Assembly (NCBI GenBank): GCA_945875845.1
Contig: CAMCMB010000021.1
Coordinates: 1 to 64,000 of the forward strand
DNA from: Pirellula staleyi DSM 6068
GTDB lineage: Bacteria > Planctomycetota > Planctomycetia > Pirellulales > Pirellulaceae
Direction of reading: 5' to 3'
DNA: 64,000 nt
Part shown: positions 1-64,000 of the stretch, one piece after another
Numbering within the stretch: position 1 is the first letter of the stretch
How the letters are laid out: the number at the start of each line of letters is the position of its first letter
The notes under the pieces: generated by a model
Database searches by the model: none
What the model saw: the letters and a program-made list of their open reading frames with translations, nothing else
Told to the model about the DNA's origin: nothing
Translations under genes and position numbers: made by a program

Positions 1-30
1 CTTGATAGCCGAAGCAGTTTCCATGACGAT

Positions 31-93
31 GATCATTGGTGAGTCCTTATCGTTGACGGTGATAATCCAATGATCTGCTCATGATAAGGACTC
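31..93. repeat. Interleaved inverted repeats at window start
   Basis: Two inverted repeats interlock in an A-B-A'-B' order. gatcattgg at 31-39 pairs with ccaatgatc at 67-75, and gagtccttat at 41-50 pairs with ataaggactc at 84-93. Such an arrangement could form a pseudoknot or be the end of a mobile element whose body lies outside the window. No gene is visible between 1 and 149. Confidence 0.5.
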
Positions 94-149
94 GCCTTTT
101 ACGCAATAGCACTTTTTCGCTAGCTCTGAAAATAGCGCAACTTCAAAAA

Positions 150-222
150 GCGTAAGCGAGGGACCATGCGTCGACTGGACAATGGTCCCTCGCTTACGCA
201 TCGAGTTGTGAATCGAGGGAGA
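150..222. repeat. REP-type palindrome upstream of the transposase
   Basis: An 18-base arm at 150-167 (gcgtaagcgagggaccat) is matched exactly in reverse complement at 182-199, making a hairpin with a 14-base loop. It is followed by a module at 187-221 that recurs downstream of the transposase at 781-815: ccctcgcttacgc, then tcg(a/g)gttgtga, then a purine-rich end. The purine-rich end (cgagggaga) also sits at Shine-Dalgarno distance from the transposase ATG. Confidence 0.8.
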
Positions 223-224
223 TA

Positions 225-767
225 ATGTTGAATGACAACGTCGTTATGCCTGATCCATTGGCATTCTTTATCACATGGCCAACTTATGGCACATGGTTGC
301 CAGGAGATCAGCGTGGTTGGGTTGAATACCACCACGGTTGGCAATTGCCAAATACCAACCTAGAACAATACTGCCGAGCTTGTATGACCGAGAAGCAATG
401 TCTGTTATCTGCCGAAGAACGTAAAATTGTGCTCAGTCAAATCTTGGAAACTTGTGAACATCGCAAGTGGGTGCATTTCGCTTCTGACTGCCGTTCTAAC
501 CACTCTCATATTGTCATTGGCGCTGCAAATACATCGCCAAAGAAGATACGAAAGGATATAAAAGCATGGTGCACACGCCGGTTGCGCGAACGCTCGAGGC
601 TTAAACAGGAGCATTGGTGGGCTGAAAGAGGAAGCATTCGATATATTTGGAACGAAGAATCTCTTGGTACTGTCATGCGTTACGTCACTGAAGCTCAGGA
701 AAGAATGGGTCGAGATGATCGGAGACAAATATCCCAACCCGACGCGTCAGCAAGGGGCGATGGATAG
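225..767 (+). CDS. REP-associated tyrosine transposase (RAYT, IS200/IS605-like Y1 family)
   Basis: Single-strand DNA transposase of the Y1 HUH class, thought to cleave and move REP palindromes. The HUH pair is H93-S-H95 within SNHSHIVIGA, and the likely nucleophile is Y153 in MRYVTEAQ, preceded by the family-typical YIWNEESL. The length, 180 aa, is normal for the family. The start at 225 follows a purine-rich gagggaga; an internal Met at 246 (MPDPLAFF) is an alternative. Copies of the same palindromic module flank the gene at 150-222 and 781-815, and degenerate copies occur near 30.1, 41.85, 42.0 and 48.8-48.95 kb. This fits a RAYT with its cognate REP family. The ORF is intact, so it may be active, which is inference. 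Confidence 0.9.
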   Translation: MLNDNVVMPDPLAFFITWPTYGTWLPGDQRGWVEYHHGWQLPNTNLEQYCRACMTEKQCLLSAEERKIVLSQILETCEHRKWVHFASDCRSNHSHIVIGAANTSPKKIRKDIKAWCTRRLRERSRLKQEHWWAERGSIRYIWNEESLGTVMRYVTEAQERMGRDDRRQISQPDASARGDG

Positions 768-779
768 ACTGAAGTGTTG

Positions 780-816
780 TCCCTCGCTTACGCGTCGGGT
801 TGTGATTTGGAGGGGT
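780..816. repeat. REP copy downstream of the transposase
   Basis: Second copy of the module found at 187-221, in the same orientation: ccctcgcttacgc, gtcgggttgtga, then ttggagggg. Its purine-rich end lies directly before the ATG of the macro-domain gene at 819 and serves as its apparent ribosome binding site. Confidence 0.8.
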
Positions 817-818
817 AA

Positions 819-1349
819 ATGATCGAGTTTGTTCACGGCAATTTGTTCGACGCTGAAGTCGAGGCCATTACGAATGCTGTGAACTGTGGCGGCGTCATGG
901 GCAAAGGCATCGCACTTGAATTCAAACGGCGATACCCCGATGCATTCGCGGCTTACAAACGAGTATGTGACACAGGGCAGTTTCGACTTGGTCAGGTTTT
1001 CATCTTCGATCGCGGCGAATCCGTCTCGCCTCGTTATATCGTCCATTTTCCAACCAAGAACCATTGGCGTGATTCAAGCCAGATCGAAGACATCGAAACG
1101 GGTCTTAAGTCGCTCGTATCTGAATTGTATAGATTGCAAATCGACTCGATCGCGATCCCGGCACTCGGTTGCGGCCTTGGCGGACTCGAATGGACGGGTG
1201 TCCGCCAGGAGATCGAGAAGGCATTTGCTTCCTGCATAACCGTCAAAGTCCTTGTTTTTCTGCCGCTGGAGCACAATAGCATGCCACAAAGTTCCCAAAA
1301 AGGGAACTTTGGAATTGACCCCATTAAGGGAACAACCGATAATCAATGA
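819..1349 (+). CDS. DarG-like macro-domain protein (ADP-ribosyl hydrolase fold), no DarT partner
   Basis: Macro domain closest to the N-terminal half of DarG, the antitoxin that removes ADP-ribose from thymidine in DNA. Visible motifs are NAVNCGGVMGKGIAL at residues 19-33, FPTK at 77-80 (Lys80 matches the catalytic lysine position known in DarG), NHW at 81-83 and the ALGCGLGGLEW loop near 115-125. DarG is usually about 350 aa; this protein has 176 and lacks the C-terminal DarT-inhibiting domain. No DarT-like ORF is present: the transposase occupies the place where darT would be expected. The last ~20 residues are encoded by a hairpin repeat (1287-1311) and look non-native. The stop overlaps the higB start as ATGA, suggesting translational coupling. 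The role could be stress ADP-ribose removal or a relic of a DarTG module. Confidence 0.9.
   Translation: MIEFVHGNLFDAEVEAITNAVNCGGVMGKGIALEFKRRYPDAFAAYKRVCDTGQFRLGQVFIFDRGESVSPRYIVHFPTKNHWRDSSQIEDIETGLKSLVSELYRLQIDSIAIPALGCGLGGLEWTGVRQEIEKAFASCITVKVLVFLPLEHNSMPQSSQKGNFGIDPIKGTTDNQ
1287..1311. repeat. Perfect hairpin inside the 3' end of the macro gene
   Basis: caaagttccc at 1287-1296 pairs exactly with gggaactttg at 1302-1311 around a 5-base A loop. A further sequence, ttgaccccattaagggaaca, follows at about 1314-1333. It reads in frame and replaces the expected continuation of the protein. It resembles a small palindromic repeat rather than coding sequence; that reading is inference. Confidence 0.7.
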
Positions 1350-1681
1350 GGATCATCGCCCGAAAAAAGCTGGTAGATTATTGGACTGAAAATCCACGTA
1401 CCGAGGAAGCACTCAAAGCCTGGTACGCGGAGGCTGATGCAGCAAGTTGGACGACGCCTGCTGACGTGAAGGCAGACTATGGTAGTGCCAGCATTCTCAA
1501 GGATGGGCGGGTTGTATTCTATATTTGCGGTAACGATCACCGGTTGATTGTTTGGATGAACTACGAATTCTTCACCATCTACATCCGATTCCTTGGTACA
1601 CACGCAGAACATGACGAAATTGACGCGCAAACCACCGAAGTCCATTCAACCCAAGGTCATCAAAACGACCAAGGATTATGA
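1346..1681 (+). CDS. higB: HigB-type mRNA interferase toxin
   Basis: RelE-superfamily toxin of the HigB_toxin type, which cleaves mRNA at the ribosome. The family signatures are the N-terminal MRIIARKKLVDYW, the central SILKDGRVVFYICGNDHRLIVWMNY and the C-terminal IRFLGTHAEHDEID; 111 aa is close to the usual ~100. The start overlaps the stop of the macro gene (ATGA), so translation is probably coupled. The last ~70 bases overlap the start of higA, and the terminal 18 or so residues extend beyond the family's usual end. The order toxin then antitoxin is normal for higBA. Both genes look intact. Repression by HigA through the HTH is expected but no operator was identified. Confidence 0.92.
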   Translation: MRIIARKKLVDYWTENPRTEEALKAWYAEADAASWTTPADVKADYGSASILKDGRVVFYICGNDHRLIVWMNYEFFTIYIRFLGTHAEHDEIDAQTTEVHSTQGHQNDQGL

Positions 1682-2837
1682 ACGCGCGTTCGCACGTGTC
1701 GAAGATTTGTTTGCTGCCAAGCCAAACACTCCAAAAGGAGATGAACTGGAGTTATGGCTTCTATTGGTTGAGACCTACGAGAACAAAATTTTCTCAATCG
1801 GTCTTCCTGATCCGATTGAAGCTATCCGCTTTCGAATGGAACAGGCGGACCTTAAGCAAAAGGACCTCATTCCTATACTGGGCAGTAAGGGTAAGGTATC
1901 TGAAGTGCTTAGTGGGAAACGCGAATTGTCGCTAACGATGATTCGAAAGTTAGTAAACGAACTTGGCATACCAGCGAGTGTCTTGCTGCAAGAACCTGGA
2001 GCAAAACTCGATGATGGCGATTTTCTAAAGCTTGGTAAAAAATTTCCCATCGCTGAAATGCACAAACGCGGATGGCTAAAAGGGATCGTTGGTTCGCTGC
2101 AAGACGCAAAAGATCAAATAGAAGATGTGCTTGCGAAGTTCATGGCACCCGTTGGAGATCCAACGAAACATCCTGTGCTGAATCGGCAAAGCGTTCGTTG
2201 CGGTAGCAAAATGGACGAAGGTGCATTGACAGCCTGGCAGATTCGTGTGATGAGCGAAGCCTTAAGTGAAAAGCTGCCCATTTATCAGTTAGGAACCGTC
2301 GATGAAGAATTCTTGTCGCAAGTCGCAAAGTTGAGTTACTTCGACGATGGACCTAAACTCGCACTAGAGTTTTTGAGAAAGAACGGTATCCACTTGATCG
2401 TTGAACGCCATCTGCCAAAGACTTTCCTAGATGGTGCCGCCATGCGATTGGGTGAAAATGGCCGCTTGGTGGCGATGACTCTTCGTTATGACCGACTAGA
2501 TAACTTTTGGTTTGTACTTTTGCATGAATTAGCGCATATAGCTTTGCACATTGATACAGGTGAATGTGACTCCATTGTCGACGATTTGGATGGTGCGAGT
2601 ACGGAAAAAATTGAACGCGAAGCTGACCTACTAGCAATCGAATCGTTGATTCCATCTCTATTATGGAAAAAGGAAAAGCTCAACTCAAATGTTTCGTCGG
2701 AACGCATATGTGCCTTTGCCGAGAAGTTGCGGATTCATCCAGCGATTCCAGCGGGACGAGTTCGATATGAACTAAAAGCCTTCAAGAAATTCAATAACCT
2801 ATTGGGAACTGGTTCTGTGCGATCACAGTTCGAGTAA
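1611..2837 (+). CDS. higA: HigA-type antitoxin fused to ImmA/IrrE metalloprotease domain
   Basis: Residues ~15-60 are the HigA N-terminal helical region (DYERAFARVEDLF, ELELWLLLVETYE). Residues ~67-121 are an XRE-type HTH, with KQKDLIPILGSKGKVSEVL as the recognition part. After a linker, residues ~235-370 form an ImmA/IrrE (M78/DUF955) zinc protease: HELAH at 305-309 gives two His ligands and the catalytic Glu, and EREAD downstream supplies the third ligand. At 408 aa it is roughly three to four times a simple HigA. The chosen ATG at 1611 lies inside higB; an upstream Met at 1593 would add six residues. A protease on the antitoxin suggests regulated self-cleavage or cleavage of a partner repressor, which is inference. 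Confidence 0.88.
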   Translation: MTKLTRKPPKSIQPKVIKTTKDYERAFARVEDLFAAKPNTPKGDELELWLLLVETYENKIFSIGLPDPIEAIRFRMEQADLKQKDLIPILGSKGKVSEVLSGKRELSLTMIRKLVNELGIPASVLLQEPGAKLDDGDFLKLGKKFPIAEMHKRGWLKGIVGSLQDAKDQIEDVLAKFMAPVGDPTKHPVLNRQSVRCGSKMDEGALTAWQIRVMSEALSEKLPIYQLGTVDEEFLSQVAKLSYFDDGPKLALEFLRKNGIHLIVERHLPKTFLDGAAMRLGENGRLVAMTLRYDRLDNFWFVLLHELAHIALHIDTGECDSIVDDLDGASTEKIEREADLLAIESLIPSLLWKKEKLNSNVSSERICAFAEKLRIHPAIPAGRVRYELKAFKKFNNLLGTGSVRSQFE

Positions 2838-2954
2838 GTCGAGACCGTTTCTTAGATCTCTGATTCCAATCCCCTAAAGAACGATTTCGTTCAAGAGAAG
2901 CGCCAGCCCTACCAAACAACGTCAACGCACGTCAGTGACACAAGCGAAGGTGGC

Positions 2955-3583
2955 TTGGAGACTATCATCTTCGAGGACATGCTTGCCCGTGGATGGATTG
3001 CCGGTGATCGGCATGATTACGACCGTCAATCATGCGTAGAATTGATAAAGCTGAAATCGTTTCTTGAGTCAACGCAACCCGAGGTAGCGTCCGAGTTGCA
3101 ATTGCACTCGGACACGCCGACTCGCCGTGCATTTCTTGCTCGATTAGAAAAGAAAGTTGCCTCTCGTGGTGTCGTCGATGTTTTGCGTCATGGAATCAAG
3201 CACCAGAAGTACAGTATCGATCTCTTCTACGGCTCGCCAACGCCCGGCAATGCAACTGCTGCAAGCCGGTATGCAGAGAACCGATTCAGCGTGACGCAAC
3301 AATTGCATTTCTGTTTGGACAAATCGAAGTTGTCGCTAGACATGGCCATTTTCGTCAATGGACTATCGCGCTGACAAGCAAGAGCGAATGAGCTTGTTGG
3401 TGAAAGATAGCGATGCAGAAATTAATCCGACGCCACCTGGAGGCAGCGGTGAAAAAAGCGATGGGACCAATGCTTCGCGACGACACCGAGTTCTATAAGC
3501 AGTTCGTTCAGAACGACTCGTTCAAGCAGTTCGTCGTGACCTTTGTCGATCAGTTGCTCAGTCAAGACCGGCAGGCGGGTTAG
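2955..3583 (+). pseudogene. hsdR: Type I restriction endonuclease R subunit (hsdR) remnant, internally deleted
   Basis: Three pieces of one HsdR protein remain in order but out of frame. At 2955-3374 is the N-terminal nuclease region (FEDMLARGWIAG, AENRFSVTQQLHFCLD, LDMAIFVNGL), ending just where the family reads LxxNGLP and the PD-(D/E)xK core would follow. At about 3361-3430 is a piece resembling the late linker (DAEINPTPPGGSG). At 3458-3583 is the C-terminal tail (DDTEFYKQFVQNDSFKQFV...). HsdR is normally about 1000 aa, so the helicase motor and most of the nuclease domain are gone. No hsdM or hsdS is seen. It is a decayed restriction system next to the toxin-antitoxin genes. Confidence 0.8.
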
Positions 3584-3737
3584 TCCAAGAATTGCCCCCG
3601 AAACAATATTCCATATTTCTGCGATGAAGCGGCGGGATGTGGCTTCCCTTCCGAGTAACTGTGTGACCTACGTCGGTGATTGTCTCCAACGCGAAACGAA
3701 ATACCTCGAAACAAGGGAACCCAAACATGGCCACCAA

Positions 3738-4007
3738 GAAGGCCATATGCTTTTCTTCACCCACACCGACGTGCCGGGCATCATCGGCCGCGTGGGAACC
3801 GTATTCGGTCAACACCAAGTGAATATCGGTCAAATGTCGGTAGGGCGGGCAACGCAACAACCGGGCGGTCATGCGATTGGAGTACTCAATTTGGATGGCG
3901 TTCCACCCAAAGTGGCGCTCGATCAATTGATGGCGATCAGCGCGATCGAAAAGGTTCAAATGGTTGAACTGCCTGCACTGGGTGTCATGCCGGATTGGCT
4001 AAGTTAA
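3738..4007 (+). pseudogene. serA: C-terminal ACT domain fragment of D-3-phosphoglycerate dehydrogenase (serA)
   Basis: From Glu at 3738 the sequence reads as the end of SerA: GHMLFFTHTDVPGIIGRVG, then VNIGQMSVGRA, GGHAIGVLNLDGVP, and ELPALGVMPDWLS at the stop. The dehydrogenase and substrate-binding domains are missing. The upstream sequence in this frame (3543-3737) overlaps the hsdR tail and shows no SerA similarity. Just before, at 3727, an ATG in another frame begins MATKKAIC and stops soon, so the junction looks like a chimera. An ATG at 3747 would allow a free 86-residue ACT protein, so a functional regulatory ACT domain is possible but less likely. A complete serA would be expected elsewhere. 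Confidence 0.65.
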
Positions 4008-4624
4008 AAAAGTGGGATAGGCTTCCAGCCTGTCATTTAGGGATTGGCCGAATGGCATTCGCATTGGCCGTGCTCAAGCTCAGTGAAACGGTGCTCGTGC
4101 TCGTAATCGAATCGACGAAACCATCAATCACATTGCGCCTCGGCGTCTTTGCGTCTTTGCAATAGAAATTTTAGCAATTCGACCTGAGGTCATGAAGTAA
4201 ACGACTAACCACAGAGTCACAGAGTTTCTTCGCGACGTTCTCTGTGTCTCTGTGGTTTAATATGGAATCGTTGTCTGCAAGTGGCGAAATTAAATCCATT
4301 GAACACTAATTTCCACTAATCTTCACTAATCGAGAGTCAGGTGGATGATTCGTGTTAATGAGTGTCGATTCGTGTTCTGTGCTTGGCATACGCGCGATGC
4401 GTCGAAAGTCCGTATCGATGACATTGCGACTCGGCGCATCGCATTTGCAGCGCGTCGGCCCTTACCCCCCTGCCCCTCTCCCGCGCGCGGGAGTGGGGTG
4501 CCGAAGGCGGGGTGAGGGTTTACTCGCATGTGTGGACGGAAAGTGGTAGCATGAGGCCAACGGACCGGAGGATCCTGCACAACAACCACACACCCCGGAA
4601 TTCAGCGGGAAATATTCGTACAAC
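4008..4624. other. Intergenic stretch with inverted repeats, no gene
   Basis: An inverted repeat lies at 4207-4257: aaccacagagtcacagag against ctctgtgtctctgtggtt, with 17 of 18 positions pairing. A short run of near-repeats of 'cactaat' is at about 4303-4330. A GC-rich palindromic element at 4460-4518 (ccctctcccgcgcgcgggag core) resembles two elements at 16515-16560 and 16659-16704. No convincing coding sequence was seen. Confidence 0.6.
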
Positions 4625-6352
4625 ATGTTCGTAAATCGCACTTGCTTTTACTTGCTCGTCTTTCTGCTCTGCCCTAAAAGCGTTTTTTCACAAGACACTT
4701 CATCGCAATCCAGCGAAAGGTACCGAGCGTTTGGAACGGTTGTTGACGAAGATGGCAAGCCCGTCGCTGGAGTCGACTTGGTGCCATCGCTGTTCGACCC
4801 ATCCCTGTCCAAAGAAGAGATCGAGCGCATTCGGGTCGTAACCGATGGGAATGGGAATTGGGAATGGGACGTATCGCAGTATCCCAAGATTTATGTTTTG
4901 GAGACACGGAAGTTCGGCACCCTTCCCCGTCCGATTCCGCTCGATTTCTTCCAAAAGCAAGAAACGAGGTTGCAATCAGCTCAATCGGTCCAAGGCTATG
5001 TGGTTGACGATCAAGACCGAGAGGTTGAGGGTGCAATCGTTTTCTCGATTGAGGATTCCAGGGATTTCGCGCCCGCTAATGTCGTGACGCGCTCCGACAA
5101 CCGCGGTTGGTTTGATTTTCTGGGTATTGTAGGCAACGGCGCAAAGCTTCGAGTCGTCATGCCTTCCGGTGAGACGGGTTACAAGGACTATGGCATTTCC
5201 AACACTACGAATGTCCTTTTGATTGAACTCAAGAAGCCTGTGTTGTTCGAACTCCATTGCGTCAACGCCAGCGGTGAATCATTGGAAGATGTGGAAGTCG
5301 CATTGAAGTGTTGGGAAAACTCGAAAGCGATCGAGTGGTCGGCAAAGTCCAATCAACAAGGAAAAGCCGTTTACTCCAAGGCTCCTGTAGGGCGTGGGGT
5401 TTTCAAAGCTTCAAAGCCTGGGTATCACGATGCGTGGATTCCAGTCGACATTCAAGGACCTCAATCTATGAGGATTGTTCTCAACACGACATCCCAATTT
5501 GGAAGCCGCGTTTTGGACGCTGAAACCGGCGCTACGATCGATCGATTTTTGGTGGTTTACCATCCGGAGAATCCCGAATCAAGAACCACAACCCACCGGG
5601 CGCTGAGACAGGAACTTGTTCCATGGGATTTGATCACATCCATTCCTGGAAATGCTTTTTTGGGAACGAATGGGCAGTTTGCGATCGAGACCATACCACG
5701 CGATGAATTCCAAGAAGTTGCGATTCATGCAATTGGCTATGAAAGCTTACGGTTCAGTCTTAAAGACAAAACCGACGTGAAATCGCTTCAAGAGTTTCGA
5801 CTAATGAAACCGCTGCCGGAACGGAAAGACCATGCTTTCGTCTTGAATCCCGATGGCGAACGGGCAGTACTGGCCAACGTATTGTTTCTCTCGCAAGGCC
5901 TAATTCCTCTCTCACAAGGGCTGGATCCCTTGTTGATATCGTTGTCGGGAAAAAACTGTATTTTGCAGCAATCGGATTCCACGGGAGCCTTTCGTTTGTG
6001 CGCACGGGCTTCGCATGAATTTGTTGCTGTTTGGAATGACCAGGGATCTTATCTGGGGCTTGTTGACGATCTTGTCAACGGAGGCAAGATTCAGCTGGAA
6101 GCCTATTCAACCATCGAAATTCCATTGTCGGCAGGAATGCGAAAAGGGCCCTTCAACCGATTGACTATTGAACAAGAAATCAGAGGACAGCGAGGCGGAT
6201 CGAGTGCTCGATTTTTCTCCGAACTGGCCCCTAAACCCACGGCTCCATTGGATACCCTCTTTTCCGACCGCGTCCCGAGCAAAAATGCTCAACTCATTCG
6301 GCGGTCGTTTTCCCCGAGTGCTGCACGAATGGATTCGGTCCCATTGAATTGA
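4625..6352 (+). CDS. Secreted protein with CarboxypepD_reg-like beta-sandwich repeats
   Basis: The 575-residue protein starts with a signal peptide (hydrophobic residues ~8-20, likely cleavage after VFSQ). At least two carboxypeptidase-regulatory-like folds are visible: FGTVVDEDGKPVAGVDLVP near residues 35-55 and VQGYVVDDQDREVEGAIVFS near 120-142. Further copies near 205-270 and 290-340 are weaker. No catalytic motif was recognised. Such repeat proteins are common in planctomycete exported proteomes and probably act in adhesion or as envelope scaffolds, which is inference. It stands alone, upstream of a convergent operon. Confidence 0.75.
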   Translation: MFVNRTCFYLLVFLLCPKSVFSQDTSSQSSERYRAFGTVVDEDGKPVAGVDLVPSLFDPSLSKEEIERIRVVTDGNGNWEWDVSQYPKIYVLETRKFGTLPRPIPLDFFQKQETRLQSAQSVQGYVVDDQDREVEGAIVFSIEDSRDFAPANVVTRSDNRGWFDFLGIVGNGAKLRVVMPSGETGYKDYGISNTTNVLLIELKKPVLFELHCVNASGESLEDVEVALKCWENSKAIEWSAKSNQQGKAVYSKAPVGRGVFKASKPGYHDAWIPVDIQGPQSMRIVLNTTSQFGSRVLDAETGATIDRFLVVYHPENPESRTTTHRALRQELVPWDLITSIPGNAFLGTNGQFAIETIPRDEFQEVAIHAIGYESLRFSLKDKTDVKSLQEFRLMKPLPERKDHAFVLNPDGERAVLANVLFLSQGLIPLSQGLDPLLISLSGKNCILQQSDSTGAFRLCARASHEFVAVWNDQGSYLGLVDDLVNGGKIQLEAYSTIEIPLSAGMRKGPFNRLTIEQEIRGQRGGSSARFFSELAPKPTAPLDTLFSDRVPSKNAQLIRRSFSPSAARMDSVPLN

Positions 6353-6505
6353 ATGCTTCTGCTACGCGAGGGCTTAACCATTGCTAAATTAGTGTTCGAT
6401 TAGCGAAGATTAGCGTTCAAAGTCCAATGTCTGTTAGGACTTAGGATGCTGAAGCAACAGGGCTATGATCTGATGGGGGCTGCTTTCGAGGTTTACAACG
6501 AACAA

Positions 6506-8995
6506 CTACTCGATGAACCCGAACTCGTTTGTATTGAGCAATACCAAACACAGCTCAACCAATGTCCGAGTCGCTAAGAATTTTATGCAGGACTCTCGCT
6601 CATCTTCTCTAGGGTCTCGTTGCAAAGCGTGACGAAATCCTTGCGAGACCTGTTGTTCTACCTCCGTGGATGCGTTCTGGATCGTAGCCGCCATTCGTTC
6701 GGCTGCTTGCAAGGTAAGGCTACCATTCATCAAGGCCAATGACTGAGGCGCCACCATCGAGCTTTCGCGACGCCCGCAGGAAACCATGTTTTCCGGCAAA
6801 TCAAACGTTTCAAGCCATGGGATGCGAATCGTTCGTTTCTGGATTAAATACAAACTACGAACGGTTTGGTCGGATTCGGGGGATGGGTACCAGCCTTTGG
6901 TTTTGGTTGCATTGTCATCGAGGACAGCCGGATTGGCTGCCAACGTCTGCTCGTCTAGCGCGGGCCAAACAGGCGACCCGCCTGCTTTTTCCTGCAACAA
7001 GCCCGATACTTTCAAAATCGAGTCGCGAAGCTGTTCGGCGCTCATGCGCCGCAATTGGGAATGCAACGATCCGCGTCTCCCATTTTCAACCCGCGTTTCC
7101 TTCGCAATCGATTGCTGTTGATAAGTACTGCTTTGAGCAATCAACTTATGGATGTGCTTGAGTGACCAGCCGCTATCGATCAACTCGGAGGCAAGGTAGT
7201 CGAGCAATTCCGGGTGCGTCGGAGGTGAGCCGGTTACACCCAAGTCGTTTGGGGTCGCTACGATCCCTTCTCCAAAATAGCTTTGCCAAATGCGATTGAC
7301 GATCACTCTTGCAGTCCACGGATTATCACGCGACACAATCCAGCGAGCCAGCGTCAATCGTCGGCCCGTCGACGAAGGACTTTTGGGTGTGAGAATCGTT
7401 GGCGGATTCGGGAACAAGACGGATGGGAATCCTGGCTCCACAGGTTCTTTTGGCGAACGATGGTCTCCAGCTGCCAAAACAAAAATCGGTTGTACAGCAG
7501 TTGGCCCGTCCTGCATCAACAGCCCTTGGGTGAACGAACGCTTGGTTTGCTTCAGCGATTCGATCTTAGATTTTTCATTTGCAACGCTCTCGCGTTCTTC
7601 TGGCGTCATGCTCTCCTTGGCTTTGTTCTCGTCGATTTTTTCCGGTTGCCGAGCGATGACCGCGTTGACTATTGTCGCGATCATTTCATTGGATTGTTGG
7701 ATGGATTCGTCGATGAGCTTATTGTGCTGTCGAATGGCTTGCTGTTCGTCACTTAAATCGATAGGCACTTTGTCCGCGTGTTGACTGGCGGCGAAGAAAG
7801 CTCGCATGCGATAGTGGTCCGCATGCGAAAGCGGATCGGTCTTGTGATCGTGACATCGACAACAAGACATGGTTAGACCGAGCATGGCGCTGGCGGTTGT
7901 TTCCGTGAGGTCCGACAACAGTTCGGCTCGCGCGCGATCTTGCTCGTTAAACAACGCAGCAGCGTTGTCTTGAGGACCAAGTCGCAAATAACCGGTTGCG
8001 ATCAAACTATCTTGTTCCTCGATGTTCTTGGGGGGACCATCCAGCAATTCGTCTCCCGCCAATTGCTGCTCTACAAATTGGTCGTAAGCCATATCTCGAT
8101 TCAAAGCCCGAACAACATAGTCACGGTAGCGCCAAGCATTGGGCCTGAATTCATCCCAATCGAATCCATTGCTGTCGCTATATCGTACGACGTCCAGCCA
8201 TGTCCGCGCCCAATGGACTCCAAACTCGGGCGAAAGCATTCTGTCGTCTAACAAGCGATCGTATTTGTCGGGCGATGGGTCATGCATGTACATTTGAACT
8301 TGATCAAACGTTGGAGGCAAACCCGTTACATCGAGGAATACCCTCCGTAAAAGCGCTTGGTCGGACGCTCTCGGAGCAGGCGTGAATTCTTTTGCTTCCC
8401 AATGGGCTAACACAAAGCGATCGATCGGATTTCGGCACCATTGTATGTCGAGCACATCCGGAACAACGGGGCGCTCAATGGGTTGAAGAGACCATAAGTC
8501 CAGTCGATCACCCCCGAACAGAACGCGTATTGGGTTTTTGGAATCCGACCAGGCATCCCCTAGTTGGGAAGCGGCTTCTCCGTCCGTTGGCATGGTAGCG
8601 ACATCCGGTGGCCACTTGGCACCTGACTTCACCCAGGACTGAAGCACGGCAAGGTCGCTGGCATTCAAGGGACGCTTAGGAGGCATGACCAAATCGGCAT
8701 CCTTGTGCTCGACTCTGGCCAACAACATCGACTCCAAAGATAATTGATCCGTGTTTGCCGCTTTTTCAAGCACGGGTCCATTCTCACCGCCTGACCAAAG
8801 AAAACGGAGCGAGTCCAAACGAAGATTGGCTTCTTGCTTGTCTGGACCGTGGCAGGAAAAACATTCCCGACGCAAGAGCGAAATCGCAAGTCGATCAAGA
8901 TCGGGTTTGTCGTCGTCGGCGTTGGCTGACGGCAAAAACAGGACGGTAGCCAAAAGCCAAGATCGGAAACATCCCCATATCGATTCAAAATGCAT
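6506..8995 (-). CDS. PSCyt1/DUF1549/DUF1553 cytochrome c-like protein
   Basis: The 829-residue exported protein has a signal peptide (residues ~8-26). A PSCyt1 heme-binding domain follows, with C45-F-S-C48-H49, and then a DUF1549 region near residues 195-400 (NPIDRFVLAHWEAKEF, LLRRVFLDVTGLPPT, HWARTWLDVVRYSDSNGFDWDEFRPNAWRYRDYV). The C-terminal DUF1553 region includes RLTLARWIVSRDNPWTARV and RMSAEQLRDSILKVSGLL. These proteins are largely confined to planctomycetes and relatives; their substrate is unknown. The ATG at 8995 lies 5 bases after the DUF1501 stop, so the two genes form a tight operon. Confidence 0.93.
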   Translation of the reverse strand: MHFESIWGCFRSWLLATVLFLPSANADDDKPDLDRLAISLLRRECFSCHGPDKQEANLRLDSLRFLWSGGENGPVLEKAANTDQLSLESMLLARVEHKDADLVMPPKRPLNASDLAVLQSWVKSGAKWPPDVATMPTDGEAASQLGDAWSDSKNPIRVLFGGDRLDLWSLQPIERPVVPDVLDIQWCRNPIDRFVLAHWEAKEFTPAPRASDQALLRRVFLDVTGLPPTFDQVQMYMHDPSPDKYDRLLDDRMLSPEFGVHWARTWLDVVRYSDSNGFDWDEFRPNAWRYRDYVVRALNRDMAYDQFVEQQLAGDELLDGPPKNIEEQDSLIATGYLRLGPQDNAAALFNEQDRARAELLSDLTETTASAMLGLTMSCCRCHDHKTDPLSHADHYRMRAFFAASQHADKVPIDLSDEQQAIRQHNKLIDESIQQSNEMIATIVNAVIARQPEKIDENKAKESMTPEERESVANEKSKIESLKQTKRSFTQGLLMQDGPTAVQPIFVLAAGDHRSPKEPVEPGFPSVLFPNPPTILTPKSPSSTGRRLTLARWIVSRDNPWTARVIVNRIWQSYFGEGIVATPNDLGVTGSPPTHPELLDYLASELIDSGWSLKHIHKLIAQSSTYQQQSIAKETRVENGRRGSLHSQLRRMSAEQLRDSILKVSGLLQEKAGGSPVWPALDEQTLAANPAVLDDNATKTKGWYPSPESDQTVRSLYLIQKRTIRIPWLETFDLPENMVSCGRRESSMVAPQSLALMNGSLTLQAAERMAATIQNASTEVEQQVSQGFRHALQRDPREDERESCIKFLATRTLVELCLVLLNTNEFGFIE

Positions 8996-9000
8996 TGTGT

Positions 9001-10482
9001 CTACACCAACAGATCGAGAAGGGGTTGGGCGGTACCGGCGACACCTGTAATACGTTCGTCACGTCCGTTGACTTCAAACGAGAGATCCTCGAACTTGATC
9101 CCCATCGCGGTTAGGATGGTGGCGTGTAGGTCGCGAAACTGAATTGGGCGTTGGGTAGCCATCAGTCCAATCTCGTCGGTTGCCCCGATTCGCATTCCAG
9201 GCCGAACTCCGCCACCTGCCATCCAGAGGGTGAAGCCAGCGGCATTATGTTGTCGCCCTAAATCACCTTGCATCATGGGAGTCCGACCAAACTCGCTGGC
9301 CCAAACGACCAGGGTAGAGTCCAGCAAGCCGCGTTGTTTGAGATCGGCAAGAAGTCCCGCTACGGATTGGTCCGTCCAGCGAGCACGCGGATCATGATTG
9401 TCGCGCAGCTTGGCATGCGCGTCCCAGCCATCTTTGTCGGGCATGTCATACAATTGAACGAAACGAACGCCGCGTTCGACCAAGCGGCGGGCGAGCAAGC
9501 ACTTGCGAGCAAAGTTCTGCGTTCTCGGCTCGGGCTGATCGAGACCGTACAATTTGTGAATATGTTCGGGTTCGTCTTCGAAGTTACCCACTTGTAGGGC
9601 CGCCGACTGCATTCGATAAGCTAGTTCGTAGGTCGCCATTCGAGCATCGATCTCGGTGAAGCCAGCGTGGTTCTCGCGATGGATTTGATTGAGCCTCTGC
9701 ATCAAGTCGATGGATTCTCTCTGACCTGCCGCCAGCTTTTCCGAAGGTAACAAGTCCAACACCGGGAGACCGCGGTCGCGCAGGCGGGTCGGTTGAAAAG
9801 CAGGTGGAAGAAACCCGTTGCTATAGTTTGCGGCGCCACCGAGTGGGCCTGCATCAAAGAGAACGACATAGCCAGGCAAGTCTGTGTTTTCGGTACCGAG
9901 ACCGTAGGTAACCCAGGAGCCCAAGCTCGCTTTGCCCGCTCGAACATCGCCGGTGTGCAATTGGTAGCTGGCGGGCGCATGGTTGTTGGAGTCGGACTGC
10001 ATCGAGTAAATCAGGGAGATATCATCCACATGTTTAGCCATGTGAGGAAAAAGTTCGCTGACCCAAGTTCCGGTTTGGCCGTGTTGAGCAAAGGAATAGG
10101 GGCTTGCCATCAATTCGTCTTTGCAGCCGTGAAAAACGTTTGCATGTCGAGTTGCGTCGACTGCTTTGCGAATCGAGTCTGGCACGGGTTTCCCATTCAA
10201 GACTTGCAGGGTGGGTTTGAAGTCGAAGGTGTCGATTTGGGATGGGCCACCCACCATGAACAGAAAGATGACGGACTTTGCACGCGGAGCAAAATCTGGC
10301 TGTCTGGCTGCGAACGGATTCAATGGATCCATGGTTCGCAACCGCTTGAGAGAATCGCCCCCGAAACTCAACCGATGGTCCAGGGATTGCATGGCCAGCC
10401 AACCCAACCCCATTCCCATGCGGCTAAGGAAAAGACGTCGCTCAAGGGGCGGGAGGTTGTGGTACGAATCGAATTGTTTCAT
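9001..10482 (-). CDS. DUF1501 (sulfatase-like, alkaline phosphatase superfamily) protein
   Basis: At 493 aa from the Met at 10482 this fits the family's usual length. The N-terminus carries a twin-arginine motif, RRLFLSRMGMGLG, so Tat export is likely. Family signatures are FLFMVGGPSQIDTFDFKP near residue 62-80, HQGYxx-like segments, WDAHAKLRDNH, LVVWASEFGRTPMMQG and GRQHNAAGFTLWMAGGGVRPGM, then a terminal GIKFEDLSFEVNGRDERIT. The reading frame stays open upstream to 10611, but that extension lacks family similarity and would bury the Tat motif. It precedes the PSCyt1 gene; many planctomycetes have these two in the opposite order. The enzymatic role is not known. Confidence 0.93.
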   Translation of the reverse strand: MKQFDSYHNLPPLERRLFLSRMGMGLGWLAMQSLDHRLSFGGDSLKRLRTMDPLNPFAARQPDFAPRAKSVIFLFMVGGPSQIDTFDFKPTLQVLNGKPVPDSIRKAVDATRHANVFHGCKDELMASPYSFAQHGQTGTWVSELFPHMAKHVDDISLIYSMQSDSNNHAPASYQLHTGDVRAGKASLGSWVTYGLGTENTDLPGYVVLFDAGPLGGAANYSNGFLPPAFQPTRLRDRGLPVLDLLPSEKLAAGQRESIDLMQRLNQIHRENHAGFTEIDARMATYELAYRMQSAALQVGNFEDEPEHIHKLYGLDQPEPRTQNFARKCLLARRLVERGVRFVQLYDMPDKDGWDAHAKLRDNHDPRARWTDQSVAGLLADLKQRGLLDSTLVVWASEFGRTPMMQGDLGRQHNAAGFTLWMAGGGVRPGMRIGATDEIGLMATQRPIQFRDLHATILTAMGIKFEDLSFEVNGRDERITGVAGTAQPLLDLLV

Positions 10483-11065
10483 GCCGCGAGCAAGCAACCA
10501 TGTTGCGGAGGGACAACCATGAAAACGCTGGATAAAACGTTTTAGAGGCTTTTCAATATAGCCTAAAGATGGGATCCAGTCCAATAAAGGACGCCCGTCT
10601 CGACCGTGCATCTTTCGGAGTCGATCCTAACATGGGCAGTCAGGTAGGCTAGCCAAGTCAGGCGGTGCGACGATCAGCGGCCTCGATTAGCCACAAAACA
10701 TAACAAATCCCCAGGGCAAGCCTGGGGTATTCGAATCCCGCCCCTCATAAAGCCAGGTGGCATGCATTGAATGCCCTTGGGTTTACCCCAGGGGATCGTT
10801 ACCCTCATGCTAGGGCGAAGGTCAATTACCACTGGCGTAAAGCCAGATGGCATGCATTGAATGCCCTTGGGTTTATCCCAGGGGATCGTTACCCTTCATG
10901 CTAGGGTGAAGGTCAATTACCACTGGCGTAAAGCCAGATGGCATGCATTGAATGCCCCTGGGTTTTTATCCCTGGGACTAAGGTACGAATTGCGGTAGTT
11001 ATCAAACCAGATTCGGGGCCCTTTCAACGGAAGATTACGCCGACACACCAAACCAGCAATTGTCG
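10483..11065. other. Intergenic stretch between two minus-strand genes
   Basis: Apart from the 90-bp repeats, a hairpin near 10708-10725 (ccccagggcaagcctgggg) may be related to the same family. No gene was found. The minus-strand DUF1501 promoter should lie just above 10482 or 10611, but no clear -35/-10 pair was seen. Confidence 0.5.
10749..10979. repeat. Tandem 90-bp repeats, three copies (last partial)
   Basis: Units begin at 10749, 10839 and 10929, an exact 90-base period. Each unit holds aaagccag(a/g)tggcatgcat, a palindromic cccttgggttta(c/t)cccaggg-type hairpin and a second hairpin around catgctaggg(c/t)gaaggtc. Single copies occur at 21201-21328, inverted at 36198-36306, and partial inverted at 36437-36480. 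Confidence 0.9.
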
Positions 11066-12343
11066 CTATCCAAGCAAGTTCGGAACCTTAACCTTAAAAA
11101 GAAAACCCACTGCGTCGCCCTTACCCGGCCCAATCCCCATCAGAAAGAGCTCGCCCGTTCTGTGACAATAATCGGGGGAAAATCCAGTTACAAACGCACC
11201 GTCAACCTTGATTGGCTTGCATGATACGAATGAATTAGGTCTATCGCCCTCTCGTAGTATAAAAACAGAAGGCCCAGGTTTTTCTTGGTTATGTAGGCAC
11301 GCCACCGCATAACCAGTATTGCTAGCGCCTGGACCTACTATTGGTGAGATACTTCGCAAGGAGCCTCTAAAATCGGCAGGAATCTCGACCTCCTGCGGAG
11401 GCCCCCATTCTTCGTGGACACTATTGCGAGTTAAAACAACCTGCTCAAAACCCCTTTCAACCTGTCGATCGCAATATAGCCGGGTTGCGTCGCCTGATAG
11501 TCTAGGGGATGACAAGAGCCCATCTTTTTTCACGGTGGTGATGGCACGCGGTCGTAAAAATGGTGCATCGGGCGTAATTCGTCCTATACCGTAAAGTGCA
11601 TCACCATCAAAGAAGACCACCAGCATACGACTTGAGCTTATGGAGAATTCCTTTGCGGTGAACAGACTCTTTGGATTCCTAAATGGCTCTTCGACGGTAT
11701 CTCTCTCGGCTACGTACACAACAGCGGCTGAGTTGCTAGAAGAGGTAGATGACCAGAAGAACTGGCGCCCCCCGAAATGGACACACGGCGATTTCTGGAC
11801 ATAAGCCTTGGGAAGCTCTAAAAGCGCGCCCTCTCTCGAAGAAGGCTGTTTCTGCCCTCTAGGGAGCCCCGCCACCTCAGCTTCATCAGGGTTGCCACTA
11901 ACTTCAATTCGGGAGACGAAATTTTGGGGATTTCTGACAAGCTTTATTACGTCGTGACCAGGTCTGATGTCTTCAAAATTTCCGCGCTTACCGTTTACGT
12001 ATACCGTAACCGTTTGGAGTACTCTTAATTCTCCTTCCGAGAATGAGATTGAACGAGCAGCGGAGTCAACCGACACCACTTTTGTAAGTTTTGTTCGGTC
12101 TTCGGCTAGGCCACTTGATAGTGGACCAAAAATCTCGCTATACCCTACGGCACCGAATGCAGTAGCTGCCTGGAGGAAGCGTCTGCGATCGCGCTTAGTC
12201 CGTGTGCCGGTGATTACCGAAGAGCTCGCTGTCCCTGAATGCGAACTTTCTATGAGAGAAGCGCTTTCGACCAAATCGACGTGAGATGGCATGGTTAATG
12301 CCAACGCTTGGTCTTGTTGGGAGGTTTTTGGAGTCCGGGTCAT
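11066..12343 (-). CDS. Hypothetical exported protein with Tat-like signal and propeller-like repeats
   Basis: Starting at the ATG at 12343, preceded by a good AGGAG site, the protein has 425 aa. A long polar N-region leads to RDRRRFLQAATAFGAVG at residues ~51-67, a Tat-type signal. The rest is beta-rich with repeated phrases such as SPRLSGDATRLYCDRQ, RSISPIVGP and TGFSPDYCHRTGELFLMG, spaced ~50 residues apart, like PD40/WD40-type propeller blades. The family was not recognised. It lies alone between repeat clusters, and no function is proposed. Confidence 0.6.
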   Translation of the reverse strand: MTRTPKTSQQDQALALTMPSHVDLVESASLIESSHSGTASSSVITGTRTKRDRRRFLQAATAFGAVGYSEIFGPLSSGLAEDRTKLTKVVSVDSAARSISFSEGELRVLQTVTVYVNGKRGNFEDIRPGHDVIKLVRNPQNFVSRIEVSGNPDEAEVAGLPRGQKQPSSREGALLELPKAYVQKSPCVHFGGRQFFWSSTSSSNSAAVVYVAERDTVEEPFRNPKSLFTAKEFSISSSRMLVVFFDGDALYGIGRITPDAPFLRPRAITTVKKDGLLSSPRLSGDATRLYCDRQVERGFEQVVLTRNSVHEEWGPPQEVEIPADFRGSLRSISPIVGPGASNTGYAVACLHNQEKPGPSVFILREGDRPNSFVSCKPIKVDGAFVTGFSPDYCHRTGELFLMGIGPGKGDAVGFLFKVKVPNLLG

Positions 12344-12944
12344 GTGTGCTCCTGTAGGCAAAAGAGTATTTCCGCTCCGCCAGTCAACCTGGAGATATAC
12401 CAAAATACCGCAGGCTTGTCCTGCTGGAATTTTATGTTTTTTGGCTAATCAAAGCGGGAATGCCTCCGAGGTGGTGGACTTTGATCGAGATCCAAGGCCG
12501 CGTGAACTCTCCCAATGTTTTGTTACAGCTTGATCTCGGTGTAGTGGATCTTGCTAAAGAGTGACAAATTGATCTAGCCCAACGGGCTTTCACAATCTAG
12601 CCCAGGGCAGAGCGAAGCGCCGCCCTGGGTACCCGCACACCAAATCCCGTTGCCCTGAAGGGGCAAAATGAACTAGACGTATTGCCCTTTCAGGGCGACG
12701 AACCGTGTTTTCCACGTAACCCAGGGCGACGCTTCGCTCTGCCCTGGGCTGTTATCTTGATGCCCCATTTGGGGCGTTGGACGCGTGTTGCCGAGAACTT
12801 ACAGTTGCCGAGTTTTTTCGGTTTCCGAAAATGCTCTGAGAGCTTTAACGAACTTGATTCCGCAACGTAACCCAGGGCGACGCTTCGCTTTGCCCTGGGC
12901 TTTCATCTTGATGCCCCATTCGGGGCGTTGGCTGTCTCAAAGCA
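12344..12944. repeat. Intergenic cluster of 'cccaggg...ccctggg' palindromic repeats
   Basis: Three related palindromes sit at 12601-12630, 12719-12749 and 12870-12900, each built from cccagggc, agagcgaagcg or its complement, and gccctggg. The latter two are each followed by an identical-type tail, cttgatgccccatttggggcgttgg (to 12780 and 12931), itself a second hairpin. The rest of the stretch shows no gene. Confidence 0.85.
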
Positions 12945-13685
12945 CTAGTTGAGAATACCTGCTTGCAGAGCCGCGACAACTTCTTCGCCATGGATCAAAA
13001 CGTCGACATCGGTGAAGATCTTTTTTACCGTTCCGTCAACACCAATGATAAACGTCGTGCGTTTCGCGATCGGGGTGTTGTTGATTTCGGTAAGGGCACC
13101 GTAGGCCGTGGTCACCTTGCGATCGCTATCTGCGAGGATATCAAAATTGAGAGTATGGGTCGAGGAAAAGTCATTGTGTGATTTCACATTGTCCAAACTG
13201 ACACCAATCACTTCGGCCCCTAAGGACTCGATTTGGGACTTGCGGTTGCTAAAGTCCAAAGCCTCAACGGTGCATCCGGGCGTGTTGTCTTTTGGATAAA
13301 AATAAAGCACCACCGCTTTGCGTCCAAGGAACGAACTCAGATCGACAATCTCGCCATCTTGATTTGGCAATCGAACGGCTGGGGCAACCGATCCGACGGA
13401 CACTCGGTTCATGGAATTGATCACAATCAATGCGTCGATTGGACTCAAGCTCCCGTCTCCATTGACATCGATCATGGAACCCACGTAGTTGGCGGGCTTG
13501 CTCGGGAGTACGCGAGTCCCATTCAGATTGATATCGTTGATCACGATAAGTGCATCCAGCGGTTCAACGAATCCGGACGCGTTTACGTCGAGACGATTGA
13601 CTGCGTTTTGCCAATCGGCCGCGCACATGTGGCGGTTTTCCAAAGTCTCAAACGACCTTAGAAGTCGATTTTTGCGTGCCATCAT
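12945..13685 (-). CDS. Dockerin-like repeats fused to a Bcp/PrxQ-type peroxiredoxin
   Basis: The 246-residue protein has three parts. Residues 1-23 include RSFETLENRHMCAA, resembling planctomycete N-terminal motifs of secreted Ca-binding proteins. Residues ~30-93 hold two dockerin-type repeats (RLDVNASGFVEPLDALIVIN and MIDVNGDGSLSPIDALIVIN), with the spacing of Ca-binding loops. Residues ~97-246 are an AhpC-TSA/Bcp peroxiredoxin with peroxidatic C138 in NTPGCTVEA. The position five residues later, where many PrxQ proteins carry the resolving Cys, is Leu143, so this looks like a 1-Cys form. It probably reduces peroxides or lipid hydroperoxides outside the cytoplasm. It is monocistronic. Confidence 0.88.
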   Translation of the reverse strand: MMARKNRLLRSFETLENRHMCAADWQNAVNRLDVNASGFVEPLDALIVINDINLNGTRVLPSKPANYVGSMIDVNGDGSLSPIDALIVINSMNRVSVGSVAPAVRLPNQDGEIVDLSSFLGRKAVVLYFYPKDNTPGCTVEALDFSNRKSQIESLGAEVIGVSLDNVKSHNDFSSTHTLNFDILADSDRKVTTAYGALTEINNTPIAKRTTFIIGVDGTVKKIFTDVDVLIHGEEVVAALQAGILN

Positions 13686-14002
13686 TAAATTCGTTTCTGT
13701 AAATCAGCGAGGCAACCCGATCGTTTTCTCCCTTCAATGTACGAAATTACCGGATCGATTGTGGCTCTTTTGCTCTGGCTTTTCAAGTTCAATCCAAAAG
13801 GGAATGGATTTCTCGGGGGGTGAGGCCGGTGAGGCCACCCCCGTAAACATGTTTTCATAGGCTTTTTCAACCCATTCCTTGCTTGGGAGGGTGAGGCTCC
13901 TGCCGAACCGTGGCGTAAATAGCTCGGCAGGAGCCTCGCTCTCCCAAAAGGTGGGCCAATGTTCTACCAGCGAGTTCAACAAACGATCAGTACATACTTA
14001 GA
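13686..14002. repeat. Intergenic 'ggctcctgccga' family repeat (13829-13950)
   Basis: The element has gaggccaccc, aaacatgtttt, attccttgcttgggagg, then gtgaggctcctgccgaac and its inverted match gctcggcaggagcctcgctc. Related copies are at 32160-32313 (inverted), 43208-43385 and 62895-62972. No gene was found between the peroxiredoxin gene and the YTV terminators. Confidence 0.8.
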
Positions 14003-14048
14003 AACGAAAAAACGGCTGGTGCCACAGGGGCATCAGCCGTTTCGTTTT
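14003..14048 (-). terminator. Rho-independent terminator downstream of the YTV gene
   Basis: A strong stem pairs cggctggtgcc at about 14013-14023 with gggcatcagccg at about 14028-14039. On the minus strand it is followed by a T-rich run. A second, perfect 12-bp hairpin (tttgcgttgctg / cagcaacgcaaa) lies nearer the gene at 14082-14114 without a T run. Confidence 0.7.
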
Positions 14049-14150
14049 TATCGACTCGATTATCCATTTCGTTGTCACGGATTTGCGTTGCTGCTGGGTC
14101 GTCAGCAACGCAAAAGGTTCAACTTAGGAATCGTCGTCCGTGACTAAGAA

Positions 14151-15845
14151 CTAGCAACCGCAGGCTGGAACTGCATTGCTTCCGCAATCAGAAGCTGTCG
14201 AACCGCAACCGCTGTTGCATCCGCCATGGCACTTTAGACCACGGAGCAGGCCTCGGAGGCGACCATTGAACAGGCCGTTACCCAAACCATTTCCATTGCC
14301 GTTACCGTTGCAGTTGCAATTTCCGCTACCGTTGCCGTTACCGATGTCAGCACCGTTACCGCAGGATACGGTTACTGGGACTTCTTCGCAGACAGTCCGA
14401 GCGACGCATCGTGTGTAGGTGTAAGGAACTTGGACTTGGACGCACTTGGCAACTTTGACAGTTGTGCAGTAAGGAACTGCTTTGCAAACTGTGTAAGGAA
14501 CCATCTTGGTGCGGCACTCGGTTGTCATCTTGCAAGTGGTGTAGGTGTAAGGAACGCTCTTTTCTTCGCAAACTGTGTTGCAAACTGTGTAGCAAACGTC
14601 CTTAACTCTTTGCTCGCACACCATTCGGCAGGTCTTGTAGCATACAGTCTTTTGACGGCATTCTGGGACCATTCGGCATGTTGTGTAGGTGCATACCTTG
14701 CTCTTTGGCTCGCAGACGATCGTGCAGGTCGTGTAGTTAACCGTCTTGGTACGGCATTCTGGGACCATACGGCACGTTGTGCAGGATACAGTCTTGCTGC
14801 GGGTCTCTGGAACCAACTTGCATGTTGTGTGCGTAACAGTCTTTGTACGGCACTCAGGAACGCACTTGGTAACAGTGTAAGGAACAACTTTGGTCAAGCA
14901 TTCGGTTTCGTACCTAACGCAGTTGATTTCCTTGGTTTCGCAGCTTGGAACCCAAACCTTTTTGCAAATCGTCTTCGGTGGGCATTGAACGCATTCAACT
15001 CGGCAAGCGCCTGGGCAATAGACGTTTTTGCAAGTCGAAGGATCGAATGTCCAAGTACCTGGTTCTTGAATCGTCTTGCGGACGATAGGACCAGCAACTT
15101 CTTCCGAAGTCGTTTCCCAACTTCCACCGTTGACCGTGATGGTCTTGGTGTAGTTGACAGGCTTGGTAACAGTGTAGTTAACCGTTCGTTCTCGGGTCTC
15201 GGTAACTGGAACCATCACCGTGTAGTTGATGACATGGTCATGGTTTTCCATAACCTTATTCATCACTGTGTAGTTGACAACCTTTTCGATGGTTTCACGA
15301 ACAGGCGTCATTACGGTGTAGTTCACTTCTTTCGAGTGTGTTTCGTACACAGGTCGTTTGACTGTGTAGTTGATCACCTTCTCGTGTGTTTCCCGAACTG
15401 GAACGTTGACGGTGTAGTTGATAACCTTGCTATGAGTCTCGTAGACTGGGCGCGATACGTTGTACGTAACTTGCTTGGTACGGGTCTCGTAAACAGGTCG
15501 CTTCACAGTGTAGTTGCGAACACCGGTGTGTGTTTCGCGGACTGGAACGTTGACGGTATAAGAAACTTCTTTCTGAAGCGTTTCTCGTTCGTAACGAACC
15601 TTATTCACCGTCTGGTCTTCGTACACGACTTGGTTAACGGTCTTGGTGCCGGTAACTGTCTCGGGTTCGTAGACGGTTTTTCTAACAGTTTTCATAACGG
15701 TATAAGTTGTTGGACCACAAGAGTCAACAACGTTGCATCCGCAATTTTCGTAGCTGATCGCGCCGTTATAAGCAGCCTGAGCAGCACCAGCGCCGAAAGC
15801 GGACAGCATAGCCGCTAGTGCTGGAAGAGCCAAAAGTTTTTTCAT
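14151..15845 (-). CDS. YTV-repeat, cysteine-rich cell envelope protein
   Basis: A 564-residue exported repeat protein. The signal peptide is MKKLLALPALAAMLSAF with AQA before the likely cut. Residues ~30-260 consist of ~20-residue repeats of the type NYTV-x-x-PVYETH/R-x-K-x-V. Residues ~270-480 switch to cysteine-rich repeats of the same period (TTCRMVPECRTKTV and variants). The tail, ~490-564, is Gly/Asn-rich and then ends in spaced cysteines. YTV repeats are known from planctomycete cell-wall proteins, so a disulfide-linked envelope layer is likely. The ATG at 15845 has an AAGGAG site at good spacing; the ATG at 15851 is too close to it. Terminator hairpins follow the gene. Confidence 0.88.
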   Translation of the reverse strand: MKKLLALPALAAMLSAFGAGAAQAAYNGAISYENCGCNVVDSCGPTTYTVMKTVRKTVYEPETVTGTKTVNQVVYEDQTVNKVRYERETLQKEVSYTVNVPVRETHTGVRNYTVKRPVYETRTKQVTYNVSRPVYETHSKVINYTVNVPVRETHEKVINYTVKRPVYETHSKEVNYTVMTPVRETIEKVVNYTVMNKVMENHDHVINYTVMVPVTETRERTVNYTVTKPVNYTKTITVNGGSWETTSEEVAGPIVRKTIQEPGTWTFDPSTCKNVYCPGACRVECVQCPPKTICKKVWVPSCETKEINCVRYETECLTKVVPYTVTKCVPECRTKTVTHTTCKLVPETRSKTVSCTTCRMVPECRTKTVNYTTCTIVCEPKSKVCTYTTCRMVPECRQKTVCYKTCRMVCEQRVKDVCYTVCNTVCEEKSVPYTYTTCKMTTECRTKMVPYTVCKAVPYCTTVKVAKCVQVQVPYTYTRCVARTVCEEVPVTVSCGNGADIGNGNGSGNCNCNGNGNGNGLGNGLFNGRLRGLLRGLKCHGGCNSGCGSTASDCGSNAVPACGC

Positions 15846-16753
15846 CACCATTCTCCTTGAACGTTTGCAAAACCACGCAAGACACTAGTATCAGTCGCGG
15901 CGATGCTTTGCTTGATCGCCACTCCGTTGTTAATTACGGTGTAGGTTCGGTCGCTTTCAAAGTCGGCAACGCCTCGTTCGGCTGCCAACAATTGTGCTCT
16001 GGTCGATCCCGTCCATGGACGCCCTCGCGCTGCCTTGAATCCGATGGTTGTACAGTTGCGGCTCTACAAAATCGCTTCTTGACATTGCTCGGGGCGGCTT
16101 GTCCCCTCGAATTCATTTCGAGGGCGTACTTGACGAGACCGGAGCATCCAACCGTTCGGTTCGGCTAGACTTTGATTGCTAGGAAACTACTTCCCGACAG
16201 GCGACTTAGATCGACTGGTCAAGAAGCATTGAATAGGAAAAGTGAGTAGGTCGGGTAATTTACAGCAGTTGTTTAAGAATGCGAGATTGACTGTGCTGCC
16301 TGTAGCGATTGTGCCTAGAAAAACACACGCTATTTCGTGCCGTTTTCATGGCTCCCGAACCAGCGAACGTTTGGCCAAACCAACGTTCGAGCGTCTCGTT
16401 TCACTTTGCAATAGTCGTGACTCCATGGGCGAGACGCCTCACTCATCTTTACCCGCATTTCAGGGCACGTTAGAAGTGGAATCCAAATGAATTTGCGTGA
16501 TTTCCGTGCGTTTTCTCCCCCTCGCCCCGCTTCGGGGAGAGGGGGTCGGGGGGTGAGCCCTGACTTGGTAGCCTCCGGTGCACTGTTTTGTTTGCGCTTC
16601 TGAAACGAGGCTAGGCATGGAATTCACGATCAAAATCCAATTTAAAACAGAGTGTAAACCCCTCACCCCCAGCCCCTCTCCCCGAGTACAGGGCGAGGGG
16701 AGCAAGATCAAAAGATGAGGCGAGACGCCCAAGCCACTAAGGACCGAACCGTT
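15846..16753. other. ~900-bp intergenic region between YTV gene and parB
   Basis: It should contain the YTV promoter near 15900, but no consensus was clear. Two GC-rich palindromic elements related to the one at 4460 are present at 16515-16560 (ctcgccccgcttcggggaga) and 16659-16704 (cccctcacccccagcccctc and on). The remaining sequence shows no credible gene on either strand. Confidence 0.5.
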
Positions 16754-17863
16754 CTACGCGGCCTTTCGCCTAAGGTCGTTCGCTAGCAATTGCCGCAGGC
16801 GATCGAACTCCTCAACACTTGTGAAGTGAATCGTAATTCGGCCACGTCCACGACTGGTTTGGCTGATGTCGACGCGCGTACCCAGCGTCATTTTCATCTC
16901 CTTTTCCAGAGACGCTAACTGGTCCGATTTCGACGCCTTGCGCCTTGGAATCGCGCCGAGGAACCCTTCTTCCGAAGCGGCTGATTCCGCAATCGCTTCG
17001 GCAACTTTGGACTCGGTTTCGCGAACGCTCCAGCCTTCTTCGCGAATCTTCTTGAGCATAGCCGCTTGCTCTTTAATGCTCCCGAGGCTCAGAAGTGCCT
17101 TGGCGTGGCCAGCCGATATCTCATCGCGTTGAACAGCATCCGTGATGGATTCGGGCAACTCGAGCAACCGCATCATATTGGCAATGGTACTGCGATCGAT
17201 CTTGAGCCTTTGAGCAAGTTCATCCTGCGTGCATTTGTGCTCGGTGATGTATCTCTTAAACGAAAGCGCCTTCTCGATGGCGTTTAGATCTTTCCGTTGC
17301 AGGTTTTCGATGATCGCCAGTTCCGCCACCAGTCGATCATCCGCGATCCGCACTTCGGCTCGAATCGTCGGAATTCCGGCGAATACGGTAGCACGCAATC
17401 GTCGTTCGCCACTGATTAACTGATATCGTTCCCCAACGCGTCGCACCAAGATAGGCTGCAGTTGCTTGTGCTCTTTGAGCGATTCGGCCAGCGACTCGAT
17501 TTCGGATTGGCTGAATTGGCGGCGAGGCTGGAATGGGTTTGCATCGATTTGTCCAACAGGGATATCGAGCGTCGTGGTCGACGACGTGTTTTGATTGCTT
17601 TGGCTTGAAGCGGTTGCAACGGGGAGCGAAATGGGGGAGATGCTGGATCGAGGATGCGCAGCTTGAGCCTCGCTTGACAATTGCCGGATTGCTTCGTTAC
17701 GTCCTGGGGACGCGTTAAGCGCTTCGCGGGTTTCCAACCCCACTTGCGAGTTGTGCGACGCGATTCCAATCTCTTTGGTGTTGGCATCGCTTGCCTGCCC
17801 CTCTTCCAGTTGCGTACCAAGCAGAGCAGCCAATCCGCGTCCGAGTCGTCGATCTTTAGTCAC
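16754..17863 (-). CDS. parB: Chromosome partitioning protein ParB
   Basis: ParB/Spo0J CTPase clamp that binds parS and recruits ParA. From the GTG at 17863, which has GGAGG about nine bases upstream, it is 369 aa, somewhat longer than usual because of a Ser/Asn-rich segment near residues 20-120. The family N-terminal TKDRRLGRGLAALLG is present. The nuclease-like core has IDANPFQPRRQFSQSEIESLAESL, then GERRLRATVFAG and ENLQRKDLNAIEKA. The HTH is RSTIANMMRLLELPE near residues 230-250, followed by the ISAGHAKALLSL region. The C-terminal dimerisation part is short and basic. The start overlaps the parA stop by 8 bases. No perfect parS was seen in the window. Confidence 0.96.
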   Translation of the reverse strand: MTKDRRLGRGLAALLGTQLEEGQASDANTKEIGIASHNSQVGLETREALNASPGRNEAIRQLSSEAQAAHPRSSISPISLPVATASSQSNQNTSSTTTLDIPVGQIDANPFQPRRQFSQSEIESLAESLKEHKQLQPILVRRVGERYQLISGERRLRATVFAGIPTIRAEVRIADDRLVAELAIIENLQRKDLNAIEKALSFKRYITEHKCTQDELAQRLKIDRSTIANMMRLLELPESITDAVQRDEISAGHAKALLSLGSIKEQAAMLKKIREEGWSVRETESKVAEAIAESAASEEGFLGAIPRRKASKSDQLASLEKEMKMTLGTRVDISQTSRGRGRITIHFTSVEEFDRLRQLLANDLRRKAA

Positions 17864-18602
17864 GTTCAAGTACCTCCATGCAAAGTTCAATGTATGCCCG
17901 CGTGCCTCTCGAACGAGGCGCGTAAGCCAGGACGCTTTGTCCATGGCTCGGTGCTTCGCTGATCGCGATGTCACGTGGAATCACTGTATCAAAAACAATA
18001 TCGCCAAAAAAATCCCGCACTTCGTTGTCCACCTCATGGGTTAACTCGAAGCGAGGGTCGTGCATCGTCAACAGAATCCCGCCAAACGTCAGGCGTCCGG
18101 GTTGTTTCTGCATCACGTCTCGAATGACATGAATCATCTGTGTTAAGCCTTCCATAGCAAAGTATTCGCACTGGATTGGCATGAGAACCTCGGTGCTTGA
18201 CGCCAAGGCCGCTTGGGTCAGTTCGCCGAGCGAGGGCGGACAATCGATGAAGACCGCGTCGTATCCACCCATTCCAGCTTCCAGGTGTTGCTTGAGCAAC
18301 GCCCCTTGCATGACATCCCCTTTGGCTAAGCGATCCACATCCTGAAAGGATCGGCAGCCCGGCATCAAGTAAAGATTGGGCTGGGCGGTTTCGAGGATGC
18401 TATCTCGGATCGGGGAATCGATCAGTAACGGATGACGTTGTGCAGGTTCATGCCCCAGTCCACTGGTTGCGTTGCATTGGGGGTCGAGGTCGATGACGAG
18501 GGTCTTATTCGAGGACTTTGCCATAGCCCAAGCCAAATTGATGGCTGTCGTGGTCTTGCCAACGCCACCTTTCTGGTTCGCTATGCAAAATACCCTGGCC
18601 AT
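17856..18602 (-). CDS. parA: Chromosome partitioning ATPase ParA (Soj)
   Basis: Deviant Walker-A ATPase for segregation. The motif KGGVGKTT is at residues 10-17, followed by VIDLDPQCNATSG (Walker A'), and YDAVFIDCPPSLG (Walker B) near 115. At 248 aa it is normal for the short, HTH-less Soj class. The region LAKGDVMQGALLKQHL and the C-terminal VIPRDIAISEAPSHGQSVLAYAPRSRG are typical. It is first in a parA-parB pair. The gene ends inside the start region of parB, so the two are translationally coupled. Confidence 0.97.
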   Translation of the reverse strand: MARVFCIANQKGGVGKTTTAINLAWAMAKSSNKTLVIDLDPQCNATSGLGHEPAQRHPLLIDSPIRDSILETAQPNLYLMPGCRSFQDVDRLAKGDVMQGALLKQHLEAGMGGYDAVFIDCPPSLGELTQAALASSTEVLMPIQCEYFAMEGLTQMIHVIRDVMQKQPGRLTFGGILLTMHDPRFELTHEVDNEVRDFFGDIVFDTVIPRDIAISEAPSHGQSVLAYAPRSRGTRAYIELCMEVLERD

Positions 18603-18895
18603 GAGAATTAAGTTTCGATGTGGGGAATGTTAAATTAGGAGGTTCAGGTGGGAGAATACGAAATTGCGTTCTCGCATGGAAATACCAGTTCCACGTTTCA
18701 CACGCGTTTGCAACGAAAAAAACGTTCGTCTCGCTCATCGGAATGGCCTGGCTCCACAGGTCCTAAGCCGGTCTCGAAAAAACGAACGAGCCCAATGGCG
18801 TTCAAGGGCTCAGTCACCCATCGTTTTGAACTGGCCAAAATTTTGGTATATTAAATCGAAGATCTTGGAAACCTTCCCTAACCAATCCTGCCAAA

Positions 18896-21193
18896 ATGCT
18901 TGTTCCACTAAAAACCAAAGCCTTACTCCGTCGGTCGATCCACACCGCACAATCTTTCGGAATTGCTGTGGGGCTCGCCACGACTCTTGCCTTTGCGTCT
19001 CTGTCCCACGGAGATGATGCAGCCAACAATGCTAGTTCTGCGGGGAACAAAGCCAAGCCAACCGACTGGTACCATTGGCGAGGGCCGCTTCAGAACGGGC
19101 ATTCCCTCGAAAAAGGATTGCCTGACACGTTCAGTGCTGCGGGAGAGAATCTTTTGTGGCGCAAAGAGGAATTTGCAACCCGAGCCACCCCCATCGTAAT
19201 GAATGGCAGACTGTACACCATTTGCCGCTCCAATCCGGACACCAACAAGGAAGCCGAGAAGACCGTCTGCGTGAATGCGGTTACCGGCGAACTGATTTGG
19301 GAAAGCATCCACAATATCTACCTGTCTGACGCACCCGCCGAACGCGTGGGTTGGGCCAGTGTCGTTGGCGATCCAGAAACCGACAAAGTATATATGCTTG
19401 GCCTCGGCTGCTTGTTTCAGTGCCTCGATGGAAAAACAGGCAAGATTCTTTGGGAAAAATCGATGCTCGAAGAATACGGAATGCTCTCAACCTACGGGGG
19501 CCGAACCAATTTCCCAGTTGTCTTCGAAGACATGATCATTGTCTCGGGCGTTATGACGGGCTGGGATCAATCGGCCGTTCCGGCGCACCGAATCCTCGCC
19601 TTGGACAAATCCACCGGTGCCCCGATTTGGATGACAAGCACTCGCGCCCGTCCTGAAGATACCACATACAGCACTCCCGTCTTTACGGTTCTCAACGGCC
19701 AGGCCGCAATGGTTCTCGGTGCTGCCGATGGAGCCCTTTACGCAATGCAACCTCGAACCGGAAAAGTCATTTGGAAGTACCAAGCGTCGCCTCGTGGCTT
19801 AAATGTCACCCCATTGATTGAAAACGGAATCGTTTATTGTGGGCACGGGGAACAAAACGAGAACGACCGAACCGTTCTCGGGGCTGTCTTTGCCTTGGAT
19901 GGGAACACTACCGGTGACATTCCCATCGACAAGCTTCTTTGGAATATTCCCAAACGAACGACCTCTCGAAGCTCTCCAGTGAAGATTGGCAATCGTGTCT
20001 ACTTTGTCGATGACGGCGGTGCCATGTTTGGTGTTAACGCCAAAACGGGCGAAGTCGAGGTAGAAAAGAAACTAGGCAGAATCATGTTCGGCTCACTCGT
20101 TGTTTCAGAAGGAAAGATGTACATCGGCGAGAACAGCGGTGTGATCCATACGCTCAAGCCGACCGAAACCTCGATTGAATCGCTGGGCAAGACTGCCTTG
20201 CGAGGCAACGAAGTATTCGGTTCATTCGCTATCTCCAACGGTAGGATGTATTTGCCGACCACTACCGCTCTTTACTGCATCGGCAAGCCGGAAATCAAAG
20301 TGGACGCCGATCCAATGCCGGAATTGCCTGTTGAACCCAAGGTTACCGATAAGACCGTAGCTCATATTCAGGCCTGTCCCGTTGAAATGCTGCTCTCGCC
20401 AGGCCAAAAAGCCAAATTGCAAGTTCGAGCCTACAATGCTGCCGGTCAGTACTTGCGACTGCTGACGGACGCAACGATCACGATCGAAGGAGGGGGATCG
20501 GTCAGCGACGATCAGATTTTCACAGCACCTTCGGAAACAACAGGCTCAGCCTTCTACATCACCGCTACGTCCGGTGAATTGAAGAGCGTCGCTCGCGGAC
20601 GTGTCATTCCTGCTCTACCTTGGAAATTTGACTTCGAAGACAAGAAAGTTCCATTACACTGGATCGGGGCCGCCTACCGACACCTACCCTTCGAATTGCC
20701 TACTGGCGGTAACGGCTTGGTCAAGATCAGCACGATTCCTAAGGGGGTGCGCAGTCAAGCATTCCTAGGCAAACCCAACCTGCACGACTACACCGTGCAA
20801 GCGGAAGTCTATGCGACCGATACGAAAAACAAAGTCCCAACAACCAAGTTACCGGACATGGGAGTGGTCAATCAACGCTATACGCTAGCATTAGAAGGCT
20901 CGCAGAGGTTGCAGATTCGATCTTGGGTTTCGCTAGGTGAACAACGCTTTGCCAAAACCCTTCCTTTTGATTGGCAAGCAAACACGTGGTACACAATCAA
21001 GCTGCGAAGCGAAAACAAAGATGGCAAAGCATTGCTTCAAGGCAAAGTCTGGAAAACAGGTGAAGCGGAGCCGGAAGCATGGACCATCGAGGGCGAAGAT
21101 GCTTTGCCGAACACCGTTGGGAGCCCCGGACTGTTCGGAAACTCAACCGATGCAGAAATCTATATCGATAACGTCTCGGTGACCGCCAACTAA
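18896..21193 (+). CDS. Exported PQQ-type beta-propeller protein with C-terminal lectin-like domain
   Basis: The 765-residue protein has a signal peptide (RRSIHTAQSFGIAVGLATTLAFASLSHG). It continues with a PQQ-like propeller, residues ~45-470, built of blades such as DWYHWRGPLQNG, VCVNAVTGELIWE, CLDGKTGKILWEKS and MQPRTGKVIWKY, the W-docking pattern of quinoprotein propellers. Residues ~490-580 look like an immunoglobulin-type domain. Residues ~590-765 resemble a concanavalin-like/DUF1080-type jelly roll (YTLALEGSQRLQIRSWV, GSPGLFGNSTDAEIYIDNV). No quinone-binding catalytic residues could be assigned, so it is not called a dehydrogenase. Such proteins are common in planctomycetes. Confidence 0.85.
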   Translation: MLVPLKTKALLRRSIHTAQSFGIAVGLATTLAFASLSHGDDAANNASSAGNKAKPTDWYHWRGPLQNGHSLEKGLPDTFSAAGENLLWRKEEFATRATPIVMNGRLYTICRSNPDTNKEAEKTVCVNAVTGELIWESIHNIYLSDAPAERVGWASVVGDPETDKVYMLGLGCLFQCLDGKTGKILWEKSMLEEYGMLSTYGGRTNFPVVFEDMIIVSGVMTGWDQSAVPAHRILALDKSTGAPIWMTSTRARPEDTTYSTPVFTVLNGQAAMVLGAADGALYAMQPRTGKVIWKYQASPRGLNVTPLIENGIVYCGHGEQNENDRTVLGAVFALDGNTTGDIPIDKLLWNIPKRTTSRSSPVKIGNRVYFVDDGGAMFGVNAKTGEVEVEKKLGRIMFGSLVVSEGKMYIGENSGVIHTLKPTETSIESLGKTALRGNEVFGSFAISNGRMYLPTTTALYCIGKPEIKVDADPMPELPVEPKVTDKTVAHIQACPVEMLLSPGQKAKLQVRAYNAAGQYLRLLTDATITIEGGGSVSDDQIFTAPSETTGSAFYITATSGELKSVARGRVIPALPWKFDFEDKKVPLHWIGAAYRHLPFELPTGGNGLVKISTIPKGVRSQAFLGKPNLHDYTVQAEVYATDTKNKVPTTKLPDMGVVNQRYTLALEGSQRLQIRSWVSLGEQRFAKTLPFDWQANTWYTIKLRSENKDGKALLQGKVWKTGEAEPEAWTIEGEDALPNTVGSPGLFGNSTDAEIYIDNVSVTAN

Positions 21194-21200
21194 CGTTTGC

Positions 21201-21328
21201 GGCTAGGGCGAAGGCCAAATACCACTGGCATAAAGCCAGACGGCATGCAACGAAAATGCCCCTGGGTTTACCCCAGGGGATCGCTACCTTCATGCTATAG
21301 GAGAAGGTCAGATTCCACTGGCTTTTAA
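21201..21328. repeat. Dispersed copy of the 90-bp repeat
   Basis: One full unit with ggctagggcgaaggcc, accactggcataaagccaga, cggcatgca, the cccctgggtttaccccaggg hairpin, then catgctataggagaaggtc and a second partial unit end. It lies between convergent genes and matches the tandem array at 10749. Confidence 0.85.
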
Positions 21329-21350
21329 ACGTTTGCCATTTCGATTTCTT

Positions 21351-22811
21351 TTATCGCATACTGATTTGCAACAACTCAGGTACGATCTCGGTCGTTTCAA
21401 CCATTCCGAACAAAGTGAACGCATAAACGTCGGTGATCTGGACCATCAGTAATTCGCCTGCTTGCCGAACATTGCCGTCCCATACGACGATTCGGTCACA
21501 TCGAGTCCTGCCCGTCATCTGACGTAGGTCACCCGTTTGCCCCTTTCGAACCGACCATTTGCTTGGTCCCTCCACCAAAACTTCCACTTTTTGCCCCATG
21601 AATCGCAAATTGTCTTCTAGGGAAATCTTGTTTTGAACGTCGAGCAAGTCTAGGTTGCGACGGTGCTTGACCTCTTCGGGAACATCATCTTCGTAAATTT
21701 CGGCACCGCGTGTGCCTGGCCGGACGCTGTACTGGAATATGAAGCTGTTCTTGAATCGACAACGGCGAACCAGGTCCATTGTCATTTGGAACTCTTCCTC
21801 CGTCTCGCCACAGAAGCCGACGATGAAATCGCTCGAAACCGCAGCGCCTGGAATAATGTCATGGATTCGCTCCATCATATCGTAGTAATCCGCCGTCGTA
21901 TAACCACGCTTCATTCTCTTAAGTACGCTATCGCTGCCGCTTTGAGCGGGTACGTGCAGGTAAGGTGAACACTTCGGCAAATCGCGAACGGTCTCAAGTA
22001 GTTCGCGGGTCATGTCCTTGGGATAATTGGTAACAAACTTGATTCGCACGATCCCGTCAATCTCATGGAGTTGCCGCAATAAATCCGACATGCGAGTCGT
22101 CTTGTCGCCATCCGCATGACGGTAGGAATTGACGGTTTGACCAAGCAGTACAATTTCTTTGCATCCTTGGCTGGCCAGGACTTGGGCCTCGGCCAGAATC
22201 TGCGCTGGTGCACGCCCTTGTTCCGGACCTCGCGTCAGTGGGACGATGCAATACGTGCAAAATTTGTCGCAGCCGATTTGGATACGCAGGTACGCTTGAA
22301 AGGGCGTGGGTCGCATTTCTGGATCCCGAAGTGGATCAAAGGTTTCGTGCGATCGCTTGATGTCGTCGACGTTTCCGTCGCGTCGGGAAAGGCTGACTGC
22401 GAGTTGATGCTTCTCGCCCGCTCTGGCCCGCTCAATCATTTCGGGAATGCGATGCAATTGGCCAGGACCGACGACGAGGTCGACGAACGGAGTTCGATCG
22501 AAGATGGCCTTCTGATCTTTTTGGGCCATGCAGCCCATCACGCCCAAGATCTTGTCCGGATTCGCGAGTTTTAGCTGCTTGAGGTGAAATAGGTTGTGAT
22601 AGGCTTTTTCCTCGGCATGCTCGCGAACAGAACACGTATTGAAGAGGATCGCATCGGCATCTTCGGGTTTTGCGGTTAGAACGTATCCCGATTTGCGGAG
22701 CGATGCGACGACCATTTCGCTGTCAAGTACGTTCATCTGACAGCCCACTGTCTCGATATACAGGTGCTTCGTCGCAGGAGGCGCTGGGCTGGGAATCGGC
22801 AAATCCGACAT
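21351..22811 (-). CDS. miaB: tRNA-2-methylthio-N6-dimethylallyladenosine synthase MiaB
   Basis: Radical-SAM methylthiotransferase acting on i6A37 of tRNA. The order is UPF0004 (YIETVGCQMNVLDSE near residues 17-31, with FNTCSVREHAEEKA and GCMAQ giving the auxiliary cluster cysteines), radical SAM (CDKFCTYCIVPLTRG, the CxxxCxxC cluster) and a C-terminal TRAM domain (GQKVEVLVEGPSK). The 486-residue length is usual. The ATG at 22811 (MSDLPIP) is chosen over a GTG at 22862, because the latter adds unrelated residues. The MiaB-type GQTVNSY segment separates it from MtaB and RimO. Monocistronic. Confidence 0.95.
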   Translation of the reverse strand: MSDLPIPSPAPPATKHLYIETVGCQMNVLDSEMVVASLRKSGYVLTAKPEDADAILFNTCSVREHAEEKAYHNLFHLKQLKLANPDKILGVMGCMAQKDQKAIFDRTPFVDLVVGPGQLHRIPEMIERARAGEKHQLAVSLSRRDGNVDDIKRSHETFDPLRDPEMRPTPFQAYLRIQIGCDKFCTYCIVPLTRGPEQGRAPAQILAEAQVLASQGCKEIVLLGQTVNSYRHADGDKTTRMSDLLRQLHEIDGIVRIKFVTNYPKDMTRELLETVRDLPKCSPYLHVPAQSGSDSVLKRMKRGYTTADYYDMMERIHDIIPGAAVSSDFIVGFCGETEEEFQMTMDLVRRCRFKNSFIFQYSVRPGTRGAEIYEDDVPEEVKHRRNLDLLDVQNKISLEDNLRFMGQKVEVLVEGPSKWSVRKGQTGDLRQMTGRTRCDRIVVWDGNVRQAGELLMVQITDVYAFTLFGMVETTEIVPELLQISMR

Positions 22812-22951
22812 CGAAATCACTTTGGAAAAATACGGGATTGGTTGTTGGAAAGTAGCAGGCACACTCCGTGTGCCGTTCGCCGAAACCAGGCTGACGGCAC
22901 TTGGAAAGTGTCTGCTACTTTTGAAAATGAGGGCCTCCCTATCCTACCGGT

Positions 22952-25477
22952 TTACTTCAGCTTTAGAAGCCTAATCGATTCCTCAAGCAGGAACTTGGAA
23001 TCCATAAAGGGTTCGTAACCAATGTCTTGCCAGCGAATACGGTTGTTGGCATCGATCAAAAACGTTCCATGCAATGCCGTCCCCTCGAAATCATCAAAGC
23101 ATCGAAATTCCTTGAAAACATCGAGCTCGGGGTTCGCAATCAGAGGCACATTCATTTCTCCATCGTAGTTCTTGAGCCCCAATTGCAGTTTTGCAAGCGT
23201 TTCGGTACTGATGGCTGCGACCTCAATCCCGGCCTTTTGATACTGCTTTACCATGGGCGAAAACTCTTTGAGCTGTTCCGCGCAATGAACGCAGCCAAAC
23301 CCCAGGTACAAAATCAACACCAGCGGCTTTTGAGCAAAGTGTTTTGTCGATTTCAGTTCGCCGTCCGAACCGGGAGCGGACCAAACGGGAGCCTGCGACG
23401 GAGACCAACGAAAGGGTCCGAGAGAGTCCAAACTAGGCCGATCGCCAACGTCCGTTGGGGCCTCAGGCTTCGCTTTCCATTTCTCCTTCATCCCGAGCTG
23501 TGCAACGACAGGCACAATTCGTTCCAGCAATCCGAGATCTGCGTCCGCCCCGGCTGCAATCGGCGAAAGTGCTTCGATCATCTTCTTGCACCGTTCTTGA
23601 ACCTTGACGTCCTTAAGGTCGTTTTTCGAAGCGATCCAAATACCGGTGGCAAGCGGAATCAATTCATTTTTCCCCTCCTGGATCCGCTTTTCGATTCGAT
23701 CCAATGCTTTGTCTGGATATCCCGCTTCTGCTAGCCACTCCATGCGAACCATCGAGTTGATGATCGAACGGCACTCGTTCGAGCGCGCCAATGCCTCTTG
23801 GAATCGACCCTCATGCGCTGCCTGATAAGCAATCACTGCGGACTCAAACTGGCGAAGCTTTCCCAAACGATGTTCGATTTTTCTCAATGCAATTGCCGTT
23901 TCCCGCCGTTCCTTGGACCAATCCTTCATCTCGGATTCTGGGATATCCTTGCTAGGGACTTTTGCAATCGTTGGGTCATTCTCATCGCCGAATGGGTCGA
24001 CGCTTCGCTCATAGGCTTCGAGCAGTTTGGGTGGTCGGATTGGATTCACCTCGGGTTTGGTCTGTTCCTTTTCGAGGAGCAATCGCAATGCTTCATGCCC
24101 TTCGTTCACTTTCGTGCGCAGCGAGTTCATGTGCGAGTTCATTTCGCCATGAATTTCTTTGGCTTTAGCTGTGTTTCCCACGTTATATTCGGCGATTGTC
24201 ATCCAAGCTTTGTGCTCGTCTTGACGCAGTTCGTCGTCGGTTGGCTCGATGTACGCCGAGTTGGAAAGCTCAATGAGCTGAGGCCAAAGTTGATAACTTG
24301 TCAGAACACCTAATAAGCGTTCGCGCCCCAAGGAAGCGCTTCCGCGTCCGCTGAACTTGTTGTATTTTGGATGGCGAGGCAATTCGATCATATTCTTGGC
24401 TAAATCGGTCGCTTCGCGAACGCGACCGATAAAGATCAAATCGCGAATGAGCCATTCGTTGTTGTGAGCATAGTTATGGATTTGGTCAGGCATGACTTGA
24501 TCGCGCACCATATGTGCATGGTCGACACGTGCGGACGCTTCTTGCTGCCAAGCAGCGTCCGCGTAACGGTGTAGACGACTGTAAGTATGACCGGGCATGT
24601 GCCACATGTGAGCAATGCCAGGTGCGCTTTGGCCGCATTTCGCTGCCGCATCGAGGGCGAGCTTTTCTTTCCGACCGTCCCAAAGATGGATTCGGAAGTG
24701 GTGGGCTGGATGCCGTGGATTGGCTCGAAAGATCTCGCTCAGGAGGGCGTCGATCGCGGTGTAACTTTGAACCTCGCCGTTTTGCCAGTACTGCAGAGCT
24801 AACATTGCCTTGAGCTCGATATCCTCTGGGTAGTCGTTGGCGACTTGCTCAAGATCCGCGACGTACTTTTTGAGTCGATCTTTGTCGTCCTTCTTTCGCT
24901 TTTCATCGTCACGCTTTTTGGCCTGTTCTGCGGCTTTGTCCTTCGCCGCGTCCTCTTTTCCCTTCGCTGCGTCCTCTTTTGGTTTGGCAGACTCTTCGCC
25001 GGAAACCTTGATTCGATTGTTCCATGCCTCAATGAGTCGTTTTTCTTTATCGTTTGCCTTAGCGATTCGGCTCATAGCCTGTTCGATGAAGCCTCTGGAA
25101 CGCTTTGCATTCTCTGCGTTGGCTCGAGCCATACCCCAATAAAGAATCGGGCATTCGGCGTCGAACGCCGCTGCTTGCCGAAACGAACGCTCTGCTTCGA
25201 AATACCAGAAGCCATGAAGCTGGACGATCCCTTGATCGAAAAACCGCTGGGCCATTGGGTTTTTGGTCGAGATTTCCCAATGCACGTTTCCCATTCCATT
25301 CATCAGGTATGCCGCTTGACGCGGACCCTCGTTGAATGCGTCCGCGTGAACGGAGTGGCCGGGTTGAGCATCACGGTTATCCGAGTCCGCCGGGTGATCT
25401 GCAAACGCGGGGACGGAGACGAGGGATTGCGTTAAAACCAAACCGAGCAAATTGCGTATTCGTTTGAAGTCTGTCAT
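22952..25477 (-). CDS. TPR-containing protein with C-terminal redoxin (thioredoxin-fold) domain
   Basis: An 841-residue protein with a signal peptide ending near AFA. Residues ~60-150 and ~240-460 are helical repeats of TPR type (FFDQGIVQLHGFWYFEAERSFRQAAAFD, HHFRIHLWDGRKEKLALDAA). A charged Lys/Asp/Glu segment, residues ~175-215, looks like a coiled coil or linker. The end, from about residue 695, is an AhpC-TSA/redoxin domain with GFGCVHCAEQ (CxxC near 728-731) and FRCFDDFEGTALHGTFLID. Possible roles are peroxide reduction or disulfide exchange outside the cytoplasm; neither can be settled from sequence. The repeats suggest partner binding. Monocistronic. Confidence 0.8.
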   Translation of the reverse strand: MTDFKRIRNLLGLVLTQSLVSVPAFADHPADSDNRDAQPGHSVHADAFNEGPRQAAYLMNGMGNVHWEISTKNPMAQRFFDQGIVQLHGFWYFEAERSFRQAAAFDAECPILYWGMARANAENAKRSRGFIEQAMSRIAKANDKEKRLIEAWNNRIKVSGEESAKPKEDAAKGKEDAAKDKAAEQAKKRDDEKRKKDDKDRLKKYVADLEQVANDYPEDIELKAMLALQYWQNGEVQSYTAIDALLSEIFRANPRHPAHHFRIHLWDGRKEKLALDAAAKCGQSAPGIAHMWHMPGHTYSRLHRYADAAWQQEASARVDHAHMVRDQVMPDQIHNYAHNNEWLIRDLIFIGRVREATDLAKNMIELPRHPKYNKFSGRGSASLGRERLLGVLTSYQLWPQLIELSNSAYIEPTDDELRQDEHKAWMTIAEYNVGNTAKAKEIHGEMNSHMNSLRTKVNEGHEALRLLLEKEQTKPEVNPIRPPKLLEAYERSVDPFGDENDPTIAKVPSKDIPESEMKDWSKERRETAIALRKIEHRLGKLRQFESAVIAYQAAHEGRFQEALARSNECRSIINSMVRMEWLAEAGYPDKALDRIEKRIQEGKNELIPLATGIWIASKNDLKDVKVQERCKKMIEALSPIAAGADADLGLLERIVPVVAQLGMKEKWKAKPEAPTDVGDRPSLDSLGPFRWSPSQAPVWSAPGSDGELKSTKHFAQKPLVLILYLGFGCVHCAEQLKEFSPMVKQYQKAGIEVAAISTETLAKLQLGLKNYDGEMNVPLIANPELDVFKEFRCFDDFEGTALHGTFLIDANNRIRWQDIGYEPFMDSKFLLEESIRLLKLK

Positions 25478-25625
25478 CAGGATATCGTGGGTAGGTGGGA
25501 GCCCAAAGCATGGCAGGGAATCACCATTGTAGCCAAGTCCGTGAAAACGAGCCGCGCAGAAAAACCCTATCCTGCTAAAATGAACTGAATTCGAGCAGTA
25601 AACCCATCCACGAGGCGAAAATTTC

Positions 25626-26951
25626 GTGACGTCTAAGAATTTAAAACTCCTGTTCCTTGTTGTCCTCGTTTGTGCGTTTTGCTACGCAAATGCACAAAGA
25701 ACTCGCAATCTTGGCGACCTGGCGCTGGCCATGGATATTATCGATCAAGAGTACGTTGAAAAGCCTGATCGCGAAAAACTCTATCAGGCAGCAATGAAAG
25801 GAATGATCGATTCGCTGGACCCCTATTCAGGGTATATTCCCATTGATTCCCTGAAGCCGTTTCAATCGATCCTAGACCAAGAATTTGGGGGGGTAGGCGT
25901 TATTCTTGATGGCCCGATGCGACGTGACCGGCTTACTGTCATGGCGACTTTGTTAAACTCGCCCGCTTATCTGGCAGGCATCCAACCAGGGGACGTTATT
26001 CTCGAAATCGACGGCGTCGATTCGGCGAAGTCCACAGTAGAAGATGTTTCGAAAAAGCTGAGGGGGCGAGAAGGTACTTCGGTCAATCTCACGTTAGAAC
26101 GATTGAATGAACCCAACCCAGTTGTGATCACCGTTGTTCGGGCTCGCATCGAAGTCGAGTCCGTGCTCGGCGATCGGCGTCGATTGGATGGTAAATGGGA
26201 ATATCGGATGGAAGAAGATCCTCGTATCGCCTACATGCGAGTCGAATTGTTCGGCGAGAAGACGACCGAAGAATTGCGACGAGCGATTGCATCTATTTCT
26301 AAAGATAGCCAAGCTCTCATCATCGACCTGCGCGACAACACCGGTGGACTATTGAATTCAGCGACGGACGTTTGCGATATGTTTTTGGACGATGGTCAGA
26401 TGGTCAGCACACGAGGCCGTGGCGACCGTTTGGACCAAAGCTACGACGCAAAAAAGGGAACGGAGCTTTCAAACTCGATTCCAATCGTCGTCTTGATCAA
26501 TGAGCATTCCGCAAGTGCCAGCGAGGTGGTAGCAGCCTGTTTGCAAGATCGATGCCGGGCGACGGTTGTCGGCAATCGATCGTTTGGAAAAGGGAGCGTG
26601 CAAAATGTCATTCCCCTCGATGCAGGTCTGGCGGCCATGCGTTTAACAACTGCTTATTACTATCCGCCCAGCGGTCGCTTAATTCACCGCAAACCTAGTG
26701 CGAAAGAGGACGACATTTGGGGAGTGCATCCTGACGATGGGTGCGAAGTCAAGTTGGATGAGAAGGCATTTATCAAGTTGATTGAGCGATTTCGCAAAAG
26801 GTCGGACCCGATCGTAAACGGCTTGGGCAAATCAAACGAACCTTCCAGCGAGCAGACCGACGGGGCATCCGAACATGTGGACTCCACGATCGTGGACGAT
26901 CCGCAGTTGCTCAAAGCAGTCGAAGTTTTGCGAGCAAAACTTGACGGGTAA
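25626..26951 (+). CDS. C-terminal processing peptidase (S41 family, CtpA/Prc-like)
   Basis: The 441-residue periplasmic serine protease has an N-terminal hydrophobic signal or anchor (LKLLFLVVLVCAFCYA). A helical stretch (YQAAMKGMIDSLDPYSGYI) precedes a PDZ domain at ~90-165 (FGGVGVILDG, PAYLAGIQPGDVILEIDGVD). The S41 core follows, with Ser in NEHSASASEVVA and Lys in RSFGKGSVQ as the Ser-Lys dyad. The start at 25626 is GTG. The C-terminal ~60 residues are Ser/Glu-rich and not family-typical. It probably trims or degrades envelope proteins. Confidence 0.93.
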   Translation: MTSKNLKLLFLVVLVCAFCYANAQRTRNLGDLALAMDIIDQEYVEKPDREKLYQAAMKGMIDSLDPYSGYIPIDSLKPFQSILDQEFGGVGVILDGPMRRDRLTVMATLLNSPAYLAGIQPGDVILEIDGVDSAKSTVEDVSKKLRGREGTSVNLTLERLNEPNPVVITVVRARIEVESVLGDRRRLDGKWEYRMEEDPRIAYMRVELFGEKTTEELRRAIASISKDSQALIIDLRDNTGGLLNSATDVCDMFLDDGQMVSTRGRGDRLDQSYDAKKGTELSNSIPIVVLINEHSASASEVVAACLQDRCRATVVGNRSFGKGSVQNVIPLDAGLAAMRLTTAYYYPPSGRLIHRKPSAKEDDIWGVHPDDGCEVKLDEKAFIKLIERFRKRSDPIVNGLGKSNEPSSEQTDGASEHVDSTIVDDPQLLKAVEVLRAKLDG

Positions 26952-27258
26952 CACGTCGGCTAACGTGCACGCGGTGGTGCGTGGCCAACCTCCAATCCAG
27001 GGTTGACCCATTGACCCGAGCCCCTTTAAGCCGATTGCGCACGGGGGCGGCATGCATCGCGTAGGAACTCAATCACGCTGCTGGGACAAGGGGGTTTTCG
27101 CAAGTGGCATGGGCGTCTCGCCCATGAAATCATTGTCGGGACGCTCGTGCCCATGAAATTACGAGCGGGACGCGTCTCGCCCATAGAATCACGAGCGGGA
27201 CGCTCGTGCCACGACTGAATCACGAGCGGGACGCTCGTGCCACGCATGCGGTGGTAGC
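26952..27258. repeat. Cluster of 'gcgtctcgccc' / 'cgagcgggacgctcgtgcc' repeats (27103-27246)
   Basis: Several head-to-tail short copies occur: gtggcatgggcgtctcgccc, atgaaatcattgtcgggacg, and then three or more of the acgagcgggacgctcgtgcc type. Related single copies are at 30255-30305, 41912-41970 and 48632-48685. The repeats are inverted pairs that can form hairpins. No gene is seen in the remainder. Confidence 0.85.
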
Positions 27259-28500
27259 CTACACAGCCCCGCCAGCCAATTCGGTAGCCCGTTGTACTCT
27301 CGAAATGGCCAGCATAAAGGCTGCGGTTCGCAATGAAACATCGTTGGATGCAGAGTGTTGCCAAACATTTTCAAACGCATCGCTCAGTGTTCGGTCCAGC
27401 TCTTGTCGAACCCGGTCCAACGTCCATCGATAATGTTGGCGATTTTGAACCCACTCAAAATAGCTTACCGTAACCCCGCCCGCATTCGCCAAAATGTCAG
27501 GCAAAATCATGATCCGCTTGGCAGCAAGAATCTCATCTGCTTCCGGATCGACGGGTCCGTTGGCCGCTTCGATGATGGACTTGGCTCGCACGTTCCCCGC
27601 GTTCTCTTTCGTGAGTACGTCACCCAAAGCAGCTGGGATCAACAGGTCGACATCGAGTTCCAAGAGAGCTTCGCCTGGCATTTTCTCCGCGCCCGAGTAT
27701 CCTTCCAGTCGGTTACTATTCTTAAGTGAATACGAGAACATTTCAGGGATATTCAGTCCTTTTGGGTTGTAATAGGTTCCGCTTAGGTCGCTGACAGCCA
27801 CGATGGGGAATGTCGATTCGAACAAAAATTTCGACGCATGCGAACCGACATTTCCGAATCCCTGGATCGCGGTTCGGCATTGATCTGGACGAACGTTGAT
27901 GCGTTTCAATAACTTGACGGCAAGGATTCCTACGCCGCGGCCCGTGGCTTCCTCCCGCCCTTTCGAACCGTATTCTTCGACCGGTTTTCCGGTGATGACG
28001 GCGGGATTAAAGCCGTGGTACTTTTCCCACTGGTTGCGAAACCAAGACATGACTTGGTAATTCGTGCCCATGTCGGGGGCGGGGATATCGGTGTCCGGCC
28101 CCACGATTTCGTGGATTTCGTCCACGAAAGATCGGGTCATGCGTTCCAGCTCTTTGGTAGAAAGCGTCTTTGGGTCAATGGCAATCCCACCTTTCGCACC
28201 ACCATAGGGAAGCTCGACAACGGCGGTTTTCCAAGTCATCAACGAAGCCAACGCTCGCACTTCATCAAGATCAACGCTCGGATGGTAGCGCAGTCCTCCC
28301 TTCATCGGCCCTCGCGAATTGTCGTGTTGGACCCGATATCCCAGTACCGTTTCGATGTTACCGTTGTCTCTCTCAAACGCTACCTGAACGGTGACCTCCC
28401 TTTTTGGCGTGATGAGTAATCTCCTCATCCACTCTGGCATTTTGAGTTGGTCGGCAGCTTGATTGAAATACAGAGTGGTGGATTCGCTGGGTCGCATCAT
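27259..28500 (-). CDS. Glu/Leu/Phe/Val dehydrogenase
   Basis: NAD(P)-dependent amino-acid dehydrogenase, most like hexameric glutamate dehydrogenase. From the ATG at 28500 it is 413 aa, normal for the family; the frame extends upstream to a GTG at 28599, which would add 33 residues without family match. Catalytic lysines are in [13 protein letters not shown] and [13 protein letters not shown], and the Rossmann motif is [15 protein letters not shown] near residue 215. [20 protein letters not shown] is a family block near the end. Substrate specificity (Glu or branched-chain) cannot be decided here. It is divergent from hisC; the 459-base gap must hold both promoters. Confidence 0.93.
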
Positions 28501-28959
28501 GGAATGTGAATCGTCCAAAAGATAGTGGGCTGAAGATCGAGGGGCGATTGGATCAATATAATCTAATTCTTCGGATTTTTTTTCGTGGATCAACAACACT
28601 CAAGTTGCGTGGCCAGAGGAATAACGCCGATTTCCCCTTCACCTCTACCCACATTTCCAACAACGAAATCTAAGTTTTCTTGCATATTGGGTTTTTTCGA
28701 GTTAAAACCGACCAAAAAAAGAGGGAATACGATTCCACGCTTTGGTTTAATGGGAAATATGCCTTTCCCAAGTTCATTGGCAATGCAATAATCACGGCAG
28801 TTGGTTGCGAATCCGATCGAAGTTGGCAATCTCTGTGTGGAAGTGGCTCTCGCGAGGGGGAAGCGTGAAACGGGTCAGGACTTAAGTGAAGCAGCCATAA
28901 GCGACGTACTCTTGTGCGAGGGCCTCTTCCACACAGATCTATTACAACAATTCGAGTTG

Positions 28960-30030
28960 ATGACAAACGATTCCATTCAACGTTTCTTTCGCCGCGAAAT
29001 TATCGCGATGAAACCTTACACGCCTGGCGAACAACCGCAGGCGGGTAAGGCGATCAAGCTCAATACCAATGAGAATCCCTATCCGCCCTCGCCCAGGGTC
29101 GCCGAGGCGATTCAGCAAGCGGCCGTGCGGCTGGAACGCTATCCTGATCCGATTGGTACTGCCTTTCGCATTGCCGCAGCGGATGTTCTCCATGTCGATC
29201 CAGATATGATCCTCTGCGGCAACGGGAGCGATGATTGCTTGACCATTCTTACCCGGGCGTTTGTGGGCTCAGGACAAAAGCTGCGACTCCCATACCCAAG
29301 CTACATTCTTTATCGGACACTGGCCGAGTTGCAGTCCGCCCAGTTCGAGGAAGTCCCTTTCAATCCTGGTTTCGGTCTAGCCCCACAGTTCTTTACGGCC
29401 GACGAACAGCTCAAGCTGATTTACTTGCCCAATCCCAACAGTCCCAGCGGCACGATGGTTTCGCATGATTCGATCTTGAAGCTTGCGGAGAGCGTCGATT
29501 GCCCGGTGGTGGTAGACGAAGCATACGTCGACTTTGCGCCTGCGAATTGCATTGCGTTGATTGAGCGAAATCCGAAAATCATCGTGACTCGAACCTTGAG
29601 CAAGTCCTATGCGTTGGCTGGTTTGCGATTCGGCTATCTCGTAGCGCATCCAGAGATTGTCCAAATGCTGCGCAAAGTCAAAGACTCTTACAACACTGAT
29701 GTGCTATCGCTCGCAGGAGCCACGGCAGCGATCTCCGATCAGACTTGGCTCGCGGAAAACGTTCGTAAAATTATCGCCACCCGCGGGCGCATGTTCACAG
29801 AGCTTCAACAATTGGGGTTCGACGTAACCGAGTCGCATGCCAATTTCCTGTGGTGCACCCGCAGCGATCGATCCATGAAGTTGCTGTATGAGCAGTTGAA
29901 ACAGAACGGGATTTTAGTCCGTTACATGGTCTATCCGGGTTGGAGCGATGGGCTGCGCATAAGTGTTGGCAGCGATGACCAGATCGACGCTTTATTGGTC
30001 GTGATGAAGCAGCTTTTGTCAGCCGATTGA
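28960..30030 (+). CDS. hisC: Histidinol-phosphate aminotransferase
   Basis: PLP-dependent class I/II aminotransferase of histidine biosynthesis. Starting at the ATG 28960 the product is 356 aa, near the family norm; the longer frame from 28801 adds unrelated sequence. Motifs are LNTNENPYPPSPRVAEAI, the ILCGNGSDDCLTIL pocket, YLPNPNSPSGTMV, VVDEAYVDF (Asp/Tyr for PLP) and TRTLSKSYALAGLRFGY with the Schiff-base Lys. A Cys/Arg-rich terminal part (RYMVYPGWSDGLRISVG) binds substrate phosphate. No other his genes are adjacent, as is common when his genes are scattered. Confidence 0.95.
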   Translation: MTNDSIQRFFRREIIAMKPYTPGEQPQAGKAIKLNTNENPYPPSPRVAEAIQQAAVRLERYPDPIGTAFRIAAADVLHVDPDMILCGNGSDDCLTILTRAFVGSGQKLRLPYPSYILYRTLAELQSAQFEEVPFNPGFGLAPQFFTADEQLKLIYLPNPNSPSGTMVSHDSILKLAESVDCPVVVDEAYVDFAPANCIALIERNPKIIVTRTLSKSYALAGLRFGYLVAHPEIVQMLRKVKDSYNTDVLSLAGATAAISDQTWLAENVRKIIATRGRMFTELQQLGFDVTESHANFLWCTRSDRSMKLLYEQLKQNGILVRYMVYPGWSDGLRISVGSDDQIDALLVVMKQLLSAD

Positions 30031-30100
30031 AATGGTTAGGTGTGGCAAGCTTAGAGACTCGCGTTTTGACAACCCGAAGCGTATGCGCGTTGCCGACTGC

Positions 30101-30305
30101 GATCCCTCGCTTACCGGCTTGTAGATTTAATGGTACGACGGACTTCCAAGTCCGTCGAATTCCCCATTGACGGACTTGGAAGTCCGTCATACCGCCCTTA
30201 CCCAATAACGACTTCACTAAATCAACAGCCCGTTACGCGTCGGGTTACCATCGCGTGGCACGAGCGTGCTCGCTCGTGAATCCATGGGCGAGACGCCCAT
30301 GCCAC
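30101..30305. repeat. Mosaic of REP end, double hairpin and 'gcgtctcgccc' elements
   Basis: Read in order: a REP-like gatccctcgcttaccggctt (30101-30120); a double hairpin (30132-30188) made of gacggacttccaagtccgtc and its inverse gacggacttggaagtccgtc; accctta/cccaataacgacttc to 30220; a second REP-like end (cgttacgcgtcgggtt); and a 'gcgtctcgccc' unit (30255-30305). The same joined order recurs at 41.8-42.15 and 48.6-48.87 kb. Confidence 0.85.
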
Positions 30306-30316
30306 TTGATTAGCGA

Positions 30317-31990
30317 CTACTTTGGATCAAACGGATTATCGAGATTCTGGATCGCGTCGGCAATTTTTTTGATGTACTCTTGGTCGATGCTGCTTAACCG
30401 AGCGATCGGTACGGAAACCTCTTTTCCATCGGCGCGTTTCAATTTGACTTTGTCGTTGTCGATTCCCGTAAAGACTGCGTCGACTTTGAAGCCGCCTGTT
30501 GCATCCGACCAGAGGCGAGATTCGTGCTGGGGAGCGTTCGCGGTCGTTGGTTTATGAGGCTGCGGCAAATCAGCAGGGGCCAATTGGATATTGCGTCTCG
30601 CAAGCGTTGCGGTTCGATTCCCGCCCCAGCCTTGATACTTAACCAGAACCCGTCCATCGGGCAGGAGTTCTCGGATTTCAGCAGCGAACCAAAACGAACC
30701 GATTTCCTGGATTTGAACAATTTGACCAACGTAGAGTGGGGTCGTGGAAAGCACTTCCAAGTTGGTGGAATCCACAGGCGAACTCCCTTCGTAGGCTTTC
30801 ATGAGTGCGTTCGACTTACCAAAAACGGGGTCTGCATTCTCGAGCGCTCGCTCGGACAATTTGGCGACCATGAAATTGGTGCTGCCCAAGTGTTTTTTGA
30901 TCGCGTTTACGATCTCGGTATCGGTTTCTTTCGACTTCTTTCTCGTTATCTTCCTGAGTGCTTGGATTATCGTATCGGGCGTCTCGGCATCGAGTTCTGT
31001 TAGTAGTTCCTTCTTCTCTTCCGCCGATAGTGGGGCTTCCTCTTTCGCTTTCGCTTCGGCCATACGCGCTTCGGCCTCTTTCGCTTTTCGTTTCGCTTCC
31101 AATTCTCGTTCTGCGATCCTTTCAGGCGTCAAGCGATTGAATTTCAACACGATCGGGAAATTGACGGTTGTATTCCTCCGACGAACGATGAGTTCAAACT
31201 TCATGTCACTTGATTGTGGGAGTTTGTCGATGCGATTGAAGATCCACGTTCCTTGTCCGGACATTTCAAAGGAGTCGCGGCCATCGATAACAGGCGTCTT
31301 CAGTCGATAAGACTTGTCGAACGTAACTTGCATCTCGTTCGAATTTTGGATGGTGTACTTGGTTTCTTCGGTAGCGCTCTGCACGCTTACTTGATTGGAC
31401 CTCTGGAATTGTGGAAATGGTCCAAATTGGAATCTTCCTGAATCGTCTTCCGTGATCGAAACGGTGGACTCTGTCGTCCACGCTTCATCTGCTTTTCCTG
31501 TGGGTAGGTTTTCAAACGGGAGCAACGAAAGGTTTCCAAGAAGGAACGGTAACTGCGAATTTCCGTCCAATACGAGCAACTTCCCGAGCGGAGACATGGT
31601 AATTCTGTTTGTCGTCTGCAATATCCCAGCGGTCGTGTAGGGACTTGCGAAAATTGGGAACGGTATGCCGCGTGGAAACCCTGTGGGGCCGATGGGCGGA
31701 CCTCCAAACACCGGCTTTCTCGCTGACTGTTTGGGTTTGGACAAAGCAGTTAGTCCGCCTTGGTACGTCAAAGTGAGTTGCTGCGAGTTGGCTGAGTCGA
31801 CGGTGTAATTCGTCGTTCCTTGATAGTTCGTTAATTGGTCTCCCTCATCCACTTCGATTGCGATCTCGAACGAGAACTTTTGGTCTTTCGACCAGGAAAA
31901 CTCAAGTGGCCTTTCTTGAGCGGGACATGCTTGGGAAACGACACGGCACAAAAACATGATGATGAGAATGCAAAGAATCAAGGATCGCAT
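30317..31990 (-). CDS. Exported protein with C-terminal SHD1 domain
   Basis: A 557-residue protein with a signal peptide (SLILCILIIMFLCRVVSQACP). The middle part is beta-rich and unassigned (residues ~30-270), followed by a Glu/Ala/Lys-rich helix (~300-335, RIAERELEAKRKAKEAEARMAEAKA). Near 430-470 is a small Tudor/SH3-like segment (YVGQIVQIQEIGSFWFAAEI, then DGRVLVKYQGWGG). At ~490-545 is an SHD1 domain (SRLWSDATGGFKVDAVFTGI, DNDKVKLKRADGKEVSVPIA, RLSSIDQEYI). SHD1 is common in planctomycete exported proteins; its binding partner there is unknown. It has its own gene unit. Confidence 0.85.
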   Translation of the reverse strand: MRSLILCILIIMFLCRVVSQACPAQERPLEFSWSKDQKFSFEIAIEVDEGDQLTNYQGTTNYTVDSANSQQLTLTYQGGLTALSKPKQSARKPVFGGPPIGPTGFPRGIPFPIFASPYTTAGILQTTNRITMSPLGKLLVLDGNSQLPFLLGNLSLLPFENLPTGKADEAWTTESTVSITEDDSGRFQFGPFPQFQRSNQVSVQSATEETKYTIQNSNEMQVTFDKSYRLKTPVIDGRDSFEMSGQGTWIFNRIDKLPQSSDMKFELIVRRRNTTVNFPIVLKFNRLTPERIAERELEAKRKAKEAEARMAEAKAKEEAPLSAEEKKELLTELDAETPDTIIQALRKITRKKSKETDTEIVNAIKKHLGSTNFMVAKLSERALENADPVFGKSNALMKAYEGSSPVDSTNLEVLSTTPLYVGQIVQIQEIGSFWFAAEIRELLPDGRVLVKYQGWGGNRTATLARRNIQLAPADLPQPHKPTTANAPQHESRLWSDATGGFKVDAVFTGIDNDKVKLKRADGKEVSVPIARLSSIDQEYIKKIADAIQNLDNPFDPK

Positions 31991-32477
31991 AGTTTTTATT
32001 GCTCACACGATTTAGGAGGGTTTTTGGAGTTTGCATTTGGCCGACTTCGGATGCGGGAATTTATTGTAATACGGTCTGTGAGCGTCCGCACCCCACCAGA
32101 TAGTTCGGCTGAACCGGTTTGCCCCAATGGCCTTGGAGGCTATCTCGCTTTTGAACCCAACAAATCATTGGGAAAAACGGGAGAGCGAGGCTCCTGCCGA
32201 GCTTACGACGCCATGGTTCGGCAGGAGCCTCACCCTCCCAGGCAATGAATGGATTGGGAAAAGTCGAGGAAAACATGTTTCGAGGGGTGGCCTGGCCCTC
32301 CCGATGAAATTGCAAGCCATTCGAATTGCAAGCCATTCGAATAAGGAAAGCGTGAATGTTTGGCGTGCTACGTCGGGCTGGGTGGAACGGAACAACCACA
32401 AACCCAATCCGTTCACTATAATTGCGTGGTTCTTGAGCACCTGTTTTTAGCAGTTTCGTAGAGTGAAAGGCGATCGT
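31991..32477. repeat. Intergenic inverted copy of the 'ggctcctgccga' family (32160-32313)
   Basis: The inverted element has gagcgaggctcctgccgagc, ggttcggcaggagcctcacc, then attgggaaaagtcgagg, aaacatgtttc and gaggggtggcc. It closely matches 43208-43385 in reverse, including the ccaacaaatcattggg edge. No promoter or gene could be confidently placed in the rest of this stretch. Confidence 0.8.
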
Positions 32478-35400
32478 ATGCACTCGAAAAGATTCCTCCG
32501 TTGGTTTGTCGGCATACCGTTTAGTATTCTCGCTTGTTCCGTTCTCCAGTCGCAGGAGACGGACCGTGATCCTTCGTTTGAAAAGTACGGACTGTACGGC
32601 AAGACGGCACCGCGGCCAAGACAGATGACTGCGGAGCCAACATCTCTCCCGTTGCAGTTGGCGCCAGGGCAACGCATCGCGTTGATCGGCAACACACTTT
32701 TCGAACGCTCGCAGCAGTACGGGCATTTCGAGGCCATGCTGCAAAAGCAGTTTCCCGAACATGGTTTGATTGTTCGCACGCTCGCTTGGTCGGCCGACAC
32801 AATCGATTTGCAACCTCGACCCGAGAATTTCGCGGATCTCGAACAGCACTTATTTCACGAAAAGATCGATGTCCTCTTCGCCGCCTATGGATTCAATGAA
32901 TCGTTTGCGGGCGAACCCGGCTTGGCAGAGTTTCGCGCCAGCCTAGTGGACTATCTGACTCGACTGAAGACACTGGCTTTCAACGGACATTCACCTGCTC
33001 GCATCATCTTGGTCTCGCCGATTGCAAACGAAAACGTTGCCAAAGTGAACGCGGCCGATCTGAACAACGCGCACATACGCTCGTATTCAACGTTGATGGC
33101 GCAGGTCGCACACGAACAACAGGTCGGGTTCGTCAACGTGTTCGACGCGACGGAAGCTGTCATGAAGAGTCCCGGTTCGGACTTAACGTCCAACGGTTGC
33201 CATCTCACGGAATCCGGCGATCGGGTCTTTGCTGCGGCGCTCTTTCGAGGCACCTTCGGAATCACGCCGCCGCTGTTCTCGGAGGAATTGCGGTTGGCAA
33301 TTGTAGATCGCGATCGAAACTACATTCGACGCTACCGCCCTCTCAATACGTTTTACTACACCGGTGATCGCAACAAACAATATGGTTACCTTGATTTCCT
33401 GCCAGCCATGCGAAACTTTGATCAGATGGTTGCAAACCGCGACCAACGAATCGCCGAGTTGGCACAAGGGAAACAGATCGCTGCCCCCGTGGATGATTCC
33501 AATGCTCCGCCGCTGCCTGATGTCAGCGAATCGCGAGGAGCGAACGAATGGATGAGTCCGGCAGACGAGTTGAAAGCCTTCAAAATCGACCCCCGATTCG
33601 AAGTCAATTTGTTCGCCAGCGAAGAACAGTTTCCTGAAATCGCCAATCCAATTCAAATCCGCTGGGACGCTCGCGGTCGATTGTGGGTAAGCACTTCCAT
33701 CACTTACCCCCATATCTATCCGGGCAATGAGCCAAAAGATCGGATCGTGATTCTCGAGGATACCGATTTAGATGGCCGAGCCGACAAATCCACGATCTTC
33801 GCGGATAACCTGCATGTTCCCCTCTCGTTTGAGTTGGGAGACGGTGGTGTGTATGTCTCCGAGCAACCCGAACTGACGTTTCTCAAGGATACGGACGGCG
33901 ACGACCGAGCCGACCAGCGCAAAGTCGTTTTTAGCGGCTTCGGGACCGAGGATTCGCACCATGCTCTGCATGATTTCGTGTGGTCGCCCGATGGTGATTT
34001 GGTCTTCCGCGAATCGATCTTTCATCACTCCCAAGTCGAAACACCTTACGGACCCGTTCGCCAACAGAATAGTGGATGGTTTCGCTACACGCCTCGAAAC
34101 GAAAAGCTGATCAGTTTTGGATCGTATCCAAGCACGAATCCTTGGGGAGTGACGTTCGATGATTGGGGGCGTCACGTGGCCAGCCACCCGATATTTGCCG
34201 CGGCATTTCATTCGTTGGACCCACCCTATCCTGAGCAGCATCCGAGTCCGGCTGGCCTTCAAGCGTATTCAGGTACCTGCGGTCACGAGTTTGTGGATTT
34301 CGCTTCGTTTCCAGATGAGCTGCAAGGTGGATTCATCAAGGCACGCTATAAGCCCACCAATCGAATCGAAATGCACCAGTGGATTAAGCAACCGTTCGGG
34401 TTCGAGGAAAAGTACGTTGGCGATTTGTTGTTCTCGACCAATTTGAGTTTTATACCGGTGGATGTTCAATTCGGCCCGCGAGGCGATCTTTATGTTTGCG
34501 ATTGGTATAACCCAGTCAAAGGGCACATGCAGTATTCGTTGCGAGACCCTCGACGCGATCGCACATCGGGTCGAATCTGGCGGATCGTCGCAAAAGGTAG
34601 GCCTCTTCAAACCCCGCCTCGCATCGAAGGTGCCTCGATCCCGGAATTGCTCGACGTCCTAAAACGCCCTGAGTATCGCTATCGCACCTGGGCAAAGCGT
34701 GCATTGCGTGAACACGAGCCCCAGATGGTCGAACAAAAACTGAAGGAATGGGTGGCTGGACTTGGCCCAGATGAACCACGTTTCCGCCATCATCAATTGG
34801 AGGCCATTTGGACGTACCGAACGATAGGCAGGACCAACGTGGATCTATTGAAGGATTTGCTGGAATGCAAGGATGAGTCGGCTCGGGCGGCGGCCATTCA
34901 GCAACTGCGTTATTGGCACACAGAAATGCCAAACGCAATCGATTGGTTGCGACGTGGCATTCACGATCCCGACGCAATGGTTCGAATGGAAGCGGCGATT
35001 GCAACGAGTTACGTTGGGTCGCCTCAAGCGCTGGAGGTTTTACTTGAAGTCTTTCAGCATCCGCTTGGGGACCATTTGAGCTACGCGGTTTCCTGCGCTC
35101 TTGGCTCACACACGCTTCGCAAACACTGGGAAAATGATTCGAAATGGGGTGTGACAACGCGTCTGAAGGAGTTGAAGCGATCCAGTGAGATTCGCGAACC
35201 AAAACTGACGAACAAGCAAGCAGAGTTCGACAATCAACCCGATGTCAAGACGGTCAAAATCGGTTGCGAGCCAGAGCGCATGCTGTTTACTGTCAAGCAG
35301 TTCACAGCAACGGTGGGGCAACCCATCAAAGTCATGTTTACCAATCCAGATGCGACCGACCACAATCTGGTTTTCACCAAGCCGGGTGCGATGGCGGAGG

Positions 35401-36194
35401 TTGGCATGGCCGCGAACGAAATGGCCAAAGATCCCAAGAATGCAAATTCGGACTTCATCCCTTCCGACAAAACGAGTCTCATCCTTCATGCATCACCGAT
35501 GATTGGTCCAACTCGAAAATCCCGAATGCACGTGTTTCGGATCGAGGCACCGAGCGAGCCGGGCATTTATCCCTACGTTTGTACCTATCCGGGACACTGG
35601 GTGATTATGAATGGGGAAATGATCGTTGGCCGCGATCAGAAAGAGATCGACGAGCTGAAAGCGGCGAGTGTGCCGAAGATCGTTCGCGAGTGGACCATGA
35701 ATGATTTCCCTGAGATCGGGGACCGACTTTCCAACGGGAAACCGGCCGAGGCTGCTGTGACGCGTGGGTACATCGCGTTCACCAAAGCTCAGTGTCAACA
35801 GTGCCATGTGGTGGCGGGGCATGGAGTTAAGATCGGGCCAGACTTGGCCGAAACCGTAAAGAAAAATCAAGGGAGAAAGTTATTGCAGCAGATTCTTGAA
35901 CCCTCGCAGGAAATTCATCCACAGCATCAAGGCTATCAGTTTTTGCTAGAGAGCGGTTCGGTGGTCTCCGGCACTGTCGCAAAGGAGGACGTGCAAGAAT
36001 ATCAAGTTCAGACGAATGCACTGACACCTCAATTACTGACGAGGATTGCAAAGAAAGATGTCGAGGAAAAGAGCGTTTCGAAGATCTCGCCGATGCCGAG
36101 CGGGTTGGTCAATGTGCTTACCAAGGCTGAGATCGTGGATCTGCTTCTGTTCTTGGAATCGGGTCCGGCCGCCATCATGGATCATGGTAGGTAA
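32478..36194 (+). CDS. SGNH hydrolase / PVC propeller / HEAT / azurin-like / cytochrome c fusion protein
   Basis: A 1238-residue exported protein with at least five parts. A signal peptide covers residues ~1-25. An SGNH/GDSL-like hydrolase domain at ~60-270 carries GNTLFERS, AYGFNESF and CHLTESGDRVFA. The sorbosone-dehydrogenase-like propeller of the PVC type at ~370-700 has FPEIANPIQIRWDARGRLWV and YVCDWYNPVKGH. Helical HEAT-like repeats run ~720-880. A cupredoxin at ~930-1050 has DHNLVF, then CTYPGHWVIMNG with the C-x4-H-x3-M azurin spacing. A terminal c-type cytochrome has CQQCHVVAGHG. The start is ATG 32478 with an AAAGG site; a GTG at 32463 is an alternative. It likely oxidises a sugar or alcohol and passes electrons via copper and heme, which is inference. 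Confidence 0.9.
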   Translation: MHSKRFLRWFVGIPFSILACSVLQSQETDRDPSFEKYGLYGKTAPRPRQMTAEPTSLPLQLAPGQRIALIGNTLFERSQQYGHFEAMLQKQFPEHGLIVRTLAWSADTIDLQPRPENFADLEQHLFHEKIDVLFAAYGFNESFAGEPGLAEFRASLVDYLTRLKTLAFNGHSPARIILVSPIANENVAKVNAADLNNAHIRSYSTLMAQVAHEQQVGFVNVFDATEAVMKSPGSDLTSNGCHLTESGDRVFAAALFRGTFGITPPLFSEELRLAIVDRDRNYIRRYRPLNTFYYTGDRNKQYGYLDFLPAMRNFDQMVANRDQRIAELAQGKQIAAPVDDSNAPPLPDVSESRGANEWMSPADELKAFKIDPRFEVNLFASEEQFPEIANPIQIRWDARGRLWVSTSITYPHIYPGNEPKDRIVILEDTDLDGRADKSTIFADNLHVPLSFELGDGGVYVSEQPELTFLKDTDGDDRADQRKVVFSGFGTEDSHHALHDFVWSPDGDLVFRESIFHHSQVETPYGPVRQQNSGWFRYTPRNEKLISFGSYPSTNPWGVTFDDWGRHVASHPIFAAAFHSLDPPYPEQHPSPAGLQAYSGTCGHEFVDFASFPDELQGGFIKARYKPTNRIEMHQWIKQPFGFEEKYVGDLLFSTNLSFIPVDVQFGPRGDLYVCDWYNPVKGHMQYSLRDPRRDRTSGRIWRIVAKGRPLQTPPRIEGASIPELLDVLKRPEYRYRTWAKRALREHEPQMVEQKLKEWVAGLGPDEPRFRHHQLEAIWTYRTIGRTNVDLLKDLLECKDESARAAAIQQLRYWHTEMPNAIDWLRRGIHDPDAMVRMEAAIATSYVGSPQALEVLLEVFQHPLGDHLSYAVSCALGSHTLRKHWENDSKWGVTTRLKELKRSSEIREPKLTNKQAEFDNQPDVKTVKIGCEPERMLFTVKQFTATVGQPIKVMFTNPDATDHNLVFTKPGAMAEVGMAANEMAKDPKNANSDFIPSDKTSLILHASPMIGPTRKSRMHVFRIEAPSEPGIYPYVCTYPGHWVIMNGEMIVGRDQKEIDELKAASVPKIVREWTMNDFPEIGDRLSNGKPAEAAVTRGYIAFTKAQCQQCHVVAGHGVKIGPDLAETVKKNQGRKLLQQILEPSQEIHPQHQGYQFLLESGSVVSGTVAKEDVQEYQVQTNALTPQLLTRIAKKDVEEKSVSKISPMPSGLVNVLTKAEIVDLLLFLESGPAAIMDHGR

Positions 36195-36197
36195 ATG

Positions 36198-36480
36198 GCC
36201 TTCACCGTAGCGTGAAGGTAACGATCCCCTGGGATAAACCCAGGGGCATTTTCGTTGCATGCCATCTGGCTTTATGCCAGTGGTGGCTGACCTTCGTGCT
36301 AGTGGCTTGTTGACTTAGAGAAATCGTTATTGGTTAAGGGCGATATGACGGACTTCCAAGTCCGTCAATGGGGAATTCGACGGACTTGGAAGTCCGTCGT
36401 ACCATTAAATCAACAGGCCGCTAAATCAACAGGCCGCTAGCGTAAAGGCAACCATCCCTTGGGATAAACCCAGGGGCATT
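36198..36480. repeat. Inverted 90-bp repeat copies and double hairpin
   Basis: An inverted copy of the 90-bp unit lies at 36198-36306. The double-hairpin element follows at 36308-36419 (the two gacggact-type palindromes at 36347-36366 and 36378-36397), and then a partial 90-bp unit at 36437-36480. The next gene begins at the last base of the partial copy. Confidence 0.85.
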
Positions 36481-37271
36481 TAAAAACGAGATACCTCACG
36501 TTGTGAGCTGACGACTCTCAGCGACGGCATTTTGGCTTGCAACTGCGAGGAAAGCGATTTCATCGCAAACGATTCGCTCGCGTGATGACCGATCATGATC
36601 ATTGCAATTCCCAGAGATTCCGCCTCCAGGCATTGGTGATAAGTAGCTTCACCCGTCAACATCGCGTCACAGCCTCGACTTGCAACCAAAGCAAGCATGC
36701 TGCCACCGCTGCCGCACACGATTCCTATTTTGGAGACCAAATGTTCCAAGCGATGAGTATGCCTGGGTTCGATCGAAGGAATCGTTGCTTGTATGCGCTG
36801 CAGTAATTTGCCAATCGAGTCTTTGGAACCGCTTGCGATTCCGTAGCGACCCACGCCCACTGTTTCGTCGATTGACTTTGGCAGACTAAAAACTTGCAAA
36901 GGTTTGATGGACGTCAGGCCAATCATCTCTGCCAGTTGCTGATTGATTCCGGTTTGGGCGTTGTCCCATGCGGTGTGCGGAGAGTAGATCGCGACGCCAG
37001 CTTCTATCGCGTCGAGAAGCAGTTTTCCGGTCGTAGTATCGCTGGTTATTTTGGACAGGGGCTTAAAGGGGATCGGATGATGACAAACGATGAGCTCGGC
37101 TCGCTCATCGATGGCTTCTTGCAATGTTGTCGAGGTAAGCGTTAAGCAAGTCATGACACTTGATATGGATCTGCCCCGATGTCCTGCTAAGAGGCCGACG
37201 TTGTCCCAGCTTTCTGCATACTCGAGCGGAGCGATTTCTTGCAGGACCGTCAGAATGGAGTCGAATTGCAT
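36480..37271 (-). CDS. Nif3-like dinuclear metal-binding protein (DUF34)
   Basis: At 263 aa this is the standard length for the YbgI/YqfO/NIF3 family. Metal-binding signatures are ELIVCHHPIPFKPL near residues 58-71, TAWDNAQTGINQQLAE near 100-115 and IGHHASESFAMKSL near 230-243. The central CGSGGSMLALVASRGCDAMLTGE is typical. The biochemical role is not settled; GTP cyclohydrolase-like or hydrolase activities have been proposed for some members. It precedes fmt with a 31-base gap in the opposite order (fmt is upstream on the minus strand), so the two may be cotranscribed. Confidence 0.9.
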   Translation of the reverse strand: MQFDSILTVLQEIAPLEYAESWDNVGLLAGHRGRSISSVMTCLTLTSTTLQEAIDERAELIVCHHPIPFKPLSKITSDTTTGKLLLDAIEAGVAIYSPHTAWDNAQTGINQQLAEMIGLTSIKPLQVFSLPKSIDETVGVGRYGIASGSKDSIGKLLQRIQATIPSIEPRHTHRLEHLVSKIGIVCGSGGSMLALVASRGCDAMLTGEATYHQCLEAESLGIAMIMIGHHASESFAMKSLSSQLQAKMPSLRVVSSQREVSRF

Positions 37272-37302
37272 CGCGTTGACTTAGCGTATGGGGGGAGAAC
37301 TT

Positions 37303-38361
37303 TTAGGGAATTTGGCATATTTGGTTGAGCAATCGATGCGAACCTTCAATCGAGGTTAACTTGATCGATGCAAAGCGAGAATAGCCGCGAACAAATTCGT
37401 CCGCGAGCATCAATCGTTTGCCAGCTGGTTGTACGGTTGGAATGGCAAGTACTCCGTCAATTGCGACAGCACAAAGCGAATGTCCGAGCAGTCTAGGCTC
37501 TTGAGTTTGCAAATGCGTTAGGGTGTCCCCGTAGAGGAGGTCGCCAGGAGCAACGTTCGCAGCGGCGAGATTGCACTCCACCGGCGTCGCGTTCGGAATG
37601 AGAACGCGGATACTTTTGCCATCGGGAAAATGAGCATGGGCAAAAGTGCCCGGCCATGGCTGAAGCGCACGTATCAATCGATCGAGGTACTGAACGGGAT
37701 AGTGGCAGTTTAGTTCTCCATCTTCCTTGGCAAGCCGAGGGGCTTTGGTCGTTAGGGCTTTGTCTTGTTGCAGCCCGATATCGGTGCATTCGGTGAGGGA
37801 AGCTTTGGTTTCGAGCAATGCGATCGAAGCCAACGTGGATGCAACACCCATTTGGCTGAGTCTCGCTTCGAGCTGTTCGGAGTTTTCGGTGATTCCGATT
37901 TCGGTTGAAGATTGATGGAGGACCGGGCCACCATCGAGAGTCGGTGTCATGTGAATGATCGACACACCGGTACTAACATCACCTGCGAGGATCGACCATT
38001 GTACCGGTGCCGCCCCGCGATGCCTGGGCAACAAGGAGCCATGTAGATTGATTCCACCGAGCCGGGTGGTCGCCAAAGCGGTTTTCGACAGAATCTGTCC
38101 ATAGTCGCAGACGACCATCAAATCCGCGTGCAGGGAAGCCAGCCACTCTAGGGTGGACAGATCGTTGATGGAAACGGGATCGACGATCGACAAATCAAAG
38201 CTGCTCGCCCATTGCCGCACCGGACTCACAGGCGGATCCTTCTTTCCTGACGAAACGACCGAAGGGCGTGTTACAACGCTTATGATTTCGTGACCTTGGG
38301 TCCGGATCGCATCAAAGCTTGGAACGGCGAAGGGGCCTGTTCCCATCAAAATCAATCGCAC
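37303..38361 (-). CDS. fmt: Methionyl-tRNA formyltransferase
   Basis: Formylates Met-tRNA(i) using 10-formyl-THF. The N-terminal formyltransferase domain has VRLILMGTGPFAVPSF, then GGINLHGSLLPRHRGAAPVQWSI (the NLHxSLLPxxRG signature) and THxxD-like HMTPTLDGGPV. The C-terminal OB-fold part includes DRLIRALQPWPGTFAHA. A GTG start at 38361 with GAGG five bases before is chosen because it begins at the family N-terminus; the frame opens at a TTG at 38442. The 352 residues are ~35 more than usual, mostly at the C-terminus. Confidence 0.94.
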   Translation of the reverse strand: MRLILMGTGPFAVPSFDAIRTQGHEIISVVTRPSVVSSGKKDPPVSPVRQWASSFDLSIVDPVSINDLSTLEWLASLHADLMVVCDYGQILSKTALATTRLGGINLHGSLLPRHRGAAPVQWSILAGDVSTGVSIIHMTPTLDGGPVLHQSSTEIGITENSEQLEARLSQMGVASTLASIALLETKASLTECTDIGLQQDKALTTKAPRLAKEDGELNCHYPVQYLDRLIRALQPWPGTFAHAHFPDGKSIRVLIPNATPVECNLAAANVAPGDLLYGDTLTHLQTQEPRLLGHSLCAVAIDGVLAIPTVQPAGKRLMLADEFVRGYSRFASIKLTSIEGSHRLLNQICQIP

Positions 38362-38387
38362 GTTATCCTCGCAGCCGGTTCGAGTGC

Positions 38388-38420
38388 AAAACGAAAATGG
38401 GCAAGCTGAAGTGCTTGCCC
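38388..38420 (-). terminator. Terminator between the HU gene and fmt
   Basis: gggcaagc and gcttgccc pair around a 6-base loop (38399-38420). On the minus strand they are followed by attttcgttttg. It lies downstream of HU and within the frame upstream of the fmt start, supporting the shorter fmt start. Confidence 0.75.
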
Positions 38421-38456
38421 AAGTCGTGTTGAAGTTTTTCAAACTTGGTCTAAGGA

Positions 38457-38783
38457 TTAAACCATGTCTTTGAGTTTCTTTAGAGGGCGAACTTTAACAG
38501 CGGTGGACGCTGGCTTTGGATCGGCCCATTTCATTTCACCGGTTTGTGGGTTTCGAACTTGGCGCTTTGGGAGGGCCTTCTTTTGGATTCGAACAATTTT
38601 GCAAAGGTCTGGAACGACGAACGAGCCTACCCCTTTTTTGCCAACCGAGTTTGAAATTTCTACCTTGAGAGCCTCGAAAACTTCGGCAATTTGCTTCTTG
38701 GAGAGTCCCGTTGCTTCAGCGATATTCGTGAAGATTTGGACTTTGGTCAGTGGCTTTTCTGTCTTGGCAGCAGCTGCTTTCGC
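38457..38783 (-). CDS. HU/IHF-family DNA-binding protein
   Basis: A 108-residue nucleoid protein. After a short Ala/Lys-rich N-terminus (MAKAAAAKTEKPLTKVQIF), the HU helices follow (FTNIAEATGLSKKQIAEVFEAL). The DNA-binding arm has GVGSFVVPDLCKIVRIQKKALPKRQVRNPQTGE, lacking the usual KRxxRxGxNPxTG form but keeping RNPQTGE, and the basic tail is KVRPLKKLKDMV. The start at 38783 is chosen over 38813 because upstream residues are not HU-like. A near-palindrome at 38825-38841 (tgtccaacctaggaca) sits upstream and could be an operator, which is unproven. A hairpin terminator follows at 38388-38420. Confidence 0.92.
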   Translation of the reverse strand, partial: AKAAAAKTEKPLTKVQIFTNIAEATGLSKKQIAEVFEALKVEISNSVGKKGVGSFVVPDLCKIVRIQKKALPKRQVRNPQTGEMKWADPKPASTAVKVRPLKKLKDMV

Positions 38784-39046
38784 CATGCGATGAATCCCTT
38801 TAACAAACGTCAACTATGAGTCATGTCCAACCTAGGACACAATGGTTTTGCTGAATTAAAGGTTGCCTTGAGTAAAAAGCAACCGGGAAACGGGTTTTTC
38901 AGCATAAAAACACGGGATTTTGGGCAGATTTATGCAAAAAACATTGAGAAAAGCGTTTTTTTCCGTGGTAAAGGATCAATTGCAAATGGGGAATCCCTGG
39001 TTTAACGGCTCACTTTCAGGCGCCCAATTTAGAATACGGGGAGCGA

Positions 39047-39412
39047 TCAACCCTTTGGAACGAACTCCACGCCAATGGGATATTTGATTCTGTTGAGTTC
39101 CATTTTCCTTTCCAACGCTTGACTGAGATCGACGCCAAGGACTTGAGCCAATCTTAACGTATAAGCAAACACGTCCGCTAGTTCCTGAGCTACGGGAGAA
39201 TCGTCCCCAATGGGACGGAGCGGTTGCTCGGGATTGGTCCATTGAAAATGCTCCATCAATTCGGCGGATTCGATTGCGATGGACATCGCCAGATTCTTAG
39301 GCAAATGGAATTTCTCCCAGGAGCGTTCCTGCACAAACTCATTCATGACGGCTTTCAGTTGTGCGATGGTAACGGTTGCATCGGATCGATTTTCATCTTG
39401 ATCGGAGGGCAT
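39047..39412 (-). CDS. MazG-like nucleotide pyrophosphohydrolase (dCTPP1 type)
   Basis: All-alpha NTP pyrophosphatase fold, 121 aa. The metal-binding signature EERSWEKFH/ESAELMEHFQW appears as SIAIESAELMEHFQW at residues ~45-60 and the second half as QELADVFAYTLRLAQVLGVDL (E/D motif ELADV). This size and pattern fit the dCTP pyrophosphatase/RS21-C6 group rather than full-length MazG. It may sanitise the dNTP pool by converting dCTP-like nucleotides to monophosphates. It is a single gene on the minus strand, divergent from the peroxiredoxin gene. Confidence 0.9.
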   Translation of the reverse strand: MPSDQDENRSDATVTIAQLKAVMNEFVQERSWEKFHLPKNLAMSIAIESAELMEHFQWTNPEQPLRPIGDDSPVAQELADVFAYTLRLAQVLGVDLSQALERKMELNRIKYPIGVEFVPKG

Positions 39413-39519
39413 GTTCGGTAGCCTTGACGATTGGCGGACAATGGAGAGGATGGTCGGTATTGTAAATGACTCTTGCTAGCAGCAAACTTTCTCGGATATT
39501 TTCAACGGAGAGAATCGAC

Positions 39520-40119
39520 ATGTCAGTCCTCGTGACAAAACCAGCACCGAATTTCAAGGCCAAGGCCGTTTTAAAAGATGGTTCTGTGGCGGAAATTTCC
39601 CTCAGCCAGTTCAAAGGTAAATACGTCCTTTTGTTCTTTTACCCACTGGATTTCACGTTTGTTTGCCCAACCGAAATTATATCGTTCTCGGACCGGTCTA
39701 AAGAGTTCACGGATTTGAATGTCGAAGTGATCGGAGTCTCGGTCGACAGCGAATACTCCCATCTGGCATGGCGGAACACGGCTCGAAAAGATGGTGGTAT
39801 CGGCCAAGTCGAGTATTCACTCGTGGCGGATTTGAACAAGCAAATTGCCCGCGATTATGATGTTTTGGTTGGGGATTCGGTGGCTTTACGCGGCCTTTTT
39901 TTGATCGATAAAGAGGGAGTCGTGCGACATCAGGTGGTCAATGATTTCCCGCTTGGCCGCAATGTGGATGAGGCCCTGCGAATGGTCCAAGCCCTCCAGT
40001 TTGTCGAAAAGAACGGCGAAGTCTGCCCGGCGAACTGGCAAGAAGGCAAACGCACCATCAAGGCAACCGTAAAGGAAAGCAAAGAATTTTTCGGTGCCGA
40101 GTACGCGGACAAAGCCTAG
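39520..40119 (+). CDS. ahpC: 2-Cys peroxiredoxin (AhpC/Prx1 family)
   Basis: 199-residue thiol peroxidase. The ATG at 39520 is preceded by GGAGAGA; the frame opens at 39466. Peroxidatic Cys lies in DFTFVCPTEII (near residue 49) and resolving Cys in NGEVCPANWQEG (near residue 170), the classical 2-Cys arrangement. The Arg of the active site is in GRNVDEALRMVQAL-type context. No ahpF is adjacent, so the reductant is probably thioredoxin or another flavoprotein elsewhere. The downstream moaC lies 100 bases away. Confidence 0.95.
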   Translation: MSVLVTKPAPNFKAKAVLKDGSVAEISLSQFKGKYVLLFFYPLDFTFVCPTEIISFSDRSKEFTDLNVEVIGVSVDSEYSHLAWRNTARKDGGIGQVEYSLVADLNKQIARDYDVLVGDSVALRGLFLIDKEGVVRHQVVNDFPLGRNVDEALRMVQALQFVEKNGEVCPANWQEGKRTIKATVKESKEFFGAEYADKA

Positions 40120-40219
40120 TTTCTGTTACATGTTTCCTCAGATTGCGGGAGTTCAAGCGGTTAGCTTTACAATGTCAACTTCCAAGGAACCCCGCAGGAG
40201 CAAACAAGAGGAACGATCC

Positions 40220-40699
40220 ATGAACGCCGCTTTGACCCATGTAAATGAAAGGGGCGAAGCGAAAATGGTCGATGTTGGTGGCAAAGCGAAAACGAATCGA
40301 ACCGCAACAGCTTGCAGTTCGATTTCGATGTCGAAGTCAGCAGCAGATGCGATCCGGTCCAATTCCCTTAAGAAAGGGGATTGTGTTTCGGTTGCTCGCA
40401 TTGCTGCTATCCAGGCCGCCAAACAAACGAGTGCGTTGATTCCTCTTTGTCATTTGATTTTGATCGATTCCGTTGAGGTCACTCACACTTGGGTGTCTGA
40501 GACGGAACTGAAATGGGTCGTGACGGTAACATCGACAGGGGCGACTGGAGTTGAGATGGAAGCGTTGACAGCGGCGAGTGTGGCAGCTTTAGCCGTCTAC
40601 GACATGTGCAAAGCCATTGATCCATCCATGACAATCTCCCAAGTGATGCTTCTCGCGAAATCCGGTGGCACACGCGGGGATTTCCAGAGAAGTGAGTAA
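40220..40699 (+). CDS. moaC: Cyclic pyranopterin monophosphate synthase MoaC
   Basis: Second enzyme of molybdenum cofactor synthesis, forming cPMP from 3',8-cyclo-GTP. The ATG at 40220 follows AGAGGAA. The 159 residues match the usual size. Family blocks are MVDVGGKAKTNRTATA near residue 16, KKGDCVSVARIAAIQAAKQTS, LIPLCHLILIDSVEV (LIPLCH), GVEMEALTAASVAALAVYDMCK and the KSGG end. It is followed after 5 bases by a polyprenyl synthetase gene, so the two probably share an operon though their pathways differ. No other moa gene is in view. Confidence 0.96.
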   Translation: MNAALTHVNERGEAKMVDVGGKAKTNRTATACSSISMSKSAADAIRSNSLKKGDCVSVARIAAIQAAKQTSALIPLCHLILIDSVEVTHTWVSETELKWVVTVTSTGATGVEMEALTAASVAALAVYDMCKAIDPSMTISQVMLLAKSGGTRGDFQRSE

Positions 40700-40704
40700 T
40701 TGAA

Positions 40705-41745
40705 ATGGAATCTGTTGAGACTATCGCTCTTCCGGGGACTCTTGCCGACGCGTCCTCCGAGACGCAACTTTACCGCCACCAATTGAGGTCTGCGACTGCT
40801 CCGATTCACGAACGATTGAATTCGGTCGAAGCAATGATTCGTCGCGAGCTTCAGTCTAGTAACCCTCAGATTTCCGAGATGTTGGCATACGTTTCGGATT
40901 TGGGCGGAAAAAGGCTCAGGCCTTGCTTGCTCCTGCTCGCAGCATCTGCTGCAGGCCAGCCGACCGAGGAGTCGACTCGACTAGCAGTTGTTGTCGAACT
41001 CGTGCACACAGCAACTCTCATTCATGATGACGTTTTGGACGAAGCACTCGTACGGCGTCATAAGCAGACGGTTCATCAGCGTTGGTCCGTACCGGCAAGC
41101 GTACTATTGGGAGATTGGCTTTTTGCGCACGCATACGGTTTGGCGAATAGGGGAAATTCAACGATACCAGGGAGGTGGATCGCGGATGCCGCCAAAATGG
41201 TGTGCGAAGGTGAAATACTACAGGGACAGAGCATAAAGCACTTCGAGTTGAGTGTTTCTGACTATTTGGAGTTGCTCGACGCAAAGACGGGTGCACTGTG
41301 CGCAGTGAGTTGTTCGCTCGGTGCTTGGAGTGGCGGCGGAGACGAATCGATTTGCTTTCGAATGCAACAGTACGGACGAAAGCTTGGCACGGCCTTTCAA
41401 GTGTTCGACGACTGGCTAGATGTTTGGGGTGCGTCGGAGCAAGCAGGGAAAACGCTTGGAACAGATTTGCTCTCGTTTAAACCTACCCTGCCCGCCATTA
41501 GAACCCTTGAGCAACTACCGGCGAATCGTCGTAACGGCTTGATCGAAAGGTTAAATAACGGTGAACTATCCGCGGCAAACGAACTCCGACAAGAGATGGA
41601 TGCCTGCGATGCTTCGGAGTACACGAAACGATTCGCAAAGGATCTCGTCGCAGGTGCGGTTGAGTTCTTGGACGGCTTACCTGCAAGTCCAGCGGTCGAA
41701 GCGCTAAGGCAACTGGCAAACGCAGCAATCGAACGAAATGGATAG
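40705..41745 (+). CDS. Polyprenyl diphosphate synthase (geranylgeranyl/octaprenyl type)
   Basis: Trans-prenyltransferase of 346 aa. The first Asp-rich motif is LIHDDVLDEALVRR (near residue 110), the second is FQVFDDWLDVWG (near 235), and the helix with DLGGKRLRPCLLLLAA is present. The second motif has DDxxD, so it is likely active. Chain length cannot be fixed from these motifs, but the residues before the first Asp motif (HTAT) fit medium to long chains. It lies directly after moaC. The C-terminal ~60 residues diverge from the family. Confidence 0.92.
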   Translation: MESVETIALPGTLADASSETQLYRHQLRSATAPIHERLNSVEAMIRRELQSSNPQISEMLAYVSDLGGKRLRPCLLLLAASAAGQPTEESTRLAVVVELVHTATLIHDDVLDEALVRRHKQTVHQRWSVPASVLLGDWLFAHAYGLANRGNSTIPGRWIADAAKMVCEGEILQGQSIKHFELSVSDYLELLDAKTGALCAVSCSLGAWSGGGDESICFRMQQYGRKLGTAFQVFDDWLDVWGASEQAGKTLGTDLLSFKPTLPAIRTLEQLPANRRNGLIERLNNGELSAANELRQEMDACDASEYTKRFAKDLVAGAVEFLDGLPASPAVEALRQLANAAIERNG

Positions 41746-42180
41746 GCCTTGGTCATCTGTCATTGGCAGTAGGCAGTAGGCTGACTCATTTGCAGATAGG
41801 ATGTAAGCAGATAGGTTGTGATTTGATTACCTGACGCGTGAGCGAGGGAATGCAGTCGGCCCCTCGCTTGCCGGCTTGTTGCTTCAATGGGCTGTGACAC
41901 GGGGTCTTCGCCAGTGGCATGGGCGTCTCGCCCATGGATTCACGAGCGAGCGAGCGGGCTCGTGCCACGCTTAGGGAACCCGTGCCCGTAAGCGAGGTGC
42001 CGACCGCAATCCCTCGCGTTCCGGCTTGTTGATTTAGTGAAGTCCTTATTGGTTAAGGGCGGTATGACGGACTTCCAAGTCCGTCAATGGGGAATTCGAC
42101 GGACGAGGAAGTCCGTCGTACCATTAAATCAACAAGCCGGTTCGCGTCGGGTTGTGAAATTGTCGCATATTGATTTTGAA
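41746..42180. repeat. Intergenic repeat mosaic upstream of the csrA terminator
   Basis: Elements in order: two REP-like copies in opposing orientation (gcgagggaatgcagtcggcc, cctcgcttgccggcttgttg) at 41837-41885; a 'gcgtctcgccc' unit at 41912-41970; another REP-like copy (aatccctcgcgttccggctt) at 42008-42027; and a double hairpin at 42064-42119. In the double hairpin one arm has decayed to ggacgaggaagtcc. The end ccattaaatcaacaagccgg runs into cgtcgggttgtg, again REP-like. No gene. Confidence 0.85.
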
Positions 42181-42183
42181 AAC

Positions 42184-42240
42184 GAAAAAAACGTCGACCT
42201 CGCGTTGTGTTGGCTTCGCGAAGTCGACGTTGTGGGTTTT
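42184..42240 (-). terminator. Terminator of csrA
   Basis: acgtcgacctcgcg pairs with cgcgaagtcgacgt across a 9-12 base loop (42191-42230). The minus-strand transcript then runs into tttttttcg. It lies 50-105 bases past the csrA stop. Confidence 0.8.
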
Positions 42241-42288
42241 TGTAGTGTGACGGGCATCGGCTGATGCCACGTCGACACATTGGTGGAA

Positions 42289-42492
42289 TTAGGCTGCGCG
42301 ACGTTTAGGACTTTGTTCATGGACCGGATTTAAATCATTTAAGTTTAATTCCAGTTCTGTACGTAAAATTTTGATGTGCGATGGTGCTTCGACGCCGATG
42401 CGCACTTTATCTCCGTTAACACGAACAACTGTCAGAACTATTTCGTCGCCCAGATAAATTCGCTCGGACTCTCTCCGGGACAATATCAACAT
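42289..42492 (-). CDS. csrA: Carbon storage regulator CsrA
   Basis: 67-residue mRNA-binding dimer that represses translation at GGA sites. The sequence MLILSRRESERIYLGDEIVL, VVRVNGDKVRIGVEAPSHIK and ILRTEL covers the five strands and the RNA-contacting L4 and R44-type positions (VRIGVEAP, LRTEL). The start is ATG 42492. In many planctomycetes it is linked to motility or attachment control. A terminator follows the gene. The next gene on the same strand, 99 bases upstream, is unrelated. Confidence 0.96.
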   Translation of the reverse strand: MLILSRRESERIYLGDEIVLTVVRVNGDKVRIGVEAPSHIKILRTELELNLNDLNPVHEQSPKRRAA

Positions 42493-42591
42493 AACTGAGA
42501 TTCCGTTCCCTGGGTTAATGCTGGTGGGTTTGGGGAGTCATCGACCACGGCAACCCAATTGGCTGTGGCAAAGCTACGGACGCAAAGTGGG

Positions 42592-42951
42592 CTACGCTGC
42601 TGCCAGGACGACATCCTTGACGCAACGTACCCCGGCTCTTTGGCCAGTAGAGTCATAAAACAGAACCCTTGAAGTTTCGATATCAAAGACCGCAGTCAAT
42701 CGAATACTACGAGGGCCGTGCAAACAATAAAAAATTCCGCAGGGGCTACCCTGCTTGCGTAGCAGTTTTTCTGTAAGCGGGAAAGCTTTCGGAAGCAATT
42801 GATGCTTGTTGCAAATCTCTTCCTCAACGATTTCCCGAATATTCATAAAGTAAGGCAATTCGGACCACCCATGTTGCTGGAGAATCAATTCCAATGACCA
42901 TGTGCGATGCCAGCCGTTCCACATTGCTCTTGCAGGGTTCGCGTCAAGCAA
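42592..42951 (-). CDS. Conserved-looking hypothetical protein
   Basis: Small protein of 119 aa from a TTG at 42951; the ATG at 42924 (MWNGWHRTWS) is an alternative. It contains QLLPKAFPLTEKLLRKQGSPCGIFYCLHGPRSIRLTAVFD and ends RVLFYDSTGQR, so it looks like one compact alpha/beta domain. No motif or family was recognised. It shares strand with csrA but the 99-base gap makes cotranscription only possible. Confidence 0.6.
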   Translation of the reverse strand: MLDANPARAMWNGWHRTWSLELILQQHGWSELPYFMNIREIVEEEICNKHQLLPKAFPLTEKLLRKQGSPCGIFYCLHGPRSIRLTAVFDIETSRVLFYDSTGQRAGVRCVKDVVLAAA

Positions 42952-43409
42952 CTGTTTCGGTTGGGTAAATTATGCTATCGGCCAAGTCGCAGATTCAATT
43001 CTGCTGCGATTGCTCTGAGGCCCAACAATTTCGACTAGGCGGTGTTAGCGGCGGAACCTTTGCGCAAGACCAATCTTTCGGAATCGTAGGCCCTTCACGG
43101 AACGATTCTGGTGATCCCATCCCTTTTCGCTCATGTGTTTCGTATTGGGCCCGCAACTCGATGTCCCCCGTTGATCCAAGAGGCCGTCTCGCGTTCCTTT
43201 TGGAATCGCTTGCAATTTCATCGGGAGTTTGAGGCCACCCCTCTAAACATGTTTTCCTCGACTTTGCCCAATCCATTCCTTGCTTGGGAGGGTGAGGCTC
43301 CTGCCGAACCATTGCGTCGTAAGCTCGGCAGGAGCCTCGCCCTCCCGATGGTTTCCAATGATTTGTTGGGAGTAAAAGCGAGACGGCCTTGTAACTCGTG
43401 GGTGCTTTG
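42952..43409. repeat. Intergenic 'ggctcctgccga' family copy (43208-43385)
   Basis: The element includes tttgaggccacccct, aaacatgttttc, gggagggtgaggctcctgcc, gctcggcaggagcctcgccc, then ccaatgatttgttggg. It is nearly the reverse complement of the copy at 32160-32313. No gene is evident in the remainder of the gap. Confidence 0.85.
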
Positions 43410-43976
43410 CTAGGTATTGGGGTTCCATTCGGGGAAGGTTTCCAGCTGTTGTTTCAACGCAAATCGTGCGCGATTCAACCTCGATCGCACGGTTCCGATC
43501 GAAATCATAAGCACTTCGGCGATCTCTTCGTACGCCATATCCTCCATTTCTCGCAGGACCAGAATCGCTCGATGGTCTTCTGAGAGTTCGGCGAGAGCGC
43601 GATGGACGAGTTGAACGTCTTCGTTGCGGCTCATGCGGTTGTCCGGAGCATCACCCTTGGAGACCGGTTCCGTACCAGCGAGTTCACGCCCCTGTTCCAG
43701 CGACAGATAACCACGATGCCGCCGACGCCGCGCGAGGGCATAGTTGAAGGCGATGCGATATAACCATGTAAAGAAACGGCTGTTCTGCTGAAAGGTATCC
43801 AGCTTCAGATAGGCCTGGATGAAAGATTCTTGAACGACATCTTCCGCTTCGTGCGCACTGCCCACGACACTGATCATAGCTGTGTACAAACGATCTTGGT
43901 AACGAGTCACCAAGACTTCGAAGGACTCGCTGTTGCCAGCAAGCGCGGACTGAATCAATGTGTCTTCGTCGTTCAC
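43410..43976 (-). CDS. RNA polymerase sigma factor, ECF/sigma-70 family
   Basis: 188-residue sigma factor. Region 2 is at ~23-92 (FEVLVTRYQDRLYTAMISVV, EAEDVVQESFIQAYLKLDTF, FFTWLYRIAFNYALARRRR) and region 4 at ~125-175 (LAELSEDHRAILVLREMEDM, YEEIAEVLMISIGTVRSRLN, RARFALKQQL). The linker with EQGRELAGTEPVSKGDAPDN is short. No anti-sigma gene is adjacent; the next minus-strand gene is an ABC permease 79 bases upstream. The target regulon is unknown. Confidence 0.94.
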   Translation of the reverse strand: MNDEDTLIQSALAGNSESFEVLVTRYQDRLYTAMISVVGSAHEAEDVVQESFIQAYLKLDTFQQNSRFFTWLYRIAFNYALARRRRHRGYLSLEQGRELAGTEPVSKGDAPDNRMSRNEDVQLVHRALAELSEDHRAILVLREMEDMAYEEIAEVLMISIGTVRSRLNRARFALKQQLETFPEWNPNT

Positions 43977-44054
43977 TCTAGCCTACAAACGATCAGTAAG
44001 AAAACGCCAATCACGAAGAGGAATAGTGGCTTGACAATCCCGTTTTGTCAAACG

Positions 44055-45290
44055 TTACTCGTACCGAAGTGCGTCGATTGGGTCGAGTCTACTGGCTCGC
44101 CATGCAGGGTAAAAACCGAAGCCAATGCCGACGGCAGCGGAAAAAACGAGGCTAACGATTGCAGCGGCTTGGCTAACCACGATCGGCCAGTCCCGGCCAC
44201 TGGAAAGTGCGTTGATCCCCACGGTTAACGATACCGACCCTAAAACGCCCAGCAAAACTCCGATTACGCCGCCGATCAATGACAAGACCATCGATTCGAC
44301 CAAAAATTGCATAAGGATGTCCCTGGGGCGAGCACCGACCGCCATTCGAATACCTATCTCGCGAGTTCTCTCAGTCACCGAGACGAGCATGATGTTCATA
44401 ATCCCCACTCCACCTACCACCAGTGAAATGGCTGCAATCGAGGCCAGCATGGCAGTCATTGTACCAGTCACGATGCTGAAAGCGCCAGCGATTTCAGTCG
44501 TGTTGCGGACTTCAAAGTCGGGTTGTTGTCCCAGCGAGATTCGATGCCTATCCATCATGAGCGCTTTGATTTCCTGTTCGGCTTGTCCCATCAACTCCGA
44601 ACTCCGAGCCGAAATCATGGCGACGTCTACGTTGTCGAAACTGCTTCCCTGGAGGCGTTTTCGAACTGTTGTGTAGGGCATCAAGACCACATCATCTTGA
44701 TCATTTCCAACAATATCCGCTCCTTTGCTCGCCAAAACCCCTACGATTTCAAACGGAATGTTTTTGATCCGAACAGATTGACCAAGCGGGTTGGCTGTTT
44801 GGAATAGTTTCTTGACGACCGTATCGCCAAGCACACAAACTTTGTTGGAATTGTTGATATCTCCTTCGCCGAAAAACGCCCCAATGCGCATTTGCCAGTT
44901 TCGGACCAGCATGTAATCGGCTCCTACCCCAAAGAGCTCTTTGGGACGCCAGTTGTTGTTTCCGGAGATGACTTGCGCAGAGGCACCAATCAGTGGTGTC
45001 GCGGCAAGTGCACTCGGACATTCTCGGCTAACCGCCTGCACATCGGCAGCAGTCAAGGAGGGAATCTGTGCACTTCGGGCGCCCCGTCGATTACCGGGCG
45101 AGAGGATAATGACGTTGGTACCAAGGTTTCGAAATTCACTTTGAACGAGCTCGCTAGCAGACAAACCGATCGAGACCATGGCGGTGACTGCGGCGATACC
45201 GATTACGACCCCCAAAATCGTCAACCCAGCCCGAAGTTTGTTTTTTGCGAGGGCCCTCAATGCGATCCGGATGGTATTGAAAAACGTCAT
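44055..45290 (-). CDS. MacB/FtsX-type ABC transporter permease
   Basis: The ~411-residue membrane protein begins with [35 protein letters not shown], one TM helix. A large periplasmic MacB_PCD domain follows ([15 protein letters not shown] to VRNTTEIAG), then three TM helices with the FtsX signature [25 protein letters not shown]. The fold resembles MacB but there is no fused or adjacent ATPase in this window, and no membrane-fusion partner. It may use an ATPase encoded elsewhere. The start is ATG 45290; earlier in-frame starts lie at 45350 and 45362. Confidence 0.88.
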   Translation of the reverse strand: [411 protein letters not shown]

Positions 45291-45533
45291 GTGTTTGGGT
45301 TGCTTACCAAAAATTGGTTCAGTTTGGAGACGATCGCTAGCAAAACTCATTCGAATTCGCATTGGAATGCGATGGATGTCTGGCCACTTCTGAAGATTCT
45401 AACCCGGTTCGTGGCCCAATTGATGTTGCATTAGAGGAAATAAGCGTTAAGATTCTTCAATCCAAGGTAGAAATTTGGCCAGCCGGGGTTTTCCTAAGGC
45501 CGTAGTAGCAAGCAGATGTGAGTTTGTCTTTAC

Positions 45534-45803
45534 ATGACCGTTACCAAAGAACGAAAACTAGAAATTCTTAGTCAATTCCGTACCCATGAGGCCGATAACG
45601 GCTCTCCCGACGTCCAGATTGCGATGTTGACGGAACGAATCAATGGAATGACAGTGCACATGCGTGGTGCAGTTCGAGATTATTCCAGCCGCCGCGGTTT
45701 GCTGCGGATGGTGAGCAAAAGGCGCTCGTTGCTCGATTACGTGCGAAAGCATGATCCGCAACGTTACTTGAACCTCATCGGTAGGCTGAATATCCGCAAG
45801 TAA
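45534..45803 (+). CDS. rpsO: 30S ribosomal protein S15
   Basis: 89-residue primary 16S rRNA-binding protein of the small subunit platform. It shows family blocks LEILSQFRTHEADNGSPDVQ, LTERINGMTVHMRGAVRDY, RRGLLRMVSKRRSLLDYV, and YLNLIGRLNIRK at the end. The order rpsO then pnp is widely conserved and is found here too, with a 360-base gap and a hairpin at 45821 between them. Confidence 0.98.
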   Translation: MTVTKERKLEILSQFRTHEADNGSPDVQIAMLTERINGMTVHMRGAVRDYSSRRGLLRMVSKRRSLLDYVRKHDPQRYLNLIGRLNIRK

Positions 45804-45820
45804 GGAATGCAATCACCATG

Positions 45821-45856
45821 GGCTGGCTCTTCGAGACCAGCCTTTGGCGTTTTAAT
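45821..45856 (+). terminator. Hairpin after rpsO
   Basis: ggctggctc and gagaccagcc can pair (45821-45842, one bulged base), followed by tttggcgtttt. It probably reduces read-through from rpsO into pnp. The remaining bases up to the pnp start, 45857-46163, show no gene. Confidence 0.6.
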
Positions 45857-46163
45857 GGTTGGAAGTTGAACTTGTCCTCTGTCTGCCGTTTCGCTCCACG
45901 CTAGACGGCAATGGCAGCATCGTGAAGGTGTGCCCCACCGAGCAGAGATCTTCTTGGGCAGTGGTTTGTTGAATGGCTTGCTCGAAAGCTGGCCGCTTTT
46001 GATGGCTCTTTTATTGTTGTTCTCTTACAGGTTCCCTGCGAATCGGCATTTGGCGTCATGATGGGGACGGACTGCATTCTTTGCGTCCTCCGTGCGGAAA
46101 TCACTGACCGTTTGATCGCCTCGGGATCGTATTTTGAGTAGTTTTTTGAAGGAAGTACTAGTA

Positions 46164-48542
46164 GTGAAAATTCGTGTAGAAAAAAAAATTGGCGATTCGA
46201 TTTTGGCTTTCGAAACCGGTCAGCTTGCCAAGCAAGCGACCTCCTGTGTGCTCTGCCAGTACGGAGACACCGTTGTCCTCAATGCGGTTTCGACCGGACC
46301 ATCCCGTCCTGGAACCGATTTCTTTCCATTGACCTGTGATTATCGTGAACGGTTCGCGGCCGCAGGAAAATTCCCCGGTGGTTTTTTGAAGCGTGAAACC
46401 CGCCCAACCACCAAAGAGACTTTGACTAGCCGCCTGATTGACAGGCCGATCCGTCCACTGTTTCCGGAAGGATTCCGCGATGATGTTCAAGTGCAATCGA
46501 TTGTGCTCAGTAGCGATGTTCAGAACGACGCTGACGTTCTTGGGATGAACGGTGCAGCCTGTGCACTGTTTATCAGCTCGCTACCGTTCACAGGGCCTAT
46601 CGCTTCAACGCGTGTGGGTCGAGTTGACGGAGCCTTTGTAGCGTTCCCGACCCATGCACAGCTCGAAGAGAGCGATCTCGATATGATCGTTTCCGCCAAT
46701 GAGCGTGAAGTTGTCATGATCGAAGGCTTTGCTCAAGAGATGCCCGAAGCTGAAATGCTGGATGCAATTAAATTTGCTCACGGTATTTGTCGCGAAGTCA
46801 TTTCATTGCAACGTGAGCTTTTCGAAAAGATCCAGCCTGTCAAGGTCAAGTACGAAATCCCGGATGACACCGCATTGGTTGGTCAACTGCGATCCGCCTA
46901 TTACGATCGATTCAAAGAAGCCAAGCAAACGGAAGGCAAGCAAGCACGCAACGATGCCTGCAACGTGCTTCGTCAAACGGCTCTGGCTGAAATGATTCCA
47001 GATGCGACCGCAGCAGGCGCTATGACCAAAGATACGCTCTATCGCGCCTGGCACACGCTTGAAAATCGAGTCGTTCGCGATTCCATTTTGGCCGGAATGC
47101 GAGCCGATGGACGAGATAGCAAGAGCCTTCGCAATATCCATTGCGAAACGGATTTGCTACCGCGAACCCACGGCACAGCCCTTTTTCAACGGGGTGAAAC
47201 TCAGGCCTTTGTCACCGTCACGCTCGGAACGCCTAGAGATGAACAACGTGTCGACGGCATGATGGATGAGTACTCCAAGAAATTCATGCTCGATTACAAC
47301 TTCCCATCGTTTTCCGTCGGTGAATGCAAGCCGATTCGAGGACCTGGTCGACGTGAAATCGGTCACGGAATGCTTGCGGAGCGTTCTTTGGAACCGATTT
47401 TGCCTGACCCAGATGACTTCCCTTACACCATTCGACTGATCAGCGACATTCTGGAAAGCAATGGTTCATCGTCGATGGCCAGCGTTTGCGGCGGTTGCCT
47501 GGCGTTGATGGCGGCTGGCGTTCCGATTACCAACCCAGTGGCAGGTATCAGCATCGGCTTGGTTCGCGACCCGGACCAGTTCGTGCTGCTGACAGACATT
47601 CTTGGAGACGAAGATCACCATGGCGACATGGACTTCAAAATCTCTGGAACTCAAAATGGCATCACGGGCATTCAACTCGACTTGAAGATCGATGGCATAA
47701 GCGAAGAGATCATTCGCTCATCGTTAAAGCAGGCCAAAGAAGCCCGCATGGAAATACTTCGCAAGATGTTGACATGCATTCCACGTCCTCGCAGCGAAAC
47801 CAGTCGTTACGCACCTCGATTGCTCCGAACGAAGATTGATTCGGAAAAGATCGGCGCGCTAATCGGCCCTGGTGGAAAGAACATTCGTTCGATCCAAGAG
47901 GACACCGGAGCAACGATCGATGTCGATGACGAAGGAAACGTCACCGTCGCAAGCGCCAATTCCGAGTCGGCAAAGGCAGCGATGAATCGTGTCGAGGCAT
48001 GCACGGCTACCGTTCAGATCGGGAAGATCTACGATGGTACGGTTTCCAGCGTTCGCGACTTTGGTGCGTTCGTCGAAATCCTTCCAGGCAAAGACGGTTT
48101 GTGCCACATCAGCGAACTTTCCAGTGGATACGTTCCAAGCGTGGACTCCGTATGCAAAGTCGGCGACACCATGAAAGTGATTGTCATCGACATTGATGAC
48201 CACGACCGTGTCAAACTTTCTCGCCGCCGCGCCTTGGAAGAACTCGGTATTGAAGATGAATTCGCAACAGCAGAAGATGCGGAAGGCGGAGAGCCACGCG
48301 AGGAAGGAGAAGTGGATCCAGATCGACCCTTCGAAGAACGTTCTGGTGATCGAAGCAGCAGCGGTAGCGGCAGTGGACGACCAAGATCGGATCGCGGCGG
48401 CGGCGGCGGTGGATTCCGCGGTCGTAGCGGTGGCGGTGGCGGTGGTGGTCGAAGCGGCGGCGGCGGAGGCAGAAGCGGTGGCGGCGGTGGCCGTAGCGGC
48501 GGTGGTGGTGGACGTAGCGGCGGAGGTGGTGATCGTCGCTAA
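46164..48542 (+). CDS. pnp: Polyribonucleotide nucleotidyltransferase (PNPase)
   Basis: Phosphorolytic 3'-5' exoribonuclease of the degradosome. Starting at GTG 46164 (AAGGAAG upstream) it is 792 aa. Two RNase PH domains are visible: one at ~1-215 (PGTDFFPLTCDYRERFAAAG, SRLIDRPIRPLFPEGF) and one at ~310-545 (GRDSKSLRNIHCETDLLPRT, GDEDHHGDMDFKISGT with catalytic Asp residues). A KH domain follows (KIGALIGPGGKNIRSIQEDT) and then S1 (YDGTVSSVRDFGAFVEILPG). The last ~75 residues are an unusual Gly/Arg/Ser-rich tail with repeating GGGGGRS units. Its length is about 80 beyond typical bacterial PNPase. Confidence 0.97.
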   Translation: MKIRVEKKIGDSILAFETGQLAKQATSCVLCQYGDTVVLNAVSTGPSRPGTDFFPLTCDYRERFAAAGKFPGGFLKRETRPTTKETLTSRLIDRPIRPLFPEGFRDDVQVQSIVLSSDVQNDADVLGMNGAACALFISSLPFTGPIASTRVGRVDGAFVAFPTHAQLEESDLDMIVSANEREVVMIEGFAQEMPEAEMLDAIKFAHGICREVISLQRELFEKIQPVKVKYEIPDDTALVGQLRSAYYDRFKEAKQTEGKQARNDACNVLRQTALAEMIPDATAAGAMTKDTLYRAWHTLENRVVRDSILAGMRADGRDSKSLRNIHCETDLLPRTHGTALFQRGETQAFVTVTLGTPRDEQRVDGMMDEYSKKFMLDYNFPSFSVGECKPIRGPGRREIGHGMLAERSLEPILPDPDDFPYTIRLISDILESNGSSSMASVCGGCLALMAAGVPITNPVAGISIGLVRDPDQFVLLTDILGDEDHHGDMDFKISGTQNGITGIQLDLKIDGISEEIIRSSLKQAKEARMEILRKMLTCIPRPRSETSRYAPRLLRTKIDSEKIGALIGPGGKNIRSIQEDTGATIDVDDEGNVTVASANSESAKAAMNRVEACTATVQIGKIYDGTVSSVRDFGAFVEILPGKDGLCHISELSSGYVPSVDSVCKVGDTMKVIVIDIDDHDRVKLSRRRALEELGIEDEFATAEDAEGGEPREEGEVDPDRPFEERSGDRSSSGSGSGRPRSDRGGGGGGFRGRSGGGGGGGRSGGGGGRSGGGGGRSGGGGGRSGGGGDRR

Positions 48543-48631
48543 GCGTAATCGCTTGCTGAATGGACCCTCGTACTCGAGATTAGCATTGCTAACCGAGTAC
48601 GAGAAAGCGAATAGCAGACTGCAGATTAGGA

Positions 48632-48870
48632 AGTGGTATGGGCGTCTCGCCCATGAATTCACGAGCGAGCACGCTCGTGCCACGCGATGGTAACCCGACG
48701 CGTAAGGGCTTGTTGATTTAATGGTACGACGGACTTCCAAGTCCGTCGAATTCCCCATTGACGGACTTGGAAGTCCGTCATACTTCCCTTAACCAATAAC
48801 GACTTCACTAAATCAACAAGCCGGTGAACGAGGGACTCTTTGCCCCTCATACACGTCTCGGGTTATGATA
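48632..48870. repeat. Repeat mosaic after pnp
   Basis: A 'gcgtctcgccc' unit sits at 48632-48685. The sequence then passes through a REP-like end (acgcgtaagggcttgttgat), a double hairpin at 48728-48781 and the common accctt/aaccaataacgacttc tail. It ends in a REP-like aagccggtgaacgagggac to 48870. Another pair of REP-like copies is at 48901-48960. No gene was found up to 49061. Confidence 0.85.
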
Positions 48871-49036
48871 AAACCATAGCTTGGGTAAAGACTCATTAAA
48901 TCAACAAGCCCATAAGCGAGGAGCCGACTGCGATCCCTCGCTCACCGAACTCGGGTTATCAATTCAAAGTCTCTCCGCGAAAGAACGCAGTTTTTGTGGA
49001 GCAAAAGACGATGATGTTTCGCCTTTCTGTGTGACT

Positions 49037-49061
49037 CACCGGACGGCTCGCGCCGTTCCGC
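49037..49061. repeat. Copy of the 'caccggacggctcgcgcc' repeat abutting the FKBP stop
   Basis: caccggacggctcgcgccg followed by ttccgc lies just outside the stop codon of the FKBP gene. It matches the right arm of the inverted pair at 56378-56404. Confidence 0.7.
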
Positions 49062-49484
49062 TCAGTTGCTTGCGACGACTTTGTAAAGTTCGACGATAAA
49101 GTGAAGATTTGCCTTGGGAGGGATAGGACCGCCGGGTGTTCCGTGTTCGCCATAGCCAAGTTGATAAGGAATCTCTAGCTCGATCATTCCTCCTTCACCA
49201 ATCAATTGCATACCTTCCGTCCAGCCAAGAATAACTTGGTTTAGTCCAAACGAAATCGTCTCGTTGCGGCGGTAGGAGCTGTCGAAAATAGAATGGTCGT
49301 CCAGCCACCCTTTGTAGTGGACAGTCACTTTATCCCTGGATTTGGGTTTCTTTCCGTCACCTGTTCGGAGAATTCGGTACTTGAGTCCAGATTCGGTTTC
49401 GGTAAAGGTCGTGCTCGCAGCGGCATCGACGCTTCCAGGTGCAACCATTTCTTGTGAATCTTCTGGCCCGGGCTTGAGTGACAT
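49062..49484 (-). CDS. FKBP-type peptidyl-prolyl cis-trans isomerase
   Basis: 140-residue PPIase for protein folding. An N-terminal lead of about 35 residues without an obvious signal peptide precedes one FKBP domain, with DKVTVHYKGWLDDHSIFDSSY near residues 50-71, VILGWTEGMQLIGEGG and LGYGEHGTPGGPIPPKANL near the end. The PPxAxLxFxVEL motif is intact as PPKANLHFIVELYKV. It is alone, divergent from glk. The 3' end abuts a palindromic repeat. Confidence 0.94.
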   Translation of the reverse strand: MSLKPGPEDSQEMVAPGSVDAAASTTFTETESGLKYRILRTGDGKKPKSRDKVTVHYKGWLDDHSIFDSSYRRNETISFGLNQVILGWTEGMQLIGEGGMIELEIPYQLGYGEHGTPGGPIPPKANLHFIVELYKVVASN

Positions 49485-49670
49485 GACTGCTATTTCGCTT
49501 TCTAAGAATTAGATTCGGATGGAAGAGCACAATGTAACCCCAGATCGATTTGAGAGGAACGACCGGGAAATTGTATCTGTCAGCGTGAGCGTTCAAAGCG
49601 TATACTGCTCCGTTGAGATTGGTAGATGGCAAGTTGTATTTCTACCGCAAACCACATAGCCAAACGATTT

Positions 49671-50702
49671 ATGACTTTGCAGCCCATTTTTTCCGTCGCC
49701 GACGCCACTCTACCTTACTACGTCGGGATAGACGTTGGTGGCACGGGAATCAAGATTGGAGTGGTTGACGATGAAGGCAAAACGCTTGGATTTAACTCCA
49801 TTCCAACCGAAGAGGCTCGCGGACCTGCGGATGCCATGCGGCGAGTCGCCGAATGCTCAGTGGCCCTGCTCCGCTCGCTCGATATTGACTTGAAATCCGT
49901 AGGCAGGGTCGGTTTGGGAACGCCTGGCAGTCAAGATATTCCGAAAGGGATGCTCATTGAACCGCCGAATCATCCCCATTGGCATCATTTTCCAATTGTG
50001 AAATGTTTGGAGGATGCGATCGGCTTACCGGTGTCGTTTGCCAACGATGCCAACGCAGCCGCATTTGGGGAGTTCTGGGTTGGAACGGGCAAGATTTACA
50101 GCAGTATGGTTCTGCTGACGCTCGGGACTGGAGTCGGTGGTGGGATCATCATCGACAACCAGCTTGTTGTCGGACAAAACAGTTTCGGCGGCGAATGTGG
50201 CCATATGATTATCGATCCTCGACCGGATGCACGGCTTTGCGTATGGGGTGGTGGACGTGGGCATTTGGAAGCCTATGCGAGCGCTAGCGCAGTGGCTCAA
50301 CGTGCGGTCGAAGAATTGCAAGCAGGGGCGGTCAGTTCGCTTGCCAAGGATATGGATAAATTGACCACTCGGATGATCTATGAAGCGGCCGTGACGGGCG
50401 ACGCATTCAGTCTCAAAATAATCGATGAGACGGCGGATTATTTGGCCTTGGGAATTGCGACCCTTGTTCACACGTTGGATCCGGGTTTAGTCGTTTTAGG
50501 TGGCGCCATGAATTTCGGTGGCAAAAATTCGCTGGTTGGCATGCGATTCTTGACGAGGATCGAGCAGACATTCCGAGAACGCAGTTTTGAATACGTTGCA
50601 AGCGGTACAAAAATCGATTTTGCTTCGTTGGGAGGTGACGCAGGTTATCTCGGCGCAGCCGGAGTCGCACGAATGGATTTCCAGAAATCAAAAGTTACCT
50701 AG
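49671..50702 (+). CDS. glk: ROK-family glucokinase
   Basis: 343-residue sugar kinase. The ATP-binding N-terminal block is YYVGIDVGGTGIKIGVVDDE and the sugar-binding part includes NDANAAAFGEFWVG, LTLGTGVGGGIIIDN and GGECGHMIID. The zinc-binding Cys motif of ROK (CxCGxxGCxE) is degenerate here: LCVWGGGRGHLEAYAS keeps the first Cys and GHLE but replaces the second Cys with Trp. Start is ATG 49671; an upstream start is at 49626. It begins an operon with lepA (41-base gap) and ruvB. Confidence 0.9.
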   Translation: MTLQPIFSVADATLPYYVGIDVGGTGIKIGVVDDEGKTLGFNSIPTEEARGPADAMRRVAECSVALLRSLDIDLKSVGRVGLGTPGSQDIPKGMLIEPPNHPHWHHFPIVKCLEDAIGLPVSFANDANAAAFGEFWVGTGKIYSSMVLLTLGTGVGGGIIIDNQLVVGQNSFGGECGHMIIDPRPDARLCVWGGGRGHLEAYASASAVAQRAVEELQAGAVSSLAKDMDKLTTRMIYEAAVTGDAFSLKIIDETADYLALGIATLVHTLDPGLVVLGGAMNFGGKNSLVGMRFLTRIEQTFRERSFEYVASGTKIDFASLGGDAGYLGAAGVARMDFQKSKVT

Positions 50703-50743
50703 TGCGCCTTCAAGTGGTTTAGATCAATTTTCAGGACTCATTC

Positions 50744-52588
50744 ATGATAACAAGCAACGTCGGTACTAAATTCGATGGGGAAATCCCATTGGATCGCGTT
50801 CGCAACTTTTGCATCATTGCACATATCGACCACGGCAAGAGCACCTTGGCCGATCGGCTTTTGGAGCGCACCGGTACTGTCGCAATTCGAAAGATGAAAG
50901 AGCAGTTGCTAGACGGAATGGACCTTGAACGTGAACGCGGAATCACGATCAAAGCCAAAGCGGTCGCGCTCAATTACTTGTACAAAGGCTTGGTTTACGA
51001 ACTGAATTTGATCGACACTCCCGGCCACGTCGACTTTCAGTACGAAGTCTCGCGCTCCTTGACGTGTTGCGAAGGAGCACTGCTGCTCGTCGACTCGTTC
51101 CAAGGGGTCGAAGCACAAACGGTGGCAAACGCGTACGCAGCCATGAATCACAACCTTAAAATCATTCCGGTCATCAACAAGATTGACTTGATGCATGCAC
51201 GCGTCGACGAGGTCACCGAAGAAATGCATCAAGTGCTGGGGATTGATCCCGACGAAATCGTCAAATGCTCTGGGAAAGCAGGGATCGGCATCGACGAGTT
51301 GTTGCAGGCGATTATCGAACGAATTCCAGCTCCCAAAGATAACCAAAGCGACTCGCTCCGCGCGATGGTGTTCGATTCGCATTACGATGACTACCGAGGC
51401 GCTATCACCTATGTTCGTCTCATGGATGGCGAAGTCAAACGAGGCTCCAAAGTCCGGTTTCTCGGTGCTGGCGTGAACTACGAGGTGCTCGAATTAGGGC
51501 AATTCGTTCCGGAACGCAAACCCGTGGACAAACTGAGATCCGGCGAAGTCGGTTATTTGATCTGTAACATCCGTTCGCTCAAGGATGTTCGTATCGGCGA
51601 TACCGTAGCGATGGCCAACGACGAGAAAGCGGTTGCGCTAGAAGGCTACAAACCGCCTATGCGCATGGTGTATTGCGGGTTGTATCCCAGCGACGGTCAA
51701 GAGTTTACCGAGTTGCGAGATGCCCTTGAAAAACTAGCCATTAACGACCCCTCGTTTGAATTTGCACCCGAATCGAGTGAAGCGTTAGGGTTCGGTTTCC
51801 GTTGTGGCTTTCTGGGCTTATTGCATATGGAAATCATCCAGCAACGGCTTGAGAACGAATGCAATATCGATCTGGTCCAAACCGCTCCGAACGTGACTTA
51901 CGAGATTATCAAACGCGATGGAACGAAAATGGAAATCCATCGCCCGCAGGAAGTACCGGATTCAGGCGATATCGAAGAGTTTCGACAACCCATTGTGCGA
52001 GTGAACTTCGTCCTCCCCATCGAGTACATCGGGGCTGTGATGAAACTGAGCCAAGATAGGCGAGGTGTACTGAAAGGCAATGAATATTTGTCGGCCACAC
52101 GCGCTCTTGTTTCGTATGAACTCCCTCTGGCCGAGGTCATTTACGATCTGCACGACAAACTCAAGAGCGTAACTCGCGGCTACGGAACCATGGACTACGA
52201 AGTCGTCGGCTACGCTTCAGCAGATCTTGTTCGTATGGATATCATGGTCAATGGAAAACGGGTCGACGCTCTTAGCGTGATTTGCGACAAGGCAGACTCG
52301 GATCGACGAGGGCGGGCCGTCGTCAAAAAGCTTAAAGAAGAAATAGATCGCCACATGTTTGAAGTCGCGGTTCAAGCGGCTATTGGCGCCCGTATCATCG
52401 CTCGCGAGACCGTTCCCGCCATGCGCAAGAACGTGACCGCCAAGTGTTATGGCGGAGACATTTCTCGCAAAAAGAAACTCTGGGCGAAGCAAAAAGAAGG
52501 CAAGAAGCGAATGAAATCCATCGGTTCCGTCGACATCCCTCAAAAAGCCTTCATGGCAATTCTCGAGACGGGTGCCGACAACAAGTAA
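50744..52588 (+). CDS. lepA: Elongation factor 4 (LepA)
   Basis: GTPase that remodels stalled or mistranslocated ribosomes. Visible are G1 HIDHGKSTLADRLLER, switch regions ERERGITIKAKAVAL, G3 IDTPGHVDFQYEVSRS, G4 VINKIDL, then domains II-V and the LepA-specific C-terminal domain ending KEGKKRMKSIGSVDIPQKAF. The 614-residue length is standard. It follows glk closely and precedes ruvB by 48 bases on the same strand. Confidence 0.98.
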   Translation: MITSNVGTKFDGEIPLDRVRNFCIIAHIDHGKSTLADRLLERTGTVAIRKMKEQLLDGMDLERERGITIKAKAVALNYLYKGLVYELNLIDTPGHVDFQYEVSRSLTCCEGALLLVDSFQGVEAQTVANAYAAMNHNLKIIPVINKIDLMHARVDEVTEEMHQVLGIDPDEIVKCSGKAGIGIDELLQAIIERIPAPKDNQSDSLRAMVFDSHYDDYRGAITYVRLMDGEVKRGSKVRFLGAGVNYEVLELGQFVPERKPVDKLRSGEVGYLICNIRSLKDVRIGDTVAMANDEKAVALEGYKPPMRMVYCGLYPSDGQEFTELRDALEKLAINDPSFEFAPESSEALGFGFRCGFLGLLHMEIIQQRLENECNIDLVQTAPNVTYEIIKRDGTKMEIHRPQEVPDSGDIEEFRQPIVRVNFVLPIEYIGAVMKLSQDRRGVLKGNEYLSATRALVSYELPLAEVIYDLHDKLKSVTRGYGTMDYEVVGYASADLVRMDIMVNGKRVDALSVICDKADSDRRGRAVVKKLKEEIDRHMFEVAVQAAIGARIIARETVPAMRKNVTAKCYGGDISRKKKLWAKQKEGKKRMKSIGSVDIPQKAFMAILETGADNK

Positions 52589-52636
52589 AACCGGATTGAG
52601 CCAAGCGACAGAGCGTACGATAGAACGGAGTGCAAG

Positions 52637-53737
52637 ATGGTTCGGGAACGAAAAATAGTGGCAAGGTCGCCGGACGACGACGACGATGACGACGACGGAA
52701 AAAAGAACGACGGCAAAAAGAATGGCAAGACGGACGGCGGCGAAACTGCGGGCATGGTTAGCAGTCCGAACGCAATCCCCACTGGCGAGAACGACTCAGC
52801 GCTTCGTCCCAAGCGCATATCGGATATGGTCGGGCAAACCGAAGTGATGGATGTCATACGGATCGCCATGGATGCGGCCAAAAAGCGTAACGAGCCGTTG
52901 GGACATATTCTGTTTGATGGTCCACCTGGCTTGGGCAAAACGACATTAGCAACTTGCATCCCGCGCGAGATGGGGGTCAAAGTCGATATGACTAGCGGCC
53001 CCGTTCTTAAAGCTCCCAAAGAAATGATCCCCTACTTGACCAACCTTGAGCACGGTTCGGTGCTCTTTATCGACGAAATCCACAGACTACCCAAACCGGT
53101 CGAGGAATTCCTCTACACCGCCATGGAAGACTTTCGCATCGACATCATTCTCGGAGAAGGGGTCAACGCTCGAACGCTTAATTTGCAGTTGCAACAATTC
53201 ACTTTGATTGGCGCGACGACGCGTGCAGGCATGCTTAGTGCACCGCTTCGGGATCGTTTTCACATTCGGCAGCACTTGGGGTATTACTCGCAAGATGAGC
53301 TCGTAGAAATTTTGTCGCGCAACGCAACGAAACTAAACGTCCACTTGAACGCCGATGCGGCCGAAGAAATCGCCAAGCGAGCACGCGGAACCCCTCGGAT
53401 CGCGAACAATCGCTTTCTTTGGGTCCGCGATTTTGCGATGAGCAAATCGGATGGTCGAGTGACTTTGGATATGGCGCAGCGAGCGCTCGCGATGATGGGC
53501 ATCGACGATGTGGGGTTGGACAAGCAAGACCGTCGCTACCTCGAAACTCTGATTCGAGTCTTTCACGGAGGCCCAGCAGGCGTGGAAGCCATAGCTCACA
53601 CGATGAGTGTATCGTCGGACACGCTGGAGGACGAGGTTGAGCCGTTTCTGTTGCGGAGCGAGTATCTGATTCGCACGCAACGTGGACGGTGCGCGACCAC
53701 AAAAGCGTTCGCCTTGCTCAACATGAGCTCGCGTTAG
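52637..53737 (+). CDS. ruvB: Holliday junction branch migration helicase RuvB
   Basis: AAA+ motor that drives RuvA-bound Holliday junctions. The core has FDGPPGLGKTTLATCI (Walker A), SVLFIDEIHRLPKPVEEF (Walker B), IGATTRAGMLSAPLRDRF (sensor I and arginine finger region), RARGTPRIANN (sensor II) and a winged-helix end. The total of 366 aa is about 25-30 more than usual because of an N-terminal acidic and Lys/Asp/Gly-rich extension (eight Asp in a row at residues ~13-20). No ruvA or ruvC is adjacent. Confidence 0.97.
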   Translation: MVRERKIVARSPDDDDDDDDGKKNDGKKNGKTDGGETAGMVSSPNAIPTGENDSALRPKRISDMVGQTEVMDVIRIAMDAAKKRNEPLGHILFDGPPGLGKTTLATCIPREMGVKVDMTSGPVLKAPKEMIPYLTNLEHGSVLFIDEIHRLPKPVEEFLYTAMEDFRIDIILGEGVNARTLNLQLQQFTLIGATTRAGMLSAPLRDRFHIRQHLGYYSQDELVEILSRNATKLNVHLNADAAEEIAKRARGTPRIANNRFLWVRDFAMSKSDGRVTLDMAQRALAMMGIDDVGLDKQDRRYLETLIRVFHGGPAGVEAIAHTMSVSSDTLEDEVEPFLLRSEYLIRTQRGRCATTKAFALLNMSSR

Positions 53738-53825
53738 GAAGGGCGAATTTCACCTACCACTTGTGTAACCATTCTCTTTGGATCTTGCTCCCCTCGCCCT
53801 CACGAGAACATCGTAGGTGAATTCT

Positions 53826-54623
53826 TTACGCCAAATCCTGGCACAGTTTTTCCCAATGAGGAGCCAGGATGCTCAACGCTTGCGGATGGAGTCGCCCGTT
53901 GGTGGCGCAGATGCTGCTAGAACGATGCAATGGCAATGGCATGTTGTTGCAGTCGGTGGCTTTCCCGCCAGCTTCGGTTAGAAAAAGCTGCCCAGCGGCA
54001 TAGTCCCAGGGGTGCAATTTGTACTCAAAGAACAGGCCATATTGGCCGCATCCTAAATTGCAAAGATCCAGTGCTGCAGCTCCGAAGCGTCTCATGCCAT
54101 GAATGTTGTTGCGAAAGAAATCGCCAATGGTATCTAAGGTCGCTTCCATCATACGGCCTCGATCGTAGTAGAATCCGCAAACGATCATGGCTTCGTCCAT
54201 TCGCTCGGCTTTCTCGACCGACTGTCGAATCCCATCGTGCCATGCGCCTTGATTTCGAACCGCCACATACCAGTCGTCGGTGATCGGGTTGCACACAATT
54301 CCCAATTCCGGTTGGCCCGCATGGTAATATGCAACCGAAATCGCGAAATGCGGAATGCCGTGCATGAAGTTGCTTGTGCCGTCGAGGGGATCAATAATCC
54401 AAAGGTCCGTTGCGTCGGCGCGATCGCTGTGCGACTCTTCGGAGATGATCGCATGCTCTGGGAATTGCTGTTGGATCGTTCGGACGATCTCGCGTTCGGA
54501 ATCCAAGTCGGCTTGCGTGACAAAGTTTGCGGTTCCCTTGGTTTCGATTCGAACTTTGGTTTTATAGCGATCTCGGAGAATTTGGATTGCGCTGGCAACA
54601 GCCGAGATTGCCGTCGGGAGCAT
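53826..54623 (-). CDS. Inositol monophosphatase family protein (SuhB-like)
   Basis: Li-sensitive-type Mg-dependent phosphatase of 265 aa from the ATG at 54623 (MLPTAISAV); a longer frame starts at 54668. The metal-binding motifs are EESHSD, IIDPLDGTSNFMHG (DPxDG) and WDYAAGQLFLTEAGG (WDxAA). Substrate may be inositol-1-phosphate or another sugar phosphate; the family does not settle it. It is convergent with ruvB. Confidence 0.93.
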   Translation of the reverse strand: MLPTAISAVASAIQILRDRYKTKVRIETKGTANFVTQADLDSEREIVRTIQQQFPEHAIISEESHSDRADATDLWIIDPLDGTSNFMHGIPHFAISVAYYHAGQPELGIVCNPITDDWYVAVRNQGAWHDGIRQSVEKAERMDEAMIVCGFYYDRGRMMEATLDTIGDFFRNNIHGMRRFGAAALDLCNLGCGQYGLFFEYKLHPWDYAAGQLFLTEAGGKATDCNNMPLPLHRSSSICATNGRLHPQALSILAPHWEKLCQDLA

Positions 54624-54875
54624 CGGATGCTCGCACGAAGTCCGTATCCATTCATTCTGATTGTGCAAGTAAGCTACCCATCCCGTTCATGTCATTAAAA
54701 GAATCGATCGATTTTTCGATCGTTATTCTACCCGATCAACCGTTTCGTCCGCTTGAAAGGGAGAATGGTGCCGTCCAGCCTGTTTTGGAGCAGCAACTTC
54801 TCAAGGTCCTATAGTGCCACAAACGTTTCGCATATTTTTGCTTGGAAAGTATCATTCGACCATTGAGGTCATACC

Positions 54876-55829
54876 GTGTTGGCATCCACACTGCATCGCA
54901 TTTCTAGAATCTTTGATTTTTTCGACTCCGACGCCCAAAAGGCGAAGATGGAACATGTGATCGTTTGCTTAGCTGCAAGCGGATTCGTCATTCATTTAAT
55001 GCTAATTGCATTAGCTCAATCCGTCCCAAGCTTGAGAGTGGGTGTGCTTAGCCAGCTAAATTGCAACTTCCTACATGCAGTCTACACACCCTTCAGTTTT
55101 ATCTTGTTTTACGAAGTGATGCTGTTGGTGCTTGCTTTGCCTCGTTCGCACACGAGTTCCATTGGCAAGCAGTACGAGATTATCTCGTTGATCGTAATCC
55201 GACGTGTATTCAAAGACATTGGCGAATTCAGCGATCCGGCCAATTTGTTCGCGCAAACCGAAACGGCTTGGATGGTCCTCACCGACATGCTCGCTGCTGT
55301 TGCGATGTTTGCGCTCGTCACTTTATTTCAACGAATAAGTCAGACAGTTGCTCATTCGAAACCGCATTCGGATCTGGCCAGCTTTTTAGCGATAAAAAAA
55401 ACGGTTGCTGCCCTTCTATTTATTGTCCTGGTCCTACTTGCCATCTACAACGTCACGCAATGGGCCTCTGAGACTTTGGCGGAGTCATTGGGGCGGACCG
55501 CCGAAGCAAAAAATTTGGATTATTTTTTCTTTCCAGCGTTCTTTGAGTTCATGATCTTTACGGATGTGTTCCTGCTGATTGTTTCCATCCCGTTTTATGA
55601 TCGCTACGAGTATGTCATTCGCAACTCTGGGTTTGTTATTTCCACGGTTTTACTCCGTTTTTCCCTTTCGACACCGAAACCCTATGACCTTGCCATAGCC
55701 CTAGTCGCAATCGTCTATGGGCTATGCGTGCTAGGTGTTTTCTCCTACTTCACGCGGGTGATTGGGCCGTTTGTCGACAAACGATCTGCATCGGATGATG
55801 AGTCAAGCGGCGATTCCTTTGTGATTTGA
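54876..55829 (+). CDS. Polytopic membrane protein, unknown family
   Basis: 317 aa with about seven hydrophobic segments near residues 28-48, 63-90, 130-150, 170-192, 222-245, 255-270 and 278-300. No catalytic or transport motif was recognised. The last ~20 residues are polar and Ser/Asp-rich, likely cytoplasmic. It is an intact reading frame with no obvious partner gene and starts at a GTG (54876). Function not assigned. Confidence 0.75.
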   Translation: MLASTLHRISRIFDFFDSDAQKAKMEHVIVCLAASGFVIHLMLIALAQSVPSLRVGVLSQLNCNFLHAVYTPFSFILFYEVMLLVLALPRSHTSSIGKQYEIISLIVIRRVFKDIGEFSDPANLFAQTETAWMVLTDMLAAVAMFALVTLFQRISQTVAHSKPHSDLASFLAIKKTVAALLFIVLVLLAIYNVTQWASETLAESLGRTAEAKNLDYFFFPAFFEFMIFTDVFLLIVSIPFYDRYEYVIRNSGFVISTVLLRFSLSTPKPYDLAIALVAIVYGLCVLGVFSYFTRVIGPFVDKRSASDDESSGDSFVI

Positions 55830-55904
55830 TGTTCGTTTTTTCCCTTCGTCGTCGCCTTTTGCTCCGCAAAAGTTAGCGTTACTGACGACTAGGCGCTATT
55901 GAGT

Positions 55905-56102
55905 TTATTTCATCTGAGCTAACTCGTCGCCGAAATCTAGGACGGGTTCGCTCGGTTCGCCCAAACTACCGTCGGTGGTCAAGGCGTCTGTGCCCTTGGG
56001 GGCTGGCGTTTTTTTCGGACGCCCCCTTATGATAGTTACGATGGTAGCGACAACCAACCCGACCATGAACAGGATCCAAAGATAAGGAAGCAGAGCGTAC
56101 AT
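55905..56102 (-). CDS. Small single-pass membrane protein
   Basis: 65-residue protein with one strongly hydrophobic helix (LLPYLWILFMVGLVVATIVT, residues ~4-24), then a basic Arg/Lys/Pro stretch and an acidic end (SEPVLDFGDELAQMK). No family known. The ATG at 56102 is preceded by a GGAGGAA-like stretch only further upstream, so the start is moderately certain. Convergent with the preceding membrane protein gene. Confidence 0.6.
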   Translation of the reverse strand: MYALLPYLWILFMVGLVVATIVTIIRGRPKKTPAPKGTDALTTDGSLGEPSEPVLDFGDELAQMK

Positions 56103-56588
56103 GGCGGTCTTACATGGCTTGGTGGAGGAATGAGTATTTCCGAAGTCAACTTCCTAAAGCCTAATTTGCAGCGGCCGAATACACAAGTTTTCTGGCGCGA
56201 TACTTAGCGAGAAGTACGGAAAGAATTTTAGGGTCGGATTCTGCTCAGCCAACCCTCAAAACAAACAAATCCGTGAGGTATTTTCTCAAAAAACCTACCT
56301 TGAACCGGTCAATCGGCTCACCTGGTAGCGGAACAGCGCACACTGTCCGGTGCGGAGTGACAAATTACTTGGGAATTCACCGGACGGCTCGCGCCATTCC
56401 GCTAAAAGTCGGGCGAGGTGGAGAGCTGGAACGCCAAGGAACCAGAGATGTGAGGTCCTTCAAGGATTTTGGTCAGAAAGAATTTCACAAATGAATTATA
56501 GTAGGAGTGCGATCAAACGCTCCCCACCTTTTCCCCCGCCTTTCCACCCCGCCGTAGCACCTTTCTACCCAAAAACCGAATTCGACCG
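56103..56588. repeat. Long imperfect inverted repeat (56326-56404)
   Basis: A 27-base left arm (56326-56352, tagcggaacagcgcacac...) pairs with the right arm 56378-56404 (caccggacggctcgcgcc...), with a few mismatches and a 25-base loop. The right-arm sequence also occurs at 49037-49061. No gene was found in the rest of the stretch before 56589. Confidence 0.7.
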
Positions 56589-59500
56589 ATGTTTGCGAAC
56601 TATTTCATAGCATTTCTCTTCGTTTTTTCGCTTTATTTGTGCGTACCTCCGGCTTTGGTGTCCCAAGAACCGGATTTGGCGAGTTTGGTACACCCAGACG
56701 TCGCGGAACGTTTGAGCTTGGAAGACGCTCAACGATCCACAATTCAAAATCTTCTCCAGTCCCGAGCTGAGGAATTGGCGCGACAAACGGACAAAGCATC
56801 CCAAGACAAGCTTAAGGCAGATTTCTCGAAACGAATCTTGGCTGTTTTAAACGACCAGCAGCGTGCGAAGTTGATTGAAACGCAAACGCCGAAGAAACTC
56901 ATGTTTCAATTCAGGGAGATGAAATGGGATGCGGTGCTCGATTGGTTCGCAAACCAACAAGATTTGACTTTGGTAATGGATCAAATCCCACCTGGAACAT
57001 TTACCTACAGCGATACACGCTCGTATTCGCCGAGCGAAGGAATCGATCTGCTCAATAGCGTACTGATGACGCGTAATTTCTCGCTTGTTCGCCGCGAGAA
57101 AATGCTGGTCGTAATGGCCCTAAGCGATTCAATACCCCTCGAGCTGCTTCCACGAGTCAAACTCGAAGAACTCGTGAAACGCGGCCGCTTTGAGTTGGTG
57201 AGTGTTGTTTTTCCACTGGGGGGGCGACCAATTGACGTCGTGCTCCAAGAAGTAAAACCGTACTTGAGCAGCTATGGACGGGCTGTGCCATTGGCGCAAG
57301 GCAGTCAAGTTTTGGTCGTTGAAACGGCGGGGAAAATGCAGACGATCAACGAGCTGATCGCTTCGGTGCCGTTGCCGAAGGCCGCACCGAAAGTACAGCC
57401 ACCGCCGCCGCCGCCCAGCCCGGTTTTTGCCTCCTACCCGCTTGGCGGTTTGGACGCAGCCCGCGCTTTGGAGACCATCCGCAAGCTCATCCCCAGCACC
57501 CAGATCACGGTCGACGACAAAACGGGCGTTCTTAGTGCATTCGTGATTCCCGATCAGCAAGCCGCTATCAAGCTGGCTATCGACCAGATGACGGCAAACG
57601 CATCTCAGTTATCGTCGTTCGAGTCCGTCGCGTATGAGCTAACTTGGTCAGGCGCCCCTGCGGAAGAGATTAAGAAGCAGATACTAAACTTGGCACCCAA
57701 CGCAACCGTAACTGCGACGACCGATCGCATTCTCGTAATCGCCCGAGCGGAAGAACAAAAACTGATCAAAACCAGTTTGGCCACTTTCGACGTGGTTCCA
57801 GCCGAAGCTGGCAAATCATTCGAAGCTGGCAAATCCATCCAAGTATTTGAGATGGATCCGACGGTAGCCCAGTTGGCCGAAGACGCCCTCCAATCTTTTT
57901 TGCCGAAAGGTCAGATCGCTTCCAACGGCAAGACCGGTAGCTTGATTGTTCGCGGCTCCCAAGAGGATCTGAGAATCGCGACGGAATTGGTCGAAATTTG
58001 GAAACGCTCACAGTCCGCAACCCAGCTCGTATTCCGTGTCTTTCCGCTTGAACAAAAAGCTGACCCGAAGTGGTTGGCGACGATCCAAAAAGTGGTACCA
58101 AATACCAATGCCTGGTTAGGGGATGATGGAAAGCAATTGATGTTGCTCGCACGCGCCGCCGAGATCGAATTGGTCGAAAAGATGTTGCCCGAATTGCAGA
58201 GTTTGTTACCGAAGCCCGACGAACGCAAGTTGCAGATCTATGAACTTTCCAAGAGTCAACTCGCCCGCCGAAGTAGTTTGACCGACTTGCCATCTAGTTT
58301 GCTCAATATCAAATTGGTCGACGGTAGCAACAAGCAAGAGCTCTTGGTTTGGGCAACAACCGAACAGCATACCGAATTCGCTAAGCTATTGAAGGGATTA
58401 GACCAGCCAGCACCTGTCCCCTTGCCAACGGTTCCCAGGATTTATCCGATTACGGTCCAGGACAGTTCGCTCATTGTTCAGATTCTAACATCCGAATTCC
58501 CCGATGCCAAAATCACGGCGGATGCGGATGGTACTAAGCTGACTGTGTTGGCAGATGCGGAGTCACAGACAAGACTTGAAACCCGCCTTAGTTTATTCAA
58601 CGAACAACTTCCAAAAAAGACGGAGCTCACTCTAGAAACCTATTCGGTCCGCGGCATGACGGCGGCCAGTTTGCAAGTGGCTCTCGCCCCATTGCTTACA
58701 AAAGCGCGAGTCAACTTGGATAGCGTAGGGAATAGACTACTCGTTGGGGCGGATGTCAAAACACACCAAGAAATTTCGGATTTGGTCAAGGCGCTGTCGG
58801 AGAAACTTGGTGTCGAGCAACAGCAAATTGTCGTGGCTTATCCGCTGGAGCATGCGCTGCCGTCGCAGGTGAAGATCGTCTTCGATCAACTTGCGTTGGG
58901 AACGACGTCCATCGCGGATGACAAACTCAGGCAGTTCGTTGTAACAGGACCACTTGCGACTCAAGCGATCGCGAAAGCCACCATCACTCAAATCGATCGA
59001 CCATTGCAATCGGGTGGGGGATCGCAAGAGATTCGCTCGTATGACGCTAAGAAATTGCAAGCGTCGGCGTTGATTCCGACGTTGCAAAAATTATGGCCCG
59101 ATTTGCAGTTGTCGGCCGACGCCACCGCGAACCGCATTATCGCCTCTGGGTCCCACAAGGAGCTCGAGCAACTGGACGCGGCCATAGAACGATTGATGGC
59201 GGCCCCTGATGGCAAGCCGCAGGTTGTCCAGACGTACCCGGTTCCTGCAGGCGACATGCTCACGCTGGCATCGATCCTTGGCCAAATCGCACCCCAAGCC
59301 GTAATCAGTAGCGATATCACCTCGCGAACCGTGACAGTTTGGGCGGGAGAAGATCAACAAGCGCGAGTCCAGCAAGCCCTAGAGCAAATTAGCAAGACTG
59401 CACAAGCCGCCAAAGAAGTCGCAACCTATCAAGTCAAACCGACTCAGGTTGTTGCAGTGCAAACCTCCTTGCAATCTCTTTTCCCTACGATTGGCGTTGC

Positions 59501-62500
59501 CGCCGTTCCAACGACTGGCCAACTGATTGTGGTTGCATCTGCGGATCAGCAGAAGCGAATTGCAGAAGTCGTTGAGTTAATGTCGAGTGGTCCCAACGCG
59601 TCGGAGCAAACGATCAAGGTCTTTCCCGTGGACGCCGAAGGTGCGGAGTTAACCAACTTGTTGAACGCTCTTCAATCGACTCTTCCACCTCAGATCAGGC
59701 TTGAGCCAAACTTGATCAACAGCACCATCATGGCGATCGGTACGCCAGAAGAATTAGAGGCGGTCGCGGCGAAAATGGATGAGTTGAAAAAGCAAATGCC
59801 TGCACCCGAGCCAACCGTGTCGAAGGTCTACAAACTTCGCTACACCACCACCAGTGGTGCGCTTGCCATTTTGCAGCCTTTGATGCCAAAGGCAATTTTT
59901 GTTCGCGATTCTGTGTCGAGAAGCCTAGCGGCCACCGCTAAAGCTAACGACCACCGGAAAATTGAAGAGTTCTTGAAGCAATTTGATGTGCCGACCGAGC
60001 CTGCCACCTATATGGTGAAACCATCGCAAGCGTTGATCGTTCAGTCCTCTTTAAAAGCCCTCTTTCCGCTGCTTGAGATCACTTCCGACCCAACTACCGG
60101 CCAATTGATCGTCATCGCAACGTCCGATCAGCAGGCGCGTGTCGCGGAAGTCGTGGAGTTGATGGCCAGTGGCCCCAATGCCTCGGATCGTACGATAAAA
60201 GTATTCAAGATCGATATGGAACGCGTTGAAATGACCGGCCTGCTCAGTGCGCTGCAAGCGACCTTGCCATCCCAAATTAAACTGGAATCCAGTACTCGCA
60301 ACGGTACGATTCTCGCTATCGGAAGCCCGGAAGAATTGGCGATGGTTTCAGACAAAATCACAAAACTGCAACAAGAACTTCCCGTTCCCGATGCGAACTC
60401 ATCCGTTGTTTATCCGCTGCAATATGGGAGTTCGTTGAGCGCCCTGACGATTCTCCAGTCTTTGGTGCCGCGAGCCACGCTTGTCCAAGACGCAACCTCG
60501 CGCACAATCGCTGCGACGGCGAAGGCACACGAGCACCAGAAGATCAAAGATTTTCTTACCGCTTTCGATCTCCCGAAATCGTCCAATCGGGAAACGCACG
60601 TGTATCGATTGAGGCAAGCAAGCGCTCGTGGGTTGTCGACCGTGCTAGTGGATCTCATGCCGGACGCAACCATCTATGGCTCTCGCGAAGAAGGTGTGCT
60701 TATTGCAACCGCGACACCCGAACAACACAAGCGAATCGAATCGATCGTCAAAGATTTTGATGTCGATCTTCAAAACAGTGCGACTCGCGTTTTTGCGATT
60801 GGAAAAGGGAATGCAACTTCGTTGAAAGCCGCCCTCCAAGGCTTTTCGCTAAAAGCGACGGCCACTGCCGACCTAGCTACGAACAGCCTAATCGTGACTG
60901 CCCCTGCCGCAGAGATGGAGCGGATTGCCCAGATCGTTACCGAAGTGGAATCCGGCAGCTCGAAGCAGAAAAACACGCGGTTCTATCCGCTTGTTGGAGC
61001 CGAGCCTGTACCACTCGCCAAGGCTATGCAAGAAAGTTTCGCAAAAGCAAGTTTTTCTGCGGACACGGTAAGCGGTGGTGTTTTTGCAACAGCGACCGAG
61101 GACGATCAACTCGAAATCGCGAAAGTGGTCGACGAGATCAATGCCCAGCCGACCAAACTCCCCACACTGAAAGCATTTGTTCTCAAGCACGCAAATCCAG
61201 AGAAGGTAGCCGAGGCACTTCAAAACGCATTTGGGAGACGCACGACTGCGGGCGTCAGTTTCAGTCGCGAAGCGAAGAGTGTTTTTGTTGTCGCCGGTCG
61301 TCAGGATTTGACGGTAGCTGAGCAATTGGTCGAACAATTCGATGTGCCAGACTCTTCCATCGACTCCAAGAGACTTCAACTCTTTTCCTTGAACGGAGCC
61401 GACGGAAAATCGCTGATCACTTCGATAGAGAGCCTTTTTAAGGAAGATTCAAACCGCGTCGATGTGAAATACGATCCGCTCAATCAACAGCTAATCGTCA
61501 CGGGGACTGCATCCCAGCTCAAATCGGTGGAGGAGGCCGTTAAGCAGTTTGCGCCTCCGCCGCGTGAGCTCGAAATCATTCAGTTGAACACGGCAGATCC
61601 CTTCTCCTTCAAGTTAGCAGCCGACGCGTTGTTTCAAGACGAAGCCGTATCAAGTGCACCGATGATCTCAGTCGATGCCAATCAACAACAGGTCTTGGTC
61701 CGAGCAACCAAAGATCAACTAGAGAGTATTCGCAAACTTCTGCAGCAGATGGGGGAAACGCAAACCACCAAAACCACCGATGTCTCGGCTGGATCGGGGC
61801 GATTGCGATTCGTACCTATTAAACGCAGCTCTAAACAGCTGTTAGAGGATATTCAGAAAGTGTGGCCGAACATGCGAAGCAATCCGATCAACGTCATGAA
61901 CCCTATGCCGATCGAGCCGGGAACAAAAGAGGCAGTACCGCCGCAGCCCGTAGCACCCAAAAAGACAGACGACTTGGGGCAATCTCGCTCGAAGGTGGTC
62001 GAAAGATTGGCAAGCGCACAAGCAATGCCGGATAACCAGCAAATTGCATCCGAACAACGCCCACCGATCATCGTTGTAACGGGGGAAGATCAATGGACAT
62101 TGGCGTCCGATGACTTGAATGCCCTAGATGCATTCACGCAACTTCTCGATTCACTGATGAGCCCGAAAGTGACTCCCTTTGCAACCGCCGGAAATTTCTC
62201 CGTTTACATTTTGCGACACGCGGACGCGAGCCACTTGCAGGAGATTCTTGTCGACCTCTTCCGGACGGGAGACAGTGGGAGGCGCACCTCTCTATCCGAC
62301 GCGTTACAAAGGGTAAAAATCGTCGCGGATGCACGCATTAACGGCTTAATCATCGGGGGAAACCGGGCGGATCGAAAAATTGTCGAAGAACTGTTGGCAG
62401 TTTTCGACTCTGAGGACCTGCTCGATACGCTTCAGCAGATCACTCCGAATATCGTACAGCTCGAAAGTGCGAGTGCAAAAAATGTGGTGAGCATTATTCA

Positions 62501-62825
62501 GAGTGTCTATAAGTCGCAATTTACGACAGGGGCCGGAAGAGTGCCCGTAGATATACCGGAGGGCGTTTCGGCGGACGTTGCGACGGTACTGCAACAAATC
62601 AATGCTCAGTCCGCAGGTCCATTGCTAACCGCAGCCGTTGACGACAACACCAACTCCATCGTACTCAGGGGCCCTACAAGCTTGACGGCTGAGGTGCGAA
62701 CTTTCATTGAAAAGTTAGATCAACAATCTGGGACAGCATCCGCCCGCCGGGTTCAGTTGCTGCGTCTCGAGTCCACCAATACCAAGAACCTTGAAAAAGC
62801 CCTCAATCTACTGCGATCCAAATAG
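56589..62825 (+). CDS. Giant exported protein of ~26 secretin N-domain-like repeats, no pore domain
   Basis: 2078 residues. A signal peptide (FIAFLFVFSLYLCVPPALVS) precedes a planctomycete-type helical lead (HPDVAERLSLEDAQR) and an N0-like domain near 100-175 (FREMKWDAVLDWFANQQDLT). From ~180 to the end come about 26 modules of ~60-85 residues. Each has a beta-strand start (x-YPL-), a helix, a strand with D-x-T-x-x-L-x-V-x-A/G and a helix, like NolW/secretin N1-type domains. The terminal beta-barrel and gate of a secretin are absent, and the last module is incomplete (RRVQLLRLESTNTKNLEKAL then stop). Two ~193-residue blocks at 945-1137 and 1138-1330 are close duplicates. A GspE-type ATPase follows, so a type II secretion or pilus role is likely. 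Confidence 0.82.
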   Translation: MFANYFIAFLFVFSLYLCVPPALVSQEPDLASLVHPDVAERLSLEDAQRSTIQNLLQSRAEELARQTDKASQDKLKADFSKRILAVLNDQQRAKLIETQTPKKLMFQFREMKWDAVLDWFANQQDLTLVMDQIPPGTFTYSDTRSYSPSEGIDLLNSVLMTRNFSLVRREKMLVVMALSDSIPLELLPRVKLEELVKRGRFELVSVVFPLGGRPIDVVLQEVKPYLSSYGRAVPLAQGSQVLVVETAGKMQTINELIASVPLPKAAPKVQPPPPPPSPVFASYPLGGLDAARALETIRKLIPSTQITVDDKTGVLSAFVIPDQQAAIKLAIDQMTANASQLSSFESVAYELTWSGAPAEEIKKQILNLAPNATVTATTDRILVIARAEEQKLIKTSLATFDVVPAEAGKSFEAGKSIQVFEMDPTVAQLAEDALQSFLPKGQIASNGKTGSLIVRGSQEDLRIATELVEIWKRSQSATQLVFRVFPLEQKADPKWLATIQKVVPNTNAWLGDDGKQLMLLARAAEIELVEKMLPELQSLLPKPDERKLQIYELSKSQLARRSSLTDLPSSLLNIKLVDGSNKQELLVWATTEQHTEFAKLLKGLDQPAPVPLPTVPRIYPITVQDSSLIVQILTSEFPDAKITADADGTKLTVLADAESQTRLETRLSLFNEQLPKKTELTLETYSVRGMTAASLQVALAPLLTKARVNLDSVGNRLLVGADVKTHQEISDLVKALSEKLGVEQQQIVVAYPLEHALPSQVKIVFDQLALGTTSIADDKLRQFVVTGPLATQAIAKATITQIDRPLQSGGGSQEIRSYDAKKLQASALIPTLQKLWPDLQLSADATANRIIASGSHKELEQLDAAIERLMAAPDGKPQVVQTYPVPAGDMLTLASILGQIAPQAVISSDITSRTVTVWAGEDQQARVQQALEQISKTAQAAKEVATYQVKPTQVVAVQTSLQSLFPTIGVAAVPTTGQLIVVASADQQKRIAEVVELMSSGPNASEQTIKVFPVDAEGAELTNLLNALQSTLPPQIRLEPNLINSTIMAIGTPEELEAVAAKMDELKKQMPAPEPTVSKVYKLRYTTTSGALAILQPLMPKAIFVRDSVSRSLAATAKANDHRKIEEFLKQFDVPTEPATYMVKPSQALIVQSSLKALFPLLEITSDPTTGQLIVIATSDQQARVAEVVELMASGPNASDRTIKVFKIDMERVEMTGLLSALQATLPSQIKLESSTRNGTILAIGSPEELAMVSDKITKLQQELPVPDANSSVVYPLQYGSSLSALTILQSLVPRATLVQDATSRTIAATAKAHEHQKIKDFLTAFDLPKSSNRETHVYRLRQASARGLSTVLVDLMPDATIYGSREEGVLIATATPEQHKRIESIVKDFDVDLQNSATRVFAIGKGNATSLKAALQGFSLKATATADLATNSLIVTAPAAEMERIAQIVTEVESGSSKQKNTRFYPLVGAEPVPLAKAMQESFAKASFSADTVSGGVFATATEDDQLEIAKVVDEINAQPTKLPTLKAFVLKHANPEKVAEALQNAFGRRTTAGVSFSREAKSVFVVAGRQDLTVAEQLVEQFDVPDSSIDSKRLQLFSLNGADGKSLITSIESLFKEDSNRVDVKYDPLNQQLIVTGTASQLKSVEEAVKQFAPPPRELEIIQLNTADPFSFKLAADALFQDEAVSSAPMISVDANQQQVLVRATKDQLESIRKLLQQMGETQTTKTTDVSAGSGRLRFVPIKRSSKQLLEDIQKVWPNMRSNPINVMNPMPIEPGTKEAVPPQPVAPKKTDDLGQSRSKVVERLASAQAMPDNQQIASEQRPPIIVVTGEDQWTLASDDLNALDAFTQLLDSLMSPKVTPFATAGNFSVYILRHADASHLQEILVDLFRTGDSGRRTSLSDALQRVKIVADARINGLIIGGNRADRKIVEELLAVFDSEDLLDTLQQITPNIVQLESASAKNVVSIIQSVYKSQFTTGAGRVPVDIPEGVSADVATVLQQINAQSAGPLLTAAVDDNTNSIVLRGPTSLTAEVRTFIEKLDQQSGTASARRVQLLRLESTNTKNLEKALNLLRSK

Positions 62826-62894
62826 CCGAATGGCCAATTGCGTAGGACGCCGACGGGTTCACCCATATCGGCACGAGATGATTCTTTTTCGCTT

Positions 62895-62972
62895 TGGGAG
62901 AGCGAGGCTCCTGCCGAACTTGTGACAAGATGGTTCGGCAGGAGCCTCACCCTCCCGAGCAACGAATGGTTC
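62895..62972. repeat. Partial copy of the 'ggctcctgccga' family
   Basis: gagcgaggctcctgccgaac and its inverse ggttcggcaggagcctcacc are separated by 10 bases. It is the same repeat as at 13829, 32160 and 43208 but lacks the aaacatgttt edge. Confidence 0.85.
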
Positions 62973-63094
62973 GGCAATGTACGAGATAACGGGTGTGTTC
63001 TCGCCCCCCCCCCCTTTTGGCTATGCTCTTGTTTGCAATTGCACTGCAATCCCACAAACGGGTAAACTTCTTTTCTGAAAGTGTATTCTTTGGC

Positions 63095-63100
63095 TATAAT
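63095..63100 (+). promoter_or_regulatory. Candidate -10 box upstream of the GspE-type gene
   Basis: A perfect TATAAT lies at 63095-63100, with a weak tttctg-type -35 at about 63072. It is 190 bases before the ATPase start. This is the most sigma70-like match I saw in this gap, but the -35 is poor. Confidence 0.35.
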
Positions 63101-63290
63101 GCTCCTTAGACGTATTCTATCCAATACTGTCTCCCACCGTTTTCACCCTACCGCATTCCAGTTCCATCGTGAAAGAGCTCCTTTCCGATCAACACCCACC
63201 CCTATATAGGTGCTTTTACCAATTGCGAACGCTCGCCCTCCCTGCTTTGTTCGCTGAGAAAAGCATCCCACGTATTCACGGATTGACACG

Positions 63291-64000
63291 ATGATCTCGA
63301 ATTCCACGGGAATGCATCCATTGCTAGACACTGTTCAACTGCGTCAATTGGCGGATTGCCTCAGCTTGGGTGATTCCCTCGATCAGCTTGCGGAACAATG
63401 GTCGTTTAACAGCTCGCTCGAATTGCTCGCCACCAGCGCTCGGTCCATGAAGCTTGATTGGCTAGACACGGACAATGGTGATTTCGCTGCCGAAACGCTG
63501 GAAGGCTTTCCGGCGAAGCTGATCCACCGACACGCTGTCTTTCCGCTTGAGCGCGGACCAGGCTGGCTGAGATTGGCCGTCAGCAATCCGTTTGACTTTG
63601 CGGCGATCGATTCGGTTGCATCCGCCCTGGAGGTGGAGGTTCGGCCGGTGATGGCCGCTCCCGAAACCGTTCAGAAATTGATCAAGCGGCATCTCGGCGT
63701 TGGCTCGGAAACAATCGATGGTTTGATCGCTCTCCAGCGGCAACAACCAGGCGACGTGGAGATGCTCGAAGGGCTTGATCCTGATAGTTTGGAAGATGCT
63801 GCCGAAGCCCAACAAGCCTCCGTGGTCGGGCTCGTCAACGAGATCCTCAGTGAAGCCATCCAAGCGAGAGCCAGCGACATCCATATTGAATCGCAGGAGT
63901 CTGGACTCAAGATACGCCACCGCATCGATGGAGTTTTGCAGAAACAACCGACTCCACCCGAGATGAACCAGTTCCGTGCTGCGATCATCAGCCGACTCAA
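63291..64000 (+). CDS. gspE: GspE/PilB-type secretion ATPase, N-terminal part (runs off the window)
   Basis: ATG 63291; 236 complete codons are visible and there is no stop by 64000. The N-terminal T2SSE_N/MshEN-like region (residues ~1-150) has GPGWLRLAVSNPFDFAAIDSV and VQKLIKRHLGV. The core start QASVVGLVNEILSEAIQARASDIHIE at ~174-199 (ASDIHIE signature) and LKIRHRIDGVLQ identify a type II secretion or type IV pilus assembly ATPase. The Walker motifs lie beyond the window. It follows the secretin-repeat gene by 465 bases. Confidence 0.93.
   Translation, partial: MISNSTGMHPLLDTVQLRQLADCLSLGDSLDQLAEQWSFNSSLELLATSARSMKLDWLDTDNGDFAAETLEGFPAKLIHRHAVFPLERGPGWLRLAVSNPFDFAAIDSVASALEVEVRPVMAAPETVQKLIKRHLGVGSETIDGLIALQRQQPGDVEMLEGLDPDSLEDAAEAQQASVVGLVNEILSEAIQARASDIHIESQESGLKIRHRIDGVLQKQPTPPEMNQFRAAIISRL

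Follow-up and report, generated by a model that had tools for sequence, protein, structure and literature searches.

A planctomycete protein-export gate that appears to consist of two proteins, one carrying a long series of secretin N modules

Results

A type II secretion operon opens with a long pore-less protein

The window examined is a stretch of 64,000 nucleotides from Pirellula staleyi DSM 6068. The ORF list and translation show a single uninterrupted reading frame of 2078 amino acids on its plus strand, at 56589-62825, with the following features.

56589..62825, plus strand: pore-less multi-N-domain secretin-like protein, 2078 aa, gene 1 of a T2SS operon
56589..56666, plus strand: probable Sec signal peptide, residues 1-26, from the translation judged by eye
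56667..56879, plus strand: N-terminal domain made of helices, residues 27-97 (helical in AF2, where pLDDT averages about 70-90 over 27-96)
56880..57131, plus strand: N0 domain, residues 98-181 (PF21305 in 24 of 25 homologous regions; weak PilQ N0 profile matches)
57132..57392, plus strand: N1 module, residues ~182-268, kept along with N0 in pore-less homologues
57417..61757, plus strand: tandem run of 22 secretin N modules, residues 277-1723, from an iterated module HMM
61785..62168, plus strand: putative N module interrupted by a long insertion, residues ~1733-1860 (weak HMM match, E 0.09)
62187..62723, plus strand: final pair of full N modules, residues 1867-2045, from the module HMM
62751..62822, plus strand: conserved terminal half module, probably beta-alpha by comparison with the AF2 model of full modules, residues 2055-2078
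63291..64000, plus strand: gspE (MshEN + T2SSE), cut off by the window end; its length in locus L005 is 564 aa

The preliminary description had placed the protein before a GspE-type gene, and gspE does begin at 63291, with gspF, gspG, pseudopilin-like genes and K-, L- and M-like genes following beyond the window end. Its suggestion to look downstream for inner-membrane T2SS genes and a pore was borne out for the former; no pore gene lies on this contig, nor was a gspD found in the operon behind the long gene. Genes E, F and G are named by Pfam, J from a weak match (1.3e-4, below the cut-off), K from one also below the cut-off (0.11), and H and I from the prepilin motif only. The remaining two, without a T2SS match in Pfam, we take to be L and M from their position. 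Judged from sequence, the long protein sits with gspE, gspF, gspG and pseudopilin genes.

The order tube-E-F-G-H-I-J-K-L-M-(BON)-pore recurs across loci. The long gene lies immediately before gspE in 23 of the 34 loci that could be judged, while in the other 11 gspE was not found directly after it. A second T2SS in the same genome has a shorter pore-less version immediately before its own gspE. The expected partner of an N0 domain is a GspC-type HR domain on an inner-membrane protein. The M protein has a conserved C-terminal domain that matches no HR family or structure, with one of 20 members matching T2SSB (0.073); it may resemble the HR domain of GspC.

The C-terminal pore is missing

No secretin pore (PF00263) was found in the 2078-residue protein by Pfam scan at E up to 10, in agreement with the barrel-less architecture first described, and by this absence the protein is half of a secretin rather than a secretin in itself. 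Its 3' end hides no pore: the 465 nt before gspE (62826-63290) are too few for the 169 codons of the pore model and hold no plus-strand ORF of at least 80 aa, and PF00263 is absent from the contig. Among the long proteins, 35 distinct ones could be followed as far as the stop codon, and every one of them, the present protein among them, has N0, is without a pore, and finishes in the same half module; homologues with a pore fused past a 3' frameshift, which would have spoken against the preliminary description, do not occur among them.

A GspD-type N0 domain precedes about 26 modules

The N0-like domain of the preliminary description can now be given a type. When homologous N0 regions were scanned singly, model PF21305 (type_II_gspD_N0) matched 24 of 25 at E up to 1, with a best value of 2.1e-5. 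The region from the 2078-residue protein scored E 0.0092 and 16.3 bits, below the curated cut-off of 27, and the model is absent from the results of the whole-protein Pfam scan. PDB profile matches to PilQ N0 are weak (E 0.35 and above), and an AF2 model of the N-terminal 319 residues is poor over N0 and N1, with block means of 37-53. Taken together, the sequence matches point to a GspD-type N0 domain.

Pfam model Secretin_N recognizes the 2078-residue protein with E 1.8e-102 in 18 separate stretches. An iterated module HMM, with an E cut-off of 0.05 during building and 0.01 in the later scan, finds 24 modules, 22 of them as the tandem run. N1 gets no score from this HMM and is counted separately. 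Because N1 and the insertion-bearing module are to be added to the 24, the total comes to about 26 full modules, the number originally proposed, besides N0 and the final beta-alpha half module. Residues 1867-1966 match GspD 5wq7 (whole-sequence E 3.4e-6). Modules 11-13 and 14-16 represent an internal block duplication, with identities of 60, 54 and 51%. Linkers between tandem modules are 0-12 residues long; the one before the last module has 16. Across the 35 long proteins read to the stop, this one with its 24 included, the HMM detects from 16 to 50 modules.

For structure prediction, the alignment was made from non-overlapping three-module segments; overlapping four-module segments were misregistered by MAFFT, which aligned the sequence they share. 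AF2 predicts modules 10-12 as three beta-alpha-beta-beta-alpha domains (pLDDT 77), and the best 25 PDB matches to this model are all T2SS secretin or T3SS injectisome entries. The prediction thus gives the secretin N folds that the preliminary description called for, and the modeled modules show the N1-type beta-alpha-beta-beta-alpha fold. Their placing relative to each other is unreliable in the model (pTM 0.39), with an rmsd of 10-41 A to the best 25 matches over all three modules.

Separate pore proteins

In relatives, the same locus often codes for a pore-bearing secretin without N0, so that the pore expected on another protein does have a gene. The Pirellula genome itself encodes four PF00263 pores, on contigs C97, C20, C24 and C2, none of them the contig of the long gene. 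The C97 protein (L010:901-4119) has several N modules and a pore, without N0. It groups in a phylogenetic tree with operon-linked pores, at a fork with those of G077 and G082 supported at 100/100, and is 45-61% identical to 16 operon-linked pores; its identity to five T2SS-A-type pores (that of C20 and four others) is 31-38%. It was picked as the candidate partner on these two grounds, tree placing and identity. Support for the entire B-type pore clade is weak (80/70). As for the other candidates, the C20 pore joins a T2SS-A-type pore (95/93, both branches being long enough to draw a warning from the tree program), no Secretin_N is seen in the C24 protein, and the C2 pore adjoins a cpaB-like gene and is probably a Tad/Rcp secretin.

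PF21305 was not found in the first 200 residues of 22 Pirellulaceae pore proteins, L086 being an unfair test with a start that looks overextended, and an N0 HMM finds no N0 over the full length of the same 22. The N0 profile compared with the pore alignment gives a probability of 0.6%. The pore proteins carry N modules of their own, 16 of the 22 N-terminal stretches matching Secretin_N. Most begin with whole modules, and no half module that could complete the terminal half of the tube was seen by eye at their starts. The split is not clean everywhere: in family f2, a pore protein retains an N0-like region in all six genomes sampled. A long homolog occurs in 42 genomes, and in 23 of them no pore near it was among the matches listed, on contigs that are themselves cut short. 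The two genes can lie apart, as in G000, G023, G025 and G112, and likewise in the Pirellula genome, whose pore gene is outside the operon. Overall, gene association suggests that the N-terminal domains and the pore are carried by two genes of one system.

Fused giant secretins

Four genomes from two other planctomycete families (G120, G152, G213 and G229) encode N0, modules and pore together, each in one ORF of 4213-5008 aa. The module HMM finds 31-39 modules in these proteins, and the two scanned with Pfam have 42 and 41 Secretin_N stretches. One of the four adjoins gspE, F, G, K and L. With N0, some 31-42 modules and a pore in one chain, they are actual cases of a long module stack in line with a pore. 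These natural fusions favor a tube that continues into the pore rather than a scaffold independent of it.

Discussion

From the domains, the module fold, the gene order, the separate N0-less pore, conservation, and the natural fusions elsewhere in the phylum, we propose that a T2SS secretin is here split in two and that the 2078-residue protein is its inner half, which lacks the pore: a greatly lengthened stack of rings, docked to the inner-membrane platform and meeting a pore protein. We put the probability of this at roughly two in three. The protein-export gate of these planctomycetes seems to be shared between two proteins rather than formed by one, a separate gene supplying the outer-membrane pore, and the module number suggests an unusually long tube across a wide outer space. 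The GspD-type N0 at the N-terminus would face the inner-membrane platform, and about 26 modules would extend outwards as oligomeric rings forming a continuous tube, perhaps some tens of nanometres long. The outer end would contact a separately encoded secretin with several N modules and a pore but no N0, here probably that of C97, the two together functioning as one greatly lengthened GspD. Tandem duplication of modules or module blocks may have produced the 16-50 modules, by HMM count, seen between species; the periplasmic channel could in this way be tuned in length. A broader proposal is that planctomycetes build a two-part channel whose self-standing tube bridges the expanded periplasm, consists of 16 to 50 or more rings, measures some tens to more than 100 nm, and is adjusted in length by tandem duplication of ring modules, and that in some lineages tube and pore are joined in a single chain exceeding 4,000 residues. 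This is more tentative and falls a little short of an even chance.

The modules might instead form a monomeric or laterally loose string, a scaffold or tether attached to the platform via N0 and reaching the pore or the peptidoglycan, with no closed tube. We consider this unlikely. The unfixed placing of modules in the AF2 model, the linkers between them, and the free change of module number between species fit a tether as well as a tube. Solved secretins, however, are oligomeric ring stacks, and the four fused giants join the module stack to a pore. The best-matching known structures also show this module type as stacked rings, and Thermus PilQ has such rings as well (PMC5745081).

Less likely still, and in our view decidedly improbable, the pore protein alone is a complete T2SS secretin, and the long protein, derived from a duplicated gspD, builds some other structure in the periplasm or on the surface and merely shares the operon. 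Having several N modules themselves, the pores might find a different way to the platform, the f2 pore keeps its N0, and the two genes need not be neighbors. Against this stand the division of N0 and pore between the two proteins in the Pirellulaceae tested, the frequent position of the long gene directly ahead of gspE, and the repetition of that arrangement by the shorter pore-less version in the second T2SS. That the long protein is a giant secretin truncated by sequencing error, misassembly, frameshift or pseudogene formation can be virtually dismissed, even with fused giants present in other planctomycetes, given the common end of all 35 proteins, the short gap before gspE, and the recurrence of separate pore genes at the same locus.

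The question addressed is how large molecules are transported across the very wide planctomycete periplasm. Boedeker et al. (2017) describe that periplasm as huge, with outer-membrane complexes touching the inner membrane like press studs; in the available part of the paper no component of these complexes is named, and the word "secretin" is absent from its main text (PMC5394234). A much-stretched secretin, split or fused, is a concrete candidate machine for spanning such a gap. The series from 16 to 50 detected modules offers natural lengths in which to study ring stacking and the limits of channel length, and the split system lets one ask how the tube of one protein joins the pore of another. 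Within the accessible portions of the open-licence literature on planctomycete secretins and T2SS, crateriform structures, and giant or split secretins, no description of the long protein was recognized.

Among known systems, the T2SS secretin GspD (PulD, XcpQ, ExeD, EpsD) shares N0, N1-type modules, a gsp operon and the best PDB matches. GspD usually has three modules after N0, whereas here there are about 26, with no C-terminal pore and the pore on a separate gene. Division of a secretin is known from rhizobial T3SS, where RhcC1 is small. There, RhcC1 (NolW) and RhcC2 are reported to be the N-terminal and C-terminal proteins (PMC3574062, PMC3973906). The likeness lies in the division itself; the gene cluster here is T2SS rather than T3SS, and the N-terminal half has grown to 16-50 detected modules. 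PilQ of Thermus thermophilus has extra N domains that stack as six rings (N0-N5), said to span most of a wide periplasm (PMC5745081), but it is one protein including the pore, and serves type IV pili and DNA uptake. The fused giant secretins of other Planctomycetota families come from the same phylum, carry N0 and a comparably long module series, and in one case stand beside T2SS genes; they differ in holding the pore within the same chain.

Results

Architecture of the proposed tube protein

The protein of 2078 residues, here called the tube protein after its proposed form, has at its N-terminus a signal peptide, recognised by eye, and then a helical domain. Residues 98-181 make up a GspD-type N0 domain, followed by N1, 22 tandem modules, a module with a long insertion, two further modules and a conserved half module. 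Pfam finds Secretin_N in 18 stretches (E = 1.8e-102) and no match to a pore domain. The preliminary description had counted about 26 modules, which is right; the module HMM alone scores 24.

Features of the window
56589-62825, forward strand: tube protein gene
54876-55829, upstream of the tube gene: protein of 317 residues that contains hydrophobic stretches and is unmatched in Pfam
13894-13936, 32188-32230, 43295-43337, 62905-62947: four copies of a 43-base element

The 43-base sequence is a dispersed hairpin element, its two ends inverted and each marked by AGGCTCCTGCCGAA/G. Its arms give 8 matches with at most one mismatch against 0.03 expected, and one copy sits just downstream of the tube gene.

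Modules 10-12 were modelled by AF2 on an alignment that also contained 27 other module triplets, drawn from the tube protein and from three orthologues. The model shows beta-alpha-beta-beta-alpha three times (pLDDT 77, pTM 0.39). Its best 25 PDB matches by Foldseek are all T2SS secretin or T3SS injectisome entries, the latter listed without chain names, and ExeD leads (3.4e-7); below these, ribosome-assembly structures are interspersed with further secretin and T3SS entries. Because module-to-module placing disagrees with solved structures (rmsd 10-41 A), the model speaks to module identity, not to stacking, and the predicted fold identifies the tube modules as secretin N domains. In a second model, covering residues 27-345, only the helical domain and the last module are good.

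The T2SS operon

Downstream of the tube gene lie gspE (T2SSE, 1.6e-137), gspF (1.1e-56), gspG (2.2e-26) and three genes bearing a prepilin motif. Also present are a large K-like gene (T2SSK at just 0.11), L- and M-like genes for which Pfam gives no T2SS match, and one encoding a BON-domain protein. No gspD was found on this contig. The M protein carries a conserved terminal domain with a possible likeness to HR, which would make it a candidate partner of N0; two database searches returned no match confirming that likeness.

The gene order tube-E-F-G-H-I-J-K-L-M-(BON)-pore recurs among relatives, with genes labelled by similarity to the own-genome operon. Unlabelled ORFs apart, gspE is the next labelled gene in 23 distinct long-tube loci and was not found in that position in 11 (L043, L045, L053, L057, L060, L069, L070 with L094, L080, L082, L084, L085). 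The T2SS operon of L053 lies on a different contig (L107), and L085 has a gspG match 4.4 kb after the tube gene. The remaining loci in the gene-order table end too early to judge or repeat the same genome.

A second own-genome T2SS (contig C3) also starts with a pore-less N0 protein, shorter at 1122 residues (L089:3821-7189), with a glycine-rich tail beyond the half module; its gene directly precedes gspE. Separately, contig C105 encodes a third own-genome N0+N1 protein, pore-less and of 1060 residues (L117:7469-10651), and the 13.5 kb stretch fetched showed no recognisable T2SS gene; proteins like it, of 983 and 1001 residues, occur in G018 and G142 (L122, L121).

Length variation within Pirellulaceae

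The N0+N1 profile matches at least one protein in 113 of 119 genomes of the tube protein's family (f1), taken here to be Pirellulaceae. In at least 36 of the 119 the open frame around the match is 1500 residues long or longer; others end at contig ends. Most other N0+N1 frames among the matches listed span about 900-1430 residues, and two of this class fetched at a T2SS (L089, L090) both lack a pore; in L090 (genome G043), gspE lies 7.3 kb further along on the same strand.

All 35 distinct long proteins read to a stop codon, the tube protein included, have N0, lack a pore and, from inspection of their tails, end in a half module. Their lengths are 1588-4168 residues and their module counts 16-50 at E<0.01, the tube protein scoring 24; the start of L060 may lie outside the stretch fetched. 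This set leaves aside L075, L078, L083 and L086 (cut before the stop) and L050 and L051 (duplicates of a sequence already counted). L087, on a cut contig, has 60 modules within 4140 residues.

Tandem duplication changes the module number, as comparisons within nine proteins show. Tube modules 11-13 are 60, 54 and 51% identical to modules 14-16, against a median of 21%, and neighbouring modules of L054 reach 98%. At a four-module lag, three module pairs in L084 (93-97% identical) and four in L087 (94-97%) suggest recent changes in array length.

A separately encoded pore

The own genome encodes four PF00263 proteins, every one on a contig other than that of the tube gene. Long homologues, matching beyond the N0-N1 region, occur in at least 42 of 119 genomes, and in at least 19 of these 42 a pore gene lies no more than about 20 kb away on that contig. 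The 1072-residue pore on own-genome contig C97 clusters with operon-linked pores of G077 and G082 (100/100). It is 45-61% identical to 16 linked (B-type) pores, 31-38% to four T2SS-A-type pores and the own-genome pore on C20, and 18% to that on C24.

In the 22 Pirellulaceae pores that carry N modules, PF21305 had no match in the first 200 residues (the L086 start looks overextended) and the N0 HMM found none; comparing the N0 profile with the alignment of pores gave a probability of 0.6%. Conversely, a search with the N0+N1 region found 47 proteins, none of them a pore. Since the tested pores show no N0, profile searches assign N0 and pore to two different proteins throughout the Pirellulaceae examined, with N0 in the one that lacks the pore. 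Improbable beside this is the alternative that the pore alone is a complete T2SS secretin and the long protein a separate structure.

Fused giants and a second family

Across the phylum-wide sample, the N0+N1 profile matches 28 of 149 genomes. Three genomes of one genus (G120, G152, G213) and one of another family (G229) carry N0+N1, modules and a terminal pore in one ORF (stretches L111, L113, L109, L115, all from Planctomycetota families other than Pirellulaceae). These ORFs of 4213-5008 residues hold 31-39 modules by the module HMM at E<0.01, or 37-40 when fewer sequences are searched. The two scanned with Pfam gave 42 and 41 Secretin_N stretches and PF00263 at 4.5e-50 and 5.3e-46, with PF21305 in one. 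Long module stacks thus do exist in line with a pore. The G229 gene adjoins gspE, F, G, K and L; no T2SS genes were recognised around the other three within the stretches fetched. Other pores of this sample lie in frames of up to about 1,370 residues among the matches listed. The fused giants may be independent expansions, because their pores fall outside the Pirellulaceae pore clade.

All six sampled genomes of family f2, which belongs to the same class as Pirellulaceae, encode both a pore-less-type protein (frames of 1246-1358 residues) and a pore (1318-1366) starting with an N0-like region; in G166 (L119) the operon begins at the former and extends to the latter. This pairing suggests duplication of a complete secretin gene, after which one copy would have lost the pore and, in Pirellulaceae, the other N0.

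Discussion

We favour, at roughly two chances in three, a split T2SS secretin with the tube protein as its inner half; the figure is set slightly lower, and that of the rival in which the pore alone is the complete secretin slightly higher, because pore and gspE linkage appear in only part of the loci. By PilQ-like logic, N0 of the tube protein would face the platform, and the modules would stack outward until they meet the pore protein. By rough, uncomputed scaling from known structures, 26 rings might add several tens of nm.

We found no split T2SS secretin of 16-50 modules, and no fused secretin beyond 4,000 residues, among the open-licence papers listed by literature searches. Extra rings have a precedent in Thermus PilQ, whose six stacked rings, as described in PMC5745081, span most of a wide periplasm. 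A split secretin has one in the rhizobial T3SS, where PMC3574062 and PMC3973906 describe RhcC1/NolW and RhcC2 as separate proteins; here the system is a T2SS, with 16-50 modules.
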